DNA of 36,743 bases from a virus: positions 1-36,743 of the IMG/VR virus record IMGVR_UViG_3300019776_000234. One strand, 5' to 3'. Below the pieces are notes generated by a model, which saw only the letters and a list, made by a program, of their open reading frames with translations, was not told the DNA's origin and ran no database searches. Shown in pieces: positions 1 through 36,743 of the stretch. Each line of letters begins with the position of its first letter. The first letter of the stretch is position 1. A program made the translations under genes and the position numbers.

Positions 1-99
1 GTTGGCGCAAGTTCCATGAGGATTGCAATTAACTCATTCCATTTTTCCTTTCGAGCAGCATCAGCAGCATAAGCAGCAGTAGAAGCAGCATCAGCAGCA
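1..99. repeat. 99-bp terminal direct repeat, left copy
   Basis: The first 99 bases are identical to bases 36645-36743. An exact end overlap of 99 bases is what a de Bruijn assembler with k=99 leaves on a circular contig, so the unique molecule is 36,644 bp. A real 99-bp terminal repeat is possible, but the repeat lies inside a coding region and cuts a gene, which favours the assembly explanation. Confidence 0.93.
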
Positions 100-398
100 G
101 TCCGCGCCTCTCGCAGTTGCTCTATTGTTGCTTCTCCACTCAAAAACAACTCAGCAACCACAATCGCATTCCGAGAACGCTCGTCTTTTAGTAAATGCCA
201 AATTGAACGCACTGCTTTACACGCAAAAATCTGTAGCGTTTTTGTTGGAAGAACTCGTCTCGCAATCCACATTCTCCAATCTGCGATGATGTCCGTCCGC
301 AACCACAAATCTTCAATTGTCTCGCATTCGGTTTCGATGGCCCAATCTCGTCCAGATTGGCAGGCGTTGTGTTTATCTAAAAATTCTATCAGATTCAT
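1..398 (-). CDS. Ala-rich phage protein, 5' part of a gene split by the contig ends
   Basis: This reads leftward from ATG at 398 to the window edge and continues at 36644 down to TAA at 36629, giving 137 residues once the 99-bp overlap is collapsed. The N-terminal part is rich in Trp and Arg. The C-terminal part is an Ala-rich helical stretch with repeated AADAA/AAYAA units, then a charged RKEKW segment and a hydrophobic tail ending in TITVE. Ala-rich repeats of this kind before an Arg/Lys-rich end are seen in many uncharacterised phage proteins. It is the first gene after the putative promoter at 442-470 and heads the leftward small-gene operon. Function unknown. The start has no strong ribosome binding site, only the AT-rich leader CAATTATTTATG, which resembles the leader of the gene starting at 6634. 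Confidence 0.85.
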   Translation of the reverse strand, partial: MNLIEFLDKHNACQSGRDWAIETECETIEDLWLRTDIIADWRMWIARRVLPTKTLQIFACKAVRSIWHLLKDERSRNAIVVAELFLSGEATIEQLREARTAADAASTAAYAADAARKEKWNELIAILMELAP

Positions 399-441
399 AA
401 ATAATTGATTTCGTTGGCGGTGATTCGCTCAACTGGGGATG

Positions 442-470
442 AGTAAATCAGACGCGACTCTCAGTCGCAA
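442..470 (-). promoter_or_regulatory. Putative leftward promoter with palindrome over -35/spacer
   Basis: On the minus strand there is TTGCGA (465-470), a 17-bp spacer and TTTACT (442-447), upstream of the gene starting at 398. The inverted repeat GCGACT-CTC-AGTCGC (454-468) overlaps the -35 and the spacer. The 71-490 side is very A/T-rich, which on the plus strand makes this hairpin resemble a terminator, but no rightward gene ends here. Box matches are 4 of 6 each, so this is an inference. Confidence 0.45.
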
Positions 471-490
471 CAATATTTTATTTTATTTTT

Positions 491-1267
491 TTACTTTTCT
501 ATAAGTCGCTGCATCAGAGTACGAAATGCGAGTTCAGCGGTTGCAGGAACTACTCCGTTTCCGCAAAGTCGCAATCTGTCCACCCAGTTTTTACACCCAT
601 CAACCATTCGACAAATTCCGGGTTTAGATATTTCCCAGATTCTTCCCCCCTGACTTGAGTTGCAAGGCTCGGAGTATTGCGAAATTTCTCTGATGGACTG
701 CATATTTCTTTTGCCAGATGAGCCGTTGGCGTGGGCCAGTATGAAAACCCGCTTTCTTTGGTGAGGCGCACCACATTCGCTCGCACTGAATAGTCCAACC
801 TCAACTCTGTAATCCATATGTTCCAGTTTTTCGATAGTCCATTCGATGCAAAGAGATCCATCTGGCATTCTGCTGCTAAGTAATCCCTCCACGTTTTCGA
901 TGAAGATTGCGTTTGGTTGCATTTCTTCAAGTCCTCGCAACCAGTCGTCGAAAAGGAATCGTTCGTCTGATCCTCCGGCGCGTTTTCCGGCTGTTGAGTG
1001 CGGTTGACAAGGGATTCCCGCAACTGCCATATCCACCAGTCCTCGAAACTTTCGGTAAGGGAAGGTAAGCAAATTCGACCAAATAGGAACTTGTGCCAAG
1101 AGTCCTTGTTCCATCTTACTGATGAGATTTGCTTGGGCGTACCCCTCAAGTTCACAAAATCCAATGAGCCGCATTCTTTCACCAAGGACTCTTTTGATTC
1201 CAAGTCCAAGACCGCCATATCCGGCGCAGAATTCAATAACGGTAATGGGATCGTTATCATTATTCAT
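491..1267 (-). CDS. DNA (cytosine-5) methyltransferase
   Basis: This is a 258-residue C5 cytosine DNA methyltransferase of the Dcm/phage type. It transfers a methyl group from SAM to cytosine C5 in DNA. Visible motifs in order: SAM loop FCAGYGGLGLG (13-23), catalytic loop GIPCQP with Cys87, ENVEG (124-128), QRKRVF (170-175) and the C-terminal GNGVVP (236-241). All catalytic motifs are intact. The region between motif VIII and the C-terminal motif, where target recognition sits, is only about 35-40 residues, so this is a minimal enzyme. I chose ATG 1267, 8 bases inside the helicase-loader stop; an upstream ATG at 1300 lies deeper in that gene. Likely role: self-methylation against host restriction. 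A second long frame overlaps it completely (550-1260). Confidence 0.92.
   Translation of the reverse strand: MNNDNDPITVIEFCAGYGGLGLGIKRVLGERMRLIGFCELEGYAQANLISKMEQGLLAQVPIWSNLLTFPYRKFRGLVDMAVAGIPCQPHSTAGKRAGGSDERFLFDDWLRGLEEMQPNAIFIENVEGLLSSRMPDGSLCIEWTIEKLEHMDYRVEVGLFSASECGAPHQRKRVFILAHANGSSGKRNMQSIREISQYSEPCNSSQGGRIWEISKPGICRMVDGCKNWVDRLRLCGNGVVPATAELAFRTLMQRLIEK
550..1260 (-). CDS. Overlapping frame with WPTPT and LNPEFVEWLMG motifs
   Basis: This 236-codon open frame lies wholly inside the methyltransferase gene, same strand, other frame. Its ATG overlaps the helicase-loader stop by one base (TAATG), the same junction that starts the helicase loader itself. The translation is not random: its last third has KNWNIWITELRLDYS, then SYWPTPTA, then LNPEFVEWLMG and GWTD. 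These motifs are familiar to me from a family of uncharacterised phage proteins usually labelled DNA methylase-like. It ends within the GNGVVP motif of the other frame. It could be a true overprinted gene, an evolutionary relic, or a frame whose database relatives are mis-called methyltransferase genes. No function is assigned. Confidence 0.4.
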   Translation of the reverse strand: MITIPLPLLNSAPDMAVLDLESKESLVKECGSLDFVNLRGTPKQISSVRWNKDSWHKFLFGRICLPSLTESFEDWWIWQLRESLVNRTQQPENAPEDQTNDSFSTTGCEDLKKCNQTQSSSKTWRDYLAAECQMDLFASNGLSKNWNIWITELRLDYSVRANVVRLTKESGFSYWPTPTAHLAKEICSPSEKFRNTPSLATQVRGEESGKYLNPEFVEWLMGVKTGWTDCDFAETE

Positions 1268-2009
1268 TTTTTCTAAAGTCTTGCCCGTCACAAACTGCAA
1301 TAATCCTGTTCCGGCTCATCCTCGAAAGCACCGGGGCAGGGAACACCGTCTCGAAATCTTTCGGACTGAGATTTGTTGTTAAAAGCGTTGGCAACTCTCT
1401 GTCCCATCTGTTGTCGAAAATATCCCACATCTTAGGTTCCATCGTCTTGCTAAAAGCATTGGGCCGAACCTCATCGATAAACAACACTGGAAACTTGGAA
1501 TAGTATTCAATGCACAATTCCTCCTGCCCTTCACCTTTCTGAGCTGCCTGTGTTAGCCGTCTCGAAAGCATCGAAAACTTCGTCATTTTGACTTTCGTCC
1601 CAGCCTCGTAAATCGTCCGTGCAATACAGCTCGCCAAATGAGTTTTACCAGTGCCAGGAGGGCCAGACAAAATGAACGTCGATGCTTCGCGGATCTCCTC
1701 AACTCTCGCCGCTGTCCACTTTTTCGCTTCAGCGAGCGTTCGTGCTTTTTGCGGAGTCGATGGAGTTAATTGATCGAATGTCGCCGTGATGTATCTGGCA
1801 GGGATTCCCGTTTTGCGCGTTAGCTCCGGCTCAAGAACCTCCGGCAATCCACTCTGGCTGGCTGTTTTTAGCCTCTCATCTGCTGGTTGCCATAGACCAC
1901 AGCACTCATCGCATCTCAGCGGCTTAAAAGAGGGAAATTCAAGCATCCAGCGTGACCGGAATTGTTTTCCGCAATCCAAACAGTCTCTTTGTTCTTCTCG
2001 TAAGTTCAT
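1260..2009 (-). CDS. DnaC-like AAA+ replicative helicase loader
   Basis: A 249-residue AAA+ ATPase of the DnaC/IstB type. It should load the host DnaB helicase at the phage origin. A four-Cys zinc-binding N-terminus (Cys10, 13, 33, 36) is followed by Walker A GPPGTGKT (116-123), Walker B VLFIDE (175-180) and a sensor-like TTNLS (211-215). The start at 2009 overlaps the stop of the DUF1376 gene by one base (TAATG), which supports this start over an in-frame one at 2063. The DUF1376 protein upstream is its likely partner, as lambda O is to P. Cytoplasmic. The gene overlaps the next one by 8 bases. Confidence 0.9.
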   Translation of the reverse strand: MNLREEQRDCLDCGKQFRSRWMLEFPSFKPLRCDECCGLWQPADERLKTASQSGLPEVLEPELTRKTGIPARYITATFDQLTPSTPQKARTLAEAKKWTAARVEEIREASTFILSGPPGTGKTHLASCIARTIYEAGTKVKMTKFSMLSRRLTQAAQKGEGQEELCIEYYSKFPVLFIDEVRPNAFSKTMEPKMWDIFDNRWDRELPTLLTTNLSPKDFETVFPAPVLSRMSRNRIIAVCDGQDFRKNE

Positions 2010-2836
2010 TATTGATAATCTTTTGCGACCTGAGCCCAGTCGGTTGTTCCTTGCGTGTTCCAATCTAACGTGTAATCCACTTTCGAGTAGTCCACAAATC
2101 CGGCTGAGTTCGTTACCTCGCTGTTTGCTGGGATCTTCTCAGGGAAAACACCTTGCCAGCCGTTTGTTATACTCGCGTTAATCGCTTGTATCGCAATCGA
2201 TTGTCCATAAGTCGCCAGCTTTGCGAGTAGCTTCTCAGCCATCGTTGGAGTCATTTTGCAACGCTTCTCGATCCTGTGGCGAATGAAATCATCCCATGCG
2301 GATCGAAACAATTCTGAGTCCAACTCAACCGGAATTAGAGCGACAGCGACTCGCTTTGTTGCGACAGCAACTTCCCCTTTAGGGGTAAGGGGTTCTTTTA
2401 TATTCTCGTTCTTGGTTCTTGGTTCTTGGTTCTTGGTTAGCTCAGCATCTGTTGAGCATCCGTTGAGCGTCTGCTCAGCATCCGTTGAGCGTTTGCTTTT
2501 TTTGATGTGCTTTTGGCGAGCTTTTGCGGATGCTTCAGCGGCTTTCAATACCTTCTCGTGCTTGTCTTTATACTCGGAAATCTCTTCATCCGCTCGCTTG
2601 TTACGGTACTCGTTGTTTTCGTATGTAAAAAACTCATTTAACACCATTAAAAGAGCCTTTTTTTCCTCTTCTGTGTTAGCTAACACGCGTCTTTCAAGCA
2701 TTTCAATGTTCCCGCAAAGTGGCTTTTCGGTCAAATAATACACATCCAAACAATCCCTGTAGAGCGAACGCTCAACACGCGTAAGATGCCTTGTGGCTGA
2801 GTCAAAATCCCCGATGTGATATTTGTACCAATTCAT
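2009..2836 (-). CDS. DUF1376 replication protein (O-like)
   Basis: A 275-residue protein. The N-terminal DUF1376/YdaU-type domain (about residues 1-85, beginning MNWYKYHIGDF with a helical LTRVERSLYRDCLDVYY segment) is typical of phage replication genes placed next to a DnaC-like loader. A Lys/Ser/Thr-rich linker of low complexity (about 90-150) follows, then a helical C-terminal domain. The linker is encoded by the repeat cluster 2409-2490, which may be the replication origin. ATG 2836 is chosen because it forms an ATGA overlap with the upstream small gene. The role in initiation is inferred from domain and neighbours. Confidence 0.8.
   Translation of the reverse strand: MNWYKYHIGDFDSATRHLTRVERSLYRDCLDVYYLTEKPLCGNIEMLERRVLANTEEEKKALLMVLNEFFTYENNEYRNKRADEEISEYKDKHEKVLKAAEASAKARQKHIKKSKRSTDAEQTLNGCSTDAELTKNQEPRTKNENIKEPLTPKGEVAVATKRVAVALIPVELDSELFRSAWDDFIRHRIEKRCKMTPTMAEKLLAKLATYGQSIAIQAINASITNGWQGVFPEKIPANSEVTNSAGFVDYSKVDYTLDWNTQGTTDWAQVAKDYQ
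2409..2490. repeat. Iteron-like repeat cluster, candidate replication origin
   Basis: There are four perfect tandem copies of the 7-mer TTCTTGG (2409-2436), then three copies of the 13-mer GCATCYGTTGAGC starting at 2445, 2456 and 2478, spaced by 11 and 22 bases, that is whole helical turns. Two copies extend to the 18-mer GCTCAGCATCYGTTGAGC (2440-2457, 2473-2490), each with inverted GCTCA/TGAGC arms. The flank at 2395-2405 is AT-rich. The cluster lies inside the replication protein gene, as the lambda origin does inside gene O. Origin function is inferred. Confidence 0.55.
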
Positions 2837-2997
2837 TGTTTTGATTTCCCCCAACGTATTTCGAGCATCTTTTGATAATGTTCTGGCGGTCTGCGTTTCA
2901 CTTCTCCGAAACCTGCTTTCCCGCCTTTTTTGCCAACCTTTGCTCGGATTTGCTTGAGTATCTCAGATTGGGTCGTTTTGTCAATTTGCTTGCTCAT
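2833..2997 (-). CDS. Small basic hypothetical protein
   Basis: A 54-residue, strongly basic protein (MSKQIDKTTQ...), with a Gly/Lys stretch VGKKGGKAGFGEVKRRPPEHY in its middle. It ends with TGA overlapping the ATG of the DUF1376 gene in an ATGA junction, which is good evidence for translation. It sits between the replication gene and the palindromic operator at 3010-3029. The fold is not recognised; a short nucleic-acid-binding accessory is possible from charge alone. Confidence 0.7.
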   Translation of the reverse strand: MSKQIDKTTQSEILKQIRAKVGKKGGKAGFGEVKRRPPEHYQKMLEIRWGKSKQ

Positions 2998-3009
2998 AAT
3001 AATTAGCTA

Positions 3010-3029
3010 ATGCACAACCGCTTGTGCAT
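3010..3029. promoter_or_regulatory. 20-bp palindromic operator, copy 1
   Basis: ATGCACAACCGCTTGTGCAT, with 8-bp inverted arms around CCGC, is identical to 6918-6937. Here the arms extend to 10 bp (TAATGCACAA/TTGTGCATTA). It lies 13 bases upstream of the start at 2997, in a short intergenic gap. An exact 20-bp intergenic match at two leftward units suggests a binding site for one dimeric regulator. Confidence 0.65.
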
Positions 3030-3041
3030 TAAGTTGCTGAT

Positions 3042-3917
3042 TTATTCCCAGCCTGGAATTGCTTTTCTCAGCTTGTTTTGGATCTCGTTGTATTGCTTCG
3101 CTTGGATCACAATCAACTTTACCTCAGGATGATACTTTGCCATCCGTCGGATCTTTGTGCGGCTTCTCTGATCCATCCAGCCTTTGACTTCGTGGAACAC
3201 TTCGTTTCCATTATTTTCAAGCACCCAGAAATCCGGTAAATAGCTCACAGTACCACGCTTGACTCCTTCAAACCAGAAGCACTTTGGTTCGTGTTGCCAT
3301 TCTTTGATCTCTCCAAGTTGTTTGAGATACTCAAGATACCGAGCATAATTTGACTCCCATTTTGAACGGAAGTATTTTCGCTTTCCTCCGATTTCCTGCC
3401 ATGACGCTTTCCATGTGACTCCTTTGCGCTCATGCGAATATGTGCCATTTTCCCACGCTGTTTTTTTAGCTTTCAAAACAATTTCGGATCTTTCTGCTTT
3501 CGTTAGACTTTTTGCAAATGCCTTTGATTTTTGGCCCATAACCGCACGAACTGATTCTGGATGTTTCTTTCCAAAATATCCTTTTGGATGTTCGTTTTCG
3601 GAGTGCCACTTTTTGAATCTAGTGCTAATCGCGGCACGTTGTTGTTCATTTTTCAGAAGTTTCCCTTCTGCGTGAAGTCGCTTCATTACAAGGCTTTGAT
3701 CTGGTCGCTTTTTACCAACTTTGCTTTCTGCTGCCTTTTTCTGAAATGACTTAAAAAAGTCTGATTCGGTGTTAAGTTTTAACTTTAATTCAGAGGCCAT
3801 CCATCTGATCGCCCCTTCTCCTCTTCCTAAATGCAGCGCACAAAATTGCTTTCCGTGATCTGGGTAATTTGCCTTTAGGAACTCAATATCTTCAGTAGAC
3901 CATTTTTTGATTTTCAC
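3042..3917 (-). CDS. DUF1064-type PD-(D/E)XK nuclease with N-terminal HTH
   Basis: 291 residues. The C-terminal part (about 175-290) matches the DUF1064 pattern of phage nucleases related to T7 endonuclease I/Holliday-junction resolvase folds: FRSKWESNYARYLEYL with Glu188, YLPDF with Asp229, then HEVKGW with Glu243 and Lys245. Residues 5-45 (WSTEDIEFLKANYPDHG...GAIRWMASEL) look like a Myb/SANT-type helix-turn-helix. Residues 105-135 (GYFGKKHPESVRAVMG) resemble NUMOD3-type DNA-binding modules of homing endonucleases. The combination suggests a site-directed or structure-directed nuclease serving recombination or packaging. Start is GTG 3917, 16 bases downstream of the expected transcript start from 3940-3968. 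Confidence 0.75.
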   Translation of the reverse strand: MKIKKWSTEDIEFLKANYPDHGKQFCALHLGRGEGAIRWMASELKLKLNTESDFFKSFQKKAAESKVGKKRPDQSLVMKRLHAEGKLLKNEQQRAAISTRFKKWHSENEHPKGYFGKKHPESVRAVMGQKSKAFAKSLTKAERSEIVLKAKKTAWENGTYSHERKGVTWKASWQEIGGKRKYFRSKWESNYARYLEYLKQLGEIKEWQHEPKCFWFEGVKRGTVSYLPDFWVLENNGNEVFHEVKGWMDQRSRTKIRRMAKYHPEVKLIVIQAKQYNEIQNKLRKAIPGWE

Positions 3918-3928
3918 GGATTCATCAA

Positions 3929-3969
3929 ATCAGATTCAGATAATACACACAATATCAGATTGTGATAAT
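3929..3969 (-). promoter_or_regulatory. Putative leftward promoter with direct and inverted repeats
   Basis: On the minus strand: TTATCA (3963-3968), 17-bp spacer, TATTAT (3940-3945). The inverted repeat CACAAT-ATCAG-ATTGTG (3948-3964) fills the spacer. Two direct repeats ATCAGATTnnGATAAT lie at 3929-3944 and 3954-3969, 25 bases apart, differing only at the two middle bases. It is the only sizeable gap (3918-4022) in this part of the leftward arm, so it probably restarts transcription for the nuclease gene under separate control. Confidence 0.5.
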
Positions 3970-4022
3970 TCATAAATAAATTTGAGCGTGTAAGATGCGC
4001 TCCCCCTGTAGATTAACCGAGA

Positions 4023-4484
4023 TTAGAAATTCAAGTCGTCGCCGTCGATAGGATCGTTGGCTGATACTGATTTTCGAGGAGATGGCGGAACATAGCCAGC
4101 AGGAAGCCAGTCTAAGTTCGTGTATTTTCCGCACTTAGATTTCTTGACCTGCACGTTTACGGTCTTGCCAACGAATTTCTCTGGCAGGATCTCGATTTCT
4201 GCGCCTTCTTTTCCGGCTGAGTTTGAGCCGATAATATCGCTAAACGCTTGAACGGTTTCATCTGCGAGCGAGTTGTCTTCGTTGTATCGGAGAACAACAG
4301 TCGCCCGGACGTTGAAATAATCCGGACCAACGCCGACGTGGAACTCCCATTTGTCGTCTAGGTTCTTGGTTTTTAGCGGGCCGTGTTCGTCTTCCGAAAC
4401 TACCTTGACGATTTTTGCGCTTGGATAAACACCAACAGGGGCATCTGTGAGCGGTTTTCGCGGGGCTGATACTTTGATTTTCAT
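4023..4484 (-). CDS. SSB-like ssDNA-binding protein
   Basis: 153 residues. Beta-rich core with WEFHVGVGPDYFNVRATVVLRYN and GKTVNVQVKKSKCGKYTNLDWL segments, as in phage DUF669/OB-fold ssDNA-binding proteins. The C-terminus is a Pro/Ser-rich linker ending in the acidic tip DPIDGDDLNF, which closely resembles the DDIPF-type tail by which bacterial SSBs recruit partner proteins. It sits between the exonuclease and the DUF1064 nuclease in the recombination cluster and probably protects single strands made by the exonuclease for the RecT-like protein. ATG start, 1 base after the exonuclease stop. Confidence 0.72.
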   Translation of the reverse strand: MKIKVSAPRKPLTDAPVGVYPSAKIVKVVSEDEHGPLKTKNLDDKWEFHVGVGPDYFNVRATVVLRYNEDNSLADETVQAFSDIIGSNSAGKEGAEIEILPEKFVGKTVNVQVKKSKCGKYTNLDWLPAGYVPPSPRKSVSANDPIDGDDLNF

Positions 4485-4485
4485 G

Positions 4486-5454
4486 TTATGCTTTTACGAG
4501 TGTAGGATTACTTGGTTCTGTTTTTTTGATGAGTCCAGTTGGGAACTCGGTTTCGGGATGGACTTCATCCCAAATCTTCTTGGCTTTAGTAGCCGAAATT
4601 GCGCCGTTAGCCATTGCGATCTGCTGCCATGTGATCCGGTTTTCGGCAGTTGCAAAATCCTCTGGAAATACTAGCGAGCGTTGCGATCCTTTGCGGAGTT
4701 TCCAGCCGTCAACTTGCTCGCCGTTTGATAGGAGCAGTTTCGCTTTTTCTTCCGCTTTTTCGCGGAATGAGTCTAGGTGTTTGCACTGTGTAAGGAATTT
4801 CCCCAACTCAACCGGATTACTCAGCAGTATGTCAAACCGATCAGACGTGAGTGATGCAGCAGTTTCAGCGAGTCCCAGCCGAGCGGAACACGTTGACGAT
4901 TTCGCGCACCAGTCGCAATAATCGCACGGAGTGGGCCGTTTCTGAGGGTCATTTACGCGAGCGAGAACGGCGTTTACGATCTCTTTTGCGTGAGCGTAGG
5001 TAAACGTATGCGAAACCGTCCGCTTCTGGTCAATGAAGGCCAATATCGCAGTCCATTCAGCAACATAGTGTTTTTCCATGCACCCCAACGCATATGCCGC
5101 CATCTGGTGCTTATAATCGTAAATCTGACCGGATTTAATATCTACGAGGATACGTTTCTCAGGTATCAGAACATCCATCGTGCCGCCTTTTAGGCCGCTA
5201 ATATCAACCCACAGCTCAGATTCTAGCGAGATGATTGGCGAATCTCCGGCAATTTCGCGAATCGTCTGCGCTCCCCATTGTATCGCGTAAACGTCATCGG
5301 CCTCCATGCCGGAGACCTCAAGCGCGTTCGTTGCTAAGTACTCTCTGATTTTAGCGTCTAGCATCGTCCCGCGAGATGCTGCTTCCGAGGTATATGGTGC
5401 GGACTCATAGCAGGGGCATTCTGCGAGTTTTGGAAGTGATGATGGGCGGATCAT
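4486..5454 (-). CDS. PD-(D/E)XK exonuclease with Cys cluster (RecB/Cas4-like, DUF2800-like)
   Basis: 322 residues. Nuclease core: GGTMDVLIPEKRILVDIKSG, with Asp94, Asp105 and Lys107 as the metal and catalytic residues, followed by the QMAAYALG helix (Gln117, Tyr121). Cys177, 180, 183 and 189 (CDYCDWCAKSSTC), with Cys13/Cys15 near the N-terminus, suggest a 4Fe-4S cluster as in AddB, Cas4 and related phage exonucleases. It should resect double-strand ends and supply single strands to the RecT-like protein two genes upstream. The start at 5454 overlaps the stop of the 76-residue gene (ATGA). Confidence 0.85.
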   Translation of the reverse strand: MIRPSSLPKLAECPCYESAPYTSEAASRGTMLDAKIREYLATNALEVSGMEADDVYAIQWGAQTIREIAGDSPIISLESELWVDISGLKGGTMDVLIPEKRILVDIKSGQIYDYKHQMAAYALGCMEKHYVAEWTAILAFIDQKRTVSHTFTYAHAKEIVNAVLARVNDPQKRPTPCDYCDWCAKSSTCSARLGLAETAASLTSDRFDILLSNPVELGKFLTQCKHLDSFREKAEEKAKLLLSNGEQVDGWKLRKGSQRSLVFPEDFATAENRITWQQIAMANGAISATKAKKIWDEVHPETEFPTGLIKKTEPSNPTLVKA

Positions 5455-5681
5455 TTGGATTTTTGTTTAGAATTGATCAACTCACACGCATTAAAAAACT
5501 TAATAACTCCAAGCTGCGCCCCGATTAAGGCCGCATTAAGATACATTGAAGAATCAAAATCAGGGACAAGAAGCCCTTTGTTTTGTGCCTCTTTTATTGC
5601 AGTTAAGCAGATGTTTTTCATTTCTTCTGGAGCTTCGTCCAAAATTTCTTGGAATGGGAAATTTGTGAAATCAGTAATCAT
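5451..5681 (-). CDS. Hypothetical protein in recombination cluster
   Basis: 76 residues, mostly helical, with an acidic N-terminal half (FQEILDEAPEEMKNICLTAIKEAQNKG) and a hydrophobic Ala/Leu/Ile segment (YLNAALIGAQLGVIKFFNACEL) before a Lys-rich end. It overlaps both neighbours by 4 bases, so it is surely translated with the RecT-like and exonuclease genes. Not recognised; perhaps a small partner of one of them. Confidence 0.75.
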   Translation of the reverse strand: MITDFTNFPFQEILDEAPEEMKNICLTAIKEAQNKGLLVPDFDSSMYLNAALIGAQLGVIKFFNACELINSKQKSK

Positions 5682-6433
5682 TTCGATGCTTCCTGAGCTG
5701 CGTGTTTTTTAGCCTGAGCAACAAACCTATCTGGATTGGCGAGAATAAGCGTCTCTGTCTCGGCGGGCATATCGCGCCATGAGTCTTCCGAGGAGATCCG
5801 GCCCAAGAAGCGCAAATACTCGGTGGCCTCTTTGCTGATCGGCTCTAGGTAGTCTCCGATTGGGTCAGCGATATGCTCAAAAGAGTCGTTGTTTGATTCT
5901 TGAAGCGATGGGATTGGAGAGTTGTCAACAGGTTCAACCTTAACCTCAACCGTCTGCGGTTTCGAGTCAAACTGCTCGACTTCCTCCGGAGTGTATACGC
6001 CAACGCAAACGCCAGGATAAACCGTCCTAATCCCCTCGCTGACAACCCTCGCACGGAGCATGGCGCGAGGATATTGACGCCAAATGTCTTTGCCAGTGAG
6101 CCCAGCGCGTTTAGCCATTTCGAGCGTCCACTTAACTTCAACGCTTCCGCCTTGCGGATGGGTGAACAAAGCTGACACAGATTGCTCAGTGTAATCGCGC
6201 CATTCGATGCGACCACCAGTGGCTTGGAACCGCGCAACCATAGCGTCACTTTTGAGCGTTGGACGCCCTTGAATGACATGATAATCGCGGGCCGCTAGAG
6301 CCGGACTAATGCCCTCGGCTTGCGAGATGAGCATGAGGGCGAGAGCTTGATCGGCTGACCTAACGCCGAACAGGCCGCTTTTAGCGATGGTCTGAGCCAT
6401 CTGTGAGAGATCCGAATATGGGATGAGTTGCAT
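5678..6433 (-). CDS. RecT-family ssDNA-annealing protein
   Basis: 251 residues. The N-terminal two thirds carry the RecT/Bet-family pattern: MAQTIAKSGLFGVRSADQALALMLISQAEGISPALAARDYHVIQGRPTLK in the helical region, a central beta part, then GKDIWRQYPRAMLRARVVSEGIRTVYPGVCVGVYTPEE. It anneals complementary single strands during recombination-dependent replication. Its partner is the exonuclease at 4486-5454, with one small gene between. The last 90 residues are acidic and look flexible; they may bind partners. Confidence 0.88.
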   Translation of the reverse strand: MQLIPYSDLSQMAQTIAKSGLFGVRSADQALALMLISQAEGISPALAARDYHVIQGRPTLKSDAMVARFQATGGRIEWRDYTEQSVSALFTHPQGGSVEVKWTLEMAKRAGLTGKDIWRQYPRAMLRARVVSEGIRTVYPGVCVGVYTPEEVEQFDSKPQTVEVKVEPVDNSPIPSLQESNNDSFEHIADPIGDYLEPISKEATEYLRFLGRISSEDSWRDMPAETETLILANPDRFVAQAKKHAAQEASK

Positions 6434-6436
6434 AGG

Positions 6437-6634
6437 TTATTGTTTAACGTATTCGTTGAGTATTTCATTCAGCGTGTTTTTCGCGCTGTTGTGACCATAT
6501 TTTGCAATCGCAATTTGCTGTTTGATCGCAATCTCATCGAGTTTGAGTTGCTCTAAAACCGCCGCAGCTTTAGCTAGATCAAGACGCGCTGTCTCCATCT
6601 GTTCAAATGTCACTTTATCTTTTTTCTTAGCCAT
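6437..6634 (-). CDS. Small coiled-coil protein
   Basis: 65 residues from ATG 6634 (MAKKKDKVTFEQME). Heptad-like Leu/Ala spacing (ARLDLAKAAAVLEQLKLDEIAIKQQIAIAK) predicts a coiled coil. The leader CAATCAATTATTTATG resembles that of the gene starting at 398. A longer frame to 6712 has an unlikely N-terminus and is not used. It ends 3 bases before the RecT-like start. Function unknown. Confidence 0.68.
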   Translation of the reverse strand: MAKKKDKVTFEQMETARLDLAKAAAVLEQLKLDEIAIKQQIAIAKYGHNSAKNTLNEILNEYVKQ

Positions 6635-6684
6635 AAATAATTGATTGATTTGCCCCCATTTCTGGGGGCGGTTGAGTGTTAGCG

Positions 6685-6894
6685 TTAGCGAGCAGCGATA
6701 ATTGCAGCGCAACGCAGTTTGATGAATTTCCTGCGCACGTCAGCAGATTTGTTTTCGCGTGCAAACTCAGCTAGAGTCATCATTTGAGATTCAATGTAAC
6801 GTGGATCGTTGAATGATGTGTAGCGAGGATCGATTCCGTTGGATGATTTCATAATTTGATAATATGCTGATTTTCTAGTCTCGCTCACCGTCAT
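6685..6894 (-). CDS. Hypothetical protein, first gene of the recombination unit
   Basis: 69 residues from ATG 6894. Another ATG at 6915 would lie inside the putative -10 at 6915-6920 and upstream of the expected transcript start, so the shorter form is preferred. The C-terminal half (MMTLAEFARENKSADVRRKFIKLRCAAIIAAR) is helical and basic. No family recognised. It directly follows the palindromic operator/promoter. Confidence 0.6.
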   Translation of the reverse strand: MTVSETRKSAYYQIMKSSNGIDPRYTSFNDPRYIESQMMTLAEFARENKSADVRRKFIKLRCAAIIAAR

Positions 6895-6914
6895 GGCTCG
6901 CTCAACTGTTGACA

Positions 6915-6943
6915 AATATGCACAACCGCTTGTGCATCTGCAA
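6915..6943 (-). promoter_or_regulatory. Leftward promoter overlapped by operator, copy 2
   Basis: On the minus strand: TTGCAG (6938-6943), 17-bp spacer, CATATT (6915-6920). The 20-bp palindrome at 6918-6937, identical to 3010-3029, covers the whole spacer and half of the -10, an ideal repressor position. It probably controls the recombination and replication unit (6894 to 3042 or beyond). Confidence 0.55.
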
Positions 6944-6981
6944 GAAAATTCAAAAAGATTTTTTGCACTTTCTGCAAGTGC

Positions 6982-7197
6982 TTAATATCCAGCGTTCAAC
7001 CGATGCGAATCTTTCACTCGCATATACTCCGAGGCGTAAACAAACGCATCTTCAGCAAGCCGCGCAGCGTTCTCAACTCCATACTCAGATTCGAGTATCA
7101 ATTCCTTCATAAACTCAAGAGCCGCATGATCTAGCGCAGTGATTCCGGAGTTCGCTCGCCCTTGAGCCGATACAGATGGGTAATACGGATGATTCAT
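6982..7197 (-). CDS. Hypothetical helical protein beside the divergent promoter
   Basis: 71 residues from ATG 7197 (MNHPYYPSVSAQ); a GTG-started form from 7215 is less likely because it would begin upstream of the transcript start. The core (LDHAALEFMKELILESEYGVENAARLAEDAFVYASEYM) resembles the Ala-rich helical end of small phage proteins that end in AFxxADAM-type motifs, but I cannot name a family. As the first leftward gene after the divergent promoter it is a reasonable candidate for a regulator, though no HTH is visible. Confidence 0.6.
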   Translation of the reverse strand: MNHPYYPSVSAQGRANSGITALDHAALEFMKELILESEYGVENAARLAEDAFVYASEYMRVKDSHRLNAGY

Positions 7198-7206
7198 AGG
7201 TCGCCA

Positions 7207-7255
7207 ATTTGCCACCGTCCAAACGATTGCACAACTCTCAAATGTGAGATACTAT
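7207..7255. promoter_or_regulatory. Divergent promoter pair between the two arms
   Basis: Rightward: TTGCAC (7227-7232), 17-bp spacer, TACTAT (7250-7255), then ATG of the small terminase at 7263. Leftward: TTGTGC (7229-7234), 16-bp spacer, CAAATT (7207-7212), then ATG at 7197. The two -35 boxes overlap inside TTGCACAA, which contains the half-site TGCACAA of the 20-bp palindrome. A second inverted repeat TCTCA-AATG-TGAGA (7236-7249) fills the rightward spacer. Both starts lie so close to the -10 boxes that the transcripts would be almost leaderless. Confidence 0.55.
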
Positions 7256-7262
7256 CGCATTT

Positions 7263-7730
7263 ATGAGTAAACCTATGAAGCAAGAGAAAAAACCTAAGAT
7301 TGGCGAGACAAAGTACACTCCAGAAATCGCCGCTTATATTTGCGAGCAAATCGCACTTGGCCGCTCCTTGCGATCAGTTTGTCGTGATGAAGGAATGCCG
7401 AATAACGCTACCGTAAACGGCTGGGTGATTGATGATAGAGAAGGATTCGCCAAGCAATACGCGCGCGCAAGATTGGCTCAAATGTCCGCCCTTGAAGATG
7501 ATCTGATTGAAATCGCTGACGTTGAGCCTGGTGTTATGGAAAGTGGCGCGACTGATTCCGGATACGTTGCTCACCAGAAGCTCAAGATCGACACTCGCAA
7601 GTGGCTAATGTCGAAGATTGCGCCCAAGAAATACGGAGACAAACTCGATCTACAGCACACTGGCGCAGATGGTAATCCGATTGAGATCCGGCAAATCACT
7701 AGAGTGATCGTTGATCCGAAAGCTGAGTGA
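7263..7730 (+). CDS. Terminase small subunit
   Basis: 155 residues. Sf6 gp1/small-terminase family pattern: an N-terminal HTH (YICEQIALGRSLRSVCRDEGMPNNATVNGWV), an oligomerisation region (YARARLAQMSALEDDLIEIAD), and a C-terminal KIDTRKWLMSKIAPKKYGDK segment. It recognises phage DNA and delivers it to the large subunit for packaging. A second ATG at 7275 is possible. It is the first gene of the rightward arm; the packaging genes follow in the usual order small terminase, large terminase, portal, scaffold, coat. Confidence 0.9.
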   Translation: MSKPMKQEKKPKIGETKYTPEIAAYICEQIALGRSLRSVCRDEGMPNNATVNGWVIDDREGFAKQYARARLAQMSALEDDLIEIADVEPGVMESGATDSGYVAHQKLKIDTRKWLMSKIAPKKYGDKLDLQHTGADGNPIEIRQITRVIVDPKAE

Positions 7731-7764
7731 TAAGTGATGCGCTCGAACGAAGTGAGATAATTGA

Positions 7765-7846
7765 GGTATTCGCTCGGGAATACCGAGAGGGTACACAGAA
7801 TTGTGTCGAGCCGTAAATTGTAAATCAGACGCTACAGAGTAACTAT
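7765..7846 (+). promoter_or_regulatory. Hairpin and putative promoter before large terminase
   Basis: The 157-base gap between the terminase genes holds a perfect 7-bp stem GGTATTC/GAATACC (7765-7784) without a U-tract, then TTGTAA (7818-7823), a 17-bp spacer and AACTAT (7841-7846). The boxes are weak but mirror the spacing and ACTAT end of the 7227-7255 promoter. Confidence 0.3.
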
Positions 7847-7855
7847 TTTCCAAAC

Positions 7856-7891
7856 ATGAATCTCGAATCGTATAGCAGAAACAAACGATGA
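7856..7891 (+). CDS. Possible 11-residue leader peptide coupled to large terminase
   Basis: ATG 7856 opens an 11-codon frame (MNLESYSRNKR) whose TGA overlaps the large-terminase ATG in an ATGA junction. It starts 9 bases after the putative -10. The ATGA overlap is the common coupling device in this genome, so a translated leader that feeds ribosomes to the terminase is plausible. It is short enough to be chance. Confidence 0.3.
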   Translation: MNLESYSRNKR

Positions 7892-9102
7892 AACTGGAAA
7901 CGCCTAGATGGATGATCCCGCTACTCGCTCCAGCTCGGTATAAAGGAGCCTTCGGAGGACGTGGTTCCGGAAAATCGCACGGGTTTGCGGAGATGTTGGT
8001 TGAAGCTCATATCATTGACGCCAATACGAATTCCGTTTGCGTTCGTGAAATTCAGAAGTCGCTGAATCAGTCCGTGAAAAGGCTGATCGAATCAAAGATC
8101 GAAGCGATGGGAGTTGGGCACTTGTTTGAGATCCAAGAAGCGCAGATCAAGAACCGGAACGGCAAAGGGCGAATCATCTTTGCTGGTATGCAGAACCATA
8201 CGAGCGACTCGATTAAATCACTGGAAGGATATGACCGCGCATGGGTTGAGGAGGCTCAGAGTCTCTCACAGAAGAGTCTCGATATGTTACGGCCCACAAT
8301 CCGAAAGCCTGGCAGTGAGCTTTTGTTTAGTTGGAACCCAAGCAAGGCAAGCGATCCGATTGATCTTCTTCTAAGAGGCGAGCATCCGCCGGCCGGCGCG
8401 ATCGTTCAGCGGGTAAACTACGATGATAACCCATGGTTCCCAGAGGTGCTGCGCGAAGAGATGGAGTATGATAAACGGAGAGATCCGGACAAATACGCTC
8501 ACATCTGGCGTGGTGAATACGTTCGGAACTCTGAGGCGAGAGTGTTTAAAAACTGGTCTATTGAAGAGTTCGAGGCTCCTCGTGATGCTGAGTTCCGGTT
8601 TGGTGCTGACTTTGGATTTGCGAATGATCCGACAGTGTTGGTGCGATGTTATCTGATAGGTAGGAGATTGTATATTGACTACGAGGCGCAGCAGTTGGGG
8701 TGCGAGATTGTAAACACTCCTGAGCTATTCCTAACCGTTCCGGAGTCTGAGCGATGGCCGATTGTTGCAGATTGCGCGAGGCCGGAGACGATTTCACACC
8801 TGAGAAAGCATGGGTTCCCAAAGTGTATGCCATGCGTGAAAGGAGCCGGATCCATTGTTGAAGGCGTTGAGTGGATGAAGTCATACGACATTATCGTTCA
8901 TCCGAGATGCAAACACGTCATAGACGATCTGACCATGTACTCATACAAGATGGATTCTTTGACAGGACTGCCGACGAACATCTTGCAAGACGCCAATAAC
9001 GATAGCATCGACGCGATTAGGTACGCCCTTGAGGGAGTTCGCAGAATTGCGAAACAGACTCGCAAATTTGATTCACCTATGCCTAGTGTGTCACACTGGT
9101 AA
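7888..9102 (+). CDS. Terminase large subunit
   Basis: 404 residues. Packaging ATPase-nuclease (Terminase_3/PBSX-like). Walker A GGRGSGKS (23-30) and Walker B RAWVEEAQ with Glu121/122 form the motor. The C-terminal RNase H-like nuclease has FGADFG (Asp241), PIVADC (Asp295) and NNDSIDAIRYA (Asp375). It cuts concatemeric DNA and pumps it through the portal. Length is normal for the family. The start is 5 bases before an alternative reading of the leader and forms ATGA with it. Confidence 0.94.
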   Translation: MKLETPRWMIPLLAPARYKGAFGGRGSGKSHGFAEMLVEAHIIDANTNSVCVREIQKSLNQSVKRLIESKIEAMGVGHLFEIQEAQIKNRNGKGRIIFAGMQNHTSDSIKSLEGYDRAWVEEAQSLSQKSLDMLRPTIRKPGSELLFSWNPSKASDPIDLLLRGEHPPAGAIVQRVNYDDNPWFPEVLREEMEYDKRRDPDKYAHIWRGEYVRNSEARVFKNWSIEEFEAPRDAEFRFGADFGFANDPTVLVRCYLIGRRLYIDYEAQQLGCEIVNTPELFLTVPESERWPIVADCARPETISHLRKHGFPKCMPCVKGAGSIVEGVEWMKSYDIIVHPRCKHVIDDLTMYSYKMDSLTGLPTNILQDANNDSIDAIRYALEGVRRIAKQTRKFDSPMPSVSHW

Positions 9103-9107
9103 TTTTT

Positions 9108-11156
9108 ATGAGCAAAACCACCGATTTACAGAGCTTGCATGACCAAGCCCTAACCGAGTTCGACGCAATCCAATCCGCAGTACGCGAGGAGCGGCAACAA
9201 TGCGTCGAGGACAGGCGGTTTTGCTCAATCAGAGGAGCGCAGTGGGAAGGGCCGCTGCAAATGCAGTTTGAGAACAAGCCGAAATTCGAGGTTAATAAAG
9301 TTCAGCCGGCCGTTAATAGGATCATAACTGAGTACCGTAACAACCGGATCAGCGTGGCGTTTGTTTCCAAGGATGGCTCTGAATACGATGAACTTGCAGA
9401 TGCTTGCGCTGGATTGTATCGGGCTGACACAATAGACAGCGGAGCGGACGAGGCGCATGACAACGCTTTCGAGGAGGCAGTGACGGGCGGATTCGGGGCG
9501 TATCGTTTACGGACTGAGTACGAAGAGCCTGAGGACGAGGACGACGACCGGCAACGCATTAGGGTTGAGCCGATATTTGACGCTGACACTAGCGTGTTTT
9601 TCGACCTTCAAGCGAAGCGGCAGGACAAAGCGGATGCGAAATCATGCTTCGTGCTATATAGTATGACTCCAGAGGCTTACGAGGAACGATGGAACGAGTC
9701 GCCATCGACGTTCCCAAAGGAATTAGGCGAGCGGTTCTTCGATTGGACTACACCGGATGTTGTGTACATCGCCGAGTATTACAAGATCGAGATGACCAGT
9801 GAGACGATTCACTTTTTCCAAGGTCTCGATCCGGAAGGTGAGCTTGAGAAGGTGCGTGAAGATGAATTAGAGGAACGACTGCCGATGCTTCAAGCGTCTG
9901 GATTCCGTGAGGTGAAGACTAAGAAGGTGAAGCGGCAGCGTTGCCGGAAGTACATATTGAGCGGAAATCGGATCTTGGAAGACTGTGGATACATCGCTGG
10001 AAAACATATTCCTATCGTCCCTGTTTATGGGAAACGCTGGTTTGTTGACAACATCGAGCGTTGCATGGGTCACGTCCGGTTGGCTAAAGACGCGCAACGG
10101 CTCAAAAATATGCAACTCTCTAAGCTGGGAGAGATTAGCGCACTGTCTAGCGTTGAAAAGCCATTGTTCACTCCTGAGCAAATGGCAGGGCATCAGCTGA
10201 TGTGGAGTGAGGATAACATCAAGAATTACCCTTATCTGCTGGTCAATCCGATGACCGATATGAATGGCAATCAAGCCGCAGGTGGCCCGATTGGATTCAC
10301 GCGCTCGCCTCAGATTCCTCCGGCAATGGCAGCTCTGTTGCAAATCACTGAGCAAGATATGCAGGATCTTCTCGGAGCGAACAAGCAGGGCGAGCAGATG
10401 GTGTCGAATATCTCAGGCAAAGCGGTTGAGATGATTCAACAGCGGATCGACCTCGGAACAGCGATCTATATTCAGAATTACTCCAAGGCAGTGAAACGTG
10501 AGGGCGAGATTTGGCTGAGCATGGCGCAAGAGGTTTATGGTGAACCAGGGCGCAAAATGAAGGTTGTGACCGAGCAAGAAGCGACCGATCAGATCGTTCT
10601 GATGAAACCAACAGTAAACGACGAAGGCCAGATCGAGTACGAAAACGACATGAGTGAAGCTACGTTTGATGTGGCCGTGACAGTTGGGCCAAGCAGCGAT
10701 TCTAAGCGGCAATCCACTGTACGCGCATTGACCGGACTGCTTGCAATAACATCAGATCCAGAGACTCAGCAGGTGCTACAGGCAATGACGCTGATGAACA
10801 TGGAAGGTGAAGGGATTAGTGATGTGCGCGAATATTTCCGGCGCAAGATGGTTCAGATGGGTGTTGTTAAACCTACTGAGGAAGAACAAGCAGCAATGCA
10901 GGCCGCAGGGCAGAATCAGCAACCAACGCCTCAGGATCAGTATATGCTCGCGGCGGCTGAACAAGCTCAAGCAGATGCACAGAAGAAGCGGGCGGACACG
11001 ATTGGATCTCTTGCCAAAGCGCAGCAGTCCGAGGCAGAGACACAAAAGGTACACGCCGAGACGCTCAAGATATTGAACGAACAAGGCACTCAGGAGATTC
11101 CGCAGAGTATTGAGCAAATGCCAGAGCTTAGGCAGATGTTGAGTCAGGTTCAGTAG
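9108..11156 (+). CDS. P22-like portal protein
   Basis: 682 residues, close to P22 gp1 (725). It forms the dodecameric DNA channel at the tail vertex. Recognisable P22-portal features: N-terminal region with FSIRGAQWEGPLQ and VQPAVNRIITEYRNNRI, an acidic EEPEDEDDDRQRIRVEPI loop, VVYIAEYYKIE, and a stem/crown segment ANKQGEQMVSNISGKAVEMIQQRID. The C-terminal 100 residues are Gln/Ala-rich and helical (QAAMQAAGQNQQPTPQDQ onward), the counterpart of the long P22 portal barrel. The gene follows the large terminase by 5 bases and is closed by a terminator hairpin at 11191-11218. Confidence 0.92.
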   Translation: MSKTTDLQSLHDQALTEFDAIQSAVREERQQCVEDRRFCSIRGAQWEGPLQMQFENKPKFEVNKVQPAVNRIITEYRNNRISVAFVSKDGSEYDELADACAGLYRADTIDSGADEAHDNAFEEAVTGGFGAYRLRTEYEEPEDEDDDRQRIRVEPIFDADTSVFFDLQAKRQDKADAKSCFVLYSMTPEAYEERWNESPSTFPKELGERFFDWTTPDVVYIAEYYKIEMTSETIHFFQGLDPEGELEKVREDELEERLPMLQASGFREVKTKKVKRQRCRKYILSGNRILEDCGYIAGKHIPIVPVYGKRWFVDNIERCMGHVRLAKDAQRLKNMQLSKLGEISALSSVEKPLFTPEQMAGHQLMWSEDNIKNYPYLLVNPMTDMNGNQAAGGPIGFTRSPQIPPAMAALLQITEQDMQDLLGANKQGEQMVSNISGKAVEMIQQRIDLGTAIYIQNYSKAVKREGEIWLSMAQEVYGEPGRKMKVVTEQEATDQIVLMKPTVNDEGQIEYENDMSEATFDVAVTVGPSSDSKRQSTVRALTGLLAITSDPETQQVLQAMTLMNMEGEGISDVREYFRRKMVQMGVVKPTEEEQAAMQAAGQNQQPTPQDQYMLAAAEQAQADAQKKRADTIGSLAKAQQSEAETQKVHAETLKILNEQGTQEIPQSIEQMPELRQMLSQVQ

Positions 11157-11190
11157 GGCAACTGACAAGGATTACTTGATAGTTGGATGA

Positions 11191-11218
11191 GCCGTTCCTC
11201 AAAAGGGAGCGGCTTTTC
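11191..11218 (+). terminator. Intrinsic terminator after portal gene
   Basis: Stem GCCGTTCC/GGGAGCGGC (with wobble pairs) around a CTCAAAA loop, followed by TTTT. It lies 35 bases after the portal stop and before the promoter at 11253. Confidence 0.7.
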
Positions 11219-11252
11219 TATGTTTGAATAAGTCGCATATCATTCATTTTCT

Positions 11253-11294
11253 TTGATTAGCAAATAAGTGGGGAATCTAATTCAACCCCCACTT
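11253..11294 (+). promoter_or_regulatory. Putative promoter for scaffold and coat genes, with inverted repeat
   Basis: TTGATT (11253-11258), 17-bp spacer, TCTAAT (11276-11281). The perfect inverted repeat AAGTGGGG/CCCCACTT (11266-11273, 11287-11294) brackets the -10, which lies in its 13-base loop. This sits in the 246-base gap 11157-11402 and would give independent high-level expression of scaffold and coat, the two most abundant morphogenesis proteins. Confidence 0.5.
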
Positions 11295-11402
11295 TGACTT
11301 CGGTTTAATAAATCTCTGCTCAAAACGAATGCAGGCATTTTCTTCCACTAGGAAAAATGTTCCTTGCTAATTCAGTGTTCATGCGGCAATTCTTGCCTCG
11401 TC

Positions 11403-12263
11403 ATGGATCAAACCAACACGGCAGAAGCTGTCGTTGAAGAGACTCCAGAAGACGAAGTAGTTGATCGAATTGAGACACCGGAGGAGCAAAAGTCTCCCGA
11501 GGCTGAAACTCAGACCGCTGAAACTACGGAGTCTGATGAGGTTGAAATCACGATAGCTGGGGAATCGCCAACCCCTGATAATGACGCAAAATCTGAGGCC
11601 AATTGGCTCAAAGAGTTGCGTAAAGCGCACCGCGACGCACTTCGCGAGAAACGAGAGCTAGAGACTAAGCTGAAGGCTTTAGAAACTCCTAAGCAGGAAA
11701 CTGTTCTGGGGAAAAAGCCAACGCTCGCTGATCTAGATTACGATGCTGAGAAATACGAGGCCGAGCTAGAGTCTTGGCACGAACGCAAACGAAAAGTTGA
11801 GGCTGAGATAGAAGTCGAGGCTCAGAAGAAAGCGGCGGAGCAAGAGAGCCAAAAGGCTCGTCTAGCTGGCTATCACAAAGCGAAAGCTGAGTTGAAAGTT
11901 GCCGATTTCCAAGACGCTGAAGATTCCGTTGTCGAAGCATTAAACGTATCGCAGCAAGCCATCATCGTAAACGGGTCAGACAACTCTGCTGTTGTTATAT
12001 ACGCACTCGGCAAAAACCCAAAGAAGCTGAAGGAGTTAGCAGAGATCAGTGATCCCGTGAAGTTCTCCTTCGCTGTCGCAAAATTGGAGGCTCAGTTGAA
12101 AATTACACCCAAAACCAAAGCCCCGCCGCCGGAGCCAAAAGTTGTCGGAACTGCTGCACTTAGTGCTGGAAGTGACGCGCACCTTGAAAAGCTCCGCAGC
12201 GAGGCAGAACGAACCGGAGATTACTCAAAGGTTCACAAATACAAACTCAGTTTAAGAAAGTAA
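11403..12263 (+). CDS. Scaffolding protein
   Basis: 286 residues from ATG 11403 (MDQTNTAEAVVEETPEDE); an upstream ATG at 11364 gives an unlikely Cys-rich start. Very acidic N-terminal third, a long charged central coiled coil (KELRKAHRDALREKRELETKLKALE...AEIEVEAQKKAAEQESQKAR), and a basic end (SEAERTGDYSKVHKYKLSLRK). The acidic, helical composition and the basic C-terminal helix match P22 gp8-type scaffolds, whose C-terminal helix-turn-helix binds coat. Position directly before the coat gene supports this. Confidence 0.82.
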   Translation: MDQTNTAEAVVEETPEDEVVDRIETPEEQKSPEAETQTAETTESDEVEITIAGESPTPDNDAKSEANWLKELRKAHRDALREKRELETKLKALETPKQETVLGKKPTLADLDYDAEKYEAELESWHERKRKVEAEIEVEAQKKAAEQESQKARLAGYHKAKAELKVADFQDAEDSVVEALNVSQQAIIVNGSDNSAVVIYALGKNPKKLKELAEISDPVKFSFAVAKLEAQLKITPKTKAPPPEPKVVGTAALSAGSDAHLEKLRSEAERTGDYSKVHKYKLSLRK

Positions 12264-12267
12264 CTAT

Positions 12268-13539
12268 ATGGCTACTAACGCATTCTCTAAAGAAATTCGC
12301 GTTGCTTGGGAACAGATGCTCGAAGGTTTCGAGGATCTCCAAGTGATGAGCAAAAACTGCTCGGTATATTCTACCGACAGCACCATGATGGCCCGTGCTA
12401 ACGACGTCATTTGGCGGCCGCAGCCGTACATCATGACCTCGTATGATGGCGCAGATCAGACTTCCAACTTCTTGGGCAAAACCCAGTTGTCGGTTCCGGC
12501 TACGCTTGGCTACCGCAAAGTCGCACCTTGGACGCTCTCCGCTCTTGATCTTCGCGATCAGCTGCAGGAAGGCCGCTTGTTTGATGGCGCAAAACAGAAG
12601 CTCGCGTCTGATATTAACGTCGCGTTGATGAACGTGGCCGCTAATGAAGGAACGCTTGTTGTAAAGCGCACCTCGGCTGCTACCGGATTCGACGACGTTG
12701 CACAGTGTGAAGCGATTATGAACGAACAAGGCGTACCTGCTTTTGATCGTTACCTTGCTCTCAGCACTCGCGACTACAACGGCATGGCTTCCACGCTCGC
12801 AGGAAAAGGCACTCTGACTGGCAAGGCGTTGACTGCTTATGATCGTGCTTACGTTGGCATCATCGGTGGCTTTGATACGTTCAAGCTGGACTACGCAAAC
12901 CGCATCACTGCTGCTGCTGGCGTTACCGTGACAGTAAACGGTGCAAACCAGTACTACACACCAGTAGCGACTAGCACAACGTCCTCTGGCGCACGTTACA
13001 ACGTAGACAACCGCTATCAGAACCTTACCATTGGCGTGTCCTCTGGTACGGTTGCTGTTGGCGATTGCTTCACGATTGCTGGCGTTTATGCTGTAAACCA
13101 CATCACCAAGGCTTCCACTGGACAGCTCAAGACCTTCCGTATCACGGCAATCGTCTCTGGTGGCGGTGGGGCAGGTGTTGTTACAATCAGCCCTCCTATC
13201 ATCTCCGGCGGTGGAGCAACTCAGGCTGAGCTTCAGTACCAAAACGTATCCGCAACGCCCGCAAACGGTGCTGCAATCACGTTCCTTAATACTGCTGCTG
13301 CTTACATCAATCCGTTCTGGCAGAAAGACGCACTGGAAATCCTTCCCGGCAACATCGTTGTCCCTGACAATGCTGGAGCCGCTGTGATGACCGGCACGAC
13401 TTCCAACGGGATCAAGGTCACGCTTCAGAAGTTCTACGACATCAACACTTCGGAGACGAAGTTCCGCGTAGATACGTTTTTCGGAGTTGTGAACAAACAA
13501 CCCGAAATGAGCGGGATAATGTTGTTCTCGCAAACATAA
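12268..13539 (+). CDS. P22-like major capsid (coat) protein
   Basis: 423 residues, near P22 gp5 (430). N-terminal arm MATNAFSKEIRVAWEQMLEGFED, then VIWRPQPYIMTSYDG and ALDLRDQLQEGRLFDGAKQKLASDINVALMN, which match the P22 coat pattern, and a beta-rich insertion region in the middle. It builds the HK97-fold shell. It begins 4 bases after the scaffold stop and is followed by a strong terminator. Confidence 0.92.
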   Translation: MATNAFSKEIRVAWEQMLEGFEDLQVMSKNCSVYSTDSTMMARANDVIWRPQPYIMTSYDGADQTSNFLGKTQLSVPATLGYRKVAPWTLSALDLRDQLQEGRLFDGAKQKLASDINVALMNVAANEGTLVVKRTSAATGFDDVAQCEAIMNEQGVPAFDRYLALSTRDYNGMASTLAGKGTLTGKALTAYDRAYVGIIGGFDTFKLDYANRITAAAGVTVTVNGANQYYTPVATSTTSSGARYNVDNRYQNLTIGVSSGTVAVGDCFTIAGVYAVNHITKASTGQLKTFRITAIVSGGGGAGVVTISPPIISGGGATQAELQYQNVSATPANGAAITFLNTAAAYINPFWQKDALEILPGNIVVPDNAGAAVMTGTTSNGIKVTLQKFYDINTSETKFRVDTFFGVVNKQPEMSGIMLFSQT

Positions 13540-13567
13540 GAGTGACAACAACTTAGCATAGCATCAA

Positions 13568-13600
13568 GCCTCACTGGAGAAATTCAGTGGGGCTTTTTGT
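13568..13600 (+). terminator. Intrinsic terminator after coat gene
   Basis: Stem GCCTCACTG/CAGTGGGGC around GAGAAATT, followed by TTTTTGT. It lies 28 bases past the coat stop and leads directly into TTGACG at 13600. Confidence 0.85.
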
Positions 13601-13628
13601 TGACGCTAACAAAATGGCCTGATTTAAT
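13600..13628 (+). promoter_or_regulatory. Putative promoter of candidate small RNA 1
   Basis: TTGACG (13600-13605), 17-bp spacer, TTTAAT (13623-13628). It is the best sigma-70-like match in the window (4/6 and 5/6) and begins at the last base of the coat terminator. Expected transcript start about 13636. No gene starts in the next 490 bases. Confidence 0.6.
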
Positions 13629-13635
13629 TACATTG

Positions 13636-13740
13636 CCCTTCAAAAGCATCCTTGGGTCACGTTTCGCGTGGTCTGAGTGTTAGCCTCGGTTGCTCTTCTG
13701 GTTTTCTTTCTTTTTCCAGCTGAGTGACCGAGGCTTTTTG
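13636..13740 (+). ncRNA. Candidate small RNA 1 (about 105 nt)
   Basis: It is bounded by the promoter at 13600-13628 and an intrinsic terminator whose stem AGCCTCGGT/ACCGAGGCT (13682-13690, 13727-13735) precedes TTTTTG. The terminator loop holds an inner CTGG/CCAG hairpin around a pyrimidine-rich TTTTCTTTCTTTTT stretch. A 5' hairpin GTCACG-TTTCG-CGTGGT lies near 13650-13668. No convincing ORF lies inside. Either a phage small RNA or an attenuated leader of the tRNA transcript. No known RNA family recognised. Confidence 0.45.
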
Positions 13741-13744
13741 TTGC

Positions 13745-13773
13745 TTGAAATTCACTTTCCGAAGGTGTACACA
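13745..13773 (+). promoter_or_regulatory. Putative promoter of the tRNA gene
   Basis: TTGAAA (13745-13750), 17-bp spacer, TACACA (13768-13773), right after the terminator of small RNA 1. Downstream, 13774-13877 holds two hairpins: GATGAG/CTCATC around GGCTCTAAAT, and ACCTCC/GGGGGT around AGTAAT. No gene is seen there. Confidence 0.35.
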
Positions 13774-13877
13774 AACCGATGAGGGCTCTAAATCTCATCC
13801 GTTCTTGTGACCTCCAGTAATGGGGGTGCAAGGGCGGCCTGCTCTAGTGCGTCGATAGAATCTGCATGGAGCTTGTA

Positions 13878-13969
13878 TTCTCTGTAACTCAGTGGTTAGA
13901 GCCGTCGTCTAACAAGCGGCGAAGATGCGGGTATACGCATGTGCGTGAGTTCGATCCTCACCAGAGAAG
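13878..13969 (+). tRNA. tRNA with anticodon AAC and long variable arm
   Basis: A cloverleaf of 92 nt. Acceptor TTCTCTG/CAGAGAA pairs perfectly and the discriminator is G. D arm ACTC-AGTGGTTA-GAGC has an A-C mismatch at 10-25. Anticodon stem GTCGT/GCGGC (two wobbles) closes the 7-base loop CTAACAA, so the anticodon is AAC at 13911-13913 (reads GUU, valine). T arm GTGAG-TTCGATC-CTCAC is canonical. The variable region is 24 nt and contains its own 5-bp stem ATGCG/CGCAT, as in class II tRNAs (Ser, Leu, Tyr). CCA is not encoded. Anticodon and body disagree, so the charging amino acid is uncertain; a decayed tRNA-like element is the alternative. Confidence 0.75.
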
Positions 13970-13970
13970 A

Positions 13971-14004
13971 AAGCCTGTCCTGTGAAAATGGGGCAGGCTT
14001 TTTA
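13971..14004 (+). terminator. Intrinsic terminator after tRNA
   Basis: Stem GCCTGTCC/GGGGCAGGC (one bulge) around TGTGAAAAT, followed by TTTTTATT. It starts just 2 bases after the discriminator base and runs into TTGACT at 14005. Confidence 0.8.
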
Positions 14005-14034
14005 TTGACTAGATTCCACTGTTCGGCTTATTTG
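14005..14034 (+). promoter_or_regulatory. Putative promoter upstream of DUF3310 gene
   Basis: TTGACT (14005-14010) with TATTTG 18 bases on (14029-14034). The -35 is good and the -10 poor. It repeats the terminator-then-TTGAC arrangement of 13593-13605. Confidence 0.35.
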
Positions 14035-14040
14035 CCAACA

Positions 14041-14118
14041 ACCATTGTGATGAATGGACTTGATATTGAGGCCTGCTCTCGCTGTCGTGTGACAGATTGG
14101 GAGTGGGCCTCTTTATTT
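14041..14118 (+). ncRNA. Candidate small RNA 2 or 5' attenuator of DUF3310 gene
   Basis: Three nested or serial stems: CCATT/AATGG (14042-14057), then outer stem GAGGCC/GGCCTC (14068-14073, 14106-14111) enclosing CTGTC-GTGT-GACAG (14082-14095), followed by TTTATTT. This is a terminator-like end 3 bases before the ATG at 14121. It shares the outer-stem, inner-hairpin, U-tract architecture of small RNA 1. It could be a stand-alone small RNA or a conditional terminator controlling the downstream genes. Confidence 0.4.
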
Positions 14119-14120
14119 GT

Positions 14121-14336
14121 ATGAACGATCCCGTAAATAATCCGGCTCACTACACATCCAATTCCAGCGGGATTGAGTGCATTGACGTTGTGGAGCATCT
14201 CAACTTTTGCCGAGGTAACGCAATTAAGTACATCTGGCGAGCTGGATTAAAGGGAGATGAGATTGAGGATCTCAAGAAAGCGGCTTGGTATATTGCTCGC
14301 GAGATCCAGCGACTTGAACGGGCAAAGTCTGCCTAG
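14121..14336 (+). CDS. DUF3310 (SaV-like) protein
   Basis: 71 residues from ATG 14121. DUF3310 signature: NNPAHYT, GIECIDVVEHLNFCRGNAIKYIWRAGLKGDEIEDLKKAAWYIAREIQRLE. Related domains occur in many phages, including the C-terminal part of T7 gp1.7, a nucleotide kinase. On its own the domain has no proven activity. It is unusual here in lying between the coat and head-completion genes, after the RNA island. The preceding terminator-like stem may control it. Confidence 0.85.
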   Translation: MNDPVNNPAHYTSNSSGIECIDVVEHLNFCRGNAIKYIWRAGLKGDEIEDLKKAAWYIAREIQRLERAKSA

Positions 14337-14378
14337 TTTCTGTTGCATTGCATAAGTGAAACTGATATTCGTTCGGTG

Positions 14379-14654
14379 ATGAGTACGCCGACGATGCTTT
14401 ATAAACACCCCGGATCACACGAGATTCACGGGGATAAATTCGATTACATCATCGTTGATGCGGACGATGCTTCTGCGCTCTCGGATGCTCTTGACGCTGG
14501 ATGGCATTTGACCACAACGGAAGCCAAGGCGGCTGCCTCAACTGTCGAGGAAACCTCGGTAGTTGCTGAGTATTTAGAGACAATTCGCGAGACACCGAGA
14601 CGCGGACGTCCGAAGAAAGCCACTGATGTTGAGGTAATTCCATCGGACATTTAA
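14379..14654 (+). CDS. Small conserved phage protein with AT-hook-like tail
   Basis: 91 residues from ATG 14379 (MSTPTMLYKHPGSHEIHGDKFDYIIVDADD). The N-terminal half is a compact alpha/beta domain (YKHPG...HGDKFDYIIVDADD...LDAGWHLTTTEAK) that I associate with unnamed proteins near head genes of P22-like phages. The C-terminal PRRGRPKK is an AT-hook-type DNA-binding motif. It may touch packaged DNA, but function is unknown. Confidence 0.72.
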   Translation: MSTPTMLYKHPGSHEIHGDKFDYIIVDADDASALSDALDAGWHLTTTEAKAAASTVEETSVVAEYLETIRETPRRGRPKKATDVEVIPSDI

Positions 14655-14663
14655 CGGGACAAA

Positions 14664-15146
14664 ATGGGATACTCAAAACGCCAATTTGTGATCGGTGCGC
14701 TTGAAGAAGCGGGATTGGCGAACTACGTCTACGACCTTGCGCCTGAGCAAATCCAGTCCGCTTGCCGAAAGTTGGATCAAATGATGGCAACATGGGCAGG
14801 CAAAGGGATTAACCTGAGCTATCCAACTGCGATTGATCCGGAAAACACGAACGTAGACACGGATACAAATGTTCCAGAATACGCGAATGAGGCGATTATC
14901 ACGGGGTTAGCAGTGCGACTTGGGCCGCAATACGGAAAGAATCTCTCTCCTGAGACAAAGATGGCGGCAAAATCTGCCTATGAGGTCTTGCTTTTGCAAA
15001 ACGCTTCGGTCATACCTATGCAGTTCCCGAACACTTTGCCGGTCGGTGGCGGGAACAAGAGGAACCTGCTTCCTGCACCGTTTATGCCAACGCCGGACAC
15101 TTCCTCGATTCGCAGCACTCCTAACGATCAGCTTTTCTTGACCTAA
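14664..15146 (+). CDS. P22 gp4-like head-completion/tail accessory protein
   Basis: 160 residues (P22 gp4 is 166). MGYSKRQFVIGALEEAGLANYVYDLAPEQIQSACRKLDQMMATWAGKGINLSYP matches the gp4 family. In P22 this protein adds to the portal ring after packaging, plugs the head and makes the platform for gp10 and tailspike. It overlaps the next gene by 1 base (TAATG). No muramidase motif is visible to me. Confidence 0.88.
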   Translation: MGYSKRQFVIGALEEAGLANYVYDLAPEQIQSACRKLDQMMATWAGKGINLSYPTAIDPENTNVDTDTNVPEYANEAIITGLAVRLGPQYGKNLSPETKMAAKSAYEVLLLQNASVIPMQFPNTLPVGGGNKRNLLPAPFMPTPDTSSIRSTPNDQLFLT

Positions 15147-15595
15147 TGGGCAACTCGATTTCACAACTAACGCGAACAGATACTTGCGATGCGTCTACAT
15201 TGTTCGCAGTTTCCCAGAACGGACAGGACTACTCGATGTTGCCTGCGCCATTATCGACTTACCTTGATTCTCTGGCGACTACTTCGCAGACGTTGATTCA
15301 GTATTCTGCACCGAGTGCGACTGGATTTTCGACAACTGCACCGACGACCACGGGAGATGTTTGGCTGGTGCTAACTCCTGCGGCAAATTACGCAGCTGGA
15401 ACGATCAATCTGCCATCATCCGCCTACGCAACCGAGAATCAAGAGGTGCTGGTGAACTGCACTCGTAGCGTGACGACTTTGGATGTGCTTTCAAGCGGAT
15501 GTTCTGTTGTAGGGCATCCAACTTCTCTCGCTGTTAATGGCTACTTCAAGATGAAGTATGAGCCTGTTTTGCAAACTTGGTATCGCGTAGGATAA
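15146..15595 (+). CDS. Beta-rich structural protein
   Basis: 149 residues. It opens with GNSISQLTRTDTCDASTLFAVSQNGQDYSMLPAPLSTYLD, a start used by tail- or head-associated phage proteins whose N-terminus binds another virion part, followed by a Ser/Thr-rich beta region (about 50-149) of the kind found in decoration or fibre domains. It lies directly after the gp4-like gene. Function not known. Confidence 0.7.
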   Translation: MGNSISQLTRTDTCDASTLFAVSQNGQDYSMLPAPLSTYLDSLATTSQTLIQYSAPSATGFSTTAPTTTGDVWLVLTPAANYAAGTINLPSSAYATENQEVLVNCTRSVTTLDVLSSGCSVVGHPTSLAVNGYFKMKYEPVLQTWYRVG

Positions 15596-15596
15596 T

Positions 15597-15902
15597 ATGA
15601 GTCTAAATCAACCTTTCATTCCTAAAGGCGGCGGCGGGCAATGGGTGACTGCATCCGTTTCAGCAACTCGCATTACAAGCGGCGGCGGCTCTGAGTCGAT
15701 GTGTTTCACGGCTCCGGTAACGAATACTGAAACAGCGTATGTGCGCTGTGGTGATTCAACTGTGGTCGCTACTAATGCTGATTATCCGATGCTTCCGGGG
15801 GCGCAGGTTTCTATTGGAAAGTTCGTAGATTGGGATTCGGTTTCACTCGTTTGTCCAACTGGCACAGCTGAAGTTCAAGTATTACCAGGGATCGGAATAT
15901 GA
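15597..15902 (+). CDS. Small beta-rich virion protein
   Basis: 101 residues, Gly/Ser/Thr/Val-rich with no charged helices. The sequence (ITSGGGSESMCFTAPVTNTETAYVRCGDSTVVATNADYPMLPG) suggests a compact beta sandwich such as a head decoration or fibre-tip domain. Its stop overlaps the next start (ATGA). Family not recognised. Confidence 0.65.
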   Translation: MSLNQPFIPKGGGGQWVTASVSATRITSGGGSESMCFTAPVTNTETAYVRCGDSTVVATNADYPMLPGAQVSIGKFVDWDSVSLVCPTGTAEVQVLPGIGI

Positions 15903-16027
15903 TTCGGTATCACACTCGCTCGCGGTCCAAAGTCTACACGCATGGAGCGGTCATTCCTGACACTCCTCGGCTGGATTTCAGCAAGACAATCAACTCGATG
16001 TATTTAACAGGCGGCATCTTTTTCTAA
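15899..16027 (+). CDS. 42-residue protein
   Basis: ATG 15899 overlaps the previous stop by 4 bases and the frame runs 42 codons to TAA 16025-16027, 3 bases before the next gene. It is basic at the N-terminus (MIRYHTRSRSKVYTHG) with a hydrophobic end (MYLTGGIFF). The tight packing on both sides, filling an otherwise empty gap, is the evidence for coding. Function unknown. Confidence 0.6.
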   Translation: MIRYHTRSRSKVYTHGAVIPDTPRLDFSKTINSMYLTGGIFF

Positions 16028-16030
16028 TTT

Positions 16031-18685
16031 ATGGCACAGGTACAAGTAAAAGACGGCCTCGGGGCCTTAACAACGGCTGCTCTCGTAACCAATACGGGTC
16101 AGACGACGATGGTCAATTCGTTGCCCGTTACATTTGCCAGCGATCAGAGTCCGCTTTCGGTGCATGACGCGACGACTGACACCAACACGACTGGGACGCT
16201 CACGGGCGGTTCTCCTACGCTGGAAATCGACACGAACGCGATTTACAACACCGCTATTGAGATCACGGGAACATGGGCAGGGGTTGTCGTATTTGAGTAC
16301 ACTCCTGACGCATCTAGTCCGATATGGTATCCGTTGAGGGTTTTTACTCAGGGCGGAGACACCGGAACGGTTGCGTCCACATCTGCTAACGGGGTCTTCT
16401 TTGCGACGACTGGCGGGATGCAGAAGATCCGTGCTAACTTCAGCGTTGCGACTTCTGGGACGGTCAATGTCGTCTTTAACGCTTCCATTGCACAGCAGGC
16501 GCTCACGGTATCTAACCTTTCAGAGAACATCTGGACGTGTTCGTTTGCTAATACGAACGCATCAGCACTAAGTTGCGACCAGTTTCGACAGATTTACAAA
16601 TCGGCGGGCGTTACGCTTTCTCAGGCTTCTGGAAACTTGGCGGTGGTTGCGTCTAACGTGGCCAATGAGGAGTGGCTTGCGGTTTCCACTCGCAGTTGGA
16701 ATGGGGCTTTCAACGCTCGATATAAGGCAATTCTGTCGCAACGTATCGCGCAGAATAATTTTGTCGTCACGCTTGCCGACAAGATTGGGGAGGGATTAAC
16801 GCTCACCGTAAATAGTGCGACTTCTGTTACTGTTGCTGGGGTTCCCGGAACTTGGACTTCTGAGAATGTCGGTCAGTTTATGAATATCGGGGCCGTTGGG
16901 GGCCTCGCTGGTATGACTCCTGGGCGTTGGGCTATCGCTTCGGTTTCTGGCAGTGATTTGACGTTCACTGTCACGGCAATGGGGATCTCTAGCGGCTCTA
17001 CGACTTGTACCCTGTTTGGATGGAACTCGTATCGGTGTCTATACGATTCGACCAGTGCGACCAGCGCGAAGGTCGACGCTCAACGCAAAGGGTGGGCGTC
17101 TGGGGATACAACGGCAACAATTAATACGACTGCATCGCCAGGACATACAGGGATGTTCGATGTGCGTGGACGTGATTTCATATACAATGACTCTGTTGTA
17201 GCGTCTTCGACTGCTCCAAGGTTCCTCACCAAAGCGTCTCGGTACGAAAATCTTCCAGATCAAGACGTTCAGCTGTTCCTGTTCTTGTGGAGCTTCAATG
17301 GAACATCTGCTCCTGCGAGTGCGACCACATGGACAATAGGTTTCACAGCAGTCGAATCGTACCCAAAAAACCCTGTATTTTTAGCAGGCATCAATCAACC
17401 AGGGAGTGCGATTGCTCTTCCTGTTGCGGGTACATTAACGACCGAAGGCCTGTTCCCAGTTGGAGGCCACACCCCGATTGGGTCTTTAGCCATTGCTAAT
17501 CCGATTTTAATGGGGGGTGTTGATAGCTCCACTCAGATCAAACGACTCCAAACAGATCCACTTGGGGCATTGCAAATTGTCGGTGCTGGTGAGTCAGTGA
17601 CGCAGTTCAGCTTATCTGCCGCTAGCGGGACTCCAGCGGATGGTACGGTTAGCAAAATCATCATCGCGCCTCGAGTTGAGTCTGATTTCCTAATCGGGTT
17701 CGCATCCATCGGATCTTCGACAGGATTTCAGGTTGAATACAGTTACGACAACATAACGTACACCACGATGCCCGTGGCTCGTATTGATAACAATGCGATC
17801 TCTCAGCAGATCGGGGCATTGTACTCGCCATTTGTCCCAGTGGCCGGATCTGTATGGCGCGGGAAAACATACGGGGCTCCTTATATTCGTATCCATAATA
17901 TGTCCGGAGGCGGAACGCCAACGGGACTTGTCCGTATTGTTCCGATTGGAGCGGCTCAGATAGACCAATCCTCGGTTTCTGCGTGGACGTTCTCGACTGC
18001 TGGCATCATTGAAGCTGCTGGTACCGCAAACGGGACTGCTGCTATCGGGACGATGCGAACGATGCAGATCCCAGTGAAGGGGTCGATGAAGGCTCGTCTT
18101 AACATTGACGCAATGATGAGTACTGGGCAGTCGATTGTTTTAGAGGGGTCAGTAGATGGCACAAACTACACGTCTACACTTCAACTTGCTCCGCTATCTG
18201 GTGGAAGTCTGGTTACAGCTTGCTTGTCAGGGGCCAGCACAACAACGGCGCAACCTACTATCGGGGTATTTGAGTCTGATGTGAGCGGGTTTGCCTCTGT
18301 ACGGGCTCGCATGGCCTTGTCTGGTGCTGGAACATCAACCAACGGTGTTTCATCGTATGCCCACGGGGCGTTAAAGCTGATTCCGGTTCAATCAAACAGG
18401 CTGAGCGTTGGTGTCACAACATCTGCTGTAACTAGTTTCACGACTACATTCCCAGCGGTTTCAATGGCTGTTGCTGCAAATCCAAACAGACGCTTGGTTG
18501 TTCTGAAAAACGAAGGGGCAGGCACTCTGTACTACGGGTTTGGATCAGCTACAAGTGCGTTAACTTCGACCTCGTACACTGACATCGTTGCACCTGGGGA
18601 TTCGGCTTGGTTGGCCAATATTAACCAGCAAGTGAATATCTCATTTGGAGCGGCTGGAACGGCTCGCGTAACAGAGTTGATGTAA
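16031..18685 (+). CDS. Large beta-rich virion protein, probable fibre or decoration
   Basis: 884 residues, the longest protein of the genome. It is Ser/Thr/Ala/Gly-rich, with few charged residues and many alternating beta segments. The N-terminus (VQVKDGLGALTTAALVTNTGQTTMVNSLPVTFASDQSPLSV) resembles repetitive starts of phage structural proteins of the type VNSLPVTIASDQSP. At least two related beta-sandwich blocks can be guessed (residues about 80-165 and 640-760, each with a GxVxFxxS-like run). It has no P22 counterpart in this position. It may be a receptor-binding fibre or capsid decoration. Confidence 0.65.
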   Translation: MAQVQVKDGLGALTTAALVTNTGQTTMVNSLPVTFASDQSPLSVHDATTDTNTTGTLTGGSPTLEIDTNAIYNTAIEITGTWAGVVVFEYTPDASSPIWYPLRVFTQGGDTGTVASTSANGVFFATTGGMQKIRANFSVATSGTVNVVFNASIAQQALTVSNLSENIWTCSFANTNASALSCDQFRQIYKSAGVTLSQASGNLAVVASNVANEEWLAVSTRSWNGAFNARYKAILSQRIAQNNFVVTLADKIGEGLTLTVNSATSVTVAGVPGTWTSENVGQFMNIGAVGGLAGMTPGRWAIASVSGSDLTFTVTAMGISSGSTTCTLFGWNSYRCLYDSTSATSAKVDAQRKGWASGDTTATINTTASPGHTGMFDVRGRDFIYNDSVVASSTAPRFLTKASRYENLPDQDVQLFLFLWSFNGTSAPASATTWTIGFTAVESYPKNPVFLAGINQPGSAIALPVAGTLTTEGLFPVGGHTPIGSLAIANPILMGGVDSSTQIKRLQTDPLGALQIVGAGESVTQFSLSAASGTPADGTVSKIIIAPRVESDFLIGFASIGSSTGFQVEYSYDNITYTTMPVARIDNNAISQQIGALYSPFVPVAGSVWRGKTYGAPYIRIHNMSGGGTPTGLVRIVPIGAAQIDQSSVSAWTFSTAGIIEAAGTANGTAAIGTMRTMQIPVKGSMKARLNIDAMMSTGQSIVLEGSVDGTNYTSTLQLAPLSGGSLVTACLSGASTTTAQPTIGVFESDVSGFASVRARMALSGAGTSTNGVSSYAHGALKLIPVQSNRLSVGVTTSAVTSFTTTFPAVSMAVAANPNRRLVVLKNEGAGTLYYGFGSATSALTSTSYTDIVAPGDSAWLANINQQVNISFGAAGTARVTELM

Positions 18686-18689
18686 TCCC

Positions 18690-19421
18690 ATGTTGGTTCT
18701 CATTGATCCACTATCAAATAGGACGATTGATCCTAACTCGAAACGGTTCTCGCTTTTACAGAAGCGAGCATCGACGGGTCCGGTCGATCCCTATTACACA
18801 TATGTGACTGCGCTGTTACATTTCGATGGGACAAACGGATCAACTTCAACTCCAACAAATGCTCCTGCTGGATCTGCAACGTGGTCTCCAAGTATTGGAA
18901 CGATCACTACGGCACAGAGTGTTTTTGGTGGAGCGAGCATGAACCTAACTGCTGGGAATGCTTACGTAACCGCTTCAACAAATGCCCCTTTAACACTTGG
19001 GTCTGGGGATTGGACAGTTGAAGGATGGTGGCAGTTTAGCACAACGGCTGGCGATCAAGTTTTAACCGAGCAATCGTCCGGCGGTCCTACATTTGAGTTC
19101 TACAAATCATCCGCAGGAGCATTGAGGATCGTGCAGAATGCCACTGATGTTTCTCTTGGGACATGGACTGGTGTCACCACTGGAGTTTGGTATCATGTGG
19201 CGGTTGTCCGCTTTGGTTCGACTGTTTACGGCTACATAAACGGCACTCAGACCGGATCAACTGCGGCGCAAACGATTGCTGACGGTGGAGGATCAACAAA
19301 AGTTGGAGGCCATGCTGGGGCTTATTTCTCTGGATACGTTGACGAATATCGGGTGACAAAAGGCATTGCTCGCTACACATCAAATTTCACAGTGCCAGGA
19401 TCTCCGTTCCCTAACCGTTAA
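18690..19421 (+). CDS. LamG/concanavalin A-like domain protein
   Basis: 243 residues. From about residue 35 it is a Laminin G/ConA-like lectin domain: ALLHFDGTNGS, then VFGGASMNLTAGNAYVTAS, SGDWTVEGWWQF, GVWYHVAVVRFGSTVYGYINGT, GYVDEYRVTKGIARYTSNFTVP. Such domains in phage virions bind carbohydrate on host surfaces. The short N-terminal part presumably anchors it. Located 4 bases after the large beta-rich protein, it probably forms part of the same receptor-binding assembly. Confidence 0.8.
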   Translation: MLVLIDPLSNRTIDPNSKRFSLLQKRASTGPVDPYYTYVTALLHFDGTNGSTSTPTNAPAGSATWSPSIGTITTAQSVFGGASMNLTAGNAYVTASTNAPLTLGSGDWTVEGWWQFSTTAGDQVLTEQSSGGPTFEFYKSSAGALRIVQNATDVSLGTWTGVTTGVWYHVAVVRFGSTVYGYINGTQTGSTAAQTIADGGGSTKVGGHAGAYFSGYVDEYRVTKGIARYTSNFTVPGSPFPNR

Positions 19422-19426
19422 TTTCT

Positions 19427-19894
19427 ATGCTCGTAGCAAAAATCGAAAACAACACAGTGATTTCTGTAGGGGATGCGAACAGCAATCCTGAGATACGGAA
19501 GCCTTTTACTTACGATGAATTGAAATCGTGGGGATATGTGAGTTGCATTTACACGATCGACCACAACCGCTTCACGCAAAAGCTCGTTGAGTGTACGCCT
19601 TACGTTTACGCGTCACCGAATACGGGAGAAAAGTTCTGCGCGATGGTGGAAGCTGTAGCATTGACCACTGAAGAACGCGAAGGGAAGAAATCGGAGGCGT
19701 TGGTTGAGTTGAAACTTCAGCGCAATTTCTTGCTAGATAAATGCCTTTGGACTCAGGCAGCAGATGAACGCGCAATTATTGGGGCAACGAAAGCGGCTGA
19801 ATGGGATGCGTATCGGCAAGCGGTTCGTGACGTGCCATTCCTGAGTGCTGATCCAACTGCGCCTAATCCTTGGCCCACTGAACCTGCTGCATAA
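19427..19894 (+). CDS. Tail assembly chaperone-like protein (APC domain)
   Basis: 155 residues. The C-terminal half matches the phage tail assembly chaperone pattern (Phage_tail_APC): LKLQRNFLLDKCLWTQAADERAIIGATKAAEWDAYRQAVRDVP, ending in a Pro-rich NPWPTEPA. In other phages this protein helps fold or assemble tail fibres. The N-terminal half (residues 1-70) is a small beta domain. It lies between two fibre-like genes, which fits. Confidence 0.75.
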   Translation: MLVAKIENNTVISVGDANSNPEIRKPFTYDELKSWGYVSCIYTIDHNRFTQKLVECTPYVYASPNTGEKFCAMVEAVALTTEEREGKKSEALVELKLQRNFLLDKCLWTQAADERAIIGATKAAEWDAYRQAVRDVPFLSADPTAPNPWPTEPAA

Positions 19895-19896
19895 AT

Positions 19897-20895
19897 ATGA
19901 GTGACGCACTTAAGCCGAAATACAATCTAACGGTAGGAAGCGCAGTCGCTCCAACGACCAGTGCGCTTGTCACATATGAGCTTGCCGAAAACGGCTACAC
20001 GGGGCGTTTATACCTCAACAAAGAGGATGATACGGTTGTCGATGTCGCCAAGGTTCAGCTCACTGGAGACGTTACAGGCACGACTGCTGCGCCAACGTCA
20101 AACACGGATGGCGGGACGATTGTTGCCTCTGTTGAGAAGCTCCTTGGCCGAGCATTGTCAACGACGGCTCCGGCCTCTCTTGAGACTCTTGTTTATTCGA
20201 CAACGGACGGCAAGTGGACTCCTGCGGCTCCTACGTTCAGCAATTTCCCGTTGAGCAATCAAGCTGCAACAACGGATCAAATCTTGGTTTACACAACCGA
20301 GACGGACAGTGTGAATCGGTGGGTTCCGACAAGCGTTCCTTTCATTAAGGAAATTGTGAAGTTCGACGGTTCGTTGGCAAATTGCACGATCAAGACCGGA
20401 ACGTATTCACGATCTGGAACGACGATCACCGTTTCTATTTCATCGCACGGATTTGAGGTTGGTAATCTGCTGTATCTCAACTGTACGACTGGAACAGGGA
20501 CAGATGAGGAATACGAAGTTACAGGGGTTACAGATGCCAACACTTTCACCGTAACAGATACAGCTTCCGGAGCGACTAGTGGCACCTGTCAGTTCCTTGT
20601 TTGTGATGACTCCTACACCACTGGGATGCGGATCATCTACGGATCAAAAACAACTGCTGCTTCTTATTACTGCAACTACAAAAAGACCTACGCGAATGGG
20701 GCTTCTCCAGTTGTTACGCTTTCAACGATTGAATCTGGAGGAGGATTTACGAACTGCACCATCATTTACATGGATTACAATTCGTACCTTGGAAGAGCGG
20801 TTGCGCGTACTGCTAATGCTTTTGGGTTTAGTGGTCAAAACTACTCCGGAACGGCTCAGGAAACGGGCGTAAACTCGATGGTCTGCATTTTTTAA
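19897..20895 (+). CDS. Tail fibre-like structural protein
   Basis: 332 residues. The N-terminal LKPKYNLTVGSAVAPTTSALVTYELAENGYTGRLYLNKEDDTVVDVAKVQLTGDVTG matches the start of phage tail fibres (the motif of the form PTTSxLVxxELAxNxxxGxLYxKxxDGTVV). The rest is Thr/Ser-rich beta structure, including a SISSHGFEVGNLLYLNCTTGTGTDEEYEVTGVTDANTFTVTDT block typical of virion beta domains. Likely host-contacting. It begins 2 bases after the chaperone-like gene and ends 3 bases before gp10. Confidence 0.72.
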   Translation: MSDALKPKYNLTVGSAVAPTTSALVTYELAENGYTGRLYLNKEDDTVVDVAKVQLTGDVTGTTAAPTSNTDGGTIVASVEKLLGRALSTTAPASLETLVYSTTDGKWTPAAPTFSNFPLSNQAATTDQILVYTTETDSVNRWVPTSVPFIKEIVKFDGSLANCTIKTGTYSRSGTTITVSISSHGFEVGNLLYLNCTTGTGTDEEYEVTGVTDANTFTVTDTASGATSGTCQFLVCDDSYTTGMRIIYGSKTTAASYYCNYKKTYANGASPVVTLSTIESGGGFTNCTIIYMDYNSYLGRAVARTANAFGFSGQNYSGTAQETGVNSMVCIF

Positions 20896-20898
20896 CGG

Positions 20899-22299
20899 AT
20901 GCAAATCCCGATACTTAACGGTGTATACACAGATAGAGCTTCTAATGTACGAACTTCGTACCCTAGAAACCTTGTGCCTGTACCGAAATCGTCGGGCGTC
21001 TCGGACGGGTTTTTGCGTCCGGCTGATGGAATTATCGGGGTGGCTTCTGGCACTGGGATTGATCGTGGTGGGATTGAGTGGAATGGAGTGCTTTACCGAG
21101 TCTTGGGAACAAAGCTCTGTTCAATCTCTGAAGGCTTTACGATCACTGAGCTTGGAGACGTTGGTGGGACTGGTCAGGTAACGCTGGACTACTCGTTTGA
21201 TTACCTCGCGATTGCTTCAAGCGAGAAATTCTTTCTCTATCGTCCATCGACCGGACTTCAGCAGGTCACTGATGAGGATTTAGGGCCAGTTGTAGACTTC
21301 TGCTGGGTGGATGGATACTTTATGACAACGGATGGAGAGTTTTTGATCGTCACTGAGTTGACTGATCCGTTCTCCGTTAATCCTCTCAAATACGGCTCCT
21401 CTGAAGCTGATCCTGACCCGATTCTTTCACTTGTTAAGTTGCGAAACGAGGTTTACGCGATCAACAGACACACGATTGAGGTTTTCAACAACGTAGGAGG
21501 ATCTGGTTTTCCATTTCAGCGCGTGGAAGGTGGACAGGTTCAAAAGGGATGTATCGGAACCCATGCGGCCTGCTTGTTTCTAGACGGTATCGCGTTCATG
21601 GGAGGTGCTAGAAACGAAGCTCCTGCAATTTACATCACTGCCGGAGCAACTTCACAGAAGATTAGTTCGCGTGAAGTTGACTTGGTTCTGTTGCGTTACA
21701 CGGAAGCGCAACTTGCAGACACGCTGATCGAATCGCGGACGTATCAAGGACTATCGCAGCTGTACATTCATCTCCCTGGTGTCACATACGTCTACGATGC
21801 GGCGGCAAGTGCTGCGATGGGTCAACCAATCTGGTTCACGTTATCCAGCTCTCTAAACGAGACGGCTTATCGCGGACGAAACATGATCTGGTGTTACAAC
21901 AAATGGATTGTAGGAGATCCGTTTCAAGATCGGATTGGGTATCTGACTCAGACGGTTTCAAGCCATTGGGGCGAAAAGGTCGGGTGGGAATGCACTACGC
22001 CAATCATGTACAACAACTCAAAGGGGGTCATTCTGCACGATCTTGAACTTGTTTCGCTGACTGGTCGCGCCGCACTCGGGGACGATCCTACGATCTGGAC
22101 TTCGTGGAGCTTGGACGGTGAGGTTTGGTCGCAAGAGTGGACTTGTCGCGCTGGTGTTCAAGGCAATCGAGCCAAGCGTATCATATGGTTTCGGCAAGGG
22201 ACGATGCAGACCACACGGATTCAGCGTTTCCGAGGAACATCTGACGCGCATATCTCAATTTTGAGACTGGAGGCTACGGTTGAGCCGTTGTACGTTTAA
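20899..22299 (+). CDS. P22 gp10-like tail protein (packaged DNA stabilisation)
   Basis: 466 residues (P22 gp10 is 472). MQIPILNGVYTDRASNVRTSYPRNLVPVPKSSGVSDGFLRPADGI is a strong gp10-family start, and GGIEWNGVLYRVLGTKLCSI with the later SFDYLAIASSEKFFLY propeller-like repeats agree. In P22 gp10 forms the hexameric ring under gp4 that holds the tail needle and keeps DNA inside. It overlaps the needle-like gene by one base (TAATG). Confidence 0.9.
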   Translation: MQIPILNGVYTDRASNVRTSYPRNLVPVPKSSGVSDGFLRPADGIIGVASGTGIDRGGIEWNGVLYRVLGTKLCSISEGFTITELGDVGGTGQVTLDYSFDYLAIASSEKFFLYRPSTGLQQVTDEDLGPVVDFCWVDGYFMTTDGEFLIVTELTDPFSVNPLKYGSSEADPDPILSLVKLRNEVYAINRHTIEVFNNVGGSGFPFQRVEGGQVQKGCIGTHAACLFLDGIAFMGGARNEAPAIYITAGATSQKISSREVDLVLLRYTEAQLADTLIESRTYQGLSQLYIHLPGVTYVYDAAASAAMGQPIWFTLSSSLNETAYRGRNMIWCYNKWIVGDPFQDRIGYLTQTVSSHWGEKVGWECTTPIMYNNSKGVILHDLELVSLTGRAALGDDPTIWTSWSLDGEVWSQEWTCRAGVQGNRAKRIIWFRQGTMQTTRIQRFRGTSDAHISILRLEATVEPLYV

Positions 22300-22646
22300 T
22301 GTCAACGACTTCACTCACACGCGCAGATTTGCAGAAGTTTCTCCCAGATTTGAGAAGCGTTCGCGTTTTTGAGGATCTGATAGCAAATACGCAATCGTCG
22401 CAAAACTACGGGCCGGAGATTGCAGCACTTCAATCTGGACTAGCATCAACAAACGCCGAGGTGGATGCGTTGCAAGTATCGCTCAATCAGACCAACGCTG
22501 ATGTTCAGTCGCTTTCAACATCAGTCGGAGATACAAATACAACAGTCGCAGCACTTCAAGCGTCTCTCACGTTGGTTTCAAGCGACCTGCAAACACTCAC
22601 CACATACGTCTACGCTAATCTCCCGCCTGACTACGGCACTTACTGA
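22299..22646 (+). CDS. Coiled-coil tail needle-like protein (gp26 position)
   Basis: 115 residues. The N-terminus (TRADLQKFLPDLRSVRVFEDLI) is of a type seen in podophage tail proteins, where it docks to the tail hub. Residues 38-105 are a heptad coiled coil (IAALQSGLASTNAEVDALQVSLNQTNADVQSLSTSVGDTNTTVAALQASL). The end is LPPDYGTY, matching the end of the head-binding protein at 28106-28411. P22 has the trimeric needle gp26 in this position (233 residues), so this may be a half-length needle or a short fibre. Confidence 0.65.
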   Translation: MSTTSLTRADLQKFLPDLRSVRVFEDLIANTQSSQNYGPEIAALQSGLASTNAEVDALQVSLNQTNADVQSLSTSVGDTNTTVAALQASLTLVSSDLQTLTTYVYANLPPDYGTY

Positions 22647-22653
22647 TTGAGTT

Positions 22654-22681
22654 TTGGCGACGAATTAGTTTTACTTATACT
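22654..22681 (+). promoter_or_regulatory. Weak putative promoter before the cupin-SET gene
   Basis: TTGGCG (22654-22659), 16-bp spacer, TATACT (22676-22681). If used, the transcript would begin near 22688, after the GTG at 22682, and the first usable start would be ATG 22730. It would allow the gene to be expressed apart from the virion genes. Confidence 0.35.
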
Positions 22682-23527
22682 GTGACTGAACTTTGCCCAG
22701 TTGAATCACATGATCTAGTTGAGATCAATATGAACGCTTCACTTGATGAAGTGGAATTGGCAGTGCTTGATCTTCCGCAGGTTGAATGCTCAATGGTTCA
22801 TCGTTTTGGCAATGGCATCTACATCAGAGAGCTAACAATGCCAAAGGGAACGTTGATTGTTGGTCATAATCACAGGCACAATCACACAAACTTCATCCTA
22901 AAGGGAAAGGCTATCATGCACACGGAGGGGAATCCTCCTATGACGCTTGAAGCTCCTATGGTTTTCGAGTGGGGGCCGGGACGTAAGGTCATTTACAACT
23001 TAGAGGAAACGGTTTGGCAGAATGTTCACGCAATCAAATCCCGTGATCTGGATGAGATTGAAGAGTTTCTGTACGATAAATCAGACGGGTCACGGGCTTA
23101 CGTTCAAGGCATGCACGATGCAGAGACGGCTTATCGCAAAGCTGACTTAGAGGATTTTGAGTGTCTTGATTTATCTGATAGATTTTACCCTCTTGGAGAC
23201 ATTTGTGACTACCCATTTGGAATGGAGTCTTGCGTCCAAATTCGTTCAAGTCGGATTCACGGCAAGGGATGCTTTATCGGAGCCGGAGTTCCTGCCATGT
23301 CGATTATTGCTCCAATACGATTAAGCGGAAAATGGACGGAGGCGGCTAGGTTTGTAAACCATTCCTGCCGTCCTAATTGCTTTTTTGTTAAGTCTGATTC
23401 TGGTGATGTTGTGCTTATGTCATTCCGTGACATAAGAAACCCAATCGCAGGGCAATCATGCGAGGAATTGACCATTGATTACAAGCAAGCAACAAAAGTC
23501 TTAAATATGAAGGAGGACTCAATATGA
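22682..23527 (+). CDS. Cupin-SET domain fusion, putative protein methyltransferase
   Basis: 281 residues from GTG 22682; ATG 22730 (265 residues) is an alternative. Residues about 40-120 form a cupin of the sort found in phage genomes (VGHNHRHNHTNFILKGKAIMH, four His at 62-68 as metal ligands, then DLDEIEEFL). Residues about 186-272 carry all three SET-domain signatures: SSRIHGKGCF (GxG, SAM pocket, 194-196), RFVNHSCRPN (226-232, pseudoknot) and EELTIDY with the catalytic-position Tyr267. SET enzymes methylate lysine in proteins; the substrate here is unknown. The gene sits between tail needle and ejection genes, its TGA overlaps the next ATG, and a strong AAGGAGG for that next gene lies in its end. 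Confidence 0.8.
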   Translation: MTELCPVESHDLVEINMNASLDEVELAVLDLPQVECSMVHRFGNGIYIRELTMPKGTLIVGHNHRHNHTNFILKGKAIMHTEGNPPMTLEAPMVFEWGPGRKVIYNLEETVWQNVHAIKSRDLDEIEEFLYDKSDGSRAYVQGMHDAETAYRKADLEDFECLDLSDRFYPLGDICDYPFGMESCVQIRSSRIHGKGCFIGAGVPAMSIIAPIRLSGKWTEAARFVNHSCRPNCFFVKSDSGDVVLMSFRDIRNPIAGQSCEELTIDYKQATKVLNMKEDSI

Positions 23528-24261
23528 GCGCATGGGTGGCTGGAGGTTTAGCGTTAGCGTCTGTGGCAGCTGGTGCGTATGCCGCAAATAAAAGAGCGTC
23601 TGCTGCAAGAAGGGCAGCGGGACAGCAGATTGATATGTATAACAGGGGGGTTTCTGAGCAAGAAGCAAAACTTGCCGATATTAAAGACCTACTTTCTCCT
23701 TACACTGATCTTGGCAAGAAGGCTTTAGAAAGTCAGGGCAATCTGATTGGGCTTGGCACTCCAGAACAACAACGTAAAGCGATTTCCAACATTGAGCAGG
23801 GACCGCAATTCCAAGCGATGCAACAGCAGGGTGAAAACTCGCTTTTGCAGAACGCTTCTGCAACCGGAGGACTTCGGGGAGGAAACATTGAATCGGCATT
23901 GGCGCAGTTTCGTCCGAGCCTGCTTTCGTCGCTAATTCAACAGCAGTTTAGCCAACTCGGGGGACTGAGCGGGCAGGGATTGCAAGCGTCTAACGCATTG
24001 AGTGGGTTCACTCAGAACACTGGGAACAACAAGTCTCAGCTATTCGGACAAATCGGAGCGGCTCAGGCAGGGGCAACTAACGCGCAAGGTGCAGCAAATG
24101 CGGCTCCGTGGCAGATGGCTAGTGACTTGGCTGGAAGTTATTCTGGGATGGTTGCTGGGAATTATCTAAAGGGTGGAAGTTCATTCTCCACTCCGCAATA
24201 CGGTGGAACGCAAAACGTGCAAGGCGGCACAATGAACAACGGGATCTTTACTTCGACCTAA
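23524..24261 (+). CDS. Ejection protein, gp7-like DNA transfer protein
   Basis: 245 residues. The N-terminus is hydrophobic and Ala-rich (MSAWVAGGLALASVAAGAYAANKRASAARRAAGQQIDMYN), followed by a Gln-rich helical middle (QGPQFQAMQQQGENSLLQNASATGGLRGGNIESALAQF) and a Gly/Asn/Gln-rich end, the usual make-up of P22 gp7/gp14-type injection proteins. These travel into the cell with the DNA and build a conduit across the envelope. It has the clearest Shine-Dalgarno of the arm (AGGAGG, 7 bases before ATG 23524), overlapping the end of the cupin-SET gene. Confidence 0.8.
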   Translation: MSAWVAGGLALASVAAGAYAANKRASAARRAAGQQIDMYNRGVSEQEAKLADIKDLLSPYTDLGKKALESQGNLIGLGTPEQQRKAISNIEQGPQFQAMQQQGENSLLQNASATGGLRGGNIESALAQFRPSLLSSLIQQQFSQLGGLSGQGLQASNALSGFTQNTGNNKSQLFGQIGAAQAGATNAQGAANAAPWQMASDLAGSYSGMVAGNYLKGGSSFSTPQYGGTQNVQGGTMNNGIFTST

Positions 24262-24264
24262 TTT

Positions 24265-25638
24265 ATGCCAGATCCGATCAACTACTTAGCAGGAATGCAA
24301 GATCCTGCATCCGGCAATTTCCTGCGAGCGTTCCAAGGAGGTATCCAGATGGGCTTGCAAGCTCCGTCTGCGCTTGAGCGTGAGGCCCAACAAGAGGCGA
24401 TCAACCTTTCGCGTGTTCAGCAGGATTCGTCTCGATTACAACAGAATATCCTTCAGCAGAAACTTGCAGAAGATCAAAGGGTGGAAGAGTTCAAGCAAAA
24501 GGCCGCTGATAATTATTGGAGTACGTTGCAAGACGTAAATGCGACTCCGGAGCAAATCACATCATCTAAGCAGGGGCTTTTTTACGCTTTTCCAGAGCTT
24601 GCAAAGCAAAATGAAGCGATGCAGAAAAACGCCACTGAACTCCAGAAAGGATTTGCTAGTAGCATGGCAAAGAGACTTGTGGTTGCAATGGATTCTAAAG
24701 ATCCAAACGTTATTGATACAACGTTTAACGAACTGGAGACGGCAGCAAAAAGCAAACCAGAGCTTGCGATGAATCTTCAAGGTCTCAAAACGATAAGAGA
24801 TCTTCACGCAAAGAGTACGGAGTCAGCTTACGGAATGGCTCGATCTGTTGTTGCTGATTCTGATCCGAAGTTTCTGTCTGAATATTACGATTCACGCAAA
24901 AAACAGAAAGAAGCTGAAGGTGTTGTAGATTCCGAGTTGCCCCTAAAGGAAAAAAATCAATTTATCGAGGATCAGCGAAAAACATGGGAAAAGGCATTTG
25001 CGCCTTACAATATCCGGCAAGAGAACTTCTCTATCATCCAGAACGCTAATCCAGATAAAATCGGAGACACCGCTAGGATTAAAGCGTTTGTTAAGATGAT
25101 AACTCCAAACGAATCTGTGATGGAGGGCGATGTTCGTTCTATTTCAAATCCTGCTGATACTGTTGGCGGATTCTTGGCTAACATTCAGCGCAAATTTGAT
25201 TCAACTGGGCTACTTGAACAGACAGATAGAGATGCGATCGAGAGAGAGTCTGAATCTCTATTTAACCGATCAAGGGGCAAGGTTGAGTACACTCGGAAAA
25301 GCATGACTCCGCTACTAAAGCGGAACAACGTTGATCCTGCTGACGTGTTTATTTTTGACATGGGAGAAAACGCAAAAAAGAAAGAGCAACCAACAAAGCC
25401 AAATCTCACTCCATACGGAACAACTTCCGCAACACTTCCTTCTCGTTCAAGTGCGATGGCGATTAGTGCGCCACCGGCAAAAGGAGGAAACTTGACTCAA
25501 TATCAAATTGCAGCTGCGAAACGACAAGCAGATAGAGAAGCCGGATTGCCAGTTGATAACACTCCGGTGGACTTAGGTGAACCAAAGTTCCTTGAGTTAA
25601 TTTCTCCGTCTGGTGTTCAGTTCAAACGGGCCAAATAA
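24265..25638 (+). CDS. Ejection protein, gp20-like
   Basis: 457 residues. It opens MPDPINYLAGMQDPASGNFLRAFQGGIQMGLQ, followed by a long Gln/Glu-rich helical region (residues 30-180) of the kind seen in the second P22-type ejection protein. The middle and end are charged and helical without catalytic motifs. Its place between the gp7-like and gp16-like genes, with gaps of 2-3 bases, supports the assignment; similarity to P22 gp20 itself is only architectural. Confidence 0.72.
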   Translation: MPDPINYLAGMQDPASGNFLRAFQGGIQMGLQAPSALEREAQQEAINLSRVQQDSSRLQQNILQQKLAEDQRVEEFKQKAADNYWSTLQDVNATPEQITSSKQGLFYAFPELAKQNEAMQKNATELQKGFASSMAKRLVVAMDSKDPNVIDTTFNELETAAKSKPELAMNLQGLKTIRDLHAKSTESAYGMARSVVADSDPKFLSEYYDSRKKQKEAEGVVDSELPLKEKNQFIEDQRKTWEKAFAPYNIRQENFSIIQNANPDKIGDTARIKAFVKMITPNESVMEGDVRSISNPADTVGGFLANIQRKFDSTGLLEQTDRDAIERESESLFNRSRGKVEYTRKSMTPLLKRNNVDPADVFIFDMGENAKKKEQPTKPNLTPYGTTSATLPSRSSAMAISAPPAKGGNLTQYQIAAAKRQADREAGLPVDNTPVDLGEPKFLELISPSGVQFKRAK

Positions 25639-25640
25639 CG

Positions 25641-28109
25641 ATGCCTACTTATTCCGTATCTGTTGATGGTGCTGAATATTCGTTCGATGCTCCGGACGAT
25701 AAAGCGGCAGGCTTGTACGCTGATGACATTTATAAATCGGTAACGGCTGGAACTGCAAAGCCGCTTGAACAAGCTGCTGCTGCGCCGGAAATTGGCGGAA
25801 TGTTTGACGAGTTCGGCGGCTCAGTTGGTAACGAGTGGATTGACCGCTTGAAAGGTCTTCCTGCTGCGATGAAAGAGGCTTTTACTGGCGAACAACGTCA
25901 GACGGAAGCGACTCGCACAACTCCGGATTATCGCGCTGCTGGCGGGATGCCTGAGATGGCGAGCGTCACAATGCCTTCACTCAAAGCTGCTGCTGGAACG
26001 CTCGCATCTGGGCCGGAGGAGACTGCAAGGATCATCAAATCGAAATTCCCAAACGTCCAAGTATTCAACGACGAAAAAGGGAACTTCTTTCTGAAGTCTG
26101 CGGTAGATGGAAAAACCTACGCGATTCAACCAGGATTCAACGCTGGCGACATTTTGCGCGGCATTGGCACTGTTGGACAGTACATGATCGGTGGCGAGGT
26201 CGCAGGGGCCGCAAAGGGCCTTAAAGCTGGATTACAAGGTGCAAAAACACTTGAGAAAGCTGGGATGCTTGAACGCGCGTTGGGATCTGCAATAGGGCAA
26301 ACTGGCATTGAGGCTTCACAAGCTGCGACTGGAGGGACTTTCGATACTGCTACAATTCCGGAAGCGGCTGCTGCTGATATTGGAATCGGGCTTATAGGCA
26401 AAGGTGCTTCTGCGCTGAACAAATCGCTTAAATCTCCTACCATTTCCGGTGCACTTGAATCTGGCGGATTCGGCGTTGCTGGCGGTGAAGGTGCATCTAT
26501 TCCAGCAAGCGAAGTCGCTGGTGCTGCTGAACGAATGGCAAAAGGTGAATCTGTCACTGCTGCCGCTCCAATTTCGCAAGAGCAACTCATCACTCTAGTG
26601 AAGATCGCAGGCGTTAAAGGTAACACGCAGGCAAAAGAGCGTCTTGCATCGTTGCTTGATGTGGATCCAACGCTATTGGATTACGCCAAAGAATTGGGGC
26701 TTGATTTGCCAGTTGATGTGCTTTCAAGGAATCGTCAATTGAAGGGCGCGATTGGCCTTGGCAGGTCTCAAGCGGCATCTGGTGAAGCGGCTGGATGGCA
26801 ACAGGCGGTTCAAGATTCGATGGCTAAGTTTGACGATATTGTTGAAAGCCTTGGAGTGAAAGATGACGTAGCAGGCATTTCAGACAAAACGCGAAAAACG
26901 CTAACTGATGCCATTCAAGATTTAGAAGGACAAGCAAAGCCGCTTTACTCAGAGATTGAACAAGTTGTAACTCCAGAGTCAGGAGTTAGGGCAAGCAAAC
27001 TGAGATCTGTTCTTGAAGAGTCACTCGCCAAAAAAGGAGGAAGGGTTGAGCGATTAACTCCAGTTGAGCGTGATTTGCTTAAAGAATTAGACGCCGGGAA
27101 TGTCACTTGGGATTTCATCAAAGGTGAAAAGATGGATCTTGGTGAATCCGCTTTTAATCCATCATCGAAGTTTTCCGCTGTTGTTAAGGCGCAGAAAGCA
27201 AAGTTGTATGATGCAATGAAGGAGGATCTCCGCGCGGCGGTTGCTGATACTGGAGACGCTGAACTTTTGGCTAAATACGATTTAGCGCAATCACTCCACG
27301 CTAAAAAGATGGAGTTCAAAGATAAGATCCTTCAAGGGTTTGGAAAGACCGATGAGGGGACTCTGATTGGCGCGATGAATAAAGTGGTTCGCGGTTTGAG
27401 GTCCGGAGACACTAAAGATTTGGTTCGTTTCAATATGGTTGTTCCAAAAGAGCAACAAGAGGAAGCGTTGCTTACTGCGATTTTCGACGCCACAAAAGCA
27501 AAGTCCGGAGAAGGTGTTAGCCAATTTGGACACGCTGAATATGTGAAGTTGTTCAGTGATATTGCGAAACGGCCAAACGTAGCGGCGAAAGTATCTGAGG
27601 TTGTCGGGAAGGAGAAGTTTGCAACGATGCAGAAGATGTACGCATTGTCGAAAGCGATTCAAGAGTCCCGCGCAAACGTTAAAGGAACAGGGGCTTCTTT
27701 GCAGTGGAATAAGGCACTTGAGCCAACTGGGATCGTTGAAAAGTCAATAGATCAACTCAGCGCAGCAAATATCGGAAAAGCGGTTGGTGGCGCGGCTGGA
27801 TTGGCGGTTGGAGGGCCAGGTGGAGCATTGGTCGGAGGAACGCTTGGGCATTTCATAGGACAATCCTTAGCCAAAGCACCGCCCGATAAACTCGGCCTTG
27901 TAAACGCAATGTTCGGATCTCCAGAGTTCAAGAATCTGGCAATCAAAGCCGCTACTCAGCCAAGGGTATCCAATACTGACGTAAACAAACTGATATTCTC
28001 TCCAGCCTTTAGAAAGTTCGCTAAAGAAACCGGAATGGACATGAGCAAAAAAGCACTTACTGCATGGGTCACTGACTCGTTACAACCGAAAACCAAATCT
28101 GACAAATGA
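25641..28109 (+). CDS. Ejection protein, gp16-like, with glycine-zipper segment
   Basis: 822 residues, the largest ejection protein. It opens with a small beta domain (TYSVSVDGAEYSFDAPDDKAAGLYADDIYKSV) used in such proteins as a virion-docking segment, then long Ala-rich helices with amphipathic stretches (KGLKAGLQGAKTLEKAGMLERALG). Near the end is GKAVGGAAGLAVGGPGGALVGGTLG, a Gly-zipper able to enter membranes. No lytic transglycosylase motif is apparent. Probably crosses or lines the inner membrane during DNA entry. Its TGA overlaps the next ATG (ATGA). Confidence 0.75.
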   Translation: MPTYSVSVDGAEYSFDAPDDKAAGLYADDIYKSVTAGTAKPLEQAAAAPEIGGMFDEFGGSVGNEWIDRLKGLPAAMKEAFTGEQRQTEATRTTPDYRAAGGMPEMASVTMPSLKAAAGTLASGPEETARIIKSKFPNVQVFNDEKGNFFLKSAVDGKTYAIQPGFNAGDILRGIGTVGQYMIGGEVAGAAKGLKAGLQGAKTLEKAGMLERALGSAIGQTGIEASQAATGGTFDTATIPEAAAADIGIGLIGKGASALNKSLKSPTISGALESGGFGVAGGEGASIPASEVAGAAERMAKGESVTAAAPISQEQLITLVKIAGVKGNTQAKERLASLLDVDPTLLDYAKELGLDLPVDVLSRNRQLKGAIGLGRSQAASGEAAGWQQAVQDSMAKFDDIVESLGVKDDVAGISDKTRKTLTDAIQDLEGQAKPLYSEIEQVVTPESGVRASKLRSVLEESLAKKGGRVERLTPVERDLLKELDAGNVTWDFIKGEKMDLGESAFNPSSKFSAVVKAQKAKLYDAMKEDLRAAVADTGDAELLAKYDLAQSLHAKKMEFKDKILQGFGKTDEGTLIGAMNKVVRGLRSGDTKDLVRFNMVVPKEQQEEALLTAIFDATKAKSGEGVSQFGHAEYVKLFSDIAKRPNVAAKVSEVVGKEKFATMQKMYALSKAIQESRANVKGTGASLQWNKALEPTGIVEKSIDQLSAANIGKAVGGAAGLAVGGPGGALVGGTLGHFIGQSLAKAPPDKLGLVNAMFGSPEFKNLAIKAATQPRVSNTDVNKLIFSPAFRKFAKETGMDMSKKALTAWVTDSLQPKTKSDK

Positions 28110-28411
28110 TCCAACAGGCTTATCCAACTTTCACCGACATCGACGGCACTCCTTTGGAGACTGGTTATCTCTATATTGGGACGGCTGGACTTAATCCAGA
28201 AACGTCACCGATTACCGTATATTGGGACTCCGCGCAGACTCAGCCGGCCGCGCAACCTATCCGCACTAGTGGAGGGGCTCCAGCTCGCAACGGCTCACCA
28301 GCGGCTTTGTATGGCCCCTCGACGTACTCTCTAACGGTTCGCAATAAGAACTCTGAGATTGTCACGACGAATCTAAACGTGGATAACTCTCCGGATTACG
28401 GGACTTATTGA
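28106..28411 (+). CDS. Stand-alone tailspike head-binding-like domain
   Basis: 101 residues. The pattern FTDIDGTPLETGYLYIG...PETSPITVYWDSAQTQPAAQPIRTSGGAPARNG...YSLTVRNKNSEIV matches the N-terminal head-binding domain of P22-type tailspikes, which trimerises and attaches to the virion. Here the protein stops at NSPDYGTY with no receptor-binding or endorhamnosidase domain. It may be an adaptor onto which a separate fibre docks; the shared PDYGTY end with the needle-like protein (22646) fits a docking tail. A truncated tailspike is the alternative. Confidence 0.75.
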   Translation: MIQQAYPTFTDIDGTPLETGYLYIGTAGLNPETSPITVYWDSAQTQPAAQPIRTSGGAPARNGSPAALYGPSTYSLTVRNKNSEIVTTNLNVDNSPDYGTY

Positions 28412-28412
28412 A

Positions 28413-28679
28413 ATGGAACAGAAACTTCTTGAGATGGTATCGACGCAGGGGCCGCTTGCCGCATTTATGGGGCTAGTGATTTGGTGGCAACGATCATCTA
28501 ATACAGCATTAAATGACTCCGTGAAAGCTATCCAAGACGAACGCTTCGCAGCAATGGAAGCGCACATTTCCAAGCTGGAAGCAAAAAGCGACTCTTGCGA
28601 AGAAGACAGGAAAAAACTTTGGGAAAGCAACGCTAGGATGCAGGAACGGATCGCAGAATTAACCTCACACTCTCGATAA
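28413..28679 (+). CDS. Membrane-anchored coiled-coil protein of lysis cassette
   Basis: 88 residues. One N-terminal membrane segment (PLAAFMGLVIWW, about 14-25), then a charged coiled coil (DERFAAMEAHISKLEAKSDSCEEDRKKLWESNARMQERIAEL). This is the layout of BhlA/UviB-like holin-related proteins and of small inner-membrane spanin-like proteins. It stands directly before a small holin and the endolysin, so a lysis role is likely. Confidence 0.65.
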   Translation: MEQKLLEMVSTQGPLAAFMGLVIWWQRSSNTALNDSVKAIQDERFAAMEAHISKLEAKSDSCEEDRKKLWESNARMQERIAELTSHSR

Positions 28680-28680
28680 T

Positions 28681-28854
28681 ATGAAAAACCTACTGAAAAA
28701 CTACGTCTCTCAGCCTTCTACTTGGCTCGGACTCGCTAAACTAGGCGCAGCTCTCGGCCTTTACTCTACAGGAATCGGTGGCGCAGTGGCTTCGATCGTT
28801 GTCGCAGTATTCGGGGCCGTTGACGTTGTTCGCAACGAAAAGACGATGTTATGA
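28681..28854 (+). CDS. Small holin-like protein
   Basis: 57 residues, one base after the preceding stop. A short basic N-terminus (MKNLLKNYVSQPSTW) is followed by two Ala/Gly/Val-rich hydrophobic stretches (LGLAKLGAALGLYS and GIGGAVASIVVAVFGAVDVV) able to form one or two membrane helices, then a charged end RNEKTML. Size, membrane content and the ATGA overlap with the endolysin make it the best holin candidate. Confidence 0.75.
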   Translation: MKNLLKNYVSQPSTWLGLAKLGAALGLYSTGIGGAVASIVVAVFGAVDVVRNEKTML

Positions 28855-29321
28855 GTTTCGACCCGCGCACTGAGAAGTGTCTGAGTAGTCTGTTGCCTAA
28901 AGTGCAGAAGAACTTCCGCGACTTTATGACGGAAGCACAGGCTTTAGCGGCTTCCAAAGGGCTTCAATACAAAGCAATCTGCGGAACTCGCACTTGGGAA
29001 GATCAAGCCGAACTCTACGCGCAAGGCCGAACAAAACCCGGCAAGATCGTCACGAAAGCTCCTCCAGGATCTTCGTTTCACAACTTTGGACTAGCGATTG
29101 ACTGCGGCGTTTTCAAAGGTGGATCGTATCTAGACGACGAATCACCCGCTGAAGCTGATCGATTTCATCGTCTCGCTTCGGCAATTGCAAAGCGCAACGG
29201 ACTGCGATGGGGCGGAGATTTCCGCAGCATAACAGACACTCCACATTTTGAGTACGACACTCAGCGCACCCTTGCTGAAATGCGTGACTTGCATAACAAA
29301 GGCAAAGATGCGCTCGCGTAA
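28851..29321 (+). CDS. Endolysin, M15-family L-alanyl-D-glutamate peptidase
   Basis: 156 residues, the size of T5-type M15C endolysins. Zinc and catalytic motif SFHNFGLAID (His77, Asp84), WGGDF (120-124) and DTPHFEY (His132) are present, preceded by GTRTWEDQAELYAQGRTKPG, the conserved substrate-side helix of the family. It cuts the L-Ala-D-Glu bond in peptidoglycan stem peptides. There is no signal peptide, so it depends on the holin. It is the last gene of the rightward arm. Confidence 0.93.
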   Translation: MSFDPRTEKCLSSLLPKVQKNFRDFMTEAQALAASKGLQYKAICGTRTWEDQAELYAQGRTKPGKIVTKAPPGSSFHNFGLAIDCGVFKGGSYLDDESPAEADRFHRLASAIAKRNGLRWGGDFRSITDTPHFEYDTQRTLAEMRDLHNKGKDALA

Positions 29322-29355
29322 TCACGTTACGATGTTCCCGTGTAAACGGCTTTGG

Positions 29356-29541
29356 TTATGTCGCTTTGGTGGTCGCAAGTCGAAGTAGCCTGCGCTTGTG
29401 CTGGTAGTCGATCTGATACCATTTCTGCGCGTTCGTTAGCGGCTTCCTGACTCGCTTCGGCTTCTGCGTCCGAGGCTTCCGGTGAGATTTGTACTCGCTA
29501 ACCAGCGCGTCTATCTCACCAATCGGAAGCGGCTCTTTCAT
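29356..29541 (-). CDS. Small basic hypothetical protein, last gene of leftward operon
   Basis: 61 residues; the N-terminal 20 are acidic/hydrophobic (MKEPLPIGEIDALVSEY), the rest very Lys/Arg-rich (HRKPRTQKPKRVRKPLTNAQKWYQIDYQHKRRLLRL), suggesting nucleic-acid binding. A GAAGGA ribosome binding site precedes ATG 29541. It overlaps the upstream 57-residue gene by 26 bases and faces the endolysin gene across a 34-base convergent gap in which I see only a weak CACG/CGTG hairpin. Confidence 0.6.
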   Translation of the reverse strand: MKEPLPIGEIDALVSEYKSHRKPRTQKPKRVRKPLTNAQKWYQIDYQHKRRLLRLATTKAT

Positions 29542-29689
29542 CTGTTTTCAGTTCCTTCAACGTCTTGCGACATACTCCCATCGTCCGCAACTCCTTTTCA
29601 AACAAGAGTGGCGCAATGTTCTCCTGCTCCAAGATGTTAAGCAGCATTTCGACCAAGAATATCGCGCTGTCTATCTTTTCGTTTGGCAT
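29516..29689 (-). CDS. 57-residue helical protein
   Basis: MPNEKIDSAIFLVEMLLNILEQENIAP and the following LRTMGVCRKTLKELKTD form a short all-helical protein. The end resembles the recognition part of an HTH (GVxRKTLKELK), as in phage replication or regulatory proteins that end SRRTLxRAxKELG, but the domain is too short to be certain. It overlaps the frames on both sides. Coding is inferred from composition and the adjacent AAATATGCC start. Confidence 0.5.
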   Translation of the reverse strand: MPNEKIDSAIFLVEMLLNILEQENIAPLLFEKELRTMGVCRKTLKELKTDERAASDW

Positions 29690-29954
29690 ATTTGCGTTGG
29701 TTTATTTCGAGTTTGCGCTCCGGCGTTAGATTTGCCCACCAATTGCGAGTTGATTCAGCGACTCGGCCTCGTATCTCATCTCGCTTTTCCGGCGACTGCT
29801 CACTTACCCATCTCCGCTTGTACTCTGTGTTTGTTAGGCAGCTAAACGGCTTTCTATGCGCTTCTGCCGCTGTTTCTCGCGCCACTTTGCTTTCGATGCT
29901 AGCTGCGCTCGATAATACTCTTCTCGTTTCTCTGGACTCAGTGATGCTTCCCAT
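29637..29954 (-). pseudogene. Second copy of basic helical domain, no clear start
   Basis: This frame overlaps the end of the 190-residue gene by 121 bases. From about 29845 downward it encodes EYKRRWVSEQSPEKRDEI...RQRDILGRNAA, clearly similar to the end of that gene (EYKRKWEASLSPEKREEY...RQKRIESRLAA), including the matching AA-stop. The only ATG in frame (29954) would translate 40 residues of antisense-looking overlap. It is probably a tandem duplicate that lost its start, or is reached by a frameshift from the upstream gene. Confidence 0.45.
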
Positions 29955-30406
29955 TTTCTCTTGTATTCGTTGTGACGCTTCTTCTGTTCGTCGTTCAATT
30001 TGTATTTTCCGTGAATCTGTTCGTGTTTGAGTTTCGCTCGTTTAATTGACTCTTTGCGCCGCTTGATTCGCTCCTCTTCTGGCAGCTTAAACGGGCTTAC
30101 TCGCTTCTCTGACGGAATCATCGCCCATCTACGTTTAGCGGCTTCTGAGCGTTCCTGAGTCGTTAGCGGAGGCTTTTTTGGCTTCGCTTCACGTTCCTTT
30201 TTAATACGCTCACGTTTCACGATGGCTTTGGTGATTTGCCCACTCATCATATCACGTTTACGAAACGGATTATGAAGACCGCGCCGGATCTCCCACGCTT
30301 TGATAGCTGAGTCGATTCCCGCTGTTGATCCTCTACCAAATCCGAGACAAGACGGATCTTCGACCCGTGCAATCGTATCTCCTGGCCTACTTGCTGGCGT
30401 TCTCAT
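29834..30406 (-). CDS. Highly basic Lys/Arg/Glu-rich helical protein
   Basis: 190 residues. The N-terminal part (residues 1-50) is mixed (SCLGFGRGSTAGIDSAIKAWEIRRG), and from 60 on it is almost entirely charged helix with repeated SPEKR/PSEKR/PEEERIKRR units, like the linker regions of phage HNH-type and histone-like proteins. No catalytic HNH residues are visible. AAGGTAA precedes ATG 30406. It overlaps the upstream gene by 20 bases. It may bind DNA or RNA. Confidence 0.68.
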   Translation of the reverse strand: MRTPASRPGDTIARVEDPSCLGFGRGSTAGIDSAIKAWEIRRGLHNPFRKRDMMSGQITKAIVKRERIKKEREAKPKKPPLTTQERSEAAKRRWAMIPSEKRVSPFKLPEEERIKRRKESIKRAKLKHEQIHGKYKLNDEQKKRHNEYKRKWEASLSPEKREEYYRAQLASKAKWREKQRQKRIESRLAA

Positions 30407-30692
30407 TTACCTTAACTTTCGTTGCTGCTTTCATTAGATCAATGTGATCTACGCACTCGTTTCGGTCACGGCCTTCAAATATTGGAACCCCGTTATCGGT
30501 GAGGACGTAGTATCGTCCGTTGTGAGGTGTCTCAACTCTCCAGCCCTTCATCGCCGGAAACTCAACTCCTAGAGCGCACTTCTTGGTAGCCCACTGAGTA
30601 AGAGTGTCATCTTTGAAGAACATATTGCCTTCGTCGCTGACATAGTGCGGCACTAGCACGGACGGGAAGTCGGGTGGGTAGTTCATTTCCAC
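30387..30692 (-). CDS. Hypothetical protein
   Basis: 101 residues, no known family. It contains FPSVLVPHYVSDEGNMFFKDD and WRVETPHNGRYYVLTDNGVPIFEGRDRNECVDHID, a small alpha/beta domain with aromatic turns, and a Lys-rich tail. It overlaps the ABA-sandwich gene by 10 bases. Accessory gene of the early operon. Confidence 0.65.
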   Translation of the reverse strand: MEMNYPPDFPSVLVPHYVSDEGNMFFKDDTLTQWATKKCALGVEFPAMKGWRVETPHNGRYYVLTDNGVPIFEGRDRNECVDHIDLMKAATKVKVNENASK

Positions 30693-31015
30693 AACCCTTT
30701 CACTTTAAGATACGCCTCGCACCTATGCGGGGCTGTTGCTGTTATATGATTAAATGCAGTGAAGTGAGGCCCGCAAATCATCCCATATATCTCATCTGCA
30801 TATGATTCTTGCTCCACTACTCCAAGTGAGCCTTCCGGCTTTGCACTCAAACTCTGTTCAAACTCGGCGCAGGCGTTGAGGTCGGCATAGTAGTCCGGCA
30901 GAGGTCGATGGAATCCGTTATCTGGATGGAATCCCTGCACACAATCGTCCATCTCTTCAAAGTCTGTCCACCCCATGCTCCTCGCAATCGCTTCGTTAAT
31001 TTCGTTGGGTGTCAT
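30683..31015 (-). CDS. Phage ABA sandwich domain protein
   Basis: 110 residues. The pattern NEAIARSMGW...PLPDYYADLNACAEFEQSL matches the phage ABA sandwich domain (LNxAIAExMGW...PDYxxDLNAxxEAE), widespread in phages with no established function. A good AAGGAGG precedes ATG 31015, which overlaps the upstream stop (ATGA). Confidence 0.78.
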   Translation of the reverse strand: MTPNEINEAIARSMGWTDFEEMDDCVQGFHPDNGFHRPLPDYYADLNACAEFEQSLSAKPEGSLGVVEQESYADEIYGMICGPHFTAFNHITATAPHRCEAYLKVKGLWK

Positions 31016-31317
31016 TTGGCCTCCTTGAATCCGTAAAGCGCAAGATACTTAGGAAACAAACTCCAAACTTGTCCGTTACTGACAACTTGGACGGTATCGT
31101 CAATCCATTGCTCTCCCGTTTCATTGTCTCGGATTGCGATTGGGGCAATGTGGCTTGTGATTGATCTCATTTTGCCTACAAACTCATTAAACGGAGTTGT
31201 TGTTTCCACTGACAATGGTGGGCATTTAAGAATAACCTTGAATCGCTCAAAACAATCCGTGTTTTGCATGATGTTCGTCATTGTCACATCCTTGAATACT
31301 ATAGTCATCTTATTCAT
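31012..31317 (-). CDS. Hypothetical protein
   Basis: 101 residues with alternating beta and helix (MTIVFKDVTM, RFKVILKCPPLSVETTTPFNEFVGKM, QWIDDTVQVVSNGQVWSLFPKYLALYGF). Not recognised. Start ATG 31317 lies in an ATGA overlap, preceded by GGAGGATACGGGAG. A second in-frame ATG follows at codon 4. Confidence 0.65.
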   Translation of the reverse strand: MNKMTIVFKDVTMTNIMQNTDCFERFKVILKCPPLSVETTTPFNEFVGKMRSITSHIAPIAIRDNETGEQWIDDTVQVVSNGQVWSLFPKYLALYGFKEAK

Positions 31318-31490
31318 CTCCCGTATCCTCCTTGTTTCTCTGGAACGTATTTCTCAATCCAGAGCCTATCGTTCTCGATTTTAGCCATCTGCTCTATGTG
31401 TTGTGTTCTAACGATGTAGTAAAACATAGCACTTAGGATTGTGACTATTCCTCCGAGAATTAACGCAAATTTGGTATCGTATGAGTTCAT
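31314..31490 (-). CDS. Single-pass membrane protein
   Basis: 58 residues from ATG 31490, chosen because it forms an ATGA overlap with the gene above; an ATG at 31499 adds three residues. One membrane segment (FALILGGIVTILSAMFYYIV, about 8-27), then a charged cytoplasmic or periplasmic tail. Function unknown; small membrane proteins of this type in early phage operons are often superinfection or host-takeover factors. Confidence 0.65.
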   Translation of the reverse strand: MNSYDTKFALILGGIVTILSAMFYYIVRTQHIEQMAKIENDRLWIEKYVPEKQGGYGR

Positions 31491-31660
31491 AACTCCCATC
31501 CTTTATGTTTATTATAAGTTGGTGCCGATTCTGGATCTTTCTTTGCCTTGCGTCTCTCAAATTGATTCTTGAGTTTCTTTAGAAACCTATGAAAGCCTGA
31601 TCCACTTCTATCCCAATACAAAGGGCCTTTGCTGTCGATTTTCTCTGGATTTCCGCTCAT
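31487..31660 (-). CDS. Small basic conserved protein
   Basis: 57 residues (MSGNPEKIDSKGPLYWDRSGSGFH...), basic in the middle (FLKKLKNQFERRKAKKDPE), ending in YNKHKGWEL. ATGA overlaps exist on both sides, so translation is almost certain. The end of the form PEYxKxxGWEL is familiar from other unnamed phage proteins. Function unknown. Confidence 0.68.
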   Translation of the reverse strand: MSGNPEKIDSKGPLYWDRSGSGFHRFLKKLKNQFERRKAKKDPESAPTYNKHKGWEL

Positions 31661-32052
31661 CTGCCCTCCTCTGGTTCCGGTATATAGTTTCCATTCTCAT
31701 CGCATAGATGCAAGTCGTTGCGGAACCACTGAACCACGATATAATTTTCAATGTATTCCAATGAAATTGAGTTTTCTTTTCTATAAAAGAAGCATCTCCC
31801 TTTCCATTCCCTGCATTTAACGCGAAATCCCCTCTCAAGCCAATACATCGCCCGGTCTGGGCCGAATGTTTTGATTGGCTCGACATAGAGTTCCCAGTCG
31901 TCCTTGCCTGTTAGGCATACCGTAGCATTGCTGCGATTTGAATGCGCCCATTCGCCATCTTTGTAAAATAGATAGCAATGTGATTCCCAGTGTTCACGGC
32001 GGATCTTCTTTCCATCTTCACGGGCTAATTTTAAGGCTTCGTATTCTTTCAT
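31657..32052 (-). CDS. Tandem DUF2829/Tad2-like protein
   Basis: 131 residues from ATG 32052, with ribosome binding site GGAAGGAT 7 bases upstream. Two similar halves: YEALKLAREDGKKIRREHWESHCYLFYKDGEW...TGKDDWELY (3-58) and RAMYWLERGFRVKCREWKGRCFFYRKENSI (66-97 onward). Each has the EAL..L..GKKVRRxxW pattern of DUF2829, the family of Tad2, which sequesters Thoeris signalling nucleotides. The usual family is a single domain of about 70-90 residues, so this would be a tandem form. Similarity is by pattern only. Confidence 0.5.
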   Translation of the reverse strand: MKEYEALKLAREDGKKIRREHWESHCYLFYKDGEWAHSNRSNATVCLTGKDDWELYVEPIKTFGPDRAMYWLERGFRVKCREWKGRCFFYRKENSISLEYIENYIVVQWFRNDLHLCDENGNYIPEPEEGR

Positions 32053-32234
32053 TTTGTATCCTTCCATTGCCATAGGGCTTGTTTGTCTTTGATAACGTAT
32101 TCTGCATAACCTCGCTGGACTGCTTCGTCTTGCATACAATCTACTCTAAATGTCATTACTAATTTACCCCCGCAAAAGAAACCGAGAATAAACACCGCAA
32201 TCACACCAATCCATTGTTCTGTTGTGTCACTCAT
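32049..32234 (-). CDS. Small N-terminal membrane protein
   Basis: 61 residues. One membrane helix (WIGVIAVFILGFFCGGKLVMTF, about 8-29), then a polar tail ending in WQWKDTK. ATGA overlap with the Tad2-like gene downstream. Function unknown. Confidence 0.66.
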   Translation of the reverse strand: MSDTTEQWIGVIAVFILGFFCGGKLVMTFRVDCMQDEAVQRGYAEYVIKDKQALWQWKDTK

Positions 32235-32236
32235 CC

Positions 32237-32566
32237 TTACTCCTTCTCTTTGGCGATTTCTTTAATCAGCGTTCTAACTTTAGAACGGTACGAATCAGAA
32301 TATCCCGTGATTTCTTCGTCTTCCCAAAGCGATCTTAAAGCGCCATTCAACAACTCCATCGCCCGATCCCGTTGCTCGCGGGCTTTGTCCCTCTCTTTCG
32401 TGACACGATCAAGGTCGGCGCGGAGTTGGTCACGTTCACACTTGTAAGATTGATTGTGTTTCCCACTCTTACTCCTCCATGATTCACAAAGATATGTTAT
32501 ATCGGCATCTAAAACGATTGTCTGATATTTGCGTCCAGCACCACACTTAGGGCATTTATCACTCAT
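32237..32566 (-). CDS. Zinc ribbon-coiled coil protein
   Basis: 109 residues. Zinc ribbon ligands Cys5, Cys8, Cys27 and Cys43 (CPKC...YLC...YKC), then a charged coiled coil RDQLRADLDRVTKERDKAREQRDRAMELLNGAL. Several proteins in this operon share the zinc ribbon plus RxxLRxDLDRVxxERDxAxEQRDRAMELL design, which is common in phages and of unknown function. ATGA overlap with the upstream gene. Confidence 0.7.
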   Translation of the reverse strand: MSDKCPKCGAGRKYQTIVLDADITYLCESWRSKSGKHNQSYKCERDQLRADLDRVTKERDKAREQRDRAMELLNGALRSLWEDEEITGYSDSYRSKVRTLIKEIAKEKE

Positions 32567-32697
32567 CTCGCGCCTCCATTATTTCTTAACAAGGCGTTGA
32601 TTCTCTTCATGTGAAACATCACATCGTACTGCCATTTCATCCTAACCACGATAACGTACTCAAGGAACTCTTGAGGGGTTAATTTACTTAGATCCAT
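32563..32697 (-). CDS. 44-residue helical protein
   Basis: MDLSKLTPQEFLEYVIVVRMKWQYDV... is fully helical and ends RINALLRNNGGAR. AGGGAGG lies 7 bases before ATG 32697, which decides the start over an in-frame one at 32766. It overlaps the gene above by 14 bases and the gene below by 4. Function unknown. Confidence 0.65.
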   Translation of the reverse strand: MDLSKLTPQEFLEYVIVVRMKWQYDVMFHMKRINALLRNNGGAR

Positions 32698-33004
32698 TGT
32701 TTTTCCCTCCCTTATTGTCCATCCACCAAGCGATAGCGCGGAGTTCTTCAGCAGTGAACTCACCATTGATCCCAGCTATATTACTCCCAGCCCATCGAAC
32801 ATCTTCACCGAGTGGCACTGATATATCTATCTGGTTGCGTTCGTATATGCCATCTACCGCAATGGCACCTAGTACTAACCGCGCCTTGTCTTCGGTCATT
32901 TGCTGAGAGCGGAGCGCGGTTAGTTCGCGTTCTAGTTGGCGCGAGTGCATTGCTAGACTAGCCCAATCATGCGGGATTGCATCCGTCCGTGGTGTATCAC
33001 TCAC
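32684..33004 (-). CDS. MSDTPRTD-type phage protein
   Basis: 106 residues from GTG 33004 (GTGA overlap with the upstream stop). It begins MSDTPRTDA and has ASLAMHSRQLERELTALR, the usual start of a large group of small phage proteins (MSDTPRTDA...ARxLERELxxA). The C-terminal half has VLGAIAVDGIYERNQIDISVPLGEDVRWAG. A second MSDTPRTD gene starts at 35214, also with GTG. Function unknown. Confidence 0.72.
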   Translation of the reverse strand: MSDTPRTDAIPHDWASLAMHSRQLERELTALRSQQMTEDKARLVLGAIAVDGIYERNQIDISVPLGEDVRWAGSNIAGINGEFTAEELRAIAWWMDNKGGKNNGSK

Positions 33005-33183
33005 TTCGCCACCTCCTCTAAATACTGCATTGCGACCGAAAGAAGTCGATCAATCTCAAATAGCGATGATTCCACATGAGACTTGTGGCCTATCATTATT
33101 GCGATCCTGAGTTGACCCACATGATTCCATGCTGCGTCCACAGCTTCCTTCGCGTCTTTTGGACATTTCATTTCGATGCTCAT
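33001..33183 (-). CDS. 60-residue helical protein
   Basis: MSIEMKCPKDAKEAVDAAWNHVGQLRIAIMIGHKSHVESSLFEIDRLLSVAMQYLEEVAK, entirely helical. Start ATG 33183 is chosen because GAGGAGG lies upstream and it begins 1 base after the preceding stop; an earlier start at 33201 would overlap that gene. Function unknown. Confidence 0.66.
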   Translation of the reverse strand: MSIEMKCPKDAKEAVDAAWNHVGQLRIAIMIGHKSHVESSLFEIDRLLSVAMQYLEEVAK

Positions 33184-33184
33184 A

Positions 33185-33583
33185 TCAATTAACCTCCTCA
33201 CGGGCTTTGAGCATTGCGTCTGCTTCGTTGTACCGAATCCTTGCTCTAGCCCTCGCCTCTAGTTTTAGGCGTAGCTCAATATTAGAAAAGGACTGTCGAT
33301 CCCTGCTGACACACAGGAACCCATTTTCCTTTTCATCTTCAGTCCCGAATCTATCCAGTAAATCGGAGTCATCGCATTGCGATATATCCTCAGCCAATCT
33401 AGTATCGTGCATAACCTGACCAGCGAACCAATCGCGTAGTTGCTCCCTTGTGAAGTGCAACTCATGCACAAATGGAACCGCATTAAGTGTCGCAGCTGGC
33501 AGTGCTATGGAACATTTAGGACATGGCGAGTCGCCTCGGTAACTATGTTTTTCGCAAATGTATGCGATTAAATTTGTGTTCAT
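33185..33583 (-). CDS. Zinc-finger-like hypothetical protein
   Basis: 132 residues from ATG 33583 (MNTNLIAYICEKHSYRGDSPCPKC). The N-terminal C-x2-H...C-x2-C cluster (Cys10, His13, Cys21, Cys24) is a probable zinc site. The rest is helical and charged, ending ARARARIRYNEADAMLKAREEVN. The frame stays open upstream into the hexamer repeat, where it reads Glu-(Leu/Arg/Gln) repeats; without a start codon there, ATG 33583 is preferred. AT-rich leader, no strong Shine-Dalgarno. Confidence 0.68.
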   Translation of the reverse strand: MNTNLIAYICEKHSYRGDSPCPKCSIALPAATLNAVPFVHELHFTREQLRDWFAGQVMHDTRLAEDISQCDDSDLLDRFGTEDEKENGFLCVSRDRQSFSNIELRLKLEARARARIRYNEADAMLKAREEVN

Positions 33584-33600
33584 AATAAATCGCGCGTTGG

Positions 33601-33819
33601 TTAATTGCTCCCCCTCCCGCTCCAGCTCCAGCTCCTGCTCCCGCTCAAGCTCCTGCTCCTGCCCCCGCTCCAGCCCCCGCTCCAGCTCCAGCTCCAGCTC
33701 CTGCCCCAGCTCCAGCTCACGCTCCAGCTCCCGCTCCTGCTCCCGCTCTTGCTCCCGCTCAAGCTCCCGCTCAAGCTCCTGCTCCTGTCGAATCCGGCCC
33801 GTAAAAGCGCAGCATTCAT
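33601..33819 (-). CDS. Frame through the hexamer repeat (Ser-rich)
   Basis: 72 residues starting MNAALLRAGFDRSRS and then a Ser-X repeat (SGS, SRS, SWSWSW). The ATG overlaps the upstream stop (ATGA), the usual coupling device here, so ribosomes probably enter. In this frame the variable bases of the hexamer fall in codon positions 1 and 2 of every second codon, giving erratic residues; in the +1-related frame they give a regular ELER/EQER helix. Which frame is used past the first 12 codons is uncertain. Confidence 0.4.
   Translation of the reverse strand: MNAALLRAGFDRSRSLSGSLSGSKSGSRSGSWSVSWSWGRSWSWSWSGGWSGGRSRSLSGSRSWSWSGRGSN
33605..33790. repeat. Imperfect GAGCNN hexanucleotide tract, about 30 units
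   Basis: On the minus strand the tract reads GAGCGG, GAGCTT, GAGCAA, GAGCAG, GAGCTG or GAGCGT in varied order, with a few GGG for GAG. It is far more G-rich than its surroundings. Two minus-strand frames are open through it and the third is blocked by TGA in GCTTGA. Because the unit is 6 bases, copy-number change alters length but not frame. Confidence 0.9.
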
Positions 33820-34163
33820 TTCTGACTCCGTTTGAATTTTGGCAACACCTGCGCGTCAATAACTCCACCCCGCCCGATGATTGCGTTTTCCGTGAATGGC
33901 TCAACTTCTTTAACTGAGTCTGGATTCTTGAGGAAATCATGCCAACGGCCTGTATCAGCGATCCAGCAAGCGTCCGCCAACACAAGCTCCTGAGAATGCA
34001 CTGCAATTAGTGTTCCTGTCTGGATCATTGTCACTGTGCGGATAACGTAGTGCGCTCCGATCTGCCACGGATGCGAGGCTGCTGAGGTTGCTGAGGTTGC
34101 TGATCCGTCTGTTAGTTCGCGGATCTGTTTGATCTGTCCTAGTGTTAGTTCGTCGATGTTCAT
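33816..34163 (-). CDS. Conserved phage protein of unknown function
   Basis: 115 residues. MNIDELTLGQIKQIREL, then SHPWQIGAHYVIRTVTMIQTGTLIAVHSQELVLADACWIADTGRWHDFL and EVEPFTENAIIGRGGVIDA form a pattern I know from many uncultured-phage proteins (IGQxKEL...YFIRTVTxxxTGxL...ELVLxDAAWIADTGR...GRGxIID). No function is established. Ser/Ala/Thr-rich linker at 22-30. AT-rich leader, no Shine-Dalgarno. Confidence 0.75.
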   Translation of the reverse strand: MNIDELTLGQIKQIRELTDGSATSATSAASHPWQIGAHYVIRTVTMIQTGTLIAVHSQELVLADACWIADTGRWHDFLKNPDSVKEVEPFTENAIIGRGGVIDAQVLPKFKRSQK

Positions 34164-34218
34164 TGTATTATTTATGGTTACTGAAATTGATGCGCGTTGG
34201 AGTCGCGCCCTCTGTTGA

Positions 34219-34482
34219 TTACTTAAACCGAATCATGTTGAGCCAATAGATTGACTCACTCCAATCGTCTGAAGCTGGGTCTTTTGCTTGCCCGTCGAGT
34301 GACATTTGGACGCAAAGCTCAAGAAGCGTTTTAATCGTGCCCTGCTGTCTAAGGAACTCGTCAACCTCCGCTACTGTTCGTTCCTCTGGCTCCGGCTCTA
34401 CGCACTCGCAATCGCCCCAGCACCCGCAACCAGAGCAGACATCATCCGGTTCACAGTCCCCAGGAAATCCAGTGCTAAGCAT
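34219..34482 (-). CDS. Cys-rich N-terminal protein
   Basis: 87 residues. Cys10, 16, 19, 21, 25 and 27 lie within 18 residues (CEPDDVCSGCGCWGDCEC), an unusual cluster that could bind zinc or a metal. An acidic EPEPEE linker and a helical end follow. It overlaps the upstream gene by 8 bases. A 55-base gap follows (34164-34218) with no clear signal. Function unknown. Confidence 0.62.
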   Translation of the reverse strand: MLSTGFPGDCEPDDVCSGCGCWGDCECVEPEPEERTVAEVDEFLRQQGTIKTLLELCVQMSLDGQAKDPASDDWSESIYWLNMIRFK

Positions 34483-34663
34483 TTGTGACCTCCACTCCTT
34501 TTAGCGGATTCTCATTACCGAAAAACCATTGCTTTTCGATGAATGCTTGGATCTCTGCGCGTTTTGGGATCAGCAGGAAATTCCCGTCGATCTCGTTTTG
34601 AATATCCACCAAATGAGGAGCATCCTCAATCAGCAACAAAATATCAGTGATGCGATAATTCAT
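34475..34663 (-). CDS. Hypothetical protein
   Basis: 62 residues (MNYRITDILLLIEDAPHLVDIQNEIDGNFLLIPKRAEIQAFIEKQWFFG). Small alpha/beta, no family recognised. It is the first gene after the inverted-repeat gap at 34664-34720. Confidence 0.6.
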   Translation of the reverse strand: MNYRITDILLLIEDAPHLVDIQNEIDGNFLLIPKRAEIQAFIEKQWFFGNENPLKGVEVTNA

Positions 34664-34675
34664 AAATACGATTTG

Positions 34676-34705
34676 AGATTAGCTTGAACGATTTGCAGTT
34701 CAAGC
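34676..34705 (-). promoter_or_regulatory. Putative internal leftward promoter with palindrome
   Basis: A perfect 8-bp inverted repeat GCTTGAAC/GTTCAAGC around GATTTGCA (34682-34705) in one of the few gaps of the small-gene operon. On the minus strand its left arm supplies TTGAAC (34698-34703), with a weak TAATCT (34676-34681) 16 bases on. It could be an operator, since a winged-helix protein is encoded just upstream. Confidence 0.4.
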
Positions 34706-34720
34706 GATTATTTTTATTTT

Positions 34721-34999
34721 CTACACTTCGCGTTTCTCTCTCGGATCAATCAACTTGTAAACGTACAAGCCGTATCCCATGTGAGATTTCTCTACGATCC
34801 AAGATCCGAAACGCGCTTTTCTGAGATTGCGTAGCTGCGCTGAAACACTCGCTTCCGGCGCACCTGTTGAGCGTGAGATTTGTTCTAGCGTCCGGAAGTT
34901 GCCATCTCGCATTAGCTCAACAATGTCAAGCAACTGTCCGCCGAGTCGAACGAAATCGCGGGATTCAACGTAATCGCTTCCGTCAAATGTTTTACTCAT
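34721..34999 (-). CDS. Winged-helix DNA-binding protein
   Basis: 92 residues from ATG 34999 (ATGA overlap, TTAAGG upstream). Residues 25-75 form a winged helix: LGGQLLDIVELMRDGNFRTLEQISRSTGAPEASVSAQLRNLRKARFGSWIVEKSHMGYGLYVYKL, with recognition helix APEASVSAQLRNLRK and a beta wing. Small phage proteins of this type are likely transcription regulators. The palindromic gap just downstream (34676-34705) is a natural binding-site candidate. Confidence 0.76.
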   Translation of the reverse strand: MSKTFDGSDYVESRDFVRLGGQLLDIVELMRDGNFRTLEQISRSTGAPEASVSAQLRNLRKARFGSWIVEKSHMGYGLYVYKLIDPREKREV

Positions 35000-35214
35000 C
35001 TGTGCCTTAAATATTTGCGCTTCCAAAAGTCGATTTCTTCAGCGTATTTTTGCTTCATTTCCTTTTCATACTTGAGAAAAGCCTCAATTTTTCGGGTTGC
35101 ATCATTCAACTCGCGTTCTAGTTGGCGGGCGAATAATGCCTCAACATAAAGCAACCCGTGATCATCTATTCCGCTTAAGTCAAACGCTTCATCTGTCCTC
35201 GGCGTATCACTCAC
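34996..35214 (-). CDS. MSDTPRTD-type coiled-coil protein
   Basis: 72 residues from GTG 35214, which overlaps the upstream stop by 8 bases. It begins MSDTPRTDEAFDLSG and continues VEALFARQLERELNDATRKIEAFLKYEKEMKQKYAEEIDFWKRKY, a coiled coil. It shares start and ARQLEREL motif with the protein at 32684-33004, so the two are diverged paralogues or share an exported module. Function unknown. Confidence 0.7.
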   Translation of the reverse strand: MSDTPRTDEAFDLSGIDDHGLLYVEALFARQLERELNDATRKIEAFLKYEKEMKQKYAEEIDFWKRKYLRHR

Positions 35215-35422
35215 GTTCGATTTCCTCCTCAAGTTTCCAGCGTTCAGCCGCAAGTTGTTTCCATTCGTCCCGCGAATCTTTGTGAACTTTGAGCGATGCG
35301 AATTTGAGCATCAACTCCATTGCTCTGTCGCGTTGTTCTTTTACCGTGTTGAACGCTAAAGCGTCGTCTTCATTTGCCCAGAGTTGAATATCTGGATCTA
35401 AGTGGTCTTCATGTGCGCTCAT
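35207..35422 (-). CDS. Helical hypothetical protein
   Basis: 71 residues (MSAHEDHLDPDIQLWANEDDALAFNTVKEQRDRAMELMLKFASLK...). The EQRDRAMELM segment recurs in the protein at 32237-32566 (EQRDRAMELL), so the operon repeats this small helical module. ATGA overlap with the upstream gene. Function unknown. Confidence 0.66.
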   Translation of the reverse strand: MSAHEDHLDPDIQLWANEDDALAFNTVKEQRDRAMELMLKFASLKVHKDSRDEWKQLAAERWKLEEEIERE

Positions 35423-35823
35423 AATAAATCTGATACTCTGAATTTCAATTTCTGCTCTCGTCTCCGAGTATCGTACTCGCGTTGAAGTTCGTCTTTTTTC
35501 ATTTTCAAAAACAGCAACTCTTCTTCCTTGTTTGTCTTGCCATCCGGTTTTGGGATCATCTCAGAGATATGCTGAAGCGTCATTTCAAGGAACTTAACAC
35601 GCTTTTTAAGCTCAGTATTTTCTGAAATTTTACGAGTTAAACAGGCTCTTGTGGCAATCAAATCTTGATTTAATCGTCGGTTTTCAACTTCAAGTTCACA
35701 TTCCCTAGACCTCTTTAATTCAGCACCATTTTCCTCATAGAGCGATGTTCCGCACTTGAATGTAAACTTGGCTTTTGCTTTTGGCTTTGTTTTTGCAGCA
35801 CCGCAAAATTTACAAGCTGTCAT
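35419..35823 (-). CDS. Zinc ribbon-coiled coil protein (Lar-like N-terminus)
   Basis: 134 residues. CKFCG (Cys4, Cys7) with Cys25 and Cys42 further on suggest a zinc ribbon like the N-terminus of Lar/restriction-alleviation-like phage proteins; the rest is a long coiled coil (ELKRSRECELEVENRRLNQDLIATRACL...TELKKRVKFLEMTLQHISEM). ATGA overlaps on both sides. The role is not known. Confidence 0.68.
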   Translation of the reverse strand: MTACKFCGAAKTKPKAKAKFTFKCGTSLYEENGAELKRSRECELEVENRRLNQDLIATRACLTRKISENTELKKRVKFLEMTLQHISEMIPKPDGKTNKEEELLFLKMKKDELQREYDTRRREQKLKFRVSDLL

Positions 35824-36209
35824 TTCACCTCCCTTAGTTTGCGCTCCATCTCGATTTCCTCGTGGTCGTATCGAGGCGGCTTAATCGGCCCGCACCAGTA
35901 GAGTGACTCCGGATTGCGAGTCTCTAATAGAAACTCAATGTCGCAGGTGAACGCCGGATCTTTGACTGGTTGGAACGTGACCCAGTACAATCCTGGCTCA
36001 CTCGGTTTGATAATCGAAAACAGTTTCCAAGTGTTTCGCGAGATCGGTTTCAACACTGGCCCTTTTTTAAGATCCTGCTTTATCGTGCCAGCGCAAACTT
36101 TGAGCCGCTTTGCAATCTGATCGACCGCAAATCCTTCGTCTTTTAGCTTTTGAGCCGCGATTCTTCGGGCTTGGATCTGTTTCGCAAATCGTGTTTTTTC
36201 TGAGTTCAT
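35820..36209 (-). CDS. HTH-domain protein
   Basis: 129 residues from ATG 36209 (ATGA overlap with the upstream gene). Residues 5-45 form a helix-turn-helix of the resolvase/sigma-region-4 type: QARRIAAQKLKDEGFAVDQIAKRLKVCAGTIKQDLKKG. The C-terminal half is a beta-rich domain (PGLYWVTFQPVKDPAFTCDIEFL...PPRYDHEEIEMERKL). A sequence-specific DNA-binding role is likely; it is a candidate for reading one of the genome's palindromic operators. Confidence 0.7.
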   Translation of the reverse strand: MNSEKTRFAKQIQARRIAAQKLKDEGFAVDQIAKRLKVCAGTIKQDLKKGPVLKPISRNTWKLFSIIKPSEPGLYWVTFQPVKDPAFTCDIEFLLETRNPESLYWCGPIKPPRYDHEEIEMERKLREVK

Positions 36210-36406
36210 CTGTGTAATAATTCTGACAGCCCGCAACTGCAAACGCTTCCGCCATTCCGGAACGCGCATTTCACTGTGTGAGTGGTGTATTTTCTGAGCC
36301 GCTCAAATCTCTGATACGATTCAAGCAACTGCTCTTTTAGCTCATCAATCTGATCCATCGGGTCTGTGTCCGCCGGATCATTTTTCATGGCATCATTAAA
36401 CGCCAT
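36206..36406 (-). CDS. Small acidic protein with C-terminal Cys motif
   Basis: 66 residues. Acidic N-terminus (NDPADTDPMDQIDELKEQLLE), helical middle, then VKCAFRNGGSVCSCGLSELLH with Cys and His residues that could form a zinc site. It overlaps the gene above by 11 bases and the gene below by 4. Function unknown. Confidence 0.64.
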   Translation of the reverse strand: MAFNDAMKNDPADTDPMDQIDELKEQLLESYQRFERLRKYTTHTVKCAFRNGGSVCSCGLSELLHR

Positions 36407-36626
36407 TTCTAGCCCTCTGTAGATGGTGCATCGCCATTCCTGCGCAACCGAGCAGGAGAACGACGAAGACGCTCTTCACGCCATTTGGTGCGAGTCGCAT
36501 TGCGAACACATCCACGATTGCGAATGCCATATACATTACCGCGAATGCCGCATCTCTGCGAGAAACGCTACGCAACGTGTTTTTGGGGATTGGACGGACA
36601 AATCCGTTTTCTGTGTGAAATTGCAT
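36396..36626 (-). CDS. Membrane protein with two predicted helices
   Basis: 76 residues. Two hydrophobic segments, AAFAVMYMAFAIVDVFAM (about 26-43) and VKSVFVVLLLGCAGMAMHHL (about 50-69), with basic flanks (RSVSRRD, LQRARNGV). It starts 3 bases after the stop of the split Ala-rich gene. Function unknown. Confidence 0.66.
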   Translation of the reverse strand: MQFHTENGFVRPIPKNTLRSVSRRDAAFAVMYMAFAIVDVFAMRLAPNGVKSVFVVLLLGCAGMAMHHLQRARNGV

Positions 36627-36628
36627 AA

Positions 36629-36743
36629 TTATTCAACAGTGATGGTTGGCGCAAGTTCCATGAGGATTGCAATTAACTCATTCCATTTTTCCTTTCGAGC
36701 AGCATCAGCAGCATAAGCAGCAGTAGAAGCAGCATCAGCAGCA
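36629..36743 (-). CDS. 3' part of the Ala-rich gene split by the contig ends
   Basis: This is the end of the gene described at 1-398: Ala-rich repeat, RKEKWNELIAILMELAPT and ITVE, TAA at 36629-36631. The 99 bases at 36645-36743 duplicate 1-99, so only 36629-36644 add new sequence. The trinucleotide-rich GCAGCA stretch at the very edge is the DNA behind the Ala repeat. Confidence 0.85.
   Translation of the reverse strand, partial: AADAASTAAYAADAARKEKWNELIAILMELAPTITVE
36645..36743. repeat. 99-bp terminal direct repeat, right copy
   Basis: Exact copy of bases 1-99. Removing one copy restores an intact leftward reading frame across the junction, which is direct support for circularity or circular permutation of the molecule. 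Confidence 0.93.

Follow-up and report, generated by a model that had tools for sequence, protein, structure and literature searches.

The SET lysine methyltransferases of the MLL/KMT2 type are the best sequence and structure matches of the phage protein described here, which has in common with them the SET fold and the GxG, xRFxNHSCxPN and E-LTxDY signatures. The phage form differs from them in being without some 40 residues (the YxG strand and SET-I) and without a post-SET, in being fused to a cupin, and in its location in a phage ejection cassette. vSET of the chlorella virus PBCV-1 (PDB 1n3j) is, like the phage form, a compact viral SET (sequence match, E 1.5e-4), and one GenBank relative of the phage protein, MW202744, is named after it. 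However, vSET is a stand-alone protein from a virus of eukaryotes, whereas the phage SET has a cupin partner and an ejection gene for a neighbour. The cupins of PHROG 12032 and 24280 (“short tail fiber” and “tail fiber adhesin”) are homologous to the cupin half and occupy the same position before gene 7 without a SET domain; their tail-fibre names, used in PHROGs and GenBank, have no support from fold or gene position. TM1459-type manganese cupins share the cupin fold and, in the protein analysed here, a four-histidine ligand set, but these ligands are not conserved in the phage family. P22 gp14 (DUF2824) and T7 gp13 are found in the same place before the first ejection gene, and neither has a detectable sequence relation to cupin or SET; DUF2824 was unmatched in the Pfam scan of our protein. 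An hhalign comparison of P22 gp14, based on two sequences only, gave no match to GNAT acetyltransferases.

No description of a phage cupin-SET protein was found in the literature searched, and the papers on Rhodoferax phage P26218 and on PBR31 make no mention of a cupin or a SET domain. The PhiSH19 paper yielded an apparent “SET domain” match that was rejected, the domain there being of the Ig-like I-set type. Both folds, SET and cupin, are known, and the protein is already included, unannotated, in a PHROG family.

The DNA analysed (the window, 36,743 nucleotides, IMG/VR record IMGVR_UViG_3300019776_000234) comes from a P22-like podophage. The genes around the fusion are as follows.

20899..22299, + strand: head closure Hc3 / P22 gp10-like gene (PF11134, 1.5e-37; phrog_578)
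22299..22646, + strand: gene of a short protein, coiled-coil-like by weak matches, that in gene order corresponds to the tail needle gene 26 of P22
22682..23527, + strand: cupin-SET fusion gene, 281 aa, GTG start, TGA stop at 23527 (ORF, Pfam/PHROG, AF2 model)
23510..23516, + strand: AAGGAGG, Shine-Dalgarno of the gp7-like gene, inside the cupin-SET ORF (sequence)
23524..24261, + strand: gp7-like DNA ejection protein gene (PF25688, E = 6.6e-8; phrog_598), with the codon of residue 3 (Ala) at 23530-23532
24265..25638, + strand: next ejection-cassette gene, gp20 position (from order only; without a convincing family match)
25641..28109, + strand: next ejection-cassette gene, gp16 position (from order; phrog_6704, function unassigned)

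As can be seen, the fusion gene takes the position of gene 14 in the P22 order 10-26-14-7-20-16, and that of gene 13 in T7. Its stop codon and the start codon of the gp7-like gene share the ATGA at 23524-23527, a 4-nt overlap. The GTG at 22682 has no clear Shine-Dalgarno sequence; the ATG at 22730 (M17) is an alternative start, since residues 1-11 are disordered in the AF2 model and the homologue at locus L011 begins at the position of residue 17. The initial annotation had also allowed the gene a possible promoter of its own, which we could not uphold: matches like that at 22654-22681 occur at chance frequency (3 found, 2.1 expected; one 9/12 match), and this one would place the transcription start at or after the start codon. 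Elsewhere in the window, a tRNA-Val (anticodon AAC) lies at 13878-13969, downstream of the coat gene, and the protein encoded at 19897-20895 has a weak match to the phage endosialidase beta-barrel domain (E 2e-4), possibly a receptor-binding part.

The fusion protein itself is composed of the following elements.

22775..23080, + strand: cupin (double-stranded beta-helix), residues ~32-133 (VIA-align Z 10-11.6 to cupins; 21-23% identity to TM1459)
22865..22885, + strand: cupin motif H62-N-H64-R-H66-N-H68 (sequence, ligand survey)
23027-23029, + strand: fourth ligand candidate, H116 (sequence, ligand survey)
23084..23206, + strand: helical linker, residues 135-175 (DSSP of the AF2 model)
23207..23503, + strand: mini-SET domain, residues ~176-274 (Pfam PF00856; MLL1 structural match)
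23261..23269, + strand: GxG motif G194-K-G196, SAM-site signature (94/94 homologues)
23357..23377, + strand: NHSCRPN motif, residues 226-232 (N 94/94, H 93/94, P 94/94)
23462..23482, + strand: EELTIDY motif, ending at the catalytic-position Tyr267 (E262, T264 and Y267 94/94)

The ORF and the positions of its GxG, NHSCRPN and EELTIDY motifs were confirmed exactly as first read from the DNA, and profile search together with structure prediction recovered both a SET and a cupin domain. Pfam SET (PF00856) matches at E = 2.5e-8 with 34.7 bits, against a curated cut-off of 22.4, and the same profile matches 51 of 52 aligned family members at E ≤ 0.01; the Pfam Cupin_2 match of the window protein (0.0097) is below cut-off, and an NCBIfam search gave no match. 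In the AF2 model, which was built from the 52 aligned proteins (mean pLDDT 89, pTM 0.84), the SET half superimposes on the MLL1 SET domain with Z 10.3 and an rmsd of 2.1 Å over 82 residues, at 34% identity.

The hallmark motifs, described at the outset as a complete set, are indeed present and invariant or nearly so in 94 homologues. G194, G196, N226, P231, E262, T264 and Y267 do not vary among the 94 aligned fusions, H227 is kept in 93 and D266 in 90; the invariance of ExTxDY is partly built in, as this was a pattern used in the viral scan, while GxG and NHxxPN were not scan patterns. Fold and signatures persist in sequences down to 23% identity to the window protein, with the proline of NHxxPN lost in some marine SET-bearing members found via the cupin. 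The likening of the domain to vSET in compactness is fair by length; more telling is that the stretch from the second glycine of GxG to the asparagine of NH is 30 residues in 94/94 fusions, about half of what we counted by eye in two host bacterial SET proteins. When aligned with MLL1, the family profile falls into two blocks, GxG on the one side and NHSCxPN to DY on the other, and the ~40 MLL1 residues between them, the YxG strand and SET-I, have no phage counterpart. In their place, the phage family has a conserved motif, approximately PARxxGxRTxxGR(Y/F)xNH. SET-I is variable across the SET superfamily, and the absence of the YxG strand and SET-I marks a SET variant, not exclusion from the superfamily. 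The YxG strand carries one of the usual SET active-site tyrosines, so that catalysis may be altered or lost and activity cannot be assumed. We consider it probable that the predicted SET half is an active methyltransferase.

PHROG 34170, which has no functional annotation, matches the fusion over its full length (8.9e-49 over residues 20-272). Full-length fusions were retrieved by tblastn from eight GenBank phage records, five genomes after merging of duplicates, with Rhodoferax phage P26218 and Pseudoalteromonas phage PH1 among the isolates, and the cupin alone from about 44 further GenBank phage records. The fusion and the gp7-like protein are gp30 and gp29 in P26218, and gp49 and gp50 in PH1. 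An alignment-based scan retrieved at least 332 relatives of the fusion from IMG/VR and 11 loci in bacterial assemblies; a single-sequence IMG/VR scan with the window protein had found no relatives, because this protein is divergent. Cupin relatives also occur on plasmid records from Acinetobacter and Stenotrophomonas (H107-H114), non-mobilizable and 39-56 kb in size, which are possibly phage-plasmids.

A survey of the two domains in related phages revealed that the mini-SET is almost exclusively attached to this cupin. In a SET-anchored viral scan, 71 of 72 new loci were fusions, the exception lying at a contig end, and the only free-standing mini-SETs were two cellular cases: in Paraburkholderia ferrariae (L099, 5668-7115) cupin and SET are two separate overlapping genes, and a prophage-like locus of a Comamonadaceae bacterium (L101, 5782-6348) has a SET-only gene. 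Conversely, no other domain was fused to this cupin among 80 cupin-anchored loci (three of them, L144, L146 and L120, cut by contig ends): the C-terminal addition was SET or nothing. On a tree of 109 cupins, in which one SET-less row (L144) ends at a contig end, SET has appeared or disappeared on at least five or six occasions.

These data bear on a reading in which neither domain is catalytic and the fusion is an assembly factor, the cupin and SET together serving as a chaperone or scaffold that binds and loads the gp7 N-terminus, with SET as a peptide-binding module. Such a role would suit the gene position, which is occupied in P22 by gene 14, annotated “head morphogenesis”, and in T7 by gene 13, a “probable scaffold” according to Pfam; it would also suit the persistence of the cupin while SET comes and goes, and the missing active-site YxG segment. 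On the other hand, the GxG, NH and Tyr signatures hardly ever vary even between highly divergent members, a degree of conservation that binding alone would not require, and we regard this reading as rather doubtful.

The link between the fusion and gp7 is close. The fusion of SET to a cupin next to a gp7-like ejection gene is borne out, the two genes overlap, and the arrangement is kept in hundreds of phages. A gp7-like gene lies directly 3′ of the fusion in 81 of the 92 fusion loci with room for it, mostly with an overlap of 4 or 13 nt. When 78 loci were collected by a gp7-anchored scan, the upstream gene was the cupin alone in 37, cupin-SET in 5 and something else in 36, the last group including GNAT acetyltransferases and a helical family with a DDxxDGD motif. 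The slot before gp7 so exchanges small enzyme-like proteins, since relatives hold the cupin alone, a GNAT with a hydroxylase, or neither: among close coat-protein relatives of the window, MW202867 carries just a cupin, 21% identical to that of the window, Pseudomonas phage PfAn1 (L259, 3817-4881) has a GNAT plus an aspartyl/asparaginyl beta-hydroxylase (PF05118, 2.4e-17) directly before gp7, and MW202475 has neither.

Two observations were made on the slot in passing. The DDxxDGD family consists of helical proteins of ~150 aa encoded directly upstream of gp7 at eight loci (L277, L281, L290, L295, L304, L322, L327 and L336); the motif is invariant, Pfam gave no match, and the AF2 model (pLDDT 78) has weak, non-significant Foldseek hits to prenyl diphosphate synthases (E ~0.5). 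In Phage zth2-2 (L003), a GNAT acetyltransferase gene (9105-9593) lies just downstream of the cupin-SET fusion; the gene that immediately follows the fusion encodes a short protein that by profile does not resemble gp7, yet keeps an MSA start.

We noticed post hoc, not as a prior prediction, that the beginning of gp7 differs between phages with SET and phages with the cupin alone. The protein starts M-S-small in SET-bearing phages, versus M-S/A/T-bulky in cupin-only phages: residue 3 is Gly, Ala or Ser at 95 of 97 SET-bearing loci versus 6 of 64 cupin-only loci, of which 58 have a bulky residue. After near copies were removed, a small residue 3 was counted in 61/63 versus 3/33 (Fisher 3.6e-19, a value that ignores shared descent). 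In the gp7-anchored census, 5/5 cupin-SET loci start MSG, versus mostly MSW, MAW, MTF or MTW at cupin-only loci. The consensus of the rest of the first 16 gp7 residues is nearly equal in the two groups. A constraint from the gene overlap was considered as the sole cause and rejected: with the 10-nt overlap class left out, in which the stop codon forces T at the second base of codon 3, the pattern stays (95/97 versus 6/48), and within the 13-nt class residue 3 is small at 32/32 SET-bearing and 0/21 cupin-only loci. At L126, a SET-bearing locus amid cupin-only neighbours on the tree, gp7 begins MSGVATAI versus MSVVAAAV in the neighbours. The tree offers only three well-supported independent contrasts, of which on average 2.3 go the same way and 0 the opposite way; the sign test is not significant. 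The main doubt about the co-variation is shared descent, as the 3′ end of SET and the 5′ end of gp7 are adjacent and may travel together. With that reservation, the co-variation of residue 3 points to the N-terminal region of gp7 as a putative target of SET.

Taking these results together, we propose, at a probability of roughly 40%, that the fusion is an accessory methyltransferase of the DNA-ejection cassette that acts on the gp7 N-terminal region. The chances are about even, in our estimate, that the target lies within the phage's own ejection set at all.

The nature of the acceptor was approached through a search for conserved lysines. The initial annotation suggested methyl-lysine in gp7; as a conserved function, this did not hold up. 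The gp7 proteins of three related phages (L050, L051 and L053; ~250-259 aa) have zero lysines despite intact SET motifs, and no gp7 column is Lys in more than 39 of 92 proteins from SET-bearing phages. Judged from these alignments, a shared lysine target in gp7 is ruled out, and the N-terminal amine stays compatible. If gp7 is the target, this argues for an acceptor amine other than lysine. Similarly, no constant Lys column was found in the head closure protein Hc3 of SET-bearing phages, and no lysine column of the neighbour proteins tested exceeded ~65-73%, with poor coverage of gp20 and gp16 (41 and 15 SET-bearing sequences, respectively).

The lack of an invariant lysine in gp7 and in the head closure protein can be held in favour of a host-directed enzyme, that is, a protein lysine methyltransferase that would act late in infection on a conserved host protein, for example a nucleoid or translation protein, and lie next to gp7 only for late expression. 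Protein lysine methylation is the activity for which SET proteins are known elsewhere, which also suits such a role. A Ralstonia SET gene divergent from an HU-like gene provides an example of a possible bacterial substrate (PMC5390034), and we counted this pair on the same side. Under a host target, however, neither the strict gp7 linkage across very divergent phages nor the co-variation of residue 3 would be expected, and three Burkholderiales with the phage-type SET (L340, L341 and L342) also have 2-3 full-length chromosomal SET proteins. We consider a host target unlikely.

Methylation of a lysine in another virion protein (gp20- or gp16-like, coat or portal), or of the fusion itself, with gp7 merely a neighbour, appears less likely still. 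The gp16-like proteins are lysine rich, and the linker residue K133 is conserved as Lys in 90 of 94 fusions, but this residue is absent from PH1 and the lysine columns of the tested neighbours stay at or below the level given above.

The cupin half was first described as a histidine cluster. H62, H64, H68 and H116 are real in the window, but all four are histidines in only one of 94 fusions, that of the window itself: positions 62/64/68/116 read HQHY in 51, HHHY in 14, HHHF in 14 and HHHH in 1. Of the cupin-only relatives near the same gp7 type, 42 were examined; all 42 have H64, and position 116 is His in 32. Among the fusions, R49, G61, G75, G100, K102 and W112 vary less than the ligands do. 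A conserved metal enzyme is therefore not what the fusions suggest, as far as aligned residues can tell, and metal binding by the window's own cupin is possible. The idea, put forward at the outset, of a metal-dependent hydroxylase or demethylase activity of the cupin, working against SET or complementing it, could draw on the resemblance of the window's HHHH to the four-His set of the manganese cupin TM1459 (a near structural match) and on H64 of the cupin-only relatives, but is highly improbable given the Tyr or Phe fourth ligand of most fusions, ligand sets that differ among relatives (HQHY in 51, HHHY/HHHF in 28), and the fact that the known protein demethylases of cupin fold are 2-oxoglutarate enzymes with another type of ligand.

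To return to an accessory methyltransferase of the ejection cassette, the following course of events can be envisaged. The cupin half, recognised as such by its fold, is the domain usually resident at the P22 gene-14 position; it probably binds or guides the gp7-like product of the gene that overlaps its own. The mini-SET would then most likely methylate an amino group on the gp7 N-terminal region during synthesis. Since residue 3 co-varies with SET and gp7 can be lysine-free, the best candidate acceptor would be the alpha-amine of Ser2 after removal of Met1, rather than a lysine; plant Rubisco methyltransferases are SET proteins able to methylate an N-terminal alpha-amine. We put forward the gp7 N-terminal amine as a tentative target, somewhat unlikely to be the right one. 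In its modified form, gp7 would next be taken up into the virion and from there ejected into the cell envelope. According to its record, P22 gp7 is processed at its N-terminus, which means that the N-terminus of gp7 matters biologically.

In its most general form, our proposal is that the place before the first ejection gene serves podophages as a “protein-finishing” slot with exchangeable content, and that in this lineage it contains a cupin-guided mini-SET which methylates the N-terminal amine of the ejection protein as it is made; we offer this as a conjecture that is, on balance, doubtful. SET proteins have been studied as writers of chromatin marks, and here a stripped-down SET has a constant location amid the ejection genes of hundreds of phages. 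If our proposal is true, the fusion would represent a bacteriophage protein methyltransferase whose substrate is a virion protein that is ejected, and at the same time a SET enzyme that works without SET-I. One could then understand the presence of cupins, of GNAT acetyltransferases and, in a single phage, of an aspartyl hydroxylase in one spot, and it would mean that covalent modification is a means by which phages finish their ejection machinery.
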